From contig JAPHRJ010000021.1 in the NCBI GenBank assembly GCA_026196045.1, positions 1-50,485 of the forward strand: a DNA stretch of 50,485 bases. Direction: 5' to 3'. Source of the stretch: Gammaproteobacteria bacterium. Its GTDB lineage: Bacteria; Pseudomonadota; Gammaproteobacteria; UBA6429; Thiohalophilaceae. Under the pieces are notes generated by a model. That model made no database searches, was not told where the DNA came from, and was given only the letters and a program-made list of their open reading frames with translations. A program made the position numbers and the translations under genes. Below, in pieces: positions 1 through 50,485 of the stretch (positions within the stretch are counted from its first letter, which is position 1; each line of letters begins with the position of its first letter).

Positions 1-160
1 GTAACCGTACATCAGTTCCGCCGCCCGGTTCCAGAAAGTCACCCGGTAGCCCGCATCATACCCGATGATCGCGTCGTTGGCGCTGGCGAGCATGGTCGCC
101 TGTTCGGCCAGTCTGCGTTCAGTCTGCTTCCTGGCCGTTATGTCGTAGAAAACGGTAGCG
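1..160 (-). CDS. PAS-domain sensor protein fragment (partial, window edge)
   Basis: Minus-strand translation of the first ~150 bases gives an uninterrupted stretch ending one PAS domain (VFYDITARKQTERRLAEQ) and beginning another (ASANDAIIGYDAG..., then FWNRAAELMYGY at base 1). The DITxRKxxE linker and the FWNxAAExMYGY core are typical of bacterial PAS-containing histidine kinases or cyclic-di-GMP enzymes. It is cut by the window start and runs into lysine-rich repeat DNA at about 150-168, where the minus frame stays open only as low-complexity FFLAT units. The fragment is visibly richer in GC than the rest of the window. It may not belong to this locus: see the finding on the junction. The PAS identity is fairly secure, but full protein architecture is unknown. 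Confidence 0.55.
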
Positions 161-388
161 AAGAAGAAGGTAGCTAAGAAGAAGGTAGCTAAGAAGAAGG
201 TAGCGAAGAAAAAGGTAGCGAAGAAGAAGGTAGCTAAGAAGAAGCTAGCTAAGAAGAAGCTAGCTAAGAAAAAAGTAGCTAAGAAAAAAGTAGCCAGGAA
301 GAAAGTGACGAAGAAGAAGGTTGCTAAAAAGAAATCAGGGAAAAAGGCCGCTAAGAAGAAAACAGCAAAGAAAAAGTCACGCCGTTAA
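149..388 (+). CDS. Lysine-rich (KKVAK)n repeat protein, C-terminal part, 5' truncated
   Basis: The frame opens after a TAG at 146-148 and runs to TAA at 386-388 with no start codon. It encodes about 79 residues of KKKVA/KKKLA pentapeptides ending KKKSRR. Tails like this occur in histone-H1-like and AlgP-type bacterial nucleoid proteins, which bind DNA through lysine. The coding DNA is a tandem array of 15-base units (aagaagaaggtagct and variants) from about 158 to 290, becoming degenerate toward the 3' end. A strong terminator follows, which supports this as the true end of a transcribed gene. The N-terminal part is missing, replaced by the PAS-like minus-strand sequence. The exact protein family cannot be named from the tail. 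Confidence 0.6.
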   Translation, partial: KTVAKKKVAKKKVAKKKVAKKKVAKKKVAKKKLAKKKLAKKKVAKKKVARKKVTKKKVAKKKSGKKAAKKKTAKKKSRR

Positions 389-411
389 TTCATAGTGTGA
401 CATAAGCAATA

Positions 412-440
412 AAAACGGGGGAACAGCGTTCCCCCGTTTT
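412..440 (+). terminator. Rho-independent terminator after the lysine-rich gene
   Basis: Perfect 12-base arms (412-423 AAAACGGGGGAA and 429-440 TTCCCCCGTTTT) flank a 5-base loop. A G/C core with flanking A and T runs makes this an intrinsic terminator that would work on either strand. It lies 24 bases past the stop codon at 388. Confidence 0.85.
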
Positions 441-502
441 GCTATACTTTTTTCTAAATTAGGTATAGATAGTTACAACAATAAAGAATCAAAGGAACGA
501 AT

Positions 503-937
503 ATGAAATATATGCATTTTCTGGTGTTAATAGTATCAGCGCTTTTTCTTAATGCCTGTGCAACAACGCCCATATCTGACGGTATTCATCGAGTCGTGAT
601 CCAGGTTAGTTCAGATGATCCGCGTACGCAGACGATGGCTCTGAATAATGCGATTAATATTCAAAAAGAGTTTGGTGCAAATAACGTTAATATTGAACTG
701 GTTGCTTATGGTCCGGGTTTGAGCCTGCTCCAGGCAGAAAGTAAGCAGGCCCGTCGAGTAAAAAGTCTGGCCGCCTATGACAATTTCACCTTTCATGCCT
801 GCAATCACACCATGAGTATGATTAAGCGTCGCCAGGGTAAAATGCCACGCATGGTAGAAGGCATCAATGTAGTACCCAATGGCGTTGCCAAAGTAGTTGA
901 GTTACAGGAAAAAGGTTACAGCTACATTCGCCCTTGA
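503..937 (+). CDS. DsrE/DsrF-like domain lipoprotein
   Basis: A 144-residue protein with a lipoprotein signal peptide (hydrophobic stretch to LNAC, Cys about residue 19). The mature part resembles the DsrE/DsrF-like fold: a beta strand (VVIQVSSDDP), a helix of the MALNNAINIQKEFGANNVNIELVAYG type, and a late FHACNHTM segment with a cysteine in the position often occupied in this superfamily. Members act in sulfur-carrier relay or have unknown roles; envelope-anchored versions are common in sulfur-metabolising gammaproteobacteria. AAAGGA lies 6 bases before the ATG. It stands alone, between one terminator upstream and a hairpin downstream. Fold assignment is by pattern; a specific substrate cannot be inferred. 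Confidence 0.65.
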   Translation: MKYMHFLVLIVSALFLNACATTPISDGIHRVVIQVSSDDPRTQTMALNNAINIQKEFGANNVNIELVAYGPGLSLLQAESKQARRVKSLAAYDNFTFHACNHTMSMIKRRQGKMPRMVEGINVVPNGVAKVVELQEKGYSYIRP

Positions 938-948
938 TATTCAACTAA

Positions 949-976
949 TTCACTCGGCAGCAACCTGCCGGGTGAA
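949..976 (+). terminator. Hairpin terminator after the DsrE-like lipoprotein
   Basis: Arms 949-960 and 965-976 pair over 12 positions with one G-U wobble around a CAAC loop, followed by CTTTCC. The T run is weak, so termination may be partial. Confidence 0.5.
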
Positions 977-1104
977 CTTTCCTCACCAAGCTGTATCCCA
1001 CCTGGTAACAGAAATCCATTCAAGTCCATCTACTTATTTGTTAATCTCAGGGCTAATGATTTCAGTGTGAACTGGATCTAGCCAATTGTGACAGGATTAA
1101 AAAC

Positions 1105-2478
1105 ATGAAGGGCAAAGAACATATTGCACCGTGGGAAAAAGCATTTGATCGTGTATTAAGCCCGTTAGATGATTTTATTCATCGGCAAACAACCAGTGGC
1201 GTGTTACTGATGTTGTGTGCGGTGGTTGCGCTTTATCTTGCCAACAGCCAGTGGAGTGAGGCCTATCACCATTTACTACAGTTGCCATTCACGATTGGTG
1301 TGCCAGGTTTTGAATTGTCCAAGTCGGTGCACCACTGGATCAATGATGGCTTGATGACGTTGTTTTTCTTTGTGGTTGGTCTGGAACTTAAACGTGAGAT
1401 CCTGGTAGGTGAACTGGCTGATCCCAAACAGGCAATACTTCCTATTTTTGCTGCAATTGGCGGCATGGTGGTGCCAGTACTTATTTATATAAGTATCAAT
1501 CCAGAAGGACACAGCCTGAATGGTTGGGGTGTTCCCATGGCCACGGATATCGCCTTTGCTCTGGGAACATTGGCCTTACTCGGTAACCGCATTCCTAAAA
1601 ATCTACTGACCTTCCTTGTTGCGCTGGCCATTGTTGATGATCTGGGTGCTGTGGTCATCATTGCACTGTTCTATACCGAGACCATCAGTTTAATCGCCCT
1701 GGCAACGGCTATCGTTATGTTGTTAATACTCGTGAGTTTAAATATGGGTGGTATACGTCATCCATTACCCTACATACTTTTGGGTATCGTGCTTTGGATA
1801 GCGATGTTGAAGAGTGGTGTGCATGCCACACTCGCAGGTATCTTCCTGGCCTTTACCATCCCCATGCGTCCTAAATACAATCCAGCTCGTTTCCTGGCAC
1901 ATATAAATGAAATGGTGGAAAAGATTAAACAGGCCTACACACGCGAAGGAAACATTATTATAAATGATGAACTGCGTACACGGGTTCAGGCACTGGAGGA
2001 TGGAGTGCATCTGGTACAGGCACCAGCTCAGATCATGGAGCGTAAGATGCATTTGCCATCTGCCTATATCGTCATCCCAATCTTCTCTCTGGCCAATGCC
2101 GGTATTCCCATTGACTGGTCTTCATTAGGCAGTATTGTTACGCACCCAGTGGCAATGGGGATCGCACTGGGTTTGGTCGTGGGCAAGCTGGTTGGTATTG
2201 CTGGGTTCTCCTGGGTAGCCGTTAAGCTGGGACTCACGACATTACCGCATGGGCTTAACTTCAAACATATTGTCGGCGCGGCATTAATGGGTGGGATTGG
2301 TTTTACCATGTCCATTTTCATCGCCGAACTCGGTTTTGCTCACCATGCACAGGATCTGCTCATGGCCAAAACTGGAGTACTACTGGGATCGATCATAGCC
2401 GGGGTGGTGGGGTTTGTGTGGCTGTATATGACGTCAGAGAAAAACGAAAATCAGGAAGAGCCATCGTCTCATCATTGA
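1105..2478 (+). CDS. nhaA: Na+/H+ antiporter NhaA
   Basis: A 457-residue inner-membrane protein of about 12 membrane segments that exchanges Na+ or Li+ for H+ in pH and salt homeostasis. Family marks seen: GVLLMLCAVVALYLANS at the N terminus, VGLELKREILVGEL, ATDIAFALG with the conserved Asp, and VDDLGAVVIIALFYT with the paired aspartates that bind the ion. It is longer than E. coli NhaA (388) because of a hydrophilic segment at about residues 268-320 (NEMVEKIKQAYTREGN...MERKMHLPS) and a charged tail. Such an insertion is seen in other NhaA subfamilies. AGGA precedes the ATG by 8 bases. Single-gene unit. Confidence 0.95.
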   Translation: MKGKEHIAPWEKAFDRVLSPLDDFIHRQTTSGVLLMLCAVVALYLANSQWSEAYHHLLQLPFTIGVPGFELSKSVHHWINDGLMTLFFFVVGLELKREILVGELADPKQAILPIFAAIGGMVVPVLIYISINPEGHSLNGWGVPMATDIAFALGTLALLGNRIPKNLLTFLVALAIVDDLGAVVIIALFYTETISLIALATAIVMLLILVSLNMGGIRHPLPYILLGIVLWIAMLKSGVHATLAGIFLAFTIPMRPKYNPARFLAHINEMVEKIKQAYTREGNIIINDELRTRVQALEDGVHLVQAPAQIMERKMHLPSAYIVIPIFSLANAGIPIDWSSLGSIVTHPVAMGIALGLVVGKLVGIAGFSWVAVKLGLTTLPHGLNFKHIVGAALMGGIGFTMSIFIAELGFAHHAQDLLMAKTGVLLGSIIAGVVGFVWLYMTSEKNENQEEPSSHH

Positions 2479-2581
2479 TATAAGCCTGTTAAATTTTTTT
2501 CAAGTCCGTAGGCAGGAATTTGCATTTCTTAATCCATCCTACGCACGCATATATTCATATCAATAATAAAGAGTTATTACA

Positions 2582-2989
2582 ATGCGAAATATTAAAGCGG
2601 TAATTTTAGGTATTGCATTCATCGCCTTCGCTATGTTGGTTATGCAGTTAGCCTATATATTTTTAGCGGTTGGTTATAACGAGCTAGCGAAAAGCATGCC
2701 CTTTTTAAACTCAATTAATAATTATTTTCGTTACCTGATTGGAATGCCAGTATTTATTTTGATCCTGATGACAGGAGGCTATGTGACTGCCGCAACAGCG
2801 GAGAGTTATCGCCTGATTCTTAGTTTTATCGTTGGGATGTTAACCGTGGGTGTGATGCTGGCATCAGCGATTTATGATTATGTATTAACCCCTTCCGGGT
2901 ATTTTCTATTTACAGTGGGAATATTTCTGCCTATGGCCGGAGGGTGGTACTGGCAACGGAAACATTTAATCCAGCAGGAAAATAATTAG
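2582..2989 (+). CDS. Small four-helix membrane protein, unknown function
   Basis: A 135-residue protein made almost entirely of four hydrophobic helices (about residues 8-32, 48-70, 77-98 and 104-124), ending in a basic WYWQRKHLIQQENN tail, probably cytoplasmic. I do not recognise a family. It lies 103 bases after nhaA on the same strand, so co-transcription is possible, and it converges on the next gene with a 4-base overlap of stop codons (2986-2989). No catalytic motif or metal-binding pattern is visible. Confidence 0.6.
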   Translation: MRNIKAVILGIAFIAFAMLVMQLAYIFLAVGYNELAKSMPFLNSINNYFRYLIGMPVFILILMTGGYVTAATAESYRLILSFIVGMLTVGVMLASAIYDYVLTPSGYFLFTVGIFLPMAGGWYWQRKHLIQQENN

Positions 2990-3423
2990 TATCCGGCTGT
3001 TATGGTTTGAAGTGAATAGATAATCACAAACAGGCCTAGAATTATCATTGCTATATAGGTAGAAAAGAACAGGCTCTGTTCCTGTTTGGTTCCAGCCTTA
3101 ATCCCTTCGTGACGAAAACTAAGATTCTTGGCTGCCTCTCTTCCTGCCGCATCAATATAAATAGCACCACCGATGAGTGAAACAGCAGGCCACCAGGAAT
3201 GGTTAATAACCATCAGGATGCCTGCAACAGGTAACCAGACAAGAGAGACCAGATCCCAGTAAGCGGTATAACGCTCAGATCTAATTAGTAAGGGATCGGC
3301 GTTTTGTACTTTTTCCTGTAAGCCAAGTTTCTGAGCCAGGGGAAAATTAAGTGAAGAGACAAGCTGGATCAAAAACAAGGCACCAGGAAATATAATTAAT
3401 ATCCAACCCAAGATTGATTGCAT
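2986..3423 (-). CDS. Small membrane protein, unknown function
   Basis: I choose the ATG at 3423 (MQSILGWILIIFP) because AAAGGA lies 7 bases upstream and the protein then begins with a membrane helix. A longer frame starts at 3471 and would add a basic, non-membrane extension. The 145-residue product has an N-terminal helix, a polar section (KLGLQEKVQNADPLLIRSERYTAYWDL), two further helices (SLVWLPVAGILMVINHSWW and AVSLIGGAIYIDA) and a C-terminal helix (YIAMIILGLFVIIYSL). No known family is recognised. It converges with the preceding plus-strand gene. Confidence 0.6.
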   Translation of the reverse strand: MQSILGWILIIFPGALFLIQLVSSLNFPLAQKLGLQEKVQNADPLLIRSERYTAYWDLVSLVWLPVAGILMVINHSWWPAVSLIGGAIYIDAAGREAAKNLSFRHEGIKAGTKQEQSLFFSTYIAMIILGLFVIIYSLQTITAGY

Positions 3424-3498
3424 TGTTTTTCCTTTAATGTTTAATCTCAGGAGTGCATGTCTTTTATGCATCCTGTGTGAAGCACGAACTTGAGTGTG

Positions 3499-3783
3499 TT
3501 AGGGTTCATTAATTAACCCCATTTTTTTCTTACGCTCATTAGTGAACTCCCACCATTTTTTAGGTGGTCCACCCTCCATGTACCTTACAGCCGAAATAAA
3601 TACATCAATAACACATGGATCCTGTTGGGTGCCTATAACATTGCAGAGATCACTATACATTTGATAGGGATCTTTACCTATTAACTCGATTGGTTCATTT
3701 ATTCCTAAAAGAATCAAATTCTTTTCAATCGCTTTGCCAATATTAGGTATGTCCTGAAATTTCTTAATATTATTCCGTGACAT
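3499..3783 (-). CDS. Helix-hairpin-helix protein, Cdd1/pathogenicity-locus family
   Basis: A 94-residue cytoplasmic protein. Residues 6-40 form a helix-hairpin-helix pattern (FQDIPNIGKAIEKNLILLGINEPIELIGKDP) like the TfoX C-terminal and Cdd1 families. The Cdd1-type signature continues as YQMYSDLC..GTQQDPCVIDVFISAVRYMEGGPPKKWWEFTNERK. HHH modules usually bind DNA non-specifically, but the function of Cdd1 proteins is not established. The name pathogenicity locus is historical and says nothing about virulence here. It is the middle one of three small minus-strand genes with gaps of 39 to 75 bases, so a shared transcript with the PsiE-like gene is possible. Confidence 0.75.
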   Translation of the reverse strand: MSRNNIKKFQDIPNIGKAIEKNLILLGINEPIELIGKDPYQMYSDLCNVIGTQQDPCVIDVFISAVRYMEGGPPKKWWEFTNERKKKMGLINEP

Positions 3784-3822
3784 ATCACTTATTCAGGTAA
3801 TTGAGAACAGGACAAAATAATT

Positions 3823-4221
3823 TTAGCTGTCTTCTGTATCATTATAGGGGAATTTAGCATGACCATATCGAATGGCGAGGATAGATGCAGCAAGAATAAA
3901 TATTGCACCGGCAAGACCAAGCATTCTTAATGTATCCAGGTTCTTCATATCAAGAATCATGTATCGCGCCACAGCGACTATAGCAATGTATAGTGGCATA
4001 CGAACAGGTAGTTTCCCTGACTTAAGGTAGATGCCAACCATGGCTAATACTTCAAGATATATAAAAAGCAATAAAAGGTCTGCTAGTGTTACCTCCATTG
4101 CTTTAATCATTGATACAATTTCAAAGCCCATTGCGATGACTGTCGAAATAGCAATAATTAACAAGCCGATTTCTTCAACCATTACCAGTGCTTTGTACCC
4201 TGAATTTTCAAACTTATTCAT
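3823..4221 (-). CDS. PsiE-family membrane protein
   Basis: A 132-residue protein with four hydrophobic segments (about 12-37, 43-62, 73-90 and 98-117). The pattern FIYLEVLAMVGIYLKSGKLPVRMPLYIAIVAVARYMILD matches the PsiE family (phosphate-starvation-inducible E), whose molecular role is unknown. The family name comes from E. coli psiE, which is regulated by phosphate and cAMP. I see no convincing Pho box upstream. The tail is short, polar and acidic (FPYNDTEDS). Confidence 0.75.
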   Translation of the reverse strand: MNKFENSGYKALVMVEEIGLLIIAISTVIAMGFEIVSMIKAMEVTLADLLLLFIYLEVLAMVGIYLKSGKLPVRMPLYIAIVAVARYMILDMKNLDTLRMLGLAGAIFILAASILAIRYGHAKFPYNDTEDS

Positions 4222-4346
4222 GAATGTATTCCTGATTTAATTCAGCTAATTTTACTATAAAGTAACTGTAAGAAGAACATAGATTTTTCTAATGTTCGAC
4301 AGTGTTGTGTTCTGATTACGAGTTTTCAGGCGTTATAAATATTAGT

Positions 4347-4844
4347 TTAATTTTCATTTAGTATTTTATTCTTTCTTGTTTGAAATTCTTTATCGGTAAT
4401 AATGCCTTTTTTTCGTAAGTCATCGAGTTTGATTAACTCGTTATATATGTCTTTTGTCTTATTGGTTTTTTCTTCTGTTTTTATATCGGCAGTTATTTTT
4501 TCATTTTTTTCAATTACTATATCTGCTCTAGGTGTTAGTGATGTTCTTCTAGCTTCCGGATCATTTTTATTTACAACTCTAAATTGATATTCAAATGAAG
4601 CCCATTGAGCAGGCCCATTGCCCATGGGTTTAAAATTTGATGTTATAGGAATAACAACTTTCCCTTGTTTTGCAGCAAATTTATTTGCATCACTAATGAC
4701 GCCAGCTTTTAACGAACTTGAGCTGCCAAATATACCTCCATGATCTTCTCTAAAAAGCATGTAAGTATCAGGTGATAATTTGACAATACCTGGATTAGCG
4801 CACCCAACTAATAATAGAATAAAAGGGATTAATATTTTTTTCAT
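4347..4844 (-). CDS. Lipoprotein with C-terminal SHOCT domain
   Basis: A 165-residue protein with a short lipoprotein signal (MKKILIPFILLLVGCANPG, Cys 15). The mature N-terminal half (VKLSPDTYMLFREDHGGIFGSSSSLKAGVISDANKFAAKQGKVVIPI) is like small outer-membrane lipoproteins of unknown role. After a lysine/glutamate-rich linker, residues 130-163 form a SHOCT motif (IYNELIKLDDLRKKGIITDKEFQTRKNKILN), a short amphipathic module involved in oligomerisation. TTAAGGAAACGC precedes the ATG, giving a usable AAGGA. Its upstream region carries repeated AGACGGA boxes (see findings). Confidence 0.75.
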   Translation of the reverse strand: MKKILIPFILLLVGCANPGIVKLSPDTYMLFREDHGGIFGSSSSLKAGVISDANKFAAKQGKVVIPITSNFKPMGNGPAQWASFEYQFRVVNKNDPEARRTSLTPRADIVIEKNEKITADIKTEEKTNKTKDIYNELIKLDDLRKKGIITDKEFQTRKNKILNEN

Positions 4845-4863
4845 TGCGTTTCCTTAAGTATAT

Positions 4864-4936
4864 TTCCGTCTTTTTTTAGCCTAATAGTGATATAGACGGA
4901 ATACTGTATTTGTAGGTCTTAGACGGAGTTCTGTAT
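4864..4936. repeat. AGACGGA box array upstream of the SHOCT lipoprotein
   Basis: Two 16-base direct copies, 4894-4909 (agacggaatactgtat) and 4921-4936 (agacggagttctgtat), match at 14 of 16 positions and start 27 bases apart. An inverted core copy, ttccgtct, is at 4864-4871. Position just upstream of the minus-strand start at 4844 suggests an operator, but this is inference. Confidence 0.45.
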
Positions 4937-5029
4937 ATTCCATTATGAGATTCCCTGTTTATTTTCCATAATCCTAGCAGGCCTATTAAGGTTCTGCGAC
5001 TATTTTTTCTAAGGTGTTTGCTGATTCCG

Positions 5030-5071
5030 GAGGCTTGTCTGATTATGTGGCCACATAATCAGACAAGCCTC
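5030..5071. repeat. Perfect 42-base palindrome
   Basis: Bases 5030-5050 (g aggcttgtct gattatgtgg) are the exact reverse complement of 5051-5071 with no loop. It would form a 21-bp cruciform. There is no T run on either side, so it is not a classical terminator. Confidence 0.9.
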
Positions 5072-5218
5072 TGGGGGTGTTTCTTCGCAGCTCTCGCACG
5101 TCCTGTGCTACGCTGCACTTGTACATCCATGTACGTCGTGCTCACTTTTTGTCACTACAAGAAAGTAACCCGCCCATAGCCATGCAATGGCGGGGCGGGA
5201 GCTTTTATAAAATTACAC

Positions 5219-5241
5219 GTGGGCACACAATACGTGCCCAC
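5219..5241 (-). terminator. Hairpin just after the cardiolipin-synthase-like gene
   Basis: GTGGGCAC (5219-5226) and GTGCCCAC (5234-5241) pair around a 7-base loop, starting 1 base beyond the minus-strand stop. Read on the minus strand it is followed by GTGTAATTTTAT, a poor T tract. It may be a terminator or part of the adjacent dispersed repeat. Confidence 0.4.
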
Positions 5242-5242
5242 C

Positions 5243-6394
5243 CTACTTTTGATAGGTTCGTGAGAACTGCTCCAGCAACATCACAAACCGTCCCCAGAAC
5301 CATTCCCTCAGGCGATGCAGTCGTGGTCGTTGTTTCCATTGTTCTAATGTGATCTGTTCACACTGTTTAAAGTCGGCGAGAAACATATCACGCACCTGTT
5401 TGGCAAAACTGGAACCATCGACTTCCTGGTTGGCATCCATGTTCCAGCGTTGGTTCCAGCGATCCAGATTACTGGAACCTAATGATACCCAGTTATCGCA
5501 GAGTTCTATTTTTGCATGAGGAAAACGGTTCTGGTATTCAAAAATCTGGATGCCATTTTTAAGTAGCCTGTGATAATAACCACGTGCAGCCTTGCTGACC
5601 CAGGGATGATCGCTAACATGCCCTGGTAGAATTAAACGCACATCAATACCACGGCGGGCGGCTTTCTTAAGTTCTCTTCGTATTTTTATGGCTGCCAGAA
5701 AGTAGGGCGTCATTAACCAGATCTGCCGTTCAGCTGTACGAAAATGTTTGATCAGTGATCGATTGATTTCCTGTAAATGTGGGCCTTTGGCAATAACCAC
5801 ATGACCGGCTAATCCATTTTCAAATTTTTGTTCTGGCGCATTAAGCAGGATTTTATCGTCAGGGTGACACTGGTTCCAGGTGTGCTGGAAGACAGCGATC
5901 CAGTCCTGTAACACCGGCCCCTGAATCTGCACCATCACATCGTGCCAGTGACAGACACCGTTTTTTGTTTCGATAAACTCATCAGCAACACCCGCGCCAC
6001 CAACAAAGGCATGCGTACCATCGATAATAAGAATTTTACGGTGATCTCGTCGCAGGCTTTTAATCAGATGTTTGACATTAAAGGGGTTGTAGTAGGTATG
6101 CTCGATCTTAGCGTCAATAAGACGTTGGCGATCACGGCTATTAAGTTCTCTGGAACCATAGTCGTCCAGTAATAAACGAACCACCACACCACGTTGCCGG
6201 GCTTCTATCAAGGCATCAAGAAATTTACTCGTAATGCTTCCGGATTCGATGAGGTAGTTTTCAAACAGGATGTATTCACGCGCATTCTGGATGGCGTCGA
6301 GCATTCTGGGAAAGAACTGTTTACCGTCAATCAACAACTCGAAGTTGCCATCTTCACGCCAGGGAAACAGGTTTTGTTTATTTCGTTGTTTCAC
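5243..6394 (-). CDS. Cardiolipin synthase-like phospholipase D family protein
   Basis: A 383-residue enzyme with two HKD motifs, the hallmark of the phospholipase D superfamily: H118-x-K120-x4-D125 (HRKILIID) and H293-x-K295-x4-D300 (HAKIELCD, followed by GSSNLDRWN). Length and the absence of N-terminal membrane helices make it closest to the ClsB-type synthases, which join phosphatidyl groups to make cardiolipin or phosphatidylglycerol at the inner membrane. The second motif context (LGSSNLDRWNQRWNMDANQEV) is standard for this group. It sits 42 bases downstream of rnd on the same strand, so the two may be co-transcribed. A general PLD-type transphosphatidylase is the alternative. Confidence 0.85.
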   Translation of the reverse strand: MKQRNKQNLFPWREDGNFELLIDGKQFFPRMLDAIQNAREYILFENYLIESGSITSKFLDALIEARQRGVVVRLLLDDYGSRELNSRDRQRLIDAKIEHTYYNPFNVKHLIKSLRRDHRKILIIDGTHAFVGGAGVADEFIETKNGVCHWHDVMVQIQGPVLQDWIAVFQHTWNQCHPDDKILLNAPEQKFENGLAGHVVIAKGPHLQEINRSLIKHFRTAERQIWLMTPYFLAAIKIRRELKKAARRGIDVRLILPGHVSDHPWVSKAARGYYHRLLKNGIQIFEYQNRFPHAKIELCDNWVSLGSSNLDRWNQRWNMDANQEVDGSSFAKQVRDMFLADFKQCEQITLEQWKQRPRLHRLREWFWGRFVMLLEQFSRTYQK

Positions 6395-6436
6395 AATCTT
6401 TGCAATACAATCGATGAGCCTGTTTCAAGTATAGTG

Positions 6437-7588
6437 CTATTCGGCGGGAATAAACTTTACCTGATTATCCATGACCTTCATAAACAGCTTGCCATCAAGA
6501 ATATCCAGCAAGGTGTCGCCAGCAATATGCTTGCGCCAGCCCTGTAGTACCGGCAGTTCACGCTCACCCATCGCCATTTTTTCCAGCTCCTTGCGGTTAC
6601 TGATGATTGCTGGGCTGATGCCATGTTGTTTGCACTGCATACGCAGGGAAGCCATCAGAATATCGGTCATACATTCCTGGTTCAGTGTGGCTTTTTTGAA
6701 CTTGATTTCGGGCCACTGATCTTTAGGCAGGTTTTTACCTTTTTCAATTTCTTCTAATAAGGCATCACCGTCGTGCTTGATAGTCTGTGGTGTTAATCCA
6801 CGTATTTTTTCCAGCTCGGCGGGTTTAGTGGGAGCAATACGGGCAAGGGTTGTAATTACATCATCCGCTATGATCCATTTGCGTGGACGGTCGCGTTTGA
6901 GAGCCTGTTGTTCACGCCAGCCAGCCAGTTGTTTGACGACGGCCAGTTGCACACCTTTAAGCCGGTTATGACCGCTTACTTTTTTCCAGACTACTTCCGG
7001 GTGTAATTCATAAAGTGAGGGATTTTCCAGTTCAACAAAATCATCATCGAGCCAGTTGAGTCGATCCTGCTCTTTCAGGGAATTAATAATAATAGGATAG
7101 AGCTGGAGTAAATAACGAACATCATCGGCCGCATATCTTAACTGGGCTTCATCAAGCGGACGTCGGCTCCAGTCAGTTCGTGACTGGCCTTTGTCGAGTT
7201 CTACATTCAGTAATGCATTGACCAGATTGGCATAACCAATTTGATCTGACTGACCTAACAGGGTTGCGGCAATCTGGCTATCAAAAATCGGGCCGGGGAT
7301 GCTGCCGCGCATATCGAAGAAGATTTCCAGATCCTGACGGGCGGCGTGGAATATTTTGATAATGTTGCGGTCATAGAGCACATCCATCAGAGCATCAATG
7401 TTATCCAGTTTAATTGGATCAACGCAGGCAATGATGTCTCCTGTCGCTATTTGAATCAGGCACAGATGAGCGGAGTAGGTTTTCTCGCGTATAAACTCTG
7501 TATCCAGCGCAATATAGGGTGCGGCTTTTAATTGCTGACAAAGTTCAGAGAGTGCGGAGTCGGTATCAATATAAAGAGTGCTTTGCAT
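6437..7588 (-). CDS. rnd: Ribonuclease D
   Basis: A 383-residue 3'-5' exoribonuclease involved in tRNA 3' end maturation. The N-terminal DEDDy exonuclease domain shows YIALDTEFIREKTY (exo I, Asp-x-Glu), a central FDSQIAATLLG region (exo II) and YAADDVRYLLQLY (exo III, Tyr-x3-Asp). An HRDC domain follows at about 210-290 (LAGWREQQALKRDRPRKWIIADD...IARIAPTKPAELEKIRG). Length equals that of the E. coli enzyme (375). The C-terminal part after HRDC (FKKATLNQECMTDILMASLRMQCKQ) is also family-like. It diverges from a membrane-protein gene at 7671 with an 82-base shared promoter region. Confidence 0.93.
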   Translation of the reverse strand: MQSTLYIDTDSALSELCQQLKAAPYIALDTEFIREKTYSAHLCLIQIATGDIIACVDPIKLDNIDALMDVLYDRNIIKIFHAARQDLEIFFDMRGSIPGPIFDSQIAATLLGQSDQIGYANLVNALLNVELDKGQSRTDWSRRPLDEAQLRYAADDVRYLLQLYPIIINSLKEQDRLNWLDDDFVELENPSLYELHPEVVWKKVSGHNRLKGVQLAVVKQLAGWREQQALKRDRPRKWIIADDVITTLARIAPTKPAELEKIRGLTPQTIKHDGDALLEEIEKGKNLPKDQWPEIKFKKATLNQECMTDILMASLRMQCKQHGISPAIISNRKELEKMAMGERELPVLQGWRKHIAGDTLLDILDGKLFMKVMDNQVKFIPAE

Positions 7589-7670
7589 GATGAATAAGGT
7601 TCTATGTTATGCTTGAGCCTCGATTATGCACCAGTTAGCTATAACAATAAAATCATTCAACTGAAATACC

Positions 7671-8186
7671 ATGCGTTCATTACTTTTATTGTGCTGGCAG
7701 ATTTGCCTGTTTAAAAAAGGCCCGCAGGATGTTCCCGCGGTGACTAGCCTGTTATGGCTGGTTCTGATACCTGCTCTGGTGCTGAATATCTTTTCCGTTA
7801 ATCTCAGTAATAGTGCCTATGAGAGCATTAACAGTACGCTCGCTGTTCTGACCTATAGCGGTAGTCTGGCGGTATTAACGGCTCTGTTATTACAAATGCT
7901 GGGTTATCGCCAACGGGTGATACAAACCCTGATTGCCATGTTTGGTAGTGGCATCATTCTGACGCTCGTATCCTTACCGGTGATATTTATGTTGCGGGGA
8001 AATATGGATGCGCCCGGTATCTGGGGAACGCTATTACTGGCTCTGGAAATCTGGCACCTGTTTATTCTGGCTCATATACTGCGCCATGCGCTTTCGATTT
8101 CATTGCTACTGGGTTTAATGATGTCTTTTGGTTATTTGTTGCTGGGTGTTCAGATTGCTGCATTATTTCTTAATCAGGTGAGCTAA
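7671..8186 (+). CDS. Integral membrane protein, unknown function
   Basis: A 171-residue protein with about five hydrophobic helices (residues 25-45, 58-80, 86-110, 118-138 and 142-165). The opening CWQICLFKKGPQDVPAV has the look of Yip1-like or conserved membrane proteins that accompany mpl in related bacteria, but no motif settles the family. It lies directly upstream of mpl, separated by a 113-base segment with a repeat hairpin. There is no clear Shine-Dalgarno. Function not assignable. Confidence 0.6.
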   Translation: MRSLLLLCWQICLFKKGPQDVPAVTSLLWLVLIPALVLNIFSVNLSNSAYESINSTLAVLTYSGSLAVLTALLLQMLGYRQRVIQTLIAMFGSGIILTLVSLPVIFMLRGNMDAPGIWGTLLLALEIWHLFILAHILRHALSISLLLGLMMSFGYLLLGVQIAALFLNQVS

Positions 8187-8189
8187 ACA

Positions 8190-8290
8190 GATGTCCTTAA
8201 TGACTAACCGCCTTCAAACTTCCAGTTCGTGGAGAACCCTTCGACAAGCTCAGGGCGAAGGGTCTAAACTGGTCCTCTTTTAGGAACATC
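8190..8290. repeat. Nested inverted-repeat element upstream of mpl
   Basis: Three nested inverted pairs share one centre: agatgt/acatct near 8190 and 8285-8290, CCAGTT (8222-8227)/AACTGG (8267-8272) and ACCCTTCG (8236-8243)/CGAAGGGT (8256-8263), with ACAAGCTCAGGG as the loop. The core TTCGACAAGCTCAGGGCGAA resembles a REP-like sequence found dispersed between genes in many proteobacteria (recalled, not searched). Confidence 0.6.
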
Positions 8291-8299
8291 TATTTAGCT

Positions 8300-9679
8300 A
8301 TGCATATTCATATTCTTGGCATTTGTGGAACCTTTATGGGCGGGATCGCTCTACTGGCTCGTGCCCTTGGGCATGAAGTCAGTGGTTCTGATGCGAATGT
8401 GTATCCACCGATGAGTACTCAGCTTGAAGAGCAGGGTATCAAGTTGCAGGAAGGTTATGATCCCGCACATCTTGATCCAGCTCCCGACTGTGTTGTGATT
8501 GGCAATGCCATGTCACGCGGCAATCCAGCGGTTGAATATGTACTGGATAAAGGACTGCCTTATACCTCGGGACCGCAGTGGTTGTCTGAACATGTGTTGC
8601 AGGATCGCTGGGTACTGGCTGTCGCTGGAACCCACGGTAAAACCACGACCGCAAGTATATTGGCCTGGTTACTGGAAGCGAACCAGCTGGCACCGGGATT
8701 TTTAATTGGTGGTGTGCCGGGTAACTTTGGTATTTCAGCCCGTCTGGGTGAGACGCCGTTTTTTGTGGTTGAAGCGGATGAATACGACACGGCCTTTTTT
8801 GATAAACGCTCCAAGTTTATTCATTACCATCCACGTACACTCATTTTAAACAACCTGGAATTTGATCACGCTGATATTTTCCCGGATCTTGATGCGATTA
8901 AATTACAGTTCCAGTATTTATTACGCACCGTGCCGGGACAGGGTTTGATTGTCAGTAATCAGGCTGAAGCCAGTTTAAATGAAGTCCTGCAACGTGGTTG
9001 CTGGACGCCCTGTGAAACCTTCAGTGATGATGGTCAGTGGCAGGCGCGAAATATCAGTGATGATTGCAGTCAGTTCGAAGTGTTATTCGAACAACAGTCA
9101 CAGGCCAGCGTTAACTGGCCTATGATTGGGCGACATAATCGCGATAATGCACTGGCGGCGATTGCGGCGGCACGCCATGTGGGAATTCCGGTGGCCAAAT
9201 CGGCGGAGAGTCTGGCTGATTTCAAGGGAATTAAACGACGCATGGAAGTGCGGGGTGAGGTCAACACGGCAACCTGTTCGCTGACAGTTTATGATGATTT
9301 CGCTCATCACCCGACCGCAATTGAGACAACACTGGATGGCTTACGCCAGCGCGTGGGTTCGGCCCCCATTATTGCGATTCTGGAGCCACGATCTAATACC
9401 ATGCGTATGGGTATACACCAGTCCAGCCTGGGGGAATCACTTCAGGCGGCTGATATGGCATTCATTTTTCAGCCAGAGGGGATCAACTGGGATATGACTG
9501 CTATAGTTGAACAGGCGGGAGATAAAACACGTTTGTTCAGTGGGGTAGATGCCATTATTGAAGCGGTCTGTGCCTTTGCGAAACAGACCTCGGAAACTGA
9601 AGCCCATATACTTGTGATGAGTAATGGTGGTTTCGAAAATATCCATGCCCGTTTACTGGGTGCTTTGCAAAGCCTGTAG
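8300..9679 (+). CDS. mpl: UDP-N-acetylmuramate:L-alanyl-gamma-D-glutamyl-meso-diaminopimelate ligase
   Basis: A 459-residue Mur-ligase-family enzyme that recycles cell-wall tripeptide by joining it, with ATP, to UDP-MurNAc in the cytoplasm. The N terminus (HIHILGICGTFMGGIALLARALGHEVSGSDANVYPPM) with GTFMGG distinguishes Mpl from MurC. The P-loop is AGTHGKTTTASILAW, the central domain has the NNLEFDHADIFPDL stretch, and the C-terminal domain contains DDFAHHPTAIETTL and LEPRSNTMRMG. Length matches the E. coli protein (457). It is followed by ubiX, the order known in many gammaproteobacteria. Recycling links it to the MltB, RlpA and PBP5 genes further along. Confidence 0.95.
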   Translation: MHIHILGICGTFMGGIALLARALGHEVSGSDANVYPPMSTQLEEQGIKLQEGYDPAHLDPAPDCVVIGNAMSRGNPAVEYVLDKGLPYTSGPQWLSEHVLQDRWVLAVAGTHGKTTTASILAWLLEANQLAPGFLIGGVPGNFGISARLGETPFFVVEADEYDTAFFDKRSKFIHYHPRTLILNNLEFDHADIFPDLDAIKLQFQYLLRTVPGQGLIVSNQAEASLNEVLQRGCWTPCETFSDDGQWQARNISDDCSQFEVLFEQQSQASVNWPMIGRHNRDNALAAIAAARHVGIPVAKSAESLADFKGIKRRMEVRGEVNTATCSLTVYDDFAHHPTAIETTLDGLRQRVGSAPIIAILEPRSNTMRMGIHQSSLGESLQAADMAFIFQPEGINWDMTAIVEQAGDKTRLFSGVDAIIEAVCAFAKQTSETEAHILVMSNGGFENIHARLLGALQSL

Positions 9680-9758
9680 TTGTTCCTGTATTAATTCAGG
9701 TATTGATTTAGATTAGCCATCGTTGATAGATTTTAGAAAGTTTAGATAGCCGTTTACT

Positions 9759-10394
9759 ATGCAGCAAGATTCACAAAGTCCGATTATTATTGCCATGACG
9801 GGTGCTTCCGGGGCTGCCTATGGTTTGCGCTTACTGGAATGTGTTCTGGCGGCAGGTAGACCGGTTTATTTTATGGTGTCCAAAGCGGCGCAAATGGTAC
9901 TGGCCACCGAAACCGACCTCGATATTCCAGCCAGGCCGGCCGAAATGGAACGCTGGTTGACTGACTATTATCAGGCAAAAAAAGGTCAGCTGAGCGTCTT
10001 TGGTCGGGAACAGTGGATGGCCCCGGTTGCCAGTGGTTCACATACCGCATCACACATGGTGGTCTGTCCCTGTACTACGGGAACCTTATCGGCCATTGCT
10101 CAGGGCAGCAGCGATAACCTGATTGAACGCGCGGCTGATGTGATGATCAAGGAAAAGCGTGGACTGGTCATGGTCGTACGAGAAACGCCTTTTTCGACTA
10201 TCCATCTGGAAAACATGTTACGCCTTGCTCAGGCGGGCGCAACAATTCTGCCAGCCAACCCCGGTTTTTATCAGCAGCCTGAAAGTATTGATGATCTGGT
10301 TGATTTTGTCGTTGCGCGTATACTGGATCATATTGATGTTTCACATTCACTCCTGCCTCGTTGGGGTAATCATGTCCAAGAGATTCAGAAATAG
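9759..10394 (+). CDS. ubiX: Flavin prenyltransferase UbiX
   Basis: A 211-residue enzyme that adds a dimethylallyl group to FMN, making prenylated FMN for the UbiD decarboxylase in ubiquinone synthesis. Family features: the N-terminal nucleotide-binding stretch MTGASGAAYGLRLLE, the conserved VVCPCTTGTLSAIAQGSSDNLIERAADVMIKEKR, the RETPFSTIHLENMLRLAQAG helix and ILPANPGFYQQP. Length is normal. It follows mpl on the same strand by 79 bases and is 29 bases before the LON-domain gene. The start has a poor Shine-Dalgarno, but the next methionine lies within the conserved core. Confidence 0.94.
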   Translation: MQQDSQSPIIIAMTGASGAAYGLRLLECVLAAGRPVYFMVSKAAQMVLATETDLDIPARPAEMERWLTDYYQAKKGQLSVFGREQWMAPVASGSHTASHMVVCPCTTGTLSAIAQGSSDNLIERAADVMIKEKRGLVMVVRETPFSTIHLENMLRLAQAGATILPANPGFYQQPESIDDLVDFVVARILDHIDVSHSLLPRWGNHVQEIQK

Positions 10395-10423
10395 AGCAGG
10401 GCGATGACGTTAGGGGAACTGTT

Positions 10424-11011
10424 ATGACCATTACTATTCCCCTGTTTCCGTTAAACACGGTTCTTTTCCCGCAGGGTGTATTGCCGCTGCGTATTTTTGA
10501 GCCACGCTATCTCGATATGATCAGTGATTGTCTGAAGAATAATACCGGCATTGGTGTGGTATTGATTCGTGAAGGTAAGGAAGTTGGGGCAGTTGCAAGT
10601 GCTCATGACGTTGGAACTTTAACGGAGATCCATTACTGGCATAAACGAAATGATGGTTTACTGGGTGTGACTTTAAAAGGAACACAACGGTTTCAGATAC
10701 ATTCAACCGAGGTCAGGCCAAACCAGTTACTCATGGCCGAAGTGGAAATCCTGCCAGATATATGTAGTGATGTGGTGCCAGAAAAATTTCAGAATATGAC
10801 GACCTTACTACAGAATATGATCAGCCAGTTAGATCCTCCTTATTCCAATATGACCACCCAGTACGACGATGCGGCCTGGGTGAGTTCCCGTCTGGCCGAG
10901 TTGTTACCTTTGCCCCTGAATATCAAACAGGCGCTATTACTTGAAGAAAATATCAATGAGCGCCTGAGAATTCTTGAAGAACAATTAACCTCTAAAGAAG
11001 CAACCTTATAA
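10424..11011 (+). CDS. LON substrate-binding-domain protein
   Basis: A 195-residue cytoplasmic protein consisting of a stand-alone LON N-terminal domain. It starts with ITIPLFPLNTVLFPQGVLPLRIFEPRYLDMI, the classical opening of this domain, and continues with GIGVVLIREGKEVG and a LLGVTLKGTQRFQI strand. No ATPase or protease part is present. The C-terminal helices (WVSSRLAELLPLPLNIKQALLLEENINERLRILEEQL) complete the fold. Stand-alone LON proteins are widespread and mostly uncharacterised. AGGGGA precedes the ATG by about 6 bases. It is close to ubiX and to the GCS2-type ligase (31 bases), which suggests one transcript. Confidence 0.88.
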   Translation: MTITIPLFPLNTVLFPQGVLPLRIFEPRYLDMISDCLKNNTGIGVVLIREGKEVGAVASAHDVGTLTEIHYWHKRNDGLLGVTLKGTQRFQIHSTEVRPNQLLMAEVEILPDICSDVVPEKFQNMTTLLQNMISQLDPPYSNMTTQYDDAAWVSSRLAELLPLPLNIKQALLLEENINERLRILEEQLTSKEATL

Positions 11012-11042
11012 CCCATATTCTTATTTTAGGTATGGCTCTGCT

Positions 11043-12491
11043 ATGCTTATTTGTATGGGTGAAGAAATAAAAAGCAGTCAATTCTCTGAACAGGATCATG
11101 ACGGCTTCCAGCAACGGCTTGAGGCTGAAACCCAGATTCTAAAACAGTGGTTTGCTGAGGAACGCTTCTCAGCGGTTGCTCCGGTTGCAGGTTTTGAACT
11201 GGAAGCCTGGTTGCTGGAACGTCATGGGCTTAGGCCGGCCTCTGTGAATGAAGTCTTTCTACAAACACTGAATAATCCCTTAGCCTCCCCCGAACTGGCC
11301 TGTTTTAATTTTGAGCTTAATTGCACACCCCGCACCTTATCTGGTCATGTGTTTTCCAGTATGCACAGTGAATTTGCCCGCCTGTGGCAACAGTGCTGGA
11401 AGGCCGCCCATGAAGTAGATGTTGATCTCATGATGATTGGTACCTTACCGACACTGGATAATGAAGATCTGACTCTGGGAAATATGTCCGACATGGCTCG
11501 CTATCGAGCATTGAATCGGGAAGTTGTAAAAGGCCGCAAGGGTAAACCGGTGGTGATGGATATTCCTGGACGGGAACATCTGAAAGTTACCCATCGGGAT
11601 GTGATGCTGGAATCGGCCACCACTTCATTTCAGATCCACATGCAAATGAGTCAGGCACAATCCGTGCGTTTGTTTAATGCCAGTCAGATCCTGTCAGCAC
11701 CACTCGTGGCCTTAACCGCCAACTCGCCATATTTATTTGGCAAAGACCTGTGGGATGAGAGCCGCATCCCTACCTTTGAACAGGCCGTGGCATTAGGTGG
11801 ATTTGAAGATGCGGCCTTTGGTCCTATTCAGCGTGTTACTTTTGGTAGTGGTTATGTGCGAGAGAGTTTACTTGAATGTTTTATGGAAAACCTTGAACAC
11901 TACCCGGGATTGCTACCGGTAGATTTCAATGAGGCACCTGAAAACCTTCATCACTTACGCTTTCATAACGGTACGATCTGGCGTTGGAATCGGCCATTAA
12001 TAGGTTTCGATGAGACAGGGCTACCCCACTTACGCCTGGAACAACGAGTTGTTCCTGCCGGGCCAACACTTTGTGATGCCATTGCTAATGCAGCTTTCTT
12101 TTATGGCGTGGTATACGCGATGGCGACAACTGACGTGCCTGCAGAATCACTGCTCGAATTTGGTCGCGTGAAAGATAATTTTTATCGCTCTGCCCAGCGT
12201 GGGCTATCAGCCAGTATATACTGGCTGGATGGCAAGCAGGTTAATGTGCGAGAGTTATTAAGTGATGTGCTGTTGCCAATGGCATATGACGGATTACAGC
12301 AACTTGGGATTGCAGATACGGATAGCAAAGAATATTTACAGGTGATTCAGGAACGACTTGATTCAGGTATTAATGGTGCCGCATGGCAACGAGCTTATGT
12401 GAAAAAACATGGTCATAATATGTTTGCACTCACACAGGCCTATTTGAAGCGACAGGAAAGTGGTGATCCTGTTCATAGCTGGACGATTTAA
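11043..12491 (+). CDS. Glutamate-cysteine ligase GCS2-family carboxylate-amine ligase
   Basis: A 482-residue protein of the GCS2/YbdK-type glutamate-cysteine ligase family. Evidence: AGFELEAWLLERHG near residue 57 (the acidic Mg-binding motif), FNFELNCTPRTLSG, a SATTSFQIHMQMS stretch, LVALTANSPYLFGKDLWDESR, and a C-terminal RLEQRVVPAGPTLCDAIANAAFFYG block. These enzymes couple ATP hydrolysis to amide bond formation, but the acceptor for YbdK-like members is often unknown, so classical glutathione synthesis is not assured. There are two nearby ATGs (11043 and 11055); neither has a clear Shine-Dalgarno. The next gene starts after 1 base, indicating translational coupling with the M14-type hydrolase. 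Confidence 0.82.
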   Translation: MLICMGEEIKSSQFSEQDHDGFQQRLEAETQILKQWFAEERFSAVAPVAGFELEAWLLERHGLRPASVNEVFLQTLNNPLASPELACFNFELNCTPRTLSGHVFSSMHSEFARLWQQCWKAAHEVDVDLMMIGTLPTLDNEDLTLGNMSDMARYRALNREVVKGRKGKPVVMDIPGREHLKVTHRDVMLESATTSFQIHMQMSQAQSVRLFNASQILSAPLVALTANSPYLFGKDLWDESRIPTFEQAVALGGFEDAAFGPIQRVTFGSGYVRESLLECFMENLEHYPGLLPVDFNEAPENLHHLRFHNGTIWRWNRPLIGFDETGLPHLRLEQRVVPAGPTLCDAIANAAFFYGVVYAMATTDVPAESLLEFGRVKDNFYRSAQRGLSASIYWLDGKQVNVRELLSDVLLPMAYDGLQQLGIADTDSKEYLQVIQERLDSGINGAAWQRAYVKKHGHNMFALTQAYLKRQESGDPVHSWTI

Positions 12492-12492
12492 G

Positions 12493-13491
12493 ATGTTAAC
12501 GGTTTACAATACTTTACCCGACAAACTGTTAGAAGCTGATGCCAGTCAACTCCATGAGATCCTGCCGGGACCCAGTCTGATTAAACTGGAAGGACGGGGG
12601 GATGAGGTGTTGTTTGTCTCGGTGTTGTTGCATGGCAATGAAACTACGGGATGGGAGGCGGTACGGACCTTATTATCCCATTATGAACAGCAGACATTAC
12701 CTCGACCCCTTTACCTGTTTATTGGAAATGTTGCTGCAGCGGCGCAGGGACGGCGTTGTTTGCCTGGGCAACCGGATTACAACCGGATCTGGAAAGCCGA
12801 TGATGATTTGCCAGAACATCAGATGGTGCATGAAATATACCGTGAGTTAGATGCGGTTGATCTGTTTGCGGCGATTGATGTCCATAACAATACCGGCAAG
12901 AACCCACACTATGCTTGTGTTAATAAGCTGGATGAACGCTTTTTACATATCGCACGTTTGTTTAGTCGCATAGTGGTGTATTTTATTCGCCCGGATACGG
13001 TATTAAGTATGGCGATGGCCTCACGTTGTCCTTCGGTCACCGTGGAATGTGGCTTGCCCGGTGAAGCAAAAGGTGTGACTCATGTGCTGGAATTTCTTGA
13101 TGCCTGCCTACATTTGACTGATTTTCCTGAAAATGCCCTGCCCAGACAGGATCTGGATTTGTTTCATACCGTGGCCACGGTAAAAGTTGCCGATCATGCC
13201 CAGGTGGGTGTTGCGGATAATTCTGCCTTTTCATTATTGCCGGACATGGATAAATTGAATTTCCATGAAATTCCGGCAGGTAGCCTGTTTGGCTGGAGCA
13301 AAAATGGTGGTTCGTTGCCACTACAGGCCTGGGATGAACAGGGGCAGGAAATTGGAGCACGTTATTTTGACCTGCATGATGGGGAGCTGATAACCCGGAT
13401 ACCTTTTATGCCTTCGATGCTTACCCTGGATCTGGAAATTATTAAACAGGACTGCTTATGTTATTTAATGGAACGCCTGTCCCTGAATTAA
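12493..13491 (+). CDS. M14-family succinylglutamate desuccinylase/aspartoacylase-like hydrolase
   Basis: I take the ATG at 12493 (MLTVYNTLPDKLLEADASQ), which begins 1 base after the preceding stop. A longer frame from 12460 would overlap the ligase gene by 32 bases. The 333-residue product has the zinc-binding H-x-x-E pattern of the aspartoacylase/AstE branch of M14 (VSVLLHGNETTGWEAVR), a DVHNNTGKNPHYACVNKLDE segment with the third zinc His, and VECGLPGE with the catalytic-region Glu. These enzymes cut amide bonds of N-acyl amino acids or related compounds. Pairing with an amide-forming ligase suggests a linked pathway whose substrate cannot be read from the sequence. Confidence 0.83.
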   Translation: MLTVYNTLPDKLLEADASQLHEILPGPSLIKLEGRGDEVLFVSVLLHGNETTGWEAVRTLLSHYEQQTLPRPLYLFIGNVAAAAQGRRCLPGQPDYNRIWKADDDLPEHQMVHEIYRELDAVDLFAAIDVHNNTGKNPHYACVNKLDERFLHIARLFSRIVVYFIRPDTVLSMAMASRCPSVTVECGLPGEAKGVTHVLEFLDACLHLTDFPENALPRQDLDLFHTVATVKVADHAQVGVADNSAFSLLPDMDKLNFHEIPAGSLFGWSKNGGSLPLQAWDEQGQEIGARYFDLHDGELITRIPFMPSMLTLDLEIIKQDCLCYLMERLSLN

Positions 13492-13620
13492 GCCGGGATG
13501 ATACCGACAATTTTTACCATTTAGTCCACAAAATGATCATGCAAACTTGATACACCGGGGTAGGTTGTTATAATCATTAAAGTTTTTAATAAAAACGCCT
13601 GAATATGGAGTGTAACAAGA

Positions 13621-14463
13621 ATGCGATTTATACAAGCCCTGATTTGTTCCACTTTTTTGCTGCAGATGGGAAGTGCCTGTGCACAGGTCGATGAGCTCGC
13701 CACCGTTCTGCAACAGGCCGACACGCAGGCAAAAGCCGGTCAACTGGATCAGGCCATTCGTACTTATAACAATCTAATCTCACAACATCCTTCTCAACCT
13801 GAAATTTATAATAACCTGGCGGTGTTACTGGCCAAGCAGGGAAAGCTGGATGCGGCTCGGGAAACCCTTGAAAAAGCCATGCGCCAGAATCCGGTTTATG
13901 CCACGGTTTATGACAACCTCAGTGCTGTGTATGTGGAAATGGCTCGCGGTTCTTATGCCAAAGCACTACAACTGGGAATGGCTCCTCGTGAAGTGGCGCT
14001 AAAATCAGTAGACGTCAATCCAGTTGTAACTAAACCAGTAACTGTCGCCAGTGCCAAACAAACTAAAGCCGGTGTTGTTGAACGTAATGTTAGTAGTGAA
14101 CAGGCTAAGGCAGAAAAACCTCTGGACTTTGACAGTATCAAAATGACGTTGCATGGCTGGGCTAGTGCCTGGTCGGCACAGGAAGTCGATCTCTATCTGT
14201 CTTTTTATGCCGCCGATTTTAAACCCGGAAAAAACCTGCAACGTCATGCATGGGCCAAACAACGTCGAGTACGTCTGAAAAAACCTGAATGGGTGAAAGT
14301 GACGCTAGACAATATTCAGATCGAAGCTATTGAACAAGATCGTATTAGTGCTCGGTTTATTCAGGAATATCAGTCAAATAGTTATAATGACATTACCCAC
14401 AAAGAAGTTCAGTTGCAGTCCTCTCCGGATGGCTGGCGTATTCTGGCTGAGACGGCGCTATAA
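13621..14463 (+). CDS. TPR protein with C-terminal NTF2-like (Cds6-type) domain
   Basis: A 280-residue secreted protein. A signal peptide (MRFIQALICSTFLLQMGSACAQ) may be processed by signal peptidase I. TPR units follow at about 30-110 (AGQLDQAIRTYNNLISQHPSQPEIYNNLAVLLAKQGKLDAARETLEKAMRQNP). A Lys/Val-rich linker leads to a C-terminal NTF2-like domain at about 172-280 (LHGWASAWSAQEVDLYLSFYAADFKP...WAKQRRVRLKKPEWVKV). The same C-terminal domain ends the next gene product, so the two are sister proteins. GGAG lies about 10 bases before the ATG. Likely a periplasmic partner of the following L,D-transpeptidase; this is inference from adjacency. Confidence 0.8.
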   Translation: MRFIQALICSTFLLQMGSACAQVDELATVLQQADTQAKAGQLDQAIRTYNNLISQHPSQPEIYNNLAVLLAKQGKLDAARETLEKAMRQNPVYATVYDNLSAVYVEMARGSYAKALQLGMAPREVALKSVDVNPVVTKPVTVASAKQTKAGVVERNVSSEQAKAEKPLDFDSIKMTLHGWASAWSAQEVDLYLSFYAADFKPGKNLQRHAWAKQRRVRLKKPEWVKVTLDNIQIEAIEQDRISARFIQEYQSNSYNDITHKEVQLQSSPDGWRILAETAL

Positions 14464-14492
14464 CTATTAGCAGGCTAATCACTCGGTACAGT

Positions 14493-15800
14493 ATGAAATA
14501 TTTTAGTCTATTTTTTTTCTGTCTATACGGATTGTTTCACTTCAATACCGTGTCAGCAGAGAACACAGGTTTGTTAGCAAGCCTGGGAAACTCGCCTACC
14601 TACACGTCTCAAAATATCCTTGCACTAAAAGATAGTCTTAAAAATCTGGATGTTCGTTTAGCTGATTATCCTGATGATTATGAAGCCAGTTTATTAAAGA
14701 GTCTTGTATATTTCAGAGTGGGAGAATTTCAACAGGCAATTACTGAGCTGGATGGATTAATCGCGCGGGTTCCTGATTTTCATCTGGCGCATCTTATTCG
14801 TGGTGATATTCTGTTAGCGCGAGTTAAAAAATTAAATGGACTGGGTAATAATTCTATTCTGAATTCATTGAGCCATAAACAATCAACATTACTTAAATCC
14901 CTGTTGCAGGAATCACAGATGCGCCTGGGTCGTATAAAACAGGACGACCTGACTTCTCATTATCCGCGACAGATTCTGAATCTGGGAGAATCTGTTGAGC
15001 ACGCACTGATAGTTGAAAAAAGTACTCACCGGCTTTATGCGTATAAGCGTCAGGACAATGGGCAGCCACCTAAACTTTTGCGTGACTTCTATGTGAGTAC
15101 GGGAAAAAAAGAAGGTAACAAACAACTGAAGGGTGATCTACGTACACCTGAAGGTGTGTATTTTGTGACGTCATGGATTCCAGAAGAAAAGCTGCCAGAT
15201 AAATATGGTGTCGGTGCTTTCCCGGTCAATTATCCAAATGAACTTGATCAACGTCAGGGAAAAACGGGGTATGGGATCTGGTTACATGGGACGCCCAGTA
15301 AGTTTTATAGCCGCCCGCCCCTGGACAGTGAAGGTTGTGTTGTTCTTACCAATGAAGATTTTAATACGCTCAAGCAGGAAATCACTCCGGGTGTGACGCC
15401 CATTGTGATCGTGGAAAAAGTAGACTGGTTAGACAGGACAAACTGGATTGCAGAACGTGATCTGTTATTAGGCAAGCTGGAACAATGGCGTATGGATTGG
15501 GAAAGTCTGGATACCAGTCGTTATCTGGATCATTATGCGCAAAACTTCTGGAGCAAAGGCCATAACTATAAAAGCTGGAGTAAGCGTAAAAAACGACTGG
15601 CCAGTAATAAGTCGTATCAGAAAATTCAACTGAGCGATATTTCATTACTCGCCTATTCAGAGAATGGAAATGCCAATGACGTTGTAGTGGCACGTTTCCA
15701 GCAGGACTATCAGTCGAGCAATTTCAGCAGTGAGATGAAAAAGCGCCTGTATCTGCAACGCCAGTCTCAGCAGTGGAAAATTATGTACGAAGGGCGTTAA
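14493..15800 (+). CDS. L,D-transpeptidase (YkuD) with TPR and NTF2-like domains
   Basis: A 435-residue secreted enzyme: signal peptide (to about residue 22, VSAEN), a TPR-like region at 60-110 (YEASLLKSLVYFRVGEFQQAITELDGLI), a YkuD catalytic domain at about 165-315 and an NTF2-like C-terminal domain at 330-433 like that of the previous gene. The active site is WLHGTPSK (His265) and LDSEGCVVLTNED (Cys282), close to the usual S-x-G-C-[IV]-R, although Arg is replaced by Leu. Such enzymes make 3-3 peptidoglycan cross-links or attach proteins to the wall. The gene follows its sister by 29 bases. A role in envelope remodelling fits the neighbouring cell-wall operon. Confidence 0.85.
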   Translation: MKYFSLFFFCLYGLFHFNTVSAENTGLLASLGNSPTYTSQNILALKDSLKNLDVRLADYPDDYEASLLKSLVYFRVGEFQQAITELDGLIARVPDFHLAHLIRGDILLARVKKLNGLGNNSILNSLSHKQSTLLKSLLQESQMRLGRIKQDDLTSHYPRQILNLGESVEHALIVEKSTHRLYAYKRQDNGQPPKLLRDFYVSTGKKEGNKQLKGDLRTPEGVYFVTSWIPEEKLPDKYGVGAFPVNYPNELDQRQGKTGYGIWLHGTPSKFYSRPPLDSEGCVVLTNEDFNTLKQEITPGVTPIVIVEKVDWLDRTNWIAERDLLLGKLEQWRMDWESLDTSRYLDHYAQNFWSKGHNYKSWSKRKKRLASNKSYQKIQLSDISLLAYSENGNANDVVVARFQQDYQSSNFSSEMKKRLYLQRQSQQWKIMYEGR

Positions 15801-15820
15801 TTAACTCTACGAAGTCCCCT

Positions 15821-16585
15821 TTAGAAATAACGTAGTTTGTACCAGAGTATTCCCAGTATTTCATGCAGCGCCTGTTTAATCCTGGACATGGCACCAGCAT
15901 CTGGTATTAAATTAAAAATAGTAAATAGCCCACCCTCACTATGAAATCCCAGCGGCGCTGGGGTGACTTCAAAGCCAGCAGCTTCAAAACACATGATAGC
16001 TCGTTTCATATGTATGGCATGGGTAACCAGGATGATCTTTTTTATATCGTTTTCTTTTAAAACTTCACGGCTATAAAGGGCGTTTTCCCAGGTGTTACGG
16101 GATCGCGTTTCAGTCCATTTTACGGGAACCTGTAACTGACTCGTCATAACTCTTTTCATATTGTCGGCTTCAGTAGTTTTAATCCAGCTGTATACCTGCC
16201 CACCAGTGACTAATACAGGTAGTTGTGATTTTTTTTGTAAGTAGGCACCATAGCGAATACGTTCTAATGTTGCAGAACCTACAGTGTCTTCTCCGTACTC
16301 TGGCGCATTCAGATAGGAACCCCCACCCAGGACAATAATGGCTTTAGCATCGGATTGCCCGAGTGTTTCCTGACTCAGGGCAGGAGTATTTTCCAGGTTC
16401 ATAATCAGTAGTTTGGAAACCAGTGGCAGGGTAAATAGAAGCAATAGAGTAAACCCGGTAGCAAGAAGTATTCTACCTGCACGTTGATATCGACGCAGAA
16501 GCAATAAGCCTGTCACCATTAAAATCAACATGGGGCCGGGTGGCATGGCGAGCTGGCCAAGTATTTTAACAATAAAAAAATCCAT
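15821..16585 (-). CDS. ElyC/SanA/YdcF-family membrane protein (DUF218)
   Basis: A 254-residue protein with two N-terminal membrane helices (about 10-28 and 34-52) and a DUF218 domain from residue 75. Typical features: AKAIIVLGGGSY, ERIRYGAYLQKKSQLPVLVTGG, a WTETRSRNTWENA segment and IILVTHAIHMKRAIMCFEAAGFEVTPAPLGF. Members such as ElyC affect peptidoglycan and envelope polysaccharide integrity, but the biochemical activity is uncertain. It is convergent with the L,D-transpeptidase gene (20-base gap) and precedes lipA on the opposite side by 43 bases, so it may be the last gene of the minus-strand block. Confidence 0.85.
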   Translation of the reverse strand: MDFFIVKILGQLAMPPGPMLILMVTGLLLLRRYQRAGRILLATGFTLLLLFTLPLVSKLLIMNLENTPALSQETLGQSDAKAIIVLGGGSYLNAPEYGEDTVGSATLERIRYGAYLQKKSQLPVLVTGGQVYSWIKTTEADNMKRVMTSQLQVPVKWTETRSRNTWENALYSREVLKENDIKKIILVTHAIHMKRAIMCFEAAGFEVTPAPLGFHSEGGLFTIFNLIPDAGAMSRIKQALHEILGILWYKLRYF

Positions 16586-16628
16586 ATTTATCCTGATTTA
16601 ACCTGGCAATGAAAGGGTAACGCTTGTG

Positions 16629-17603
16629 TTACGAATTGATCCCCGCCGCCTGTTGATCGGCATGGTATGAGGAACGTACCATCGGGCCACTGGCAACATT
16701 GGTAAAACCCATTTCATGGCCCAGCGTTTCTAATTGTTTAAATTCTTCTGGAGTGTAGTAGCGTAGAACGGGCAGGTGATGATCGCGACTGGGTTGCAGG
16801 TATTGGCCAATAGTTAACATGTCACAGTCATGCTCACGCAAATGCTGCATAACCTGTTTGATTTCATCAAGTTCTTCACCCAGTCCCAGCATTAATCCTG
16901 ATTTAGTAGGGACAGATGGATTTTGTTGTTTGAATTTCTTTAACAGCATTAATGACCATTCATAATCCGCACCTGGGCGTGCTTTTTTATAAAGTCGGGG
17001 TACGGTTTCCAGGTTGTGATTAAACACATCAGGAGGGCTGTCAGTAAGTTTCTGTAAGGCGATATCCATGCGCCCACGAAAATCGGGTACCAGGATTTCG
17101 ATCTTTGTTGATGGGGTTGCATCACGGACTGCAGAAATACAGTTAGCAAAGTGAGTTGCACCTCCGTCACGTAAGTCATCACGGTCGACGGATGTAATAA
17201 CGACATATTTCAGACCCATGGCCTTTACTGTTTGCGCAAGGTGTTCTGGTTCCTGTTCATCAAGTGGTTGTGGACGACCATGGGCTACATCACAAAAAGG
17301 ACAACGTCGGGTACAGATATCACCCATGATCATGAATGTTGCGGTGCCATGGGTAAAACATTCACCAAGATTAGGGCAGGCCGCTTCTTCACAAACGGTA
17401 TGCAATGATTGTTCGCGCAAAATTTCTTTTAAACGAATGGCTTCAGGCGAATTGGGTGCGCGTGCACGAATCCATTTTGGTTTTCGTAAAGGAGTTGCCA
17501 GTGGTTCTATCTTAATCGGGATACGTGCTGTTTTGGATGCCCCTTTAAGTGGATTGGGTGCCAGCAGTTCCGGTGTTGAGGATTTGTCATTTTTGTCGGT
17601 CAT
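16629..17603 (-). CDS. lipA: Lipoyl synthase
   Basis: A 324-residue radical-SAM enzyme that inserts two sulfur atoms into octanoyl chains on lipoyl carrier proteins. The auxiliary cluster motif [12 protein letters not shown] (C-x4-C-x5-C) and the radical-SAM motif [10 protein letters not shown] (C-x3-C-x2-C) are both complete. The C-terminal RSSYHA serine that ligates the auxiliary cluster is present. The N-terminal extension of about 50 residues is basic and variable. It starts 11 bases after lipB, so the two genes are co-transcribed. The start is supported by the conserved [25 protein letters not shown]. Confidence 0.96.
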
Positions 17604-17614
17604 AGTGCCTGAGT

Positions 17615-18253
17615 TTATTCAATATGAATCGTGTAGCCAAGCCTTTCCGCAAAGACCTTGATGAGCTTGTGGCTGATAGGTTTAAAATCATCAGTGATGC
17701 CATGATCTCTACATTGTGTTACGGCCATGCCCTCATAGCCACAGGGGTTGATGCGTGAAAATGGTTCAAGATCCATATCAACATTTAATGATAGACCGTG
17801 ATAACTACCACCTCGTTTTATACGTAATCCTAATGCTGCAATTTTCGCATCATTAACATAAACACCAGGAGCGTCTTTACGGTTACTCGCATTAATACCA
17901 TAGTCGGAAAGTAACTGGATGACGCTTTTTTCAAGAATAGTAACCAGTTCTCGAACGCCTGTTTTACGACGCTTTATATCAATCAGTGGATAGATCACAA
18001 TCTGGCCGGGGCCGTGATAAGTGACCTGTCCACCACGATCAACAGGAATAACCGGGATATCTCCCGCATTAAGGATATGTTCAGTTTTACCGTTTAAACC
18101 GAGAGTAAAGACGGGAGGGTGTTCGACTATCCAGAGTTCATCCTGTGTGGATGCTGTGCGTGACGCATTAAAATCCTGCATTTCATGCCAGATGGGTTCA
18201 TAGTCACAGAGTCCTCTTTCCTGAACAATGAGGGTGTCGACAGGCTCAGGCAT
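17615..18253 (-). CDS. lipB: Octanoyl-(acyl carrier protein):protein N-octanoyltransferase
   Basis: A 212-residue enzyme that moves octanoate from acyl carrier protein to lipoyl domains, the step before LipA. The fold is marked by [42 protein letters not shown], the catalytic Lys in [28 protein letters not shown] and the catalytic Cys in [14 protein letters not shown] use the ATG at 18253 (MPEPVDTL); a TTG three codons upstream is an alternative. It is 42 bases downstream of the ybeD-like gene. Confidence 0.95.
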
Positions 18254-18295
18254 GGTATTCAATATTAACGTGCAGCAAAGCGTGGTCGTAGCTAA

Positions 18296-18595
18296 TTACA
18301 GACACATCAAGACTGATTCACAGGCATTCAGACCCAGATAAATATTATCGATCTGTTGCTTACTATGTGCAGTAATAGTGACGGTAATCGAAATGTAATT
18401 ACCCTTGCCACTGGGGCGAGTTTTAATCGCGTTTTCTGCCAGATTATCAACATGCATTTTTACTACTGTGAACACATCCATCTCAAACTGCTCATTATTT
18501 TTTCCCATAACTTTAATGGGAAACTCGCAGGGGAAGGTTAGTAATGTATCTTCTTCGCCAGTTGGAGAACAGATTTTGTCATTATGATCAGTCAT
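18296..18595 (-). CDS. ybeD: YbeD/DUF493 family protein
   Basis: A 99-residue protein of the YbeD (UPF0250) family: LLTFPCEFPIKVMGKNNEQFEMDVFTVVKMHV and the ISITVTITAHSKQQIDNIYLGLNACESVLMCL C-terminal strand-helix. YbeD has an ACT-like fold resembling allosteric domains and is usually found between dacA and lipB, as here. Its role is unclear, perhaps in lipoate metabolism or regulation. It is between dat (42 bases upstream) and lipB in the same direction. Confidence 0.9.
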   Translation of the reverse strand: MTDHNDKICSPTGEEDTLLTFPCEFPIKVMGKNNEQFEMDVFTVVKMHVDNLAENAIKTRPSGKGNYISITVTITAHSKQQIDNIYLGLNACESVLMCL

Positions 18596-18636
18596 AAATA
18601 GAGGCCTGTGAATAATTTTTAATTTTCTTCACCTGT

Positions 18637-19518
18637 TTACTTTACCCGGCTCGCTTCAATACCGTCACGAAGGCTTTGTTTATAGTTCTGAAAAATTGTC
18701 TGCATATTTTTCCAGACAGGTCCGGGAACCCCATCAGCAACTGACTTTTCATTTAATTGCGTGACAGGGAGTATTTCCTTAATAGAGCTACTCAGCCAGA
18801 TTTCATCTGCAGATAACAGTTCACTTTCATCAATTTCAATTTCTTTACAGGCCAACTGATTTTTTATAGCTAATTCTACAATCAGATCTCGAGTAATGCC
18901 GGGTAACAGACATTCACTCTTCGGTGGTGTTTTGATGACCCCATCTTTAACCACAAAAACATTACTGGCCGCGCCTTCGGTAACTTTACCCTCACGGATT
19001 AAAATAGCTTCAACCGCTTCATTCTCTACAGCCTGCTGACGTAATAAAATGTTAGGTAGTAGAGCGATGGTCTTGATATGACAGTAACGCCAGCGAATAT
19101 CATCCAGGCTGATTGCATGCACACCTTCTGTTGCCAGCGTTGTTTTAGCGGCGGGCATGGGTGAACTCATAGCAAAAACCGTTGCGGACGTTTCTGCGGG
19201 AAAGCTATGCTCCCGTTTGGCTACGCCACGAGTTAGCTGTAAGTAAACCGATTGATCACCATGGTTATTCTTTTCAACCAAAGTCGATAGTAATGTAGCC
19301 CACTCAGCATTGGATAACGGGTTTTTAAGGTGAATGGCCTGCAAGCTATTATTCAGTCTCTGAAGGTGTTCATCCAGACGAAACAGATTGCCACCATAGG
19401 CAGGAATGACTTCATAAATGCCATCACCAAAAATAAACCCCCGGTCCAGTACAGAAATACTGGCTTCTTCCAGAGGCAAGAACTTGCCATTCAAATAACA
19501 GAGTGAAGTATGAGACAT
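18637..19518 (-). CDS. dat: D-amino-acid transaminase (class IV)
   Basis: A 293-residue PLP enzyme of class IV. Evidence: YLNGKFLPLEEASISVLDRGFIFGDGIYEVIPAYGG at the N terminus, the cofactor-lysine region RYCHIKTIALLPNILLRQQA, EAILIREGKVTEGAASNVFVVKDGVI and LLPGITRDLIVELA. Class IV includes D-amino-acid transaminase, branched-chain transaminase and aminodeoxychorismate lyase. The short size and the neighbourhood of dacA and other wall genes favour D-alanine/D-glutamate exchange. It follows dacA by 33 bases. The order dacA-dat-ybeD-lipB-lipA occurs in several gammaproteobacteria. Confidence 0.85.
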   Translation of the reverse strand: MSHTSLCYLNGKFLPLEEASISVLDRGFIFGDGIYEVIPAYGGNLFRLDEHLQRLNNSLQAIHLKNPLSNAEWATLLSTLVEKNNHGDQSVYLQLTRGVAKREHSFPAETSATVFAMSSPMPAAKTTLATEGVHAISLDDIRWRYCHIKTIALLPNILLRQQAVENEAVEAILIREGKVTEGAASNVFVVKDGVIKTPPKSECLLPGITRDLIVELAIKNQLACKEIEIDESELLSADEIWLSSSIKEILPVTQLNEKSVADGVPGPVWKNMQTIFQNYKQSLRDGIEASRVK

Positions 19519-19551
19519 GGTGTATTCTCTTTTAATGACGCAATAATATAA

Positions 19552-20694
19552 TTAGTTAAACAACAGGATTACGTTATCTACTAGGGTACGCCAGAGACCA
19601 CCTTCTGGAATATCGCTTATTGCAACCAGGGGACGAGTTGCCAGTACTTCTTCTCCCAGCATAATATTGACTGTGCCATAGGCCTGCCCTTTTAATGCTG
19701 GTGCCATAATCATGGTATCAACTTTCATATTAGCTTTGATTTTTTCACGGCTGCCGCGGGGAGCAGTGACATATAGAGTATTATCCAGACCTAACGATAA
19801 TGTTTCTGATTCCCCTTTCCAGATACGCATTGTGGTGAGTGCTTCATGGGCTTCATGAAGTGGGAAGGTTTCATAAAAACGAAATCCAAAGTTGAGTAAG
19901 GAACGGCTGGAACTGACACGGGCTTTTTCGGATGGTGTACCTAATACGACTGAAACCAGGCGCATATCATCCTGTTTAGCCGAGGTTATCAGACAGTAAC
20001 CGGCTGACTCGGTGTGTCCAGTCTTTATGCCATCAACACGATCATCCAGCCAGAGTAAACGGTTTCGATTAGGCTGGGTGATCTCATTAAAGGTGTATTC
20101 CTTGATCTTGTACCAGGGATAGTAATCCGGGTAGTTTTCGATAACGGCACTGGCAAGGCGTGCTAGATCGGCAGCGGTGGAATAATGTTCTTTATCCGGC
20201 CACCCGGTGCTATTCATAAAGTGAGTACCGGTTAATCCCAGGTTCTGCGCATGTTTGTTCATCAGGGTGACAAAGGCTTCTTCACTCCCGGCGACATGTT
20301 CAGCAAGGGCAACACTGGCATCGTTACCTGATTGAATAATCATGCCCATGAGCAGTTTTTCAACGCTGACGGTCTTGTTCACCTCGATGAACATACGTGA
20401 ACCACCCATGCGCCAGGCTTTTTCACTGATACGAACAGGATCTTCCAGGCTGATACTTCCAGCCTGTATTTCATAGAAAACGACATAGGCCGTCATCAAT
20501 TTTGTCAGACTGGCAGGTTCCACCCGTTCATTCTCATTTTTTGCCGCGAGTACCTGACCACTCATTTGATCCATTAGCAGATAGGCGGTGGCTGGAACAG
20601 CAGGTACTGCAGGTACCAGCTTGGGTGCAGCTTGAAGCGTGAGGGAGATCCCGGAGAACAGTAAAAAAATCAATGTTAGCAGCGACTTACGCAT
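19552..20694 (-). CDS. dacA: D-alanyl-D-alanine carboxypeptidase, PBP5-type
   Basis: A 380-residue penicillin-binding protein that removes the terminal D-alanine from pentapeptides in the periplasm. It has a signal peptide (to about LQAAP), the catalytic tetrad PASLTKLM (Ser-x-x-Lys), SGNDAS (Ser-x-Asn) and KTGHTESAGYC (Lys-Thr-Gly), then a C-terminal PBP5 beta domain (about 270-360) and an amphipathic membrane anchor at the end (GLWRTLVDNVILLFN). Length is slightly under E. coli PBP5 (403). It is the first of the dacA-dat-ybeD-lipB-lipA run, preceded by a 320-base gap, so the start of a transcript is likely upstream. Confidence 0.95.
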   Translation of the reverse strand: MRKSLLTLIFLLFSGISLTLQAAPKLVPAVPAVPATAYLLMDQMSGQVLAAKNENERVEPASLTKLMTAYVVFYEIQAGSISLEDPVRISEKAWRMGGSRMFIEVNKTVSVEKLLMGMIIQSGNDASVALAEHVAGSEEAFVTLMNKHAQNLGLTGTHFMNSTGWPDKEHYSTAADLARLASAVIENYPDYYPWYKIKEYTFNEITQPNRNRLLWLDDRVDGIKTGHTESAGYCLITSAKQDDMRLVSVVLGTPSEKARVSSSRSLLNFGFRFYETFPLHEAHEALTTMRIWKGESETLSLGLDNTLYVTAPRGSREKIKANMKVDTMIMAPALKGQAYGTVNIMLGEEVLATRPLVAISDIPEGGLWRTLVDNVILLFN

Positions 20695-21014
20695 TTTATC
20701 CTCATTATTAGTGGAATTTGGCGCTATTTTACCGATTCTGATGACAGAAACATAGGTATGGTTCTTATTACTGTTACCAGGGAAAGAATACGTTTTGGCT
20801 ATGCCTGGTAATTAATACAGCAAAGTCAGAATGGGTGTGAGCAAGTGACTGGGGGAGCGGTGCGTTGCAGGGATTGGGTGGTTAATTACACTGTTAATGT
20901 TCAGGTACAGTTCAATTCTACAGGTTTGATATTACGACAGCCTGTCAGGCTTAAACCTGACAGGCTGATAGCGAGAACAAGAGGCTTAATTCAACGATTA
21001 AACTTCATAGAGAT
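20695..21014. other. 320-base gap with two inverted repeats
   Basis: No gene seen. It should carry the dacA promoter and the end of the lipoprotein transcript. TTACCAGG (20777-20784) pairs with CCTGGTAA (20805-20812). A stronger 12-base hairpin is at 20938-20967. Outside these I see only unstructured sequence. Confidence 0.6.
20938..20967. terminator. 12-bp hairpin between lipoprotein and dacA
   Basis: CAGCCTGTCAGG (20938-20949) and CCTGACAGGCTG (20956-20967) pair exactly around a 6-base CTTAAA loop. No T run follows on either strand, so rho-independent termination would be weak. Position is just after the minus-strand lipoprotein stop at 21015. Confidence 0.45.
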
Positions 21015-21530
21015 TTAAAGTTTGGTTAGATCTGGACAGCCTTCGGTTTTACCATTGGCCCAATCTTTAATGGCGTTAACTATGGGATCAAAGCCCATTG
21101 ATGGACGAAACATTTCAATCATAGTCTTATTGTTTGCCAGTGGGTAGGCATCGGCAATCATTAAATAATAACCTCCGTCAGGGACTTTGGAAACATTCAT
21201 GACCCCTTGCTCATGTTGCTGCTGCACATGTAGCTCAGCCCGCTTTTTTGTTACTTTTACGGTAGGTGTGAACCTGGTGACAATGACCTGATAACTCGTG
21301 CTGGTTCTTGACGTGGTTTTAACTCTTACGTTCAGGCACTTGGGTGCTTTTTCCTTGAAGCTATTAGCAACATCCTTGAAAGGGCGATCAACGGTAAAAG
21401 ACTCCACCCTGGCCATAAAAGCAGTGGGTGCGGCTTGTCGGAATTCATCGGCGTTTTGTGGATGTTGAATGGCACAGGCAGGCAGCAGAGCCATTAAAGA
21501 ACTAATCAGTACAATTTTTCTAAGTAACAT
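21015..21530 (-). CDS. Lipoprotein of unknown function
   Basis: A 171-residue protein with a lipoprotein signal (MLLRKIVLISSLMALLPACAIQ, Cys about 19). No family recognised. The mature part is basic in the middle (TSRTSTSYQVIVTRFTPTVKVTKKRAEL) with two further cysteines (KCLNVRV and EGCPDLTKL) that could form a disulfide. It includes FTVDRPFKDVANSFKEKAPKCLNV. It lies between rlpA and dacA on the same strand, 115 bases after rlpA, an insertion in the usual rlpA-dacA order. Likely periplasmic or outer-membrane anchored. Confidence 0.65.
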   Translation of the reverse strand: MLLRKIVLISSLMALLPACAIQHPQNADEFRQAAPTAFMARVESFTVDRPFKDVANSFKEKAPKCLNVRVKTTSRTSTSYQVIVTRFTPTVKVTKKRAELHVQQQHEQGVMNVSKVPDGGYYLMIADAYPLANNKTMIEMFRPSMGFDPIVNAIKDWANGKTEGCPDLTKL

Positions 21531-21645
21531 GAGTCACCTGTCTAGAATGTATAAAGAAGCTGTATATTTGGGGAGTAAATGAGTGGTAGCAGGCATCCAG
21601 TCCCAATATTATTCTTTATGGTTATCGGCGCGGTAAACCTGGACT

Positions 21646-22488
21646 TTAGTCTATGACAATATGTGGCCTGTCCAGGCCATGTTGATTAATATCATGGGCC
21701 AGTTTATCGGCTTCCTCGACACTGGCTAGCGGCCCTATGCGAACCCGATAAACCTGTTTGTCAGGAAAATAGGCCGAGGTAATCTTACGTGAATTGTAAA
21801 GTGCCTGGAGTTTGGCTCGTAATTGTTCGGCATTAACACGACTGACAAAAGCACCTGCCTGCAGGTAAAGGCTATATTCCAGTGATGTAGGAACAGGGCT
21901 GGCGGGTTGAATTTTTGTGGTGGTGGTTTTGCTTTTATTGGCCAGATAGGTCTGAGGATCTATGGCTACGACCTCAACAATGCCCGTACCTTTGCTGGTA
22001 ACTCCCAACTTTGATGCAGCTGCGTAGGACAGGTCGATCAGGCGATCATCATGAAAGGGGCCCCTGTCATTGACCTTAACAATCACACTGCGGCTATTTT
22101 GCAAATGGGTGACACGCACATAAGTTGGCAAGGGCAGGGACTTATGGGCGGCGGTCATAGAATACATATCATAGGTTTCACCACTTGAAGTACGGTGACC
22201 ATGAAATTTTTGCCCATACCAGGATGCGACCCCTTTTGCGTGATAACCCTTGCTACTTTGTTTTACATAATAGGTTTTGCCTCTGACTTTATAAGAGGCC
22301 GGGTTGCCATATTGACTGCGGGGTTCAACCCTGGGCTGGGCATCAGGAATGCGACTGACATCGATCTCGCCATGAGGGGCACGATCCTGGCGTAGCTGAT
22401 AACGGTTTTGTTGTGAAGTACCGCAGGCTGAAAGCAGGACGGTAGTGAGTAAGGAAACTAAAAGGGTCTTCAGTACAACAGGCTTCAT
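21646..22488 (-). CDS. rlpA: RlpA, septal lytic transglycosylase-type lipoprotein with SPOR domain
   Basis: A 280-residue lipoprotein (lipobox LLSAC, Cys 22). A double-psi beta-barrel domain at about 82-170 has GVASWYGQKFHGHRTSSGETYDMYSMTAAHKSLPLPTYVRVTHLQNSRSVIVKVNDRGPF, typical RlpA, and a SPOR domain at about 205-279 (YSLYLQAGAFVSRVNAEQLRAKLQ...YRVRIGPLASVEEADKLAHDIN) binds glycan strands lacking stem peptides at the division site. Its start overlaps the mltB stop by 4 bases (22485-22488), showing coupled translation. RlpA of Pseudomonas cuts naked glycan strands; other homologues may be structural. Confidence 0.95.
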   Translation of the reverse strand: MKPVVLKTLLVSLLTTVLLSACGTSQQNRYQLRQDRAPHGEIDVSRIPDAQPRVEPRSQYGNPASYKVRGKTYYVKQSSKGYHAKGVASWYGQKFHGHRTSSGETYDMYSMTAAHKSLPLPTYVRVTHLQNSRSVIVKVNDRGPFHDDRLIDLSYAAASKLGVTSKGTGIVEVVAIDPQTYLANKSKTTTTKIQPASPVPTSLEYSLYLQAGAFVSRVNAEQLRAKLQALYNSRKITSAYFPDKQVYRVRIGPLASVEEADKLAHDINQHGLDRPHIVID

Positions 22489-23483
22489 TTTCCGCTGCGT
22501 AATCTCTGGCTTAGCTGGAACACTGCCATAGAGTATAGCGCACTATGGTTATAGCGGCTGATAACGTAGAAATTATGCCAGGTGACCCAGTACTCGGGGC
22601 CATTTTTGCCCTGTAATTCGATTAAATTACCCTTGAGTCCGGCCGGTATTCCCTGCGGCAGGATAACACCGTTATCCAGTAGCTCTTTCTGTGTGTATTG
22701 TGGTTTGAGGGTTCTCTTTTTCGGAAGCAGCTTTTTATATTTCACACCGTGCACCCTGACACGATGGGCAATGGGTTCACCTTTATTCCAGCGATGTTGT
22801 TTAAAATAATTGGCGACACTACCAATAACATCGGCTTTGTTACTCCAGAGATCACGCTGGCCATCGCCACTGAAGTCGATCGCATAACGACGGAAGCTAC
22901 TGGCAATAAACTGGGGCATGCCCATGGCACCTGCATAGGAGCCTTTCTGTTGCAGAGGGTCGAGTCCTTCTTCCCGGGTCATGATGAGGTATTCCTGCAG
23001 TTCTTTGCGGAAAAATTTGCTGCGTGGCGGGTAAGCAAAGGCCAGGGTGGCGAGGGCATCCATGACTGGATAACGGCCTGCATGGCGTCCATAACGGGTT
23101 TCGACTCCAATGATCGCAACGATAATTTCTTCGGGCACACCGTAAACATCATGAGCTTTACTGAGAATATCAGCATTTTGTTTCCAGAATTTCAGTCCAC
23201 CTTGCAGGCGATCCCGGGTAAGAAAAATTGGACGATATTCCGACCAGGGTTTACTTTCCGCCGGACGGGCGATGGCATCAAGAATACTCTGGCGACGTTG
23301 AGTTTGCTGGAAGACTTTTTTCAGTTCCTTTGAATCAAACTGATGTTGCTGAACCATTTCATTAATAAAAGCATTGATCATACTTTCATCTTCGAAAGAC
23401 CCATAGGTCGCCTGCGCAGGTTGGCTGGTTATTAAGCTGGCAAATAAAATGCTGCTACAAAGTGTGAGAAAAGATTTATACAT
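22485..23483 (-). CDS. mltB: Membrane-associated lytic murein transglycosylase B
   Basis: A 332-residue MltB (GH103-like). It has an N-terminal signal of the ordinary type (LFASLITSQPAQA), not an obvious lipobox, so the protein may be soluble in the periplasm. The catalytic region is VPEEIIVAIIGVETRYGRHAGRYPVMDALATLAFAYPPRSKFF with the glutamate in GVETRYG, followed by GSYAGAMGMPQFIASSFRRYAIDFSGDGQRDLWSN. It cuts glycan strands producing anhydro-muropeptides that Mpl-linked recycling can use. Upstream neighbour is mrdB (61-base gap). Confidence 0.94.
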   Translation of the reverse strand: MYKSFLTLCSSILFASLITSQPAQATYGSFEDESMINAFINEMVQQHQFDSKELKKVFQQTQRRQSILDAIARPAESKPWSEYRPIFLTRDRLQGGLKFWKQNADILSKAHDVYGVPEEIIVAIIGVETRYGRHAGRYPVMDALATLAFAYPPRSKFFRKELQEYLIMTREEGLDPLQQKGSYAGAMGMPQFIASSFRRYAIDFSGDGQRDLWSNKADVIGSVANYFKQHRWNKGEPIAHRVRVHGVKYKKLLPKKRTLKPQYTQKELLDNGVILPQGIPAGLKGNLIELQGKNGPEYWVTWHNFYVISRYNHSALYSMAVFQLSQRLRSGK

Positions 23484-23544
23484 ATTGTTTACCAGATTAC
23501 CTGTTCTTGGTCTGAATTTAAATAATTTTATCAGTTTGATTAAT

Positions 23545-24681
23545 TTAATTAGCCATCAGTTTACGATGGGTCTGTATAGACATCAGAATACCGAAGCCTG
23601 CCATCAGGGTCACGATTGATGTTCCACCATAACTGACCAGAGGTAAAGGCACACCTACGACAGGCAATATACCGGATACCATTCCAATGTTGACGAAAAC
23701 ATAAACAAAAAAGGTCAGGGTAATACTGCCTGCAATGAGTCGGCCAAAGGTACTTTGTGCCTGCATGGCGATAATCAGGCCGCGTGTAATAATAAAAGCA
23801 TACAGGCTTAACAGGATCAGAATGCCGAGAAAACCAAATTCCTCACTGAATACGGCGAATACAAAGTCAGTTGAACGTTCGGGTAGAAAATCCAGATGTG
23901 ACTGGGTGCCATTAAGCCAGCCTTTACCATAAAGCCCGCCTGAACCAATGGCGATCGTTGACTGGTTGATATGGTAGCCGGCGCCAAGGGGATCGATTCC
24001 TGGATTAATAAACGTTAAAACCCGCTGTCGTTGATAATCATGTAGCAGATAGTTCCAGACAACCGGGGTACTGGCAGCAATTAAGATCAGTACTGTTCCC
24101 ATAAAACGCCATGACAATCCAGCCAGGATCAAAACAAATACACCTGAACTGGCGATGAGTAGTGATGTTCCCAGATCGGGTTGTTTGGCTACCATCAAGG
24201 TGGGAATGATCAAGGCCAGCGCGGCAATTGTCAGGCGGCCCTTACTCGGAGGTAAGGGGGCGTCGGCAAGATACCAGGCGAGCATCATGGGAACCGCCAG
24301 TTTCATAATTTCCGAAGGCTGAAAGGTGACAAAACCCAGATCCAGCCAGCGTTGCGCACCTTTACCGATCTCACCCATTAATAATACTGCGAAGAGTAAT
24401 AATAGCCCAAGGCCAAAAAGCATCGGGGACCAGAACTGAATACTGTAAGGACTGAACTGGGCAATCGCGATCATGACCAGAAATGCGATTAGAACACGCA
24501 TGCCCTGGCGAGAGACCAGCTCCATACTTTTATCGCCAGCACTATAGAGTACGAATAAGCCAACACCAGCTAACAGGAGAAGGGCAATGAATAGTGCCCA
24601 GTCAATGTGGAGTTTTGGAAAGCGACTACGACGAACACGGCTCTGTGGAGCATCCATGATTTGAGATTGTTGCATGGCCAT
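23545..24681 (-). CDS. mrdB: RodA, SEDS-family peptidoglycan glycosyltransferase
   Basis: A 378-residue integral membrane protein of about ten helices that polymerises glycan strands with PBP2 for rod elongation. Family marks: GAQRWLDLGFVTFQPSEIMKLAVPMMLAWYL, KQPDLGTSLLIASSGVFVL with the essential Asp, GIGSGGLYGKG-type loop (TIAIGSGGLYGKGWLNGTQSHLDFLPERSTDFVFAVFSEEFGF) and GMVSGILPVVGVPLPLVSYGGTSI. Its start lies 2 bases past the mrdA stop; a second ATG two codons later is possible. Coordinated expression with mrdA is clear from spacing. Confidence 0.97.
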   Translation of the reverse strand: MAMQQSQIMDAPQSRVRRSRFPKLHIDWALFIALLLLAGVGLFVLYSAGDKSMELVSRQGMRVLIAFLVMIAIAQFSPYSIQFWSPMLFGLGLLLLFAVLLMGEIGKGAQRWLDLGFVTFQPSEIMKLAVPMMLAWYLADAPLPPSKGRLTIAALALIIPTLMVAKQPDLGTSLLIASSGVFVLILAGLSWRFMGTVLILIAASTPVVWNYLLHDYQRQRVLTFINPGIDPLGAGYHINQSTIAIGSGGLYGKGWLNGTQSHLDFLPERSTDFVFAVFSEEFGFLGILILLSLYAFIITRGLIIAMQAQSTFGRLIAGSITLTFFVYVFVNIGMVSGILPVVGVPLPLVSYGGTSIVTLMAGFGILMSIQTHRKLMAN

Positions 24682-24683
24682 AC

Positions 24684-26558
24684 TCAGTTCTCCGTATTTA
24701 AAAGGTATTGATCCATTACCCTGCGAGCAATAGGCGCGGCTATCGCACCACCACTACCACCATTTTCTACAATGACGGCGACAGCAATCTGGGGATCTTC
24801 AACAGGGGCAAAACCAATAAACAGGGCATGGTCGCGTAGTTTTTTCTTAATGTCTTCCTCGACATATTCCTCATCCTGTTTAATACCAAAAACCTGCGCC
24901 GTTCCGGTTTTACCCGCAATCTTGAATGGGAGATTGCGGCTAATGCGACGAGCCGTACCATGTACACCATGGACGACCTGTTCCATGGCATTAATAATCG
25001 TTTGCCAGTGATTTTCTTCTGCATGAGGTCGTTGTTTCACTGGGGTTGAAGGAATCGTGGTGAACTCAGTCGTTTCCGGTGATTCTACTGCATAGAGCAT
25101 CTGTGGTTGCATTCGTCCACCACGCAGACTCAGGGTGGCGGTAATACTGGAAAGTTGTAGTGGAGTAGTCAGCATAAAGCCCTGGCCAATCCCGGTGATT
25201 AACGTTTCCCCCGGAAACCAGGGTAGCTGGCGAGCACGGCGTTTCCAGGCAGGTGATGGCATGAGCCCGGCTTTTTCACCTTCAACATCAATCCCTGTCA
25301 GTTCACCCAGCCCAAACTGGGAAAGATAGCTGTAGATGTTATCGATGCCCAGGGCCAGAGACAGATCATAAAAATAAACATCACAGGATTCGACAATGGC
25401 CTTGGTTAAATCGGTTGCACTGTGACCTTCTTTCTTCCAGTCACGATAACGACGAGGATCATTCTTTAAGGTGTACCAACCAGGACAGTCGATTTCCTGG
25501 TGTGAATTTACTTCACCAAATTCCAGGCCTGCCAGACCAATCAGAGGTTTAACCGTTGAGCCTGGAGGATATTGCCCACGCAGAGCCCGGTTAAACAGGG
25601 GGCGATCTGGAGAGTCGCGCAACTGTGCATAGGTTTTCGTATCGATGCCGTTTACGAATAAGTTGGGATCAAAAGTCGGCAGGCTGGCCAGTGCTAGCAC
25701 GGCCCCATCACGAGGATCGATGGCAACCAGAGCGCCAGTATTGTATTCGCTGTCCTTACTGGAAAACCCCTGCTCGGCAATCGCCTGTAGTTTTACGTCG
25801 AGGTTTAAATAGAGGTTCTTTCCTGGAATCGGCAGGGTACGTTCCAGTACGCGAAGAATTCGACCTTGCGCGTTGGTTTCAACGCGTTGGAAGCCAACCG
25901 TACCATGCAGGAGATCTTCGTAGGATTTTTCAATACCAATTTTACCAATATGATTAGTACCAGAATAATCGGATTCATCAATCCGACTGGCTTCGGCTTC
26001 ATTAATCCGGCCGACATAGCCAACGGCATGTGCGGCCAGTGAGCCTAGTGGGTAGTGGCGTGTAAGTTGAGCATCGATTTCAACACCGGCCAGGCGGTAT
26101 TGATTGACGGCAATCCGGGCGACTTCCTGATCGTTTAAGCGAAAGCGCAGGGGCACGCCTTCAAAACGACGCTTATGGCGTTTGCGATATTTTTTAAAGC
26201 GAGCGATGTCCTGCTCGGTAAGATTAATTAGTTTATCGAGTTCAGCCAGTGTTTGTTCTAAATTATCGATATGCTCGGGTACCAGTTCGAGGGTGAAGCT
26301 GGGCAGGTTTTGCGCCAGCAATATACCATTACGATCATAAATGAGTCCGCGTATTGGTGGGATGGGTAAGGTATTAACGCGATTATTTTCTGATAACAGT
26401 GAGTAGTGGCCTACATTAACGATCTGTAAATAGACAAGTCGTGTAATCAGAATGGCCGTCATGAGCATCACGACAATCGCAGCAATAATAACACGCTGAT
26501 TGAAGATCAGAGTTTCACGAACGTGATCCTTTAAGGTGAGGCGTTTGCTTCGAGCCAT
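24684..26558 (-). CDS. mrdA: Penicillin-binding protein 2
   Basis: A 624-residue class B PBP, the elongation-specific transpeptidase partnered with RodA. An N-terminal membrane anchor (about 22-44) is followed by the dimerisation domain (PPIRGLIYDRNGILLAQNLPSFTLELVPE) and the transpeptidase domain with PGSTVKPLIGLAGLE (Ser-x-x-Lys), SCDVYFYDL (Ser-x-Asp) and KTGTAQVFG (Lys-Thr-Gly). GLGELTGIDVEGEKAGLMPSPAWK is typical. Length is normal for the family (about 630). It lies 60 bases after mreD, in the arrangement mreBCD-mrdAB found in many gammaproteobacteria. Confidence 0.97.
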   Translation of the reverse strand: MARSKRLTLKDHVRETLIFNQRVIIAAIVVMLMTAILITRLVYLQIVNVGHYSLLSENNRVNTLPIPPIRGLIYDRNGILLAQNLPSFTLELVPEHIDNLEQTLAELDKLINLTEQDIARFKKYRKRHKRRFEGVPLRFRLNDQEVARIAVNQYRLAGVEIDAQLTRHYPLGSLAAHAVGYVGRINEAEASRIDESDYSGTNHIGKIGIEKSYEDLLHGTVGFQRVETNAQGRILRVLERTLPIPGKNLYLNLDVKLQAIAEQGFSSKDSEYNTGALVAIDPRDGAVLALASLPTFDPNLFVNGIDTKTYAQLRDSPDRPLFNRALRGQYPPGSTVKPLIGLAGLEFGEVNSHQEIDCPGWYTLKNDPRRYRDWKKEGHSATDLTKAIVESCDVYFYDLSLALGIDNIYSYLSQFGLGELTGIDVEGEKAGLMPSPAWKRRARQLPWFPGETLITGIGQGFMLTTPLQLSSITATLSLRGGRMQPQMLYAVESPETTEFTTIPSTPVKQRPHAEENHWQTIINAMEQVVHGVHGTARRISRNLPFKIAGKTGTAQVFGIKQDEEYVEEDIKKKLRDHALFIGFAPVEDPQIAVAVIVENGGSGGAIAAPIARRVMDQYLLNTEN

Positions 26559-26618
26559 ACTTTATTTTACGTGCCTGTCGATCTTCAGGGTCATTGTCAT
26601 TGAATAAATAATAAAGGC

Positions 26619-27110
26619 CTAGTTCACCTGATAATAACGGCGGACATTTCGCATTAGTATGAATATCGCTGGCCAGGTTATTGCACCTGCAACAGGTGAA
26701 ATAATGATCATCCAGAATTCCGGTGCGATACCCTGGGTTCCCTTGATCCAGAAAATAATAATGGTGGCTAACAGTGTGATCAGAAAAATTGAAATGGATT
26801 GTTGCCACAGTGGTACGACACGAATACGTTGATGCATGTGCAGGGTAATAAAGGCAATCAGTGCCAGCGCTAAAGCATATTGTCCTAACAGGGCATCACG
26901 CAGTACATCCAGCAATAGACCCAGGAACCAGCCAATACCAATACCAATACGATGCGGCAGGGCCATGCACCAGTAAATCAGCACCAGCATGATCCATTCC
27001 GGCATAAAAGCCTGAAGTTCAAGTGGTAAGGGAATGATACTGAGTGCAAAAGCAACAATGAAACTGAATACAATAACCCAGTTGTTGCGACCCTTATCCT
27101 GAATACTCAT
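26619..27110 (-). CDS. mreD: Rod shape-determining protein MreD
   Basis: A 163-residue protein with about five membrane helices. Family marks: PLPLELQAFMPEWIMLVLIYWCMALPHRIGIGIGWFLGLLLDVLRDALLGQYALALALIAFITLHMHQRIRVVPLWQQS. It forms the membrane part of the MreBCD elongation complex. The start overlaps the mreC stop by 4 bases (27107-27110), typical of translational coupling. The C terminus ends in a charged RNVRRYYQVN. Confidence 0.95.
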   Translation of the reverse strand: MSIQDKGRNNWVIVFSFIVAFALSIIPLPLELQAFMPEWIMLVLIYWCMALPHRIGIGIGWFLGLLLDVLRDALLGQYALALALIAFITLHMHQRIRVVPLWQQSISIFLITLLATIIIFWIKGTQGIAPEFWMIIISPVAGAITWPAIFILMRNVRRYYQVN

Positions 27111-28000
27111 TCCCTATTTTCCTCCTGGTGCTCCTCTTTATTGGGATAACAGGGGTTATCAGTAGGAGCGGTGGCGCTATGTGATGGCCAGACCAGCAGG
27201 ACTTCACGACTGCGATCCAGTTTGGCCAGGGGTTCAGCCAGGACCTGTGCAAAGGGCAAACTGGGGTTGGTGTTAACTTTTGTGATTCTCGCCACGGGAT
27301 AGCCTGCAGGAAATACGCAACCAAGGCCAGACGTTACCAGTTGATCACCAATCTGAATATCGGCATTGTTGGGTAGATGAAGTAACTCAAGCCGGTTGTC
27401 TCCCCCGGTACCAACCGCTACGGTACGTAAGCCATTACGAATAATCTGTACGGGAAGTACATGGCTGGGATCGGTGATCAGTACGGCCGTGCTGGTTAAG
27501 GGATTAACATGAATAATTTTTCCCATGATGCCATCCGCATCAACCAGAGGCTGGCTTTCAAAAATCTCATCATTTTGCCAGCCTTTGTTAAGGATAATCT
27601 GGCGGCGAAAAGGATCCAGATCGACCGCAAGCAACTCAGCAATTAATACCCGTTCACCAACACGCTTTGAGGATTTGAGTAATTCACGCAGCTGAACATT
27701 TTCAGTTTCAATAAAGGTCAGTTTCTGTAGCTGGACTTTTAATAACTGGTTTTGTGTACGCAGGGTGGTATTTTCTTCCTGGAGTGTTTCGCGTGTGACC
27801 AGCGTTTCGGAAGTCCAGTCAAAAAAACTGGTTGGCAGGTTAACCATGTATTGTACGGGGTAGACAATGACAGAAAGTCCGGCACGTAGATTTCGCACAT
27901 AGTCTGTACGAGAGTCAAGCATCATTAACAGCAGGGACACCAGCATGACAATCAGCAGGCGTACTCCGTTTGATGGGCCTTGTATAAATAAAAGTTTAAC
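27107..28000 (-). CDS. mreC: Rod shape-determining protein MreC (start interpreted as GTT at 28000)
   Basis: A periplasmic scaffold protein with an N-terminal membrane helix (LLIVMLVSLLLMMLD), a coiled coil (about 75-110 of the extended form, ETLQEENTTLRTQNQLLKVQLQKL) and a beta-rich C-terminal domain (GKIIHVNPLTSTAVLITDPSHVLPVQIIRNGLRTVAVGTG). The first ATG is at 27946, but in the same frame 18 codons upstream lies KLLFIQGPSNGVRLLIV, which matches the usual MreC opening (MKxLFxxGPSxxxRL). That extension has no ATG, GTG or TTG; the codon aligned with Met is GTT at 28000-27998, with GGGGAG 7 bases upstream. If the start is really ATG 27946, the membrane helix would be cut. See findings. Confidence 0.88.
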   Translation of the reverse strand, partial: VKLLFIQGPSNGVRLLIVMLVSLLLMMLDSRTDYVRNLRAGLSVIVYPVQYMVNLPTSFFDWTSETLVTRETLQEENTTLRTQNQLLKVQLQKLTFIETENVQLRELLKSSKRVGERVLIAELLAVDLDPFRRQIILNKGWQNDEIFESQPLVDADGIMGKIIHVNPLTSTAVLITDPSHVLPVQIIRNGLRTVAVGTGGDNRLELLHLPNNADIQIGDQLVTSGLGCVFPAGYPVARITKVNTNPSLPFAQVLAEPLAKLDRSREVLLVWPSHSATAPTDNPCYPNKEEHQEENRE

Positions 28001-28235
28001 GGGTATTCTCCCCAGAAAATATCATCAAGACTGGTTAATACATTCTGAGCTGCCAGAGTAGCGGTGTTGGTAATATAGCTGGCTCGTTGCTGAAGTCCTT
28101 CATATTACACACCACATCTGGCTTTTAATTATTGTATAAATTCTATTTGTTTTCTGAACAGTAGATATAAACCTGTATCTCTCGTTTACAGTTTGTTGTG
28201 TTCAGAACAATGAATAAGGTGGAAACGAATCCAGC

Positions 28236-29318
<1,083 letters not shown>

Positions 29319-29561
29319 TTAATAAAATAGAGGGGCTTTGGGCAAGCCATCAACTGTGATAACTTTATAAATTCGCCCAAAACATTAATACATTTTTATA
29401 TTTGCTACCATTTGCCCGTAAAACCGGGAAATGTGGAGCAAGTTTAAGGCATATACACGCTGTTTGCTTGTCTTTTTTGCATACTAATGTTGTGACAAAT
29501 ATTGGTTTATTGATCTGCAAATCATGACTGTGAACAGAGTCACATTTCACTGAGGATTACG

Positions 29562-29849
29562 ATGTCACTCGACAAGCAAGATGTAGAAAAAATAGCCCAT
29601 CTGGCGCGCCTGGCCATTGATGAAAAAGATATCCCAAACTATGCACAAAATCTGTCCAATATTTTGGAGTTGGTAGAACAGATGGATGCGGTGAATACCG
29701 ATGATGTGAGTCCCATGGCGCATCCGACCGATGCCATGCAACGACTGCGTGAAGACGAAGTCACTGAGACCAACCAGCGTGAGCAGTTCCAGACAGTTGC
29801 TCCTCAGGTTGAAGATGGCCTGTATCTGGTGCCCAAGGTCATTGAATGA
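29562..29849 (+). CDS. gatC: Asp/Glu-tRNA amidotransferase subunit C
   Basis: A 95-residue subunit of GatCAB, which amidates Glu-tRNA(Gln) or Asp-tRNA(Asn). Family signature: [61 protein letters not shown], with the DDVxPxxHP stretch. GAGG is 8 bases before the ATG. It leads gatC-gatA-gatB and diverges from mreB, sharing a 279-base upstream region. Confidence 0.95.
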
Positions 29850-29905
29850 TCTCTGACTCTTCAGTACCGACAACCCTCACGAAAAAACTATTGAGAATCA
29901 AATAG

Positions 29906-31360
29906 ATGCATAACAAAACCATTGCTGAGCTAGCGCTTGGCCTGCGTAATGGGGAGTTCTCCAGCGAAGAATTAACTCGTCATACTCTGGCGAGGATAGC
30001 GTCGCTGGACAAGGAACTGAACAGTTTTATTACGGTTAGTAGTGAACATGCATTGGCTCAGGCCAAAGCCGCTGATGAGCGTCTTGCCAACGGTAACGCC
30101 GACGCCCTGACGGGTATCCCCATCGCACAAAAAGATATTTTCTGCACCAATGGTATTCGTACTTCCTGTGGCTCAAACATGCTGGACAATTTTATTGCAC
30201 CCTATGATTCCACGGTTGTGAGCAAGTTTAATTCTGCCGGGGCCGTCATGGTGGGTAAGACCAACATGGATGAGTTTGCCATGGGCTCATCAAATGAAAC
30301 CAGCTTTTATGGCCCAGTCAAAAATCCCTGGAATACCAATACCGTACCGGGCGGTTCGTCTGGTGGTTCGGCGGCGGCGGTGGCGGCACGTCTGGTACCG
30401 GGTACGACGGGTACGGACACGGGCGGTTCTATTCGTCAGCCGGCGGCTTTATGTGGAGTGACTGGAATCAAGCCAACTTATGGTCGCGTATCTCGTTACG
30501 GCATGATTGCCTTTGCTTCCAGCCTGGATCAGGGCGGAGCCTTTGCCCAGACGGCGGAGGATGCCGGTTTGATTCTGGGCGCGATGTCTGGTTTTGATGA
30601 ACGTGATTCCACCAGTATCGATAAGCCAGTACCGGATTATCAGGCGGATCTGAATAAAGATATCAAGGGACTCAAAATTGGTTTACCGAAAGAGTTTTTC
30701 AGTGAAGGGCTGGATAATGAGGTCGCCAGGGTTATTGAAGCGGCGATTGAAGAATACAAAAAACTGGGTGCGGAAATTGTTGAAATCAGCCTGCCCAATT
30801 CAGGTTTATCTGTCCCAGCCTATTATGTTGTGGCTCCAGCAGAATGTTCTTCCAACCTGTCGCGTTTTGATGGAGTGCGCTTTGGACACCGTTGTGAGAA
30901 CCCTGATGATCTGGAAGATCTTTACAAACGTTCTCGTGGTGAAGGATTTGGGGCTGAAGTGAAACGCCGAATTCTCGTCGGAGCTTATGTACTTTCGGCT
31001 GGCTATTACGATGCTTACTATTTAAAAGCACAAAAAGTTCGCCGCCTGATCAGCGAAGATTTCAAACAGGCCTTTGAAAAAGTGGATGTTATTCTTGGCC
31101 CCACTACCCCTTCGGTTGCCTTTAACCTGGGTGAGAAGGCGGATGATCCTGTCAACATGTATTTATCGGATACCTATACCATCGCGGTAAACATGGCCGG
31201 TTTACCGGGCATGTCTGTCCCCGCAGGTTTTGTAAACCAGCTACCGGTTGGTCTACAGATCATTGGTAATTATTTTGAAGAAGGTCGTTTACTGAACGTG
31301 GCTCACAAGTATCAGCAGGTCACCGACTGGCATCAACGAACCCCGCAGGGGTTTGAGTGA
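29906..31360 (+). CDS. gatA: Asp/Glu-tRNA amidotransferase subunit A
   Basis: A 484-residue amidase that makes ammonia from glutamine or asparagine for GatB. The Ser-cisSer-Lys triad is in [24 protein letters not shown] (Lys), [37 protein letters not shown] (both Ser). Other typical stretches: [24 protein letters not shown] and [25 protein letters not shown]. Length and layout are normal. It follows gatC by 56 bases. A 12-base inverted repeat and an AT-rich hairpin separate it from gatB. Confidence 0.97.
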
Positions 31361-31476
31361 CGAGTGACAAGGGACGAGTAACAAAGACCTTTTAATATAT
31401 TTATACTATGTAGTTAAAAGGAACAGGTTTAGGATTATATAAATGTAGCCGGGTGAAAATTATTCCTTGTCACTCG
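31361..31476. repeat. Inverted repeat with AT-rich hairpin between gatA and gatB
   Basis: CGAGTGACAAGG (31361-31372) and CCTTGTCACTCG (31465-31476) are exact inverted copies 92 bases apart. Between them, CCTTTTAA (31388-31395) pairs with TTAAAAGG (31414-31421). A partial related sequence, GACGAGTAAC, appears at 31373-31382 and again at 32949-32958 before hslO. Short degenerate repeat units seem to sit in this operon's gaps. Confidence 0.65.
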
Positions 31477-31500
31477 CTACCTGTACCTAGGAACTGAATT

Positions 31501-32931
31501 ATGTGGGAAACAGTTATTGGGCTGGAGATTCATACCCAGCTGGCGACAAAGAGTAAAATTTTTTCCGGGGCTTCAACCGCCTATGGTGCGGAGCCAAATA
31601 CGCAGGCCTGTGCGGTAGATCTTGGTTTGCCGGGAGTATTACCAGTGCTCAATCAACAGGCCGTGTTAATGGCTGTTAAGTTTGGCTTGGCGATTGATGC
31701 CGAAGTGGCACCCATATCCGTGTTTGCACGCAAGAATTATTTTTACCCAGATTTACCTAAAGGCTATCAGATCAGTCAGTTTGAATTACCCATCGTAGGC
31801 AAAGGTACGCTGACGATTGAACTCGAAGATGGCAGTTCAAAAGTGGTTGGCGTTACACGTGCTCATCTGGAAGAAGATGCGGGTAAGTCTTTGCATGAAG
31901 ATTTTCATGGCATGACTGGAGTGGATTTAAATCGTGCGGGAACACCGTTACTCGAGATCGTATCTGAACCAGATATGCGTTCAGCAAAAGAAGCCGTGGC
32001 CTATATGCGCAAGATGCATTCACTGGTGCGTTATCTTGGCATTAGTGATGGCAACATGCAGGAAGGTTCTTTTCGTTGTGATGCCAACGTATCGGTACGG
32101 CCGAAAGGTCAGGAAGAGTTTGGTACACGTACTGAGTTAAAAAATATTAACTCATTTCGTTTTGTTGAACGGGCTATCGATTTTGAAGTAGAACGCCAGA
32201 TTGACCTTATTGAAGGCGGTGGGAAAGTAACTCAGGAAACCCGCCTTTATGACCCCAATAAACATGAAACACGTTCCATGCGTTCGAAAGAAGAAGCGAT
32301 GGATTATCGTTATTTTCCTGATCCGGATTTACTACCGGTTGAAGTCACAGCGGAAACGAAGGAAAACATACGCAGGACCTTGCCGGAATTACCGGATGCC
32401 AAGAAAGCACGTTTCATGGAATCCTTTGCTTTGAACGCCGAAGATGCCGGTATTTTAACAACCAGTCGAGATATGGCAGATTATTTTGAGCAAGTTATAA
32501 AAGCGACCGATGATATCAAATTGTCAGCAAACTGGATAATGGGAGACCTGTCTGGCTTCCTGAATAAAGAAGGCAAGGAAATTAATGAATCACCGGTAAC
32601 AGCTGAAATGCTGGCGGGAATGATTAATCGTATTAAGGACAATACTATCTCCGGCAAAATTGCTAAAGAAGTTTTTGAGGCCATGTGGAATGGTGAAGGT
32701 GATGCTGATGCCATTATCAAAAGCAAAGGTTTAAAACAGATCACTGACACAGGTGCTATCGAAGCCATTGTCGATGAGATTATTGCCGCTAATCCTGGTC
32801 AGGTTGAACAGCTTAAAGCAGGCAAAGACAAACTGATGGGTTTCTTTGTTGGTCAGGTGATGAAACAAACCCAGGGCAAAGCCAATCCCGGACAGGTTAA
32901 CCAGTTACTTAAGCAAAAGTTAGAACTGTAA
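31501..32931 (+). CDS. gatB: Asp/Glu-tRNA amidotransferase subunit B
   Basis: A 476-residue kinase-like subunit that activates the misacylated Glu or Asp on tRNA with ATP. Signature: [53 protein letters not shown]-type [24 protein letters not shown] and the C-terminal YqeY-like tail ([17 protein letters not shown]). AGGAA is 8 bases before the ATG. GatCAB beside no visible GlnRS or AsnRS in the window means which tRNA it serves cannot be decided here. Confidence 0.97.
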
Positions 32932-32978
32932 TAATATTCTTAATATATGACGAGTAACTTGTCCCTGGCCACTGGTTT

Positions 32979-33854
32979 ATGATGAAAGACTCCCTGCAAC
33001 GATTTCTATTTGAAAATGCGGATATCCGTGGTGATATTGTGCATCTGGATGCCACCTGGCAAGCCGTCCTTGAACGTCATAACTATCCCCGCCCGGTCAG
33101 GGACCTATTAGGTGAAATGATGGTAGCGGCTGTACTTCTCTCCTCAACCTTGAAGTACAAAGGGCGTTTGATCATACAAATACAGGGAGATGGTCCGATC
33201 TCTCTCATGGTGGTTGAATGTACCAGTGATCGTACCTTGCGTGGAGTTGCCCATTCACAACCGGTTGTCGAGGCAGCTAATCTACAGGGGCTGGTTGGTG
33301 CCGGTCGTCTGGCCATTACTCTGGAACCAGAACATAGCAAGGAACGTTATCAAAGTATTGTTGAGCTGACAGGTGAAACACTGGCTGATGCGCTGGATAA
33401 TTATTTAGAAGTCTCGGAGCAATTGGCAACCCATCTCTGGTTATCTGTCGATGATAATCGTGCAGGGGGATTATTAGTACAGAAACTTCCTGATACCGAC
33501 AAACAGCATGATAAAGATGCCTGGAATCGAGTTGAACAATTAGCTTCAACCATTACCTCATCAGAACTGCTTAACCTTGGTGCGGATGAAATCATTCATC
33601 GTCTGTTTCATGAAGAAGATATTCGAGTATTTGAATCGGATCCTGTTTGTTTCCGCTGCACCTGTAGTCGTGACAGAGTCTCTAATATGCTGAAAACACT
33701 GGGTCGCAAAGAAGTGGAGTCAATCATTGAAGATGAGGGACTGATCCAGGTGGCCTGTGAATTCTGTAATCACAAGTATGAATTTGATACGGTAGACTGT
33801 GAACAGTTATTTATCGCGTCTATCTCGCCGGATTCCCCGACTACCAGACAATAG
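32979..33854 (+). CDS. hslO: Redox-regulated chaperone Hsp33
   Basis: A 291-residue chaperone activated by oxidation. The C-terminal zinc centre is intact: CFRCTCSRDRV provides the C-x-C pair and CEFCNHKYEFD the C-x-x-C pair, the four residues that bind zinc when reduced and form disulfides on oxidative stress. The N-terminal domain shows RGDIVHLDATWQAVLERHNYP and LLGEMMVAAVLLSSTLKYKGRLIIQIQGDGPI. It follows gatB by 47 bases, and converges with the moeB-like gene 14 bases away. The start is one of two adjacent ATGs. Confidence 0.95.
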   Translation: MMKDSLQRFLFENADIRGDIVHLDATWQAVLERHNYPRPVRDLLGEMMVAAVLLSSTLKYKGRLIIQIQGDGPISLMVVECTSDRTLRGVAHSQPVVEAANLQGLVGAGRLAITLEPEHSKERYQSIVELTGETLADALDNYLEVSEQLATHLWLSVDDNRAGGLLVQKLPDTDKQHDKDAWNRVEQLASTITSSELLNLGADEIIHRLFHEEDIRVFESDPVCFRCTCSRDRVSNMLKTLGRKEVESIIEDEGLIQVACEFCNHKYEFDTVDCEQLFIASISPDSPTTRQ

Positions 33855-33868
33855 CCGGTCAGTTGTTA

Positions 33869-34609
33869 TTACACTGAACACACAGGACATCCCGGATCTT
33901 TCTTCAGTTTTAAGGTTCGCCATTCCATGCTCATGGCATCCAGTAGTAATAAGCGGCCGGATAACGGTTCTCCAGTATTTGTTAATACTTTCAATGCTTC
34001 CGTAGCCTGAATGCTGCCGATAATACCGACAACCGGAGCGAGTACACCATTCTCGCTGCAGGTGGCATCCAGTTCACCTTCATCTTTATACAGACAGTGA
34101 TAACAGGGACCTTCGCCATCATTTAAATAAACTGAGACCTGTCCTTCCATACGAATAGCGGCACCAGATACTAATGGTGTCTTTGTTTGCACACAGGCTG
34201 CATTAACGGCAAAGCGTGTGGCAAAGTTATCACTGCCTTCAATAACAATATCGACCTGTTTTATTTGTTCAAGCAGTTCGTTGTCGTCCAGTTTTTTATT
34301 AATAGTCGTGATTTTAATTTCTGGATTCAGGAGGTGTAAGTTATCCCTGGCAGATTCAACTTTAGGACGATCAATATCATCCGTTGTATGAACAATTTGT
34401 CTTTGCAGGTTAGTGAGTTCGACTTTATCAAAGTCAACCAGTATCAGATGGCCAACACCAGCCGCCGCCAGATACATGGAAACAGGCGCGCCTAATCCAC
34501 CCAGGCCAATGATGAGTGCGGTTGCATTGAGTAATTTTTCCTGACCTTGCGCATCAATTTGCGGCAACATAATTTGGCGACTATAGCGCAGAAGTTGATC
34601 ATCGTTCAT
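33869..34609 (-). CDS. moeB: MoeB/ThiF/HesA-family adenylyltransferase
   Basis: A 246-residue E1-like enzyme that adenylates the C terminus of a ubiquitin-like sulfur carrier. The ATP-binding loop is ALIIGLGGLGAPVSMYLAAAGVGHLILVDFDKVELTNLQRQI. Zinc-type cysteines are seen in CYHCLYKDEG and CPVC at the C terminus. DNFATRFAVNAACV and ATCSENGVLAPVVG are characteristic. MoeB (molybdopterin) and ThiF (thiamine) cannot be separated with certainty from sequence reading; I favour MoeB because it follows the hemA-prfA-prmC region as in E. coli-like orders. A His-rich small gene stands between it and prmC. Confidence 0.85.
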   Translation of the reverse strand: MNDDQLLRYSRQIMLPQIDAQGQEKLLNATALIIGLGGLGAPVSMYLAAAGVGHLILVDFDKVELTNLQRQIVHTTDDIDRPKVESARDNLHLLNPEIKITTINKKLDDNELLEQIKQVDIVIEGSDNFATRFAVNAACVQTKTPLVSGAAIRMEGQVSVYLNDGEGPCYHCLYKDEGELDATCSENGVLAPVVGIIGSIQATEALKVLTNTGEPLSGRLLLLDAMSMEWRTLKLKKDPGCPVCSV

Positions 34610-34723
34610 TACAGTAAAAGTCCCAGGATCGTAAAATAAGTATTGGGAAAAAGAATACGTTAAGTGAAAGTGAAAAGATAGTTTCTATAAATGCAAGAAG
34701 CTACAAAGAAGGGTGCGTATGTA

Positions 34724-35122
34724 TTATAAATAGTCGCGCCAGTGTTGTGGACGGTGGTCACGGCAACCATGGTTCTGGTTACGGTAACGGTGGATGAAAA
34801 TATCGCGGGTGTTTTGATCCTGCGAACGGTCACAACCCAGATTAGCACGCTCAGTTTCTTCGGTGTAATGAAACAGGGCTCGCTTGAGTTGAATGATGAG
34901 ACTGTTATCAAGATGAAAACCTAGTTCTTTTAATGTGTCTTCAATAATGACCAGGGTCAGGTACTGAATATCATATTGAATATGGAGTTGTAGAGGATCA
35001 ACAGCTTGAAGATGGAGTACTCCGCTGATTCCTTCAAATAATAATAGGGCCGACTGTGCCTGATTTTTATCAGGGTGCAGTGGACTGAAATAGATTTCAC
35101 GTTTTTTGAGTGTGACTTCCAT
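34724..35122 (-). CDS. Small protein with HMA-like fold and His-rich tail, unknown
   Basis: A 132-residue protein. Residues 1-80 have a beta-alpha pattern (REIYFSPLHPDKNQAQSALLLFEGISGVLHLQAVDPLQLHIQYDIQYLTLVIIEDTLKELGFHL) like heavy-metal-associated domains, but lack the C-x-x-C metal site. The C-terminal 40 residues are rich in His, Asp, Arg and Asn (FIHRYRNQNHGCRDHRPQHWRDYL), suggestive of metal binding. It sits between prmC and the moeB-like gene. No family named with confidence; a metal-handling role is only inferred. Confidence 0.55.
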   Translation of the reverse strand: MEVTLKKREIYFSPLHPDKNQAQSALLLFEGISGVLHLQAVDPLQLHIQYDIQYLTLVIIEDTLKELGFHLDNSLIIQLKRALFHYTEETERANLGCDRSQDQNTRDIFIHRYRNQNHGCRDHRPQHWRDYL

Positions 35123-35245
35123 ACTATGGTGTCTTAATTTTTTTAATTTTAGTTAAATTACATCCTACCCATATACTGTCAGGGGTCAAGCTTTAGGATA
35201 CAAATAAGTATCTACGAATCCCCTAAACTTAAGGATAGCAAATAC

Positions 35246-36100
35246 TCAACGTTTGTCTTTTTTCTGGCACAAACTGAGGCGCGGTTGATTACCATAGTCG
35301 CGTAAGTTATTGATCGATATAAAGCCCTGTTCATGCATGAGTTGATGAAGATCCTCAGCCTGATGGTATCCATGTTCGATCAGTAGCCAGCCTTCTGGTT
35401 TAAGTTGAGTATAAGATTGTTTTATGATCAGGCGAATATCGTCCAGGCCTGTTTTCCCTGATGCCAGAGCACGCTCTGGTTCATAGCGGACATCACCCTG
35501 TTTTAAATGTGGATCACCCGACATGATGTAGGGAGGGTTGGAAACAACCATGTCCAGTTGCAGTTCTGCATTAAATGGAGTTAACCAGTGAGCGGCAACA
35601 AAATGAACATTCATAATGTGATGCGCAACCGCATTTTGCTGGGCAAGTTTTAGAGAAGCGAAATCGATGTCTGTTGCAACAAAATGGCTGGCAGGTCGTT
35701 CCTTAGCCAAAGCCAACGCTATAGCACCACTACCGGTGCCCAGGTCCATGATTTGCCAACAGATATTTTGTGGAATAATCTGCAATGCCTGTTCGACCAG
35801 GAGTTCAGTTTCCGGTCGAGGAATAAGTGTATCGTTGCTGATGGACAACGCTAACGACCAGAACCCCTGTTTACCTGTAATATAGGCAACGGGTTCACCC
35901 TGTTGTCGACGTTTTATCAGGTCAGAAAATTGTCGAGCCTGTTCGTTTGTTAAGCGGTGTTCAGGCCAGGTGCGAAGAAACGTCCGGTCTTTTTGTAATA
36001 TGTCGGCAAGCAGAATCTCGGCATCGAGTTGCGCGCTATCAGAACTTGTTGAAAGAACAGCAACAGCCTGTTGTAAAACTTGCTCAATGGACAAAGACAT
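35246..36100 (-). CDS. prmC: Peptide chain release factor N5-glutamine methyltransferase
   Basis: A 284-residue methyltransferase that methylates the glutamine of the GGQ motif of release factors. SAM-binding motif: QIMDLGTGSGAIALALAKERP; catalytic NPPY: MVVSNPPYIMSGDPHL. The N-terminal helical domain (AEILLADILQKDRTFLRTWPEHRL) is usual. Its substrate PrfA is encoded at 42474-43559, separated by 6.4 kb of accessory genes, rather than adjacent. The stop has no T-rich hairpin nearby. Confidence 0.95.
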   Translation of the reverse strand: MSLSIEQVLQQAVAVLSTSSDSAQLDAEILLADILQKDRTFLRTWPEHRLTNEQARQFSDLIKRRQQGEPVAYITGKQGFWSLALSISNDTLIPRPETELLVEQALQIIPQNICWQIMDLGTGSGAIALALAKERPASHFVATDIDFASLKLAQQNAVAHHIMNVHFVAAHWLTPFNAELQLDMVVSNPPYIMSGDPHLKQGDVRYEPERALASGKTGLDDIRLIIKQSYTQLKPEGWLLIEHGYHQAEDLHQLMHEQGFISINNLRDYGNQPRLSLCQKKDKR

Positions 36101-36204
36101 GGTGTTTTTTTGAAGATGAGTCAGAGTGTATTGTTGTCGGTGTAATGATGATTATCGACAATAAAGCAGCATGATGGCAAATTAATATTAGCCAACCGTA
36201 TTAA

Positions 36205-36759
36205 GTGAGTAGAGCATTGAGTCAGAATAAACAGCATATTTTTTCAGGTCGAATTATTAAACTCGAGGTGGAACAGGTTGAACTTCCTAATGGCACTACG
36301 GCTGAGCTTGAAATTGTACGTCACCCCGGCGGTGCGGCGGTGGTGGCGATTAATGATAATAGTCAGGTGTGTCTATTAAAACAGTATCGATATGCGGTTG
36401 ATCAATGGGTCTGGGAATTACCCGCCGGTAAGATTGATAACCAGGAACCCCCGCTAGAAACGGCACATCGTGAACTGGAAGAGGAGGCTGGTGTACAGGC
36501 TACATTCTGGCATGAACTGGGAGCTATGATCAGTTCACCGGGGGTATTTGATGAACTGGTTTATCTGTACCTGGCAAAAGAGCTGAAGTTAGTTGAACAG
36601 CAACCGGAAGAACATGAAGTATTTGAATTGCACTGGGTTGATTTTGTTGAGGCGCTTAACTGGTCTGTGACAGGTAAAATAAATGATGCCAAGACTGTAA
36701 TTGCATTGTTTCGTGCTTCACAGTACCTGGCATCTGTAGAAGAAAAAAATAACAGCTAA
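36205..36759 (+). CDS. NUDIX hydrolase (ADP-ribose pyrophosphatase-like)
   Basis: A 184-residue NUDIX protein. The NUDIX box is AGKIDNQEPPLETAHRELEEEAGV (G-x5-E-x7-REUxEExGU form), preceded by VVAINDNSQVCLLKQYRYAVDQWVWELPAG. This arrangement is that of ADP-ribose pyrophosphatases (NudF type), which hydrolyse ADP-ribose and related sugar nucleotides. The start is a GTG at 36205; an alternative TTG follows four codons later. It is divergent from prmC (104 bases) and convergent on the CZB gene. Confidence 0.85.
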   Translation: MSRALSQNKQHIFSGRIIKLEVEQVELPNGTTAELEIVRHPGGAAVVAINDNSQVCLLKQYRYAVDQWVWELPAGKIDNQEPPLETAHRELEEEAGVQATFWHELGAMISSPGVFDELVYLYLAKELKLVEQQPEEHEVFELHWVDFVEALNWSVTGKINDAKTVIALFRASQYLASVEEKNNS

Positions 36760-36769
36760 TAGAAACCGG

Positions 36770-37207
36770 TTATTTTTTGTAATCAAGCTCAAGAGAAAGA
36801 CGTGCTAATTCAGACTTGATTCGATGTGAATAGGTTGAATATTCGCCGTGCAAGAGTAATTCTCGCGCCTCATCTGTTTGGCCATTATCGACCATACGTA
36901 TTACATCACCGGCACACCGATGGAAGTTGGTGTGGGTTTCTTTAATATACTGGAACTTATCCAGTTCATTGTATTTTTCTCCACCTGCACCATAGATCCA
37001 CTTACCCAATAAACATTCATCGTCTTTACAGGCCGTTTCTGCTTCAAGCTCTTCATCACAGGTTCCTGCAATATAAGATTCAAGACGGATTTTCCAGCGT
37101 ACATGGGCTTCGATAGCGGCAAGAAAATCAAGCTCTTTATCGACCAGATTGGGTGGTTCAGTCACTGAGTAATCTTCTACCTTGTCTCTACCTTTTTTCC
37201 ATAACAT
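36770..37207 (-). CDS. Stand-alone CZB (chemoreceptor zinc-binding) domain protein
   Basis: A 145-residue cytoplasmic four-helix protein. The CZB pattern is complete: His35 (IEAHVRWKIRLE), Cys65 in CLLGKWIYG, and His92 and His96 (ETHTNFHRCAGDV). These four bind zinc in chemoreceptors and in diguanylate cyclases such as DgcZ, where zinc or hypochlorous acid controls activity. Here the domain stands alone with no receptor or enzyme fused. The nearby haem-linked GGDEF-EAL gene could be a partner by analogy. GAGAATG precedes the ATG. Confidence 0.85.
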   Translation of the reverse strand: MLWKKGRDKVEDYSVTEPPNLVDKELDFLAAIEAHVRWKIRLESYIAGTCDEELEAETACKDDECLLGKWIYGAGGEKYNELDKFQYIKETHTNFHRCAGDVIRMVDNGQTDEARELLLHGEYSTYSHRIKSELARLSLELDYKK

Positions 37208-37498
37208 GGGTCATTCTCCAAAGGCCATAATTTAAATATGTTTGCAATCAGAATTGTTATGGCACGGCAGGTCGGGTGTGCGAATTCGAAAAACTACACT
37301 GCAAATCATTGAATTAGTTTGAGTCTGATACTAATACCAGAGGGTTAATAAGGTTTTCGGCAGTCGATCTGATTTCTTGAATCTTTTTATCAGATACAGG
37401 GGCTGGCGCAGCAGCCTGAGCATACAAAAACCTACTTGTTTACGCGGACAAAATATAGGGTTACATTGGTTGGTGATAGGTTAGAATTAAAGTCCATT

Positions 37499-38047
37499 AT
37501 GAAAAAACAAATACTACTTTTTATATTGCTCGGTTTATTCGTCATTAGTTTCGGTGTTCAGGCTGATGTTTTTCGTTGGCTTAATAAAGATGGTGAAGTG
37601 ATCTATGGGGATTCTCCTCCCAAAGAAGTTCAGTCTGAGATTGTTCCGCTAGAAGAGGCTGGTCAGTCTGGAATGCGTTTTGCTACAGATCAACAAATTG
37701 AACAAATAAATGAAAGCTCTAACTCGGCAGCAGAAAGATCGAGGTCAACGAAAACTAAAAAGATAGATTCACATTGTCGTAAATATATTAGCCAGTTAAA
37801 TAAAACTGAGATATATCTGGAACACACATATAACGAACGTGACGCACAGAAAGCGCGTGATTTACGCAAGTTAATTAAAAGAGAATGTGCGAAAGATGTC
37901 TTATCCTATCAACATGATGATTCACGTTGTGAAGGTTACCGGCAGGACTTGTCAAAAGTTGAAGTCTATCTTGAACATACGCCAACAGTGCGTGATAAAC
38001 AAAAAGCAAAGGACTTGCATGAGCAAATTAAACGTGAGTGCCATTAA
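37499..38047 (+). CDS. Secreted DUF4124 protein with duplicated C-terminal module
   Basis: I take the ATG at 37499 because it starts with a good signal peptide (MKKQILLFILLGLFVISFGVQA); a frame from 37436 only adds a polar leader. The 182-residue product has a DUF4124 domain (DVFRWLNKDGEVIYGDSPPKE), a Ser/Thr linker, then two tandem 38-39 residue copies: CRKYISQLNKTEIYLEHT...ARDLRKLIKRECAK and CEGYRQDLSKVEVYLEHT...AKDLHEQIKREC. Each copy begins and ends with a cysteine, suggesting two disulfide-closed helical hairpins. DUF4124 proteins are periplasmic, function unknown. Confidence 0.78.
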   Translation: MKKQILLFILLGLFVISFGVQADVFRWLNKDGEVIYGDSPPKEVQSEIVPLEEAGQSGMRFATDQQIEQINESSNSAAERSRSTKTKKIDSHCRKYISQLNKTEIYLEHTYNERDAQKARDLRKLIKRECAKDVLSYQHDDSRCEGYRQDLSKVEVYLEHTPTVRDKQKAKDLHEQIKRECH

Positions 38048-38062
38048 ATTTTATAGTGATTA

Positions 38063-38638
38063 TTAAAACGGCATGTAGATATATTGTAAATTATGTTTGT
38101 GAGTGCCCATTGCTTTTCTGTCAGTAAAGTCGAATTTATAATCCGTTTTAACAAAAGGACTGGCTCTATTATGACACTGGGTCATACAAACATTCTGTTC
38201 CTGTGACGGCATGATCATCTTTCCTTTTTTAATGTAATCTTCCCTTGTATAAGTACCCCTGACTTTTACCATCATCTCGGCATAGATACTGCCAGGGCCA
38301 TGACACATTTCACATTGTACATTTGCCATCTCAGGTGTTTTTTCTATGCTGACAAAACCACCGGGTTGGCCAAAGCCTGTTGTGTGACAAGCCAGGCAGG
38401 CAGAGTTGTGGGTGTAATCAACATCAGGATCAAGGCCTGCTTTTACTTTTGCTTCTGTTCGAATGCCAGGCTTAAGTAGATCAAAGCTTTTTGACATTTT
38501 TGTTTCTGACCAGGACTCAAGATGAGGCTGATGGCACATTTGACAAAGCTCAACGCCCACATATTCAGGGCTTGTCTCTGCCAACAGGCCCGTTGGTAAT
38601 AGCAGAATAAGAAAAACAATTTGTCGGAAGCGAAGCAT
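38063..38638 (-). CDS. Multihaem cytochrome c (c554-like)
   Basis: A 191-residue periplasmic protein with signal peptide (LLLPTGLLAE). Three C-x2-C-H haem sites are present: Cys32-Cys35-His36 (CQMCH), Cys81-Cys84-His85 (CLACH) and Cys109-Cys112-His113 (CEMCH). A fourth site is Cys151-Cys155-His156 (CMTQCH), which is C-x3-C-H, an unusual spacing. The pattern ELCQMCHQPHLESW...KSFDLL and ACLACHTTGFGQPGGF is like cytochrome c554 family domains. An electron-transfer role is inferred; partner proteins are not visible. It converges on the DUF4124 gene (15-base gap). Confidence 0.85.
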   Translation of the reverse strand: MLRFRQIVFLILLLPTGLLAETSPEYVGVELCQMCHQPHLESWSETKMSKSFDLLKPGIRTEAKVKAGLDPDVDYTHNSACLACHTTGFGQPGGFVSIEKTPEMANVQCEMCHGPGSIYAEMMVKVRGTYTREDYIKKGKMIMPSQEQNVCMTQCHNRASPFVKTDYKFDFTDRKAMGTHKHNLQYIYMPF

Positions 38639-38864
38639 CTAAGTCCTGTACATGATCAAATTTTCATTCAGGATAGTATCAAGGATGATAAAAAAATTAT
38701 CAATTACATGAGAAAAATGGTAAAGATCTTGTGTAGGCTAACTAATGTTTTATACAAAGTCCAGGGTGGATAAGGTAGTATTGACAGTCATGGCCCGCAG
38801 GTACTTCGATGGTCACTGTATATATTAATATTTAATAAAATTGTTAAACACAGGTTGAAGTAGT

Positions 38865-39116
38865 ATGAGTGAACAAAATAAAAAGCCACTATGGGTTTCA
38901 ATTGGCTGGATTCTTTTAGGCTTAAATAACGTAGCAACAAAAAAAGGCGCAATGATTCTTTTTGGATTTTTTCTATTAAGTAGTTTTGCCTGTATCCCAG
39001 TTTCTATCTATATGGAAGACTGGAGCTGGGCAGGAATGATGTTCCCCATTTCATTCTGGTTGTGGTTGTGTATTCGCTGGGGAGACAAAAATAGTATTTG
39101 GGAAACCGCATCTTGA
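38865..39116 (+). CDS. Small two-helix membrane protein, unknown
   Basis: An 83-residue protein with two hydrophobic segments (about 25-45 and 50-70). It begins polar (MSEQNKKPLWVSIGWILLGL) and is Trp-rich (WVSIGW, DWSWAGMM, FWLWLCIRWGD). No family recognised and no motif. GGTTGAAGTAGT precedes the ATG, with a weak Shine-Dalgarno. It lies between the cytochrome (divergent) and the GGDEF-EAL gene (convergent). Confidence 0.5.
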   Translation: MSEQNKKPLWVSIGWILLGLNNVATKKGAMILFGFFLLSSFACIPVSIYMEDWSWAGMMFPISFWLWLCIRWGDKNSIWETAS

Positions 39117-39207
39117 TATTATTGGGTTAAATTAACTATTTTCAGTCCACCGTAAATTATACAGTTCTCGTTATGATTTCAGTAGATAGCGCAAAATAGT
39201 AAGTTAA

Positions 39208-42200
39208 TTAAAGTAAGAGGTGGTTGAATGGTTTTGTTAACATTGTTTCAGCTTCCATTGCGGTTACGGGTTTAGAAAAATAATATCCTTGAATATTATG
39301 ACAACCCAGCTCCTTTAATATGGATAATTGTTCTTCGGTTTCCACACCCTCTGCAATGATATCCATATTAAAGTTTTTTGCCACAGCGATAATGGTTTTC
39401 ACCATTCCAATATGTTCTTCTCCAGATGATAGTTTGGATACAAAACTTCGGTCAATCTTTAGAGCGTCAAATGGAAAATTGTGAAGATAACTTAGTGATG
39501 AATAACCAGTGCCGAAATCATCAAGATATAAGTTAATATTACGATTTTTTAAATCCTGAAGCATTTGTGCAGCAGTAACTGGATTTTCCATTAAAATGCT
39601 TTCGGTAATTTCGAGCCGTAGGTTAGTGGTGTCAAATGAAATTGATCGTAAATGATTATCTATCGTAGAAATAAGGTTTTGTTTAAGAAATTGAACTGGA
39701 GATAAATTAACACTGGTGTAAAGTGATTTATATGCAGGATATTTATCATTCCATACTTTTATTTGTCTACATGATTCCTGTAATACCCAAAGACCGATCT
39801 CATTAATAAGGCCAGTTTCTTCTGCTATTGGTATGAATTCGGTTGGTGGTACAAAGCCTCGTTCAGGGTTGTGCCAGCGTAGCAATGATTCAAATCCAAT
39901 AATACGCTCATGTTTTATAGATATAATTGGTTGGAAATGAATACTGAACTCCTGTCGTTCCATCGCTCGGCGAAGTTCAGTTTCTATATCTAGAGTTTTA
40001 ACTGCATGGGCATGCATTTTCTCGTCAAAAATTTCTGTATGCCCATTACCTTTTTGTTTGGCTCGATACATGGCAATGTCGGCATCACGTAATAAATCAC
40101 TAGGAGCCTCATAAGAAACCAGTCCAGGAACAATACCAATACTTGTTGAAGTGTAAACTTCATGGCGTGGAAGCTGTAATGGGTTAACCAGTTCCTGATG
40201 AATTCGACTAGCCGTACTATATGCATCGGAGATATTTTCAATATCATCAAGAAGAATGGCAAATTCATCCCCTCCCAATCTTGCTACAGTATCTACTTCA
40301 CGAACACATTTTTTTAGGCGTGTAGCAACGCTATCCAGGACTTGATCACCTACCGCATGTCCAAGACTGTCATTGATGTTTTTAAACCGATCAAGGTCGA
40401 GGAATAAAACAGCGTATATATATGATGTGTGTCGCTTAGTATGTTTGAGGCATTGTTCTAAGCGATCCATAAATAATGTACGATTTGGAAGTTCAGTTAA
40501 CTCATCGTAATAAGCATAATGCTGTAGCTTTTCTTTATTTTGATGATGGGTAATCATATTGCCCAAAGTATTGCTGATAGTTTTAAGAAAATGTAACTCC
40601 TCACTGTTCTTTTTATGGTGGTGATCCAGGTAAAGGTTAAGCACACCTATAAGCCTGTCTTCAGATTTGATGGGAATACAATAATGACCATGTTCTGTCA
40701 TGCCTTCAAATCTTACGGTATGATTAGCATCAAGACAGGATGAGAATACAATGTCTTGTGTTGCAGCCGTTTTCCCACATAAGCATTCGCCAAAGTTTAC
40801 TTGACTGCATTTTGCTTGAATTGGTTCTGAAACTCCGCGCTGAGCAACCATGTTCAGGTTAGTGGGGTCTTTGTCTACAATGAATATCATCCCTGTTCCC
40901 TGTAACGTTAGCCAGGGAGTAGATAGAATGACATCCAGTGACTGTTCAAGTTTTTCCTTGAATGGTATTGAGTGCATTGATATCTCAAGAACAGCGGCAA
41001 TAACTCGCTGTGAATGATAGTCTTTGCTAATCTGCGCAGCCGCATTTTTTTGTTCACTAATATCACGGATAAAAGAGCTAAATGCAGGTTGCCCTTCTAC
41101 TGAGATGGGTGCAATAGTCAGTTCTATTGGAAATTCAGAGCCATTTTTATTGAGTCCCGTTATTTCTATGCGTTTGTTTAATACTGGGCCTTCACCTGTA
41201 TTGAGATAGGTGCGAATGCCTTGTTGATGTTGTTGACGATATTGTTGCGGGATAATAAGTTCTGCAAGGCTTTTACCTAAAGCCTCATCTGAAGACCATC
41301 CAAAAATGATTTCAGCCTGTTGATTCCAGTTTGTTACAATATCGCTAGAATTAATTGTAATAATGGCATCCAGTGAAGTGCTGAGAATTGAGCGTGTGCT
41401 TGCTTCTGTTTCACCTAATGCGATGTAGGCAAGATTACTGTTTTCTATTCCTTGAGTCAGTTTGCGGTTGCCTAAAAAAATACCTAGTATGCCAAAAAAC
41501 CATAACAGACCATGACCGACACCAATTCTCTTTATCCTGTCATTTGCAGTCTGCTCAAGTTTTAAGAGTGGAATTGACACACTAACACCACCAGCAACGT
41601 CGTCTTTCTTATAACCCTGGTGCTCATGACAATGGAGGCATTTTTCGTCCATTGTCAGTGCATGGATCAATCGTAAATAGGGTTCACCATCAATATCTGA
41701 AATTCCAGTAACTTCCGTAATCCCTGTTTCAAAAGACTCTAGTGCCTTTGTTTCCCATGAGTCAGGTTTATTGTCAGGGTTTATCGGGCGCAGACTACTG
41801 ATATGTCCCTGTGCCTCATTATTCTCTTTTGACATTTCATTGAACTTTCGCACCATAAGAGCCGGATTGATTAAGGTCAGCACACGTCCCGATGGCGTGG
41901 TCACATCCCGTTCAGGAATATAGGCGATATAGGGATCGGGCTGGGTTTCTTCGGTTACCGGGACATATACCCCACCGTGTTTTGTAGCCCATTGGCGAAA
42001 GGTGAGATCTTTGAAAAAATGAGCCCTAAGTTCAGAACTGGCCTGGTCCATTATAAGTGAGCGGACCTGCTGATCATTCCAGAAGAATGAGATAACGATG
42101 GATAACGACCATATGCCAATCATTACCCAGGTCCATATTTTTATTCTGGTTCGGTTTGCTTCAAGCATGTGATCCCGACTTCGGGATGAAGAAAACGCCT

Positions 42201-42219
42201 GTAAATTTTTCTCATTCAT
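39208..42219 (-). CDS. c-type-haem sensor with PAS, GAF, GGDEF and EAL domains
   Basis: A 1003-residue membrane protein. Order: membrane helix about 30-47, periplasmic DUF3365/Tll0287-like domain to about 228 with one haem site Cys194-x2-Cys197-His198 (CLHCH), membrane helix about 234-250, PAS about 275-392, GAF about 405-558, GGDEF about 565-735 (RLGGDEF, 647-653) and EAL about 745-995. The EAL signature is ESL (Glu777) and DDFGTGYSSLSYL is present, so both synthesis and breakdown of cyclic-di-GMP look possible. The GAF has Cys-rich GECLCGKTA. Sensing of redox state or a gas through haem is inferred. The start lies within a polar leader. Confidence 0.9.
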   Translation of the reverse strand: MNEKNLQAFSSSRSRDHMLEANRTRIKIWTWVMIGIWSLSIVISFFWNDQQVRSLIMDQASSELRAHFFKDLTFRQWATKHGGVYVPVTEETQPDPYIAYIPERDVTTPSGRVLTLINPALMVRKFNEMSKENNEAQGHISSLRPINPDNKPDSWETKALESFETGITEVTGISDIDGEPYLRLIHALTMDEKCLHCHEHQGYKKDDVAGGVSVSIPLLKLEQTANDRIKRIGVGHGLLWFFGILGIFLGNRKLTQGIENSNLAYIALGETEASTRSILSTSLDAIITINSSDIVTNWNQQAEIIFGWSSDEALGKSLAELIIPQQYRQQHQQGIRTYLNTGEGPVLNKRIEITGLNKNGSEFPIELTIAPISVEGQPAFSSFIRDISEQKNAAAQISKDYHSQRVIAAVLEISMHSIPFKEKLEQSLDVILSTPWLTLQGTGMIFIVDKDPTNLNMVAQRGVSEPIQAKCSQVNFGECLCGKTAATQDIVFSSCLDANHTVRFEGMTEHGHYCIPIKSEDRLIGVLNLYLDHHHKKNSEELHFLKTISNTLGNMITHHQNKEKLQHYAYYDELTELPNRTLFMDRLEQCLKHTKRHTSYIYAVLFLDLDRFKNINDSLGHAVGDQVLDSVATRLKKCVREVDTVARLGGDEFAILLDDIENISDAYSTASRIHQELVNPLQLPRHEVYTSTSIGIVPGLVSYEAPSDLLRDADIAMYRAKQKGNGHTEIFDEKMHAHAVKTLDIETELRRAMERQEFSIHFQPIISIKHERIIGFESLLRWHNPERGFVPPTEFIPIAEETGLINEIGLWVLQESCRQIKVWNDKYPAYKSLYTSVNLSPVQFLKQNLISTIDNHLRSISFDTTNLRLEITESILMENPVTAAQMLQDLKNRNINLYLDDFGTGYSSLSYLHNFPFDALKIDRSFVSKLSSGEEHIGMVKTIIAVAKNFNMDIIAEGVETEEQLSILKELGCHNIQGYYFSKPVTAMEAETMLTKPFNHLLL

Positions 42220-42473
42220 ATGTAATTAATTCGTATTTTGGTAAAAACGACTAGACTTCAGGCCAACATACTTATAATAGCAAAAACCATATGATTTTTA
42301 TGTGTGTGATTTGTTTTAATTATCTGTAGCGGATATTGAGCTTTGGTATTAAATATCTACCAATTGCTATATGTTTTTTTCAGAGAGATTAGGATAATTG
42401 ATGAGCATGGGTGGGGTTAATAAGATAATCCCATTTCAAAGAGAATATTTTAGTTAAACAATCTAAGTTGAAT

Positions 42474-43559
42474 TTACTCTTCACTCATTTCTGCCAGTAG
42501 GTCCGCCTGATGTTCTGCTATTAGAGGTTCAATTACTTCATCAAGATCCCCTTGCAGAATCTCGTCCAGTTTATACAGCGTGAGATTAATACGGTGATCA
42601 GTGATGCGTCCCTGCGGGAAGTTATAAGTACGGATACGTTCAGAACGATCACCACTGCCTACTAATTGACGACGGGTTTGTGCCTGTTCAGCCTGTTGTT
42701 TTTCCTGTTCGGCATTAAAGAGCCTGGCCTGTAATACGGACATGGCACGAGCGCGGTTCTTGTGTTGTGAACGTTCATCCTGACATTCAACCACAAGGCC
42801 GGTTGGTAGATGGGTCAGGCGAATAGCGGAATCTGTTTTGTTAACGTGCTGACCACCCGCACCGGAAGCACGATAGGTATCAACTTTAAGATCGGCTGGA
42901 TTAATATCAATTTCTTCTACTTCATCGGCTTCGGGCATGATGGCGACGGTACAGGCCGAAGTATGAATACGTCCCTGGGATTCAGTTTCCGGTACGCGTT
43001 GTACACGATGTGCACCTGACTCAAATTTTAAACGCGAATAAGCTCCCTGGCCTTCAATTCGCGCAATAATTTCTTTGTAGCCGCCATGATCGCTCAGGTT
43101 TTCACTAATAATTTCCAGTTTCCAGCGACGTCGTTCGGCATAGCGGGAATACATACGAAACAGATCACCAGCAAAGAGGGCGGCTTCATCACCGCCAGTA
43201 CCTGCACGGACTTCGAGAAAGATATTTTTTTCATCATTGGGATCTGAAGGCAGCATAAGGAGCTGCAATTCTTTTTCCAGTTCACCCTTTTTATTTTTGG
43301 CTGAACTGATTTCTTCTTCAGCCATTTCTTTTAACTCAGGATCATCTTCTTCCAGCATTTGCTGGGCATCTTCAATACTGGACAGGGTGTTCTGGTATTC
43401 TTTAAACGTGTTAACCACCGGATTAACCTGGGCATATTCCTGTGACAAAGTTCGAAAGCGGTTTTGATCCTGGATTACTTCAGGCACCGCGAGTAGAGCA
43501 TTGATTTCATCCAGGCGTTCGGACAGCCCTTCCAGTTTGTTATAGATCGAAGGTTTCAT
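42474..43559 (-). CDS. prfA: Peptide chain release factor 1
   Basis: A 361-residue release factor for UAA and UAG. The GGQ loop is [22 protein letters not shown] and the stop-reading PxT motif is PET in [17 protein letters not shown] (E. coli has PAT). Length matches the family (about 360). It is 15 bases downstream of hemA, the usual order. PrmC, its modifying enzyme, is separated from it by accessory genes. Confidence 0.98.
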
Positions 43560-43574
43560 AAGTATGCTGAGAAG

Positions 43575-44843
43575 TTAATTGTCGGTTTCAGTTTCGTCGA
43601 GACTGAATAAAATACGGGCGCTTTCCAGCATGTCTTCATGGCCATTATAGGCAGCATGATGCATTTGTACCGAAGGCTGATGAATGAGTTTATTGGTAAG
43701 GGTTCGGGCGAGTTCAGCCATGACCTGCTGAGGATCTTTGCCTGCAGTTAGTTGGCGTTGTGCATGTTCAAGCGCTTCATCACGCAGATGTTCGGCCTGG
43801 CTACGGAAACAGCGAATGGTCTTCACGGCTGTGAGTGAACGTAACCAGCCCATGTAGTGTTCAACCTGGTTGATAATGATTTCTTCGGCTTGCTCTGCGG
43901 CTTCTTCACGCGACTGACGGCCTTCTTCAATAACTTCATGAAGATCATCCACCGTGTATAAATAGACATCACTCAGCTTGTTGACCTCGGGCTCAATGTC
44001 ACGGGGTACAGCAATATCTACCATAAACATAGGACGATGTTTGCGTTGTTTTAATGCACGTTCAACCGCACCTTTACCCAGGATAGGCAACTGGCTGGCG
44101 GTGGAGGCAATAATAATATCCGCATCAACTAATCGTTCAGGCATATCGGCGAGAGCAATGGCTTCGCCATTAAATCCTTTTGCCAGGCTTTCTGCACGCT
44201 CAACGGTTCGGTTGGCGACAATGATGTGCTTAACGTCCTGTTCATGTAAATGGCGAGCAACCAGTTCAATGGTTTCGCCAGCACCAATCAACAAAGCGGT
44301 GTGCTCACTAAGATTGGAGAAAATCTGCCTGGCCAGACGGACAGCCGCGAAAGCCACGGAAACGGGACTGGCACCAATGGCCGTTTCGGTGCGTACCTGT
44401 TTGGCCACCGTGAACGTATGTTGAAACAAACGGCTTAATTGTTGTCCAATGGTGCCGGCATGGCTGGCGGTATGAAAAGCATCCTTGATTTGTCCCAGGA
44501 TCTGCGGTTCTCCCAGTACCAGAGAATCCAGTCCACTGGCCACACGCAATAGGTGTAATACTGCGGCATTGTCATGATGGGTATAGATGTAAGGATTGAG
44601 TTCTTCGTTACTGAGGTTGTGATAGCTCTGGAACCATTCGATCACATGGTTATGGTTATCATCATTTACGCCAACATAGAGTTCGGTACGATTACAGGTT
44701 GAGACAATGGCGGCTTCTGAAGCAGCGGCCTGCTGTAGAATATCCTGCAGAGCGGATTCAATTTTTTCAGGCGGAAAGGCCACCTTCTCACGAATAGAGA
44801 CGGGGGCGGTCTTGTGGTTAATGCCAAATGCTAAAAGAGTCAC
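43575..44843 (-). CDS. hemA: Glutamyl-tRNA reductase
   Basis: A 422-residue enzyme that reduces glutamyl-tRNA to glutamate-1-semialdehyde, the first committed step in haem synthesis. The catalytic cysteine is in [13 protein letters not shown]; the NADPH domain has [17 protein letters not shown] and [13 protein letters not shown]. The C-terminal dimerisation helices ([18 protein letters not shown]) are present. It diverges from the TPR lipoprotein gene at 45019, an arrangement known for gammaproteobacteria. Haem supply is relevant to the nearby cytochrome and haem sensor. Confidence 0.97.
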
Positions 44844-45018
44844 GCTGTGCCTGTATCAGGAAATGGAGTTAATAGCCATGTTGTTTGTGTGAGTATGTTC
44901 GGTCAAGTTGGTATTATAAGGCAAAATGGTAAAAGTCGGTTATAGTTGAATAAAATACTAATCATGTCCATATATAATAGATATTGAATCCCTGAATCAT
45001 CATTTTACGAAAATTAAT

Positions 45019-46821
45019 ATGTCTTTAGTTAAAAATAGCATTTGTATTGGTTTTACCCTTCTACTCGTCCAGGGTTGTGCCAGCCAGGCCATCAACCCAC
45101 CTGCCAGTAAACCGGCGGCATCACAGTCTGCCCCATCTGAGAAACAGGTGGAAGCCGCGCCGGTCAAAAAAGTGGGTAAAAAACCGAGTTCGGCAAAAAT
45201 ACTGGCTCCGGCTCCACAACCCAGGCCGGAAGTAAAGCCTCTGAACAGCGAGCTACTCTACCATTTACTGGCTGGAGAAATTGCCGGTCAGCGTGGACAG
45301 ATGGAACAGGCGGTTTCTCACTATATGGTGGTATTGAATCAGGCTCCGGATGCAGAAGTAGCGGAACGGGCCACCCGGATCGCGGTTTTTGCTCGGAATG
45401 ACAAAAATGCGTTAGAGGCTGCTCGGATCTGGGTCAAACTGGTGCCTGATAATATTGAGGCACAGCAGGTCACCGCCGCTTTATTGGTTCGCACGGGTCA
45501 GACCGATGTCGCATTGACTCATTTTGAGAATATCCTGAAACAGACGGAAAACACGGTTCATGATGGGTTTATGTTAATCGTGTCCTTGCTAAGTAAGGAA
45601 CGAGATAAAAAGACCGCCCTGTCCGTAATGGAGAAGCTGGTTGCCGGGCGTCAGCAGAACCCTGCGGCCCTCTATGCTTACAGTCATCTGGCATTATTAG
45701 TCGGTAGCCTGGACAAAGCAGAAACCAATATCAAAAAAGCTCTGGCACTACGTTCTGAATGGACTGAAGCCCATTTGCTACATGGGAATATCCTGATCCG
45801 TCAGGGGCGAGATGCCGATGCACTCAAGATGCTACGGGAAACCGTGGATGAGTATTCGGATGATATAAAGCTGCGTCTGTTTTATGCCCGTAAGCTGGTT
45901 GATGAAAAGCAGTATGAGCAGGCCTATGAGCAGTTCTCTGAAGTGCTGGATCAGGACTCCGAGCATGTTGATGCGATTTATGCTCTGGGTTTATTAAGTA
46001 TTCAGATCAATAAACTGGAGCAGGCTGAAGCACGTTTTCAATCTTTAATTACAAAGAATAAGCGTGTTAGTGAAGCCCATTATTATCTGGGTGAAATCAG
46101 AGAGCGCCAGCAACAGGATGCCGAGGCCATTCAATTCTATAAAAATGTCAGCAAGGAACCTCATTATCTTGAAGCACAGATCCGTGTTGCGGCTCTTCTG
46201 GCAAAAGCAAACAGGCTTGATGAAGCCCGAGCCCATTTACACCGTGTGAAAGCCAATACACTTGAAGTAGAACTGCGCTTATATCTGGCTGAAGGTGAAT
46301 TGTTGAATGCTGCCAGGCAGTATCAGCAAGCCTTTGAGGTTTATACCGATGCCCTGGAGCAAATGCCGGGCAATTCCCGCTTGCTCTATGCGCGAGCACT
46401 GGTAGCCGAAAAATTTGATCGACTGGATATTGCGATTCAGGATATGCAACTTATTTTAAAAAATGAACCAGAGAACATTCAGGCCCTGAATGCCCTGGGT
46501 TATACGTTGGTGGACCGGACTGAGCGTATTGAAGAAGGTTTTGCCTATGTGCAAAAAGCTTTTGCCAAAAAACCCGATGATGCCGCGATCCTGGACAGTA
46601 TGGGCTGGGCCTATTACCGCCTGGGTAAATATGAGCAGGCACTGGAGTATTTACGCCGCGCTTTGAATAAATTGCAGGATTCAGAAATTGCCTCCCATCT
46701 GGGTGAAGTCCTGTGGGTGAGCGGGGATCATGCAGGCGCACGTAAAGTCTGGGATAACGCCCTGCAACAAACTCCAAAGCATGAGTTATTACTGGACGTC
46801 ATCCAGCGCCTTACTAAATGA
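45019..46821 (+). CDS. TPR-repeat lipoprotein upstream of lolB
   Basis: A 600-residue lipoprotein (signal MSLVKNSICIGFTLLLVQGCASQ, lipobox Cys about 20), then a Pro/Ala/Lys linker to about residue 75 and an array of TPR units to the C terminus (for example YHLLAGEIAGQRGQMEQAVSHYMVVLNQAP, AILDSMGWAYYRLGKYEQALEYLRRALNK). It is the typical TPR protein next to lolB in gammaproteobacteria, probably an outer-membrane scaffold, function uncertain. It overlaps lolB by 4 bases (46818-46821), so translation is coupled. Its upstream region is AT-rich with a TATAAT at 44973-44978, but no matched -35. Confidence 0.88.
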   Translation: MSLVKNSICIGFTLLLVQGCASQAINPPASKPAASQSAPSEKQVEAAPVKKVGKKPSSAKILAPAPQPRPEVKPLNSELLYHLLAGEIAGQRGQMEQAVSHYMVVLNQAPDAEVAERATRIAVFARNDKNALEAARIWVKLVPDNIEAQQVTAALLVRTGQTDVALTHFENILKQTENTVHDGFMLIVSLLSKERDKKTALSVMEKLVAGRQQNPAALYAYSHLALLVGSLDKAETNIKKALALRSEWTEAHLLHGNILIRQGRDADALKMLRETVDEYSDDIKLRLFYARKLVDEKQYEQAYEQFSEVLDQDSEHVDAIYALGLLSIQINKLEQAEARFQSLITKNKRVSEAHYYLGEIRERQQQDAEAIQFYKNVSKEPHYLEAQIRVAALLAKANRLDEARAHLHRVKANTLEVELRLYLAEGELLNAARQYQQAFEVYTDALEQMPGNSRLLYARALVAEKFDRLDIAIQDMQLILKNEPENIQALNALGYTLVDRTERIEEGFAYVQKAFAKKPDDAAILDSMGWAYYRLGKYEQALEYLRRALNKLQDSEIASHLGEVLWVSGDHAGARKVWDNALQQTPKHELLLDVIQRLTK

Positions 46822-47423
46822 AACACCTGCTGATTTTATCCTTACTGATCAGCGGTTGTGCCGTCGCGCCCGTGCCAACGACGCCACCGGGTTCAGCACA
46901 GGTAACCTGGGAGCATCGACAGGTGCAACTGGCCGAAATGCAGCAATGGCGCCTGTCGGGCCGTTTATCTATTACGACAGATATTGAGGCCTGGCACCTT
47001 GATGTGAACTGGCAGCAACAGGATGATCAGTATGATATTCGTCTGTCCGGGCCACTCGGTGCGGGGCAGGTAAGATTGTCTGGCAGTCAGGCGGGTGTTT
47101 ATCTGCATGATGATGACAAGGTTTATTTCTCTCAGGAGGCGGATAGCCTGTTACGTGAACACACTGGTGTATCGATGCCGGTTACCAGTTTAATGTACTG
47201 GGTGAGAGGACTACCTAACCCCCACATGCCTGACGTGAACGTGTCTCAACTGGATGAATACGGACGGCTGGCAAATCTGAAACAGGATGGCTGGGTAGTG
47301 GAAATGAAACGCTATGTTAAGGTGAATAATCTGCAATTACCCAACAAGTTATTCATCAAGGGCCAGCCAGATATCGAAGTGCGTATGATCGTGGATGACT
47401 GGCAGCTCAGTAGTAGCCTGTAA
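46818..47423 (+). CDS. lolB: Outer-membrane lipoprotein receptor LolB
   Basis: A 201-residue lipoprotein (lipobox LLISGCAVAP, Cys about 14) that receives lipoproteins from LolA and inserts them in the outer membrane. Family features: WRLSGRLSITTDIEAWHLDVNWQQQDDQYDIRLSGPLGAGQVRLSGSQAG and a MTSL-like VTSLMYWVRGLPNP stretch; YWVRGLP is strongly typical. Coupled to the preceding TPR gene, followed by ispE after 51 bases. Confidence 0.95.
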   Translation: MKHLLILSLLISGCAVAPVPTTPPGSAQVTWEHRQVQLAEMQQWRLSGRLSITTDIEAWHLDVNWQQQDDQYDIRLSGPLGAGQVRLSGSQAGVYLHDDDKVYFSQEADSLLREHTGVSMPVTSLMYWVRGLPNPHMPDVNVSQLDEYGRLANLKQDGWVVEMKRYVKVNNLQLPNKLFIKGQPDIEVRMIVDDWQLSSSL

Positions 47424-47474
47424 ACCGTCTGTAAAAATAGCCAGATAACAACTAGCGCGGGATGTTTAGAAAAC

Positions 47475-48329
47475 TTGCCTGATCTAACTACTGAATTAAG
47501 CTGGCCAGCTCCGGCCAAACTTAACCTTTTTTTGCATATCACAGGTCAACGTGATGATGGCTATCACCTGCTGCAAACGGTCTTTCAGATCCTGGACTAT
47601 GGTGACGAACTGCGGTTTTCTCCTCGCGATGATGGCCAGATCGTTCGGGTCACTGAGGTCGATGGTGTAGCAGAAGAGCAGGATCTTATTGTACGTGCCG
47701 CTCGTTTATTGCAATCCCATACGGGCGTCACTCAGGGCATAGATATTGAGATTGATAAGAAGCTACCCATGGGGGGTGGACTCGGTGGTGGCAGCTCGGA
47801 TGCGGCGACAACATTGTTTGCCCTCAACCAGATCTGGAAATGTGGGCTGTCAATTGATGAACTGACTGCATTGGGCATAAAGCTGGGAGCAGATGTTCCC
47901 GTCTTCGTTCGTGGCAAATCGGCCTGGGCGGAAGGGGTTGGAGAGCAACTGGAACCAATTATTTTGCCAGAACCCTGGTTTTTGGTCCTAATTCCCCCTG
48001 TTCATGCTTCAACAGCCCATGTTTTTTCAAATCCACAATTGCGGCGCGATTGCCCACCGATTACAATACGCGACTTTCTCGCCGGGTCAGTGACGGAAAA
48101 TGTCTGTGAACCACTGGTTCGCGAAAGCTTTCCTGAAGTGGAAGCGGCATTACAGGACTTAAGTCAGTATGCTGAAGCGAGAATGACGGGAACGGGAGCT
48201 TGTGTTTTTGCTGCCTTTGAAACGCAATCTGCGGCACAAACCGCATTGACGGCGCTAAAAGAAAACTGGCAGGGATTCGTAGCTCAAGGTGTGAATATTT
48301 CACCTTTATTAGTAAGAGCAGGCTGTTAG
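47475..48329 (+). CDS. ispE: 4-diphosphocytidyl-2-C-methyl-D-erythritol kinase
   Basis: A 284-residue GHMP kinase of the MEP isoprenoid pathway. Motifs: PAPAKLNLFLHITGQRDDGYHLLQTVFQIL, the Gly-rich loop KLPMGGGLGGGSSDAATTLFALN, and ARMTGTGACVFAAFET. The start is a TTG at 47475; no ATG gives a complete N terminus. It is placed between lolB and tRNA-Gln as in related bacteria. Confidence 0.96.
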   Translation: MPDLTTELSWPAPAKLNLFLHITGQRDDGYHLLQTVFQILDYGDELRFSPRDDGQIVRVTEVDGVAEEQDLIVRAARLLQSHTGVTQGIDIEIDKKLPMGGGLGGGSSDAATTLFALNQIWKCGLSIDELTALGIKLGADVPVFVRGKSAWAEGVGEQLEPIILPEPWFLVLIPPVHASTAHVFSNPQLRRDCPPITIRDFLAGSVTENVCEPLVRESFPEVEAALQDLSQYAEARMTGTGACVFAAFETQSAAQTALTALKENWQGFVAQGVNISPLLVRAGC

Positions 48330-48370
48330 CTGTTCGGCGGCTAATTTTAAAACTCGTCGATTTGATTTAT

Positions 48371-48445
48371 TGGGGCGTCGCCAAGCGGTAAGGCACTGGA
48401 TTTTGATTCCAGCATGCGCAGGTTCGAATCCTGCCGCCCCAGCCA
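48371..48445 (+). tRNA. tRNA-Gln (anticodon TTG)
   Basis: A 75-base cloverleaf: acceptor TGGGGCG pairs with CGCCCCA, anticodon loop CTGGATTTTGATTCCAG with anticodon TTG, T arm GCAGGTTCGAATCCTGC, and an encoded CCA. It lies between ispE and prs, which is the common gammaproteobacterial position. The last bases are repeated 170 bases downstream. Confidence 0.95.
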
Positions 48446-48616
48446 TTTTAAGCAAATATGCTGGAAGCAGGATGAGAACCGAGTAATCAATTAAACTCAG
48501 GTTCGACAAATCCACCGGAGGTGGATTTGAACAGTGGAGACTATTTGAAAAATAGTCGACACTGGCCCCGAAGGGGTGAAGGGCGTAGCCCTGAATAATC
48601 CTGCCGCCCCAGCCAT
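48427..48616 (+). repeat. Direct repeat of the tRNA-Gln 3' end around a hairpin-rich block
   Basis: The 20 bases at 48427-48446 (T arm end, acceptor, CCA, T) recur exactly at 48597-48616. The 150 bases between hold four hairpins: AAATCCACC/GGTGGATTT (48508-48528), GACTATT/AATAGTC (48539-48557), CCCC/GGGG (48566-48576) and AGGGC/GCCCT (48580-48592), plus a second T-arm-like GGTTCGAC. It looks like an att-site-like duplication or a tRNA-derived repeat. Confidence 0.8.
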
Positions 48617-48687
48617 ATACTTTGAAGGACTAGGGACTAAGCAGTAGTACTTCATTTGAATCTGATATGAAAGCCACGGGGTAAATA

Positions 48688-49638
48688 ATGGCCGATAGCA
48701 TGATGGTCTTTACGGGGACTTCAAACCCGCAGTTGGCACAGGACATTGTGGCGCGGCTGAATATGCCATTGGGTAAAGCCCTGGTAGGCCAGTTCAGTGA
48801 TGGTGAAGTAATGGTTGAAGTCATGGAAAACGTCCGCGGTCGGGATGTTTTTATTGTTCAGCCTACCTGTGCACCTACTAATGATAACCTGATGGAATTA
48901 TTAGTAATGGTTGATGCGATGCGACGTTCATCGGCAGCCAGAGTTACAGCCGTTATTCCTTATTTTGGTTATGCGCGTCAGGATAGACGCCCACGTTCAG
49001 CCAGGGTTCCGATTACGGCCAAGGTCGTGGCCGACATGATTGGTGTCGCGGGAACAGATCGTGTGTTGACGGTTGATTTACATGCCGATCAGATCCAGGG
49101 GTTTTTTGATATCCCGGTGGATAATGTTTATGCCTCACCTATTTTGTTGGGTGATATCTGGCGGCAAAAACACCCGAACGTAATGGTGGTTTCACCGGAC
49201 GTGGGTGGTGTTGTACGTGCAAGGGCACTGGCCAAACGTCTGGATGATGCGGAACTGGCGATTATTGATAAACGCCGGCCACGACCCAATGAAGCTAAAG
49301 TCATGAACATCATTGGTGATGTTAAAGGCCGGACCTGTATTATCGTGGATGATCTGGTCGATACTGCGGGCACTCTGTGTCAGGCGGCGGGAGCATTGAA
49401 AGCACATGGTGCTTCGAAAGTGGTGGCGTATTGTACCCATGCGGTACTATCAGGCCCGGCGATAGAAAATGTAAACAACTCAGAGCTGGACGAGTTGGTT
49501 GTCACAAATACGATTCCACTATCAGGTGCCGCTCAGACCTGTGGTCGGATTCGTCAGTTGAGTATTGCAGAATTACTGGCCGAGACCATGCGCCGGATCA
49601 GTAGCGAAGAATCTGTCAGTTCGTTATACGTTGATTAA
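48688..49638 (+). CDS. prs: Ribose-phosphate pyrophosphokinase
   Basis: A 316-residue PRPP synthetase that makes PRPP from ribose-5-phosphate and ATP for nucleotide, His and Trp synthesis. Motifs: [50 protein letters not shown] and the PRPP loop [14 protein letters not shown]. Length equals the E. coli protein (315). It follows the tRNA block and precedes rplY. Confidence 0.98.
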
Positions 49639-49650
49639 CGGATTGAGGAT

Positions 49651-49670
49651 GACTGGCCGTGTGGCCAGTC
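49651..49670 (+). terminator. Hairpin between prs and rplY
   Basis: GACTGGCC (49651-49658) and GGCCAGTC (49663-49670) pair around GTGT, 12 bases past the prs stop. The following TCATATTC lacks a full T run, so it may attenuate rather than fully stop transcription into rplY. Confidence 0.45.
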
Positions 49671-49769
49671 TCATATTCACCCCTGGTCGCGAGGGTGGAT
49701 GAGGTGATTTACCTGGTAACACAACAGGTAGTTTACCGTTATTTTATTGTTTAATTTAGGAGATCGCCA

Positions 49770-50411
49770 ATGAGCGAAGAATTTGTTCTAGAGGCAGAAC
49801 CACGTACTGACCAGGGGAAAGGTGCGAGCCGCCGCCTGCGTCGTGCGGGACTGGTTCCTGCTGTTATTTACGGAGCGGGTAAAGAACCGGCTTCTTTGTC
49901 ATTACAGCATAATGTTCTGTTGCATCAGCTGGAAAATGAAGCGTTTTACTCTCATATTCTGACCGTTAAAGTCGGTTCGAATACAGAGCAGGCGATTCTA
50001 AAAGATCTGCAACGCCATCCCAGCAAGCCTGTCGTTATGCATGTTGATTTCCTTCGCGTGAGTGCGAATGAAAAAATTCGCGTTCAGGTTCCTTTGCATT
50101 TCATTAACGAAGAAACCTCTCCTGGTGTTAAAGCGGGTGGTCTGGTTGCACATAGCTTCAATGAAGTTGAAGTAAGCTGTCTGCCGAAAGATCTGCCTGA
50201 ATATATCGAAGTGGATATGGCTGAAGTTGATGTAGACGGTTCTGTTCATATGTCTGATATCAAAGTGCCTGCAGGTGTAGAACTGGTTGAGTTGAGCCAT
50301 GGTGAAGGCCATGATCAGTCTGTTGCCAGCATTCACATATCTCGTGGCGCGAAAGAATCAGATGAAGATGTTGAAGAAGCAGCACCAGAAGAAGGCGGCG
50401 AAGAAAGCTAA
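49770..50411 (+). CDS. rplY: Ribosomal protein bL25 (CTC form)
   Basis: A 213-residue long-form bL25 that binds 5S rRNA in the large subunit. The L25 domain is [41 protein letters not shown], followed by the CTC C-terminal beta domain ([45 protein letters not shown]) and an acidic tail ([19 protein letters not shown] region). AGGAG lies 7 bases before the ATG. Gene order prs-rplY normally continues with pth, which would lie beyond the window. Confidence 0.96.
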
Positions 50412-50485
50412 GTCTGATTCCTGCTTATTTAAATCAGGTAACCGGCGTTGTCTGCATGTGTACAAATCATTGTTGGTCTGGGAAA

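Follow-up and report, generated by a model that had tools for sequence, protein, structure and literature searches.

The window, that is, the whole stretch of 50,485 nucleotides that was analysed, carries on its forward strand ispE (47475–48329), an intact tRNA-Gln gene with anticodon TTG and an encoded CCA end (48371–48445), prs (48688–49638) and the gene for ribosomal protein L25 (49770–50411). The tRNA gene was recognized by ARAGORN and by the Rfam tRNA model (65.4 bits). Its 3' end, bases 58–76 together with one T, constitutes the sequence AATCCTGCCGCCCCAGCCAT, which is found at 48427–48446 and again, on the same strand, at 48597–48616, with 100% identity and a spacing of 170. The exact copy of the tRNA-Gln end described in the sequence-only reading is therefore borne out, the copy extending over 19 tRNA bases. 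In a scan of the whole window, this pair was the only exact dispersed repeat of at least 20 bases, the remaining repeat families being either diverged or a low-complexity array; by our own arithmetic, such pairs are expected by chance within 700 bases at about 2e-7. The duplicated end closes a unit located directly downstream of tRNA-Gln and on the same strand, with which it is predicted to be co-transcribed. No terminator-like site, defined by the stem and T run of an intrinsic terminator array, was found in 48250–48750, and none lies between tRNA-Gln and prs.

Organization of the structured unit

The block is strongly structured, with a predicted folding energy of −74.5 kcal/mol versus a mean of −41.1 for shuffled sequences (z = −8.74), and none of the 200 shuffles folded as well. 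Hairpins had been noted in the block at the outset, but it comprises five of them (P2–P6) and not four, all enclosed by a closing stem, P1. The tRNA is separated from the structured unit by a trailer that is unpaired in the fold (48446–48459, forward strand, as are all features of the unit). It is followed by an upstream arm, GCTGGAAGCAGGATGAGAACC (48460–48480), that is antisense to the 3' part of the tRNA and provides the 5' strand of P1 (48460–48464 and 48467–48473); in the fold prediction, the 3' strand of the stem is the duplicated tRNA end (48598–48604 and 48609–48613). Hairpin P2, of the form GAACC...GGTTC, spans 48476–48504 and overlaps a T-arm-like motif, CAGGTTCGA (48498–48506). The second T-arm-like motif noticed earlier is real and lies directly before the four-hairpin core.

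The core (48507–48597, C...GAATA) begins after the final GA of this motif and is delimited by folding, by covariation and by a match to a core model (48505–48598, 62.2 bits). It contains hairpins P3 (48507–48529), P4 (48532–48564), P5 (48565–48577) and P6 (48580–48592). The unit can thus be described as an extra tRNA-Gln 3' end (58–76) preceded by the T-arm piece CAGGTTCGA and, further upstream, by the antisense arm, with a core of about 90 bases and four hairpins located between GA and ATCC, at the point where the T-loop would be continuous. A protein-coding role was rejected, as the open reading frames that cover the block read the T-arm in antisense, are unsupported and overlap it by chance. 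A hammerhead or other catalytic RNA was likewise discarded, Rfam showing nothing beyond the tRNA and a sub-threshold match to RtT.

The segment 48458–48480 is predicted to pair with the 3' end of the tRNA (48427–48446) at least as well as with the copy (48597–48616), the arm reaching −25.1 kcal/mol with the former versus −19.4 with the latter. The precursor is predicted to be bistable, since the form with the native acceptor stem (−106.8) and the swapped form (−107.8) are of nearly equal stability.

Homology to RtT and distribution of the units

The tRNA-linked repeats (TLRs) of Escherichia coli were reportedly treated by Rudd in 1999. TLRs were first described in 1978, number 22 in E. coli K-12 at ten loci, and have as their hallmark an 18–19-base 3' end identical to that of the tRNA or rRNA gene just upstream (PMC8144298). 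The sequence-only reading had listed a tRNA-linked repeat among its options, and this was the right one, the class being an established one (PMC8144298). The block is assigned to the TLRs as a homologue of the RtT units at E. coli tyrT, and the explanation given here for it is, taken as a whole, probable. In a permissive Rfam scan, the window unit covers positions 1–130 of the 130 positions of the RtT model (RF00391) at 48451–48615, with 36.9 bits and E 1.1e-5. Because this score is below the curated gathering cut-off of 45 bits, which two relatives do pass, the unit is filed under the TLR class and called an RtT homologue. It displays the complete RtT anatomy: a closing stem with a tail copy, a GAGAA arm, GGTTCGAC, a series of hairpins and a GARTAATCC end.

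E. coli K-12 has three 178-base units in tandem behind tyrV, with their parts in the same order as in the window and a 19-base tail copy, and one more unit between tyrT and tyrV. These RtT/rttR units, located behind tRNA-Tyr in the tyrT operon, share with the window unit its layout, the GGAUGAGAA arm, GGTTCGAC, GCCCGAAGGGC and GAGTAATCC, and are matched by the core model at 39–53 bits. By contrast, the window unit adjoins tRNA-Gln, has a different sequence, is single instead of several, falls below the Rfam cut-off and has a longer P4 hairpin. The other E. coli TLRs, including RrA, RrB and RrF in rrnA, rrnB and rrnD, likewise have an 18–19-base 3' end identical to that of the upstream RNA gene; the rrn units copy the 5S end and are located between two terminators, whereas that of the window repeats the tRNA-Gln end, with no terminator-like site before prs. 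The rrnA, rrnB and rrnD units are sRNAs, an RNase E-type processing of the trailer was proposed for RrB, and the starvation phenotype earlier attributed to the tyrT unit was retracted (PMC8144298).

Aggregatibacter sRNA 22 (AaHKsRNA22, RF02902) matches weakly over the window core (19.7 bits, E 0.09, cut-off 39.8), with the same order of hairpins and the same GAAC linker. RF00391 and RF02902, both sub-threshold on the window unit, probably form one superfamily. Where the element is present at tRNA-Tyr and tRNA-Ser loci, sX4 (RF02223) gives matches below its threshold.

Two covariance models were used, R1 for the whole unit and R2 for the core only, and all family matches are model-based. R1 matched 111 of the 276 genomes sampled from the class (E <= 0.001). 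The units found adjoin Gln, Ser, Tyr, Arg, Pro, Glu, Val and Thr tRNAs, and an upstream tRNA lies within the fetched flank in 173 of 209 unique matches, a share of tRNA contexts that is biased upward because R1 includes the tRNA-derived ends. DNA and RtT searches of relatives located units beside Gln, Ser, Arg, Pro, Val and Tyr tRNAs, often in tandem, which refutes the possibility that the block occurs only here, with no copies near tRNAs in relatives. In a phylum-wide draw, 47 of 299 genomes were matched (E <= 1e-6), 22 of them outside the class (21 from one family and one from another), and one of the named loci is zetaproteobacterial.

The tail is specific for the tRNA that precedes it. Among the 173 units, it is identical to the upstream tRNA at 19/19 positions in 99 and at 18/19 in 23, while tails of other isotypes never share more than 15 identical bases. 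In the first set of units, the copy almost always spans 19 bases, which places its start at tRNA base 58, in the T-loop. A corresponding relation holds for the arm: in 92 of 102 units, it scores higher against the tRNA of its own unit than against those of other isotypes. Exact antisense runs between arm and tRNA can be as long as 20 bases; 44 of them have 10 bases or more, and 18 of these extend across the insertion point. P1 covaries on both sides across tRNA types, with double changes in 6 of its 11 pairs.

The shared core inside and outside tRNA contexts

Every unit carries the core, located at ..GA^A... It measures about 75–90 bases between ..GA and A.. and has the organization C-hairpin-GAAC-hairpin-GG-CCCGAAGGG-hairpin-GARTA. 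Pairing in the core hairpins is 93%, and double-changed cells number 479 versus 138 in shuffles, figures that are favoured by an alignment fitted to the model. R2 was run on ten genomes picked as rich in units. A search for the block in the genome and near other tRNAs had been suggested in the sequence-only reading, and it was productive: the window's own genome has five copies, placed at tRNA-Gln (the window unit), at tRNA-Arg(CCT), at tRNA-Pro(TGG) and in a tandem pair at a contig end (C139), and a further genome, G254, has 68. The tail of the C139 pair occurs nowhere else in the assembly; that no tRNA is found behind this pair is probably due to the contig end there.

Several cores interrupt spare tRNA genes. 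In loci L184 and L138, a spare tRNA-Ser is interrupted both in the D-loop (GGCTGA^, GGTCGA^AAGC) and in the T-loop (TTCGA^ATCC), L141 and L160 contain spare tRNA-Ser copies with a core in the D-loop, and in L189 the core is in the T-loop of a spare tRNA-Ser that has an intact copy just downstream. Intact tRNA genes follow the interrupted copies in all five of these loci. In L195, comparison with tRNA-Ser(TGA) suggests that the core follows CTTGA in the anticodon arm of a tRNA-Ser. Excision of the core in silico yields a tRNA recognized by ARAGORN in L189 and in L124, another interrupted spare tRNA-Ser. A true intron, in which the interrupted tRNA would be the only copy, was not found among these, L189 having its intact copy and the tRNA of L124 being without a proper 3' end.

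The core is also present in the rrnB T1–T2 spacer of E. coli K-12 (positions 338–413 of NC_000913.3 4171500–4172400; 60.7 bits, E 1.5e-14). The layout there is GAGTAGGA|core|AACTGCCAGGCAT, which places the core within a second 5S 3' end. Outside tRNA contexts, closure of a hairpin by the flanks is slightly better than in permuted controls (4/500 permutations), a small effect that gives no more than a weak signal for the targeting of hairpin loops there. Seven near-identical dispersed cores (L250–L256) were observed in genome G143 within a different, longer repeat with no adjacent tRNA.

In G254, most cores lie within a dispersed repeat of about 150 bases. A search with joined flanks revealed about 40 near-identical full-length copies of this repeat without the core, alongside dozens with it. 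The empty site reads CTCTGGGA|GAGGGATGG and the filled site CTCTGGGA|core|CAGGGATGG, with one extra base change at the junction and no long target duplication. The core is thus precisely present or absent in matching repeats. We infer that the direction is insertion and not precise excision. The repeat itself (L230–L249, L270–L299) is MITE-like, with ends TTAAC...GTTAA, and the G254 cores may have spread by riding on it.

Presence of the unit varies even within genera. At the orthologous tRNA-Gln/prs site, the tail copy is present in 13 of 28 genomes of the family and absent in 15, with genera mixed. Mean core similarity is 0.706 within a genome at different tRNAs versus 0.639 between genomes at the same tRNA, and the nearest-neighbour core is in the same genome 12 times versus 0.94 in shuffles (maximum 8 in 2000). 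This similarity within genomes could derive in part from base composition or gene conversion.

Proposed origin and competing explanations

We propose that the unit would start as a surplus duplicate of the 3' part of an RNA gene, into whose hairpin or loop a core inserts, at a ..GA^A.. site on the 3' side. The repeat would then be what this duplicate retains downstream of the core, which would account for its constant length of 18–19 bases, since entry at T-loop base 58 leaves a copy of 19 at every tRNA (58 to CCA) and of about 18 at 5S. The 18–19-base repeat is thus likely to be the part of this duplicate beyond the core insertion, and not an att site or a target duplication. The core itself is likely to be a module that spreads by entering hairpins or RNA-gene loops at ..GA^A.. 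sites on their 3' side. Single-strand transposition of the Y1/HUH type (IS200/605- or REP-like) would involve a Y1 transposase and place the insert 3' of a short fixed motif with no duplication of the target; at core sites, a ..GA^ motif and no target duplication were observed. A further step, which we advance tentatively, is that the core is an unrecognised, gene-less insertion element of about 80 bases, spread by an enzyme acting on hairpins and preferring ..GA^A.. sites in the 3' side of tRNA T-, D- and anticodon loops and of intergenic palindromes, so that all TLRs, including that of rrnB T1–T2, would be its insertion scars. Such an enzyme would act on single-stranded DNA, or on RNA, in which case reverse insertion would precede the copying into DNA. 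The G-U share in the core is low (2–3.5%), but tRNA stems are similar (1.3% and 5.0%), and it therefore does not decide between a DNA and an RNA hairpin.

Expression of the unit can be proposed with less certainty. By analogy with tyrT and rrnB, it may lie in the tRNA-Gln transcript as a 3' trailer, a placement suggested by the lack of a terminator before prs. The copied end could let the enzymes that process tRNA and 5S 3' ends, such as RNase E, cut the trailer and release a discrete structured RNA. An RNA processed by tRNA enzymes had also been one of the three options of the sequence-only reading. The arm, the tRNA end and the copy could, judging from the predicted folds, exchange partners, by which the unit may modulate the maturation of its tRNA. 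Several tRNA-Ser units have a terminator between the tRNA and the core, so that transcription of the unit is not assured there.

An exact duplication of a tRNA 3' end from the T-loop is the classic layout of T-loop att sites, and the window pair had been compared to attL and attR and taken for a possible integration remnant. This layout would result if a satellite or prophage had integrated at the T-loop end of tRNA-Gln and then collapsed to a remnant; tandem units of 176–186 bases do occur, and partial tRNA genes are a common outcome of mobile-element integration (PMC9897764). However, the 150-base interval holds no integrase, no cargo and no gene of its own, the antisense arm and the conserved hairpins belong to the unit, and the core is found in non-tRNA repeats as well. 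Moreover, the compact unit recurs at many tRNAs, often in tandem, each time with the tail of its own tRNA; because the tails derive from eight tRNA isotypes and from 5S rRNA, one att specificity cannot explain them. The core common to the isotypes largely refutes the att reading, and an integration remnant at this locus is very improbable.

The strong structural conservation and covariation, the many units at one orthologous locus and the binding of CsrA and Hfq in vitro by the rrnA, rrnB and rrnD relatives (PMC8144298) are what one would expect of a functional RNA inherited purely vertically, that is, of old RtT-like regulatory or processing trailers maintained by selection and gene conversion around an immobile core. 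Such descent is unlikely, as the grouping of cores follows the genome more than the tRNA type, presence at the orthologous site varies within genera, and interrupted spare tRNA genes and dispersed non-tRNA copies of the core exist. The sense–antisense–sense order of the unit and the long exact antisense runs, 18 of 44 of them across the insertion point, would fit a quasi-palindrome or template switch, in which replication slippage at the tRNA hairpin would produce the tail copy and the arm, and the hairpins would be by-products of self-templated synthesis. This mechanism does not account for the presence, at many tRNAs, of one homologous core in which the motifs GAAC, GGCCCGAAGGGC and GARTAA are conserved, and we hold it to be distinctly unlikely as the source of the unit; at most, it may account for the maintained complementarity of the arm.

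In the open-access literature, neither the origin nor the function of TLRs, known since 1978, has been agreed upon. Entry of the core at a fixed site offers a testable reason for the constant 18–19-base copy. New as well are the joining of the tyrT, rrn and many fresh units through one common core, the cores in T- and D-loops and apparently an anticodon loop of spare tRNAs, and repeats that otherwise match but differ precisely by the core. Were the core mobile, a common terminator part of expression vectors, the rrnB T1–T2 spacer, would harbour a mobile-element relative, and a new kind of insertion would have tRNA loops as its repeated target.

Two other repeats of the window were observed. 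A low-complexity array with a 15-base period, (GCTAAGAAGAAGGTA)n, occupies 129–380 and would encode a lysine/alanine-rich tail of the histone H1-like or AlgP-like type. A 21-base near-repeat, CTCGTTCAGGGTTGTGCCAGC, is found at 39858–39878 and 45064–45084, with 95% identity and 5.2 kb apart.
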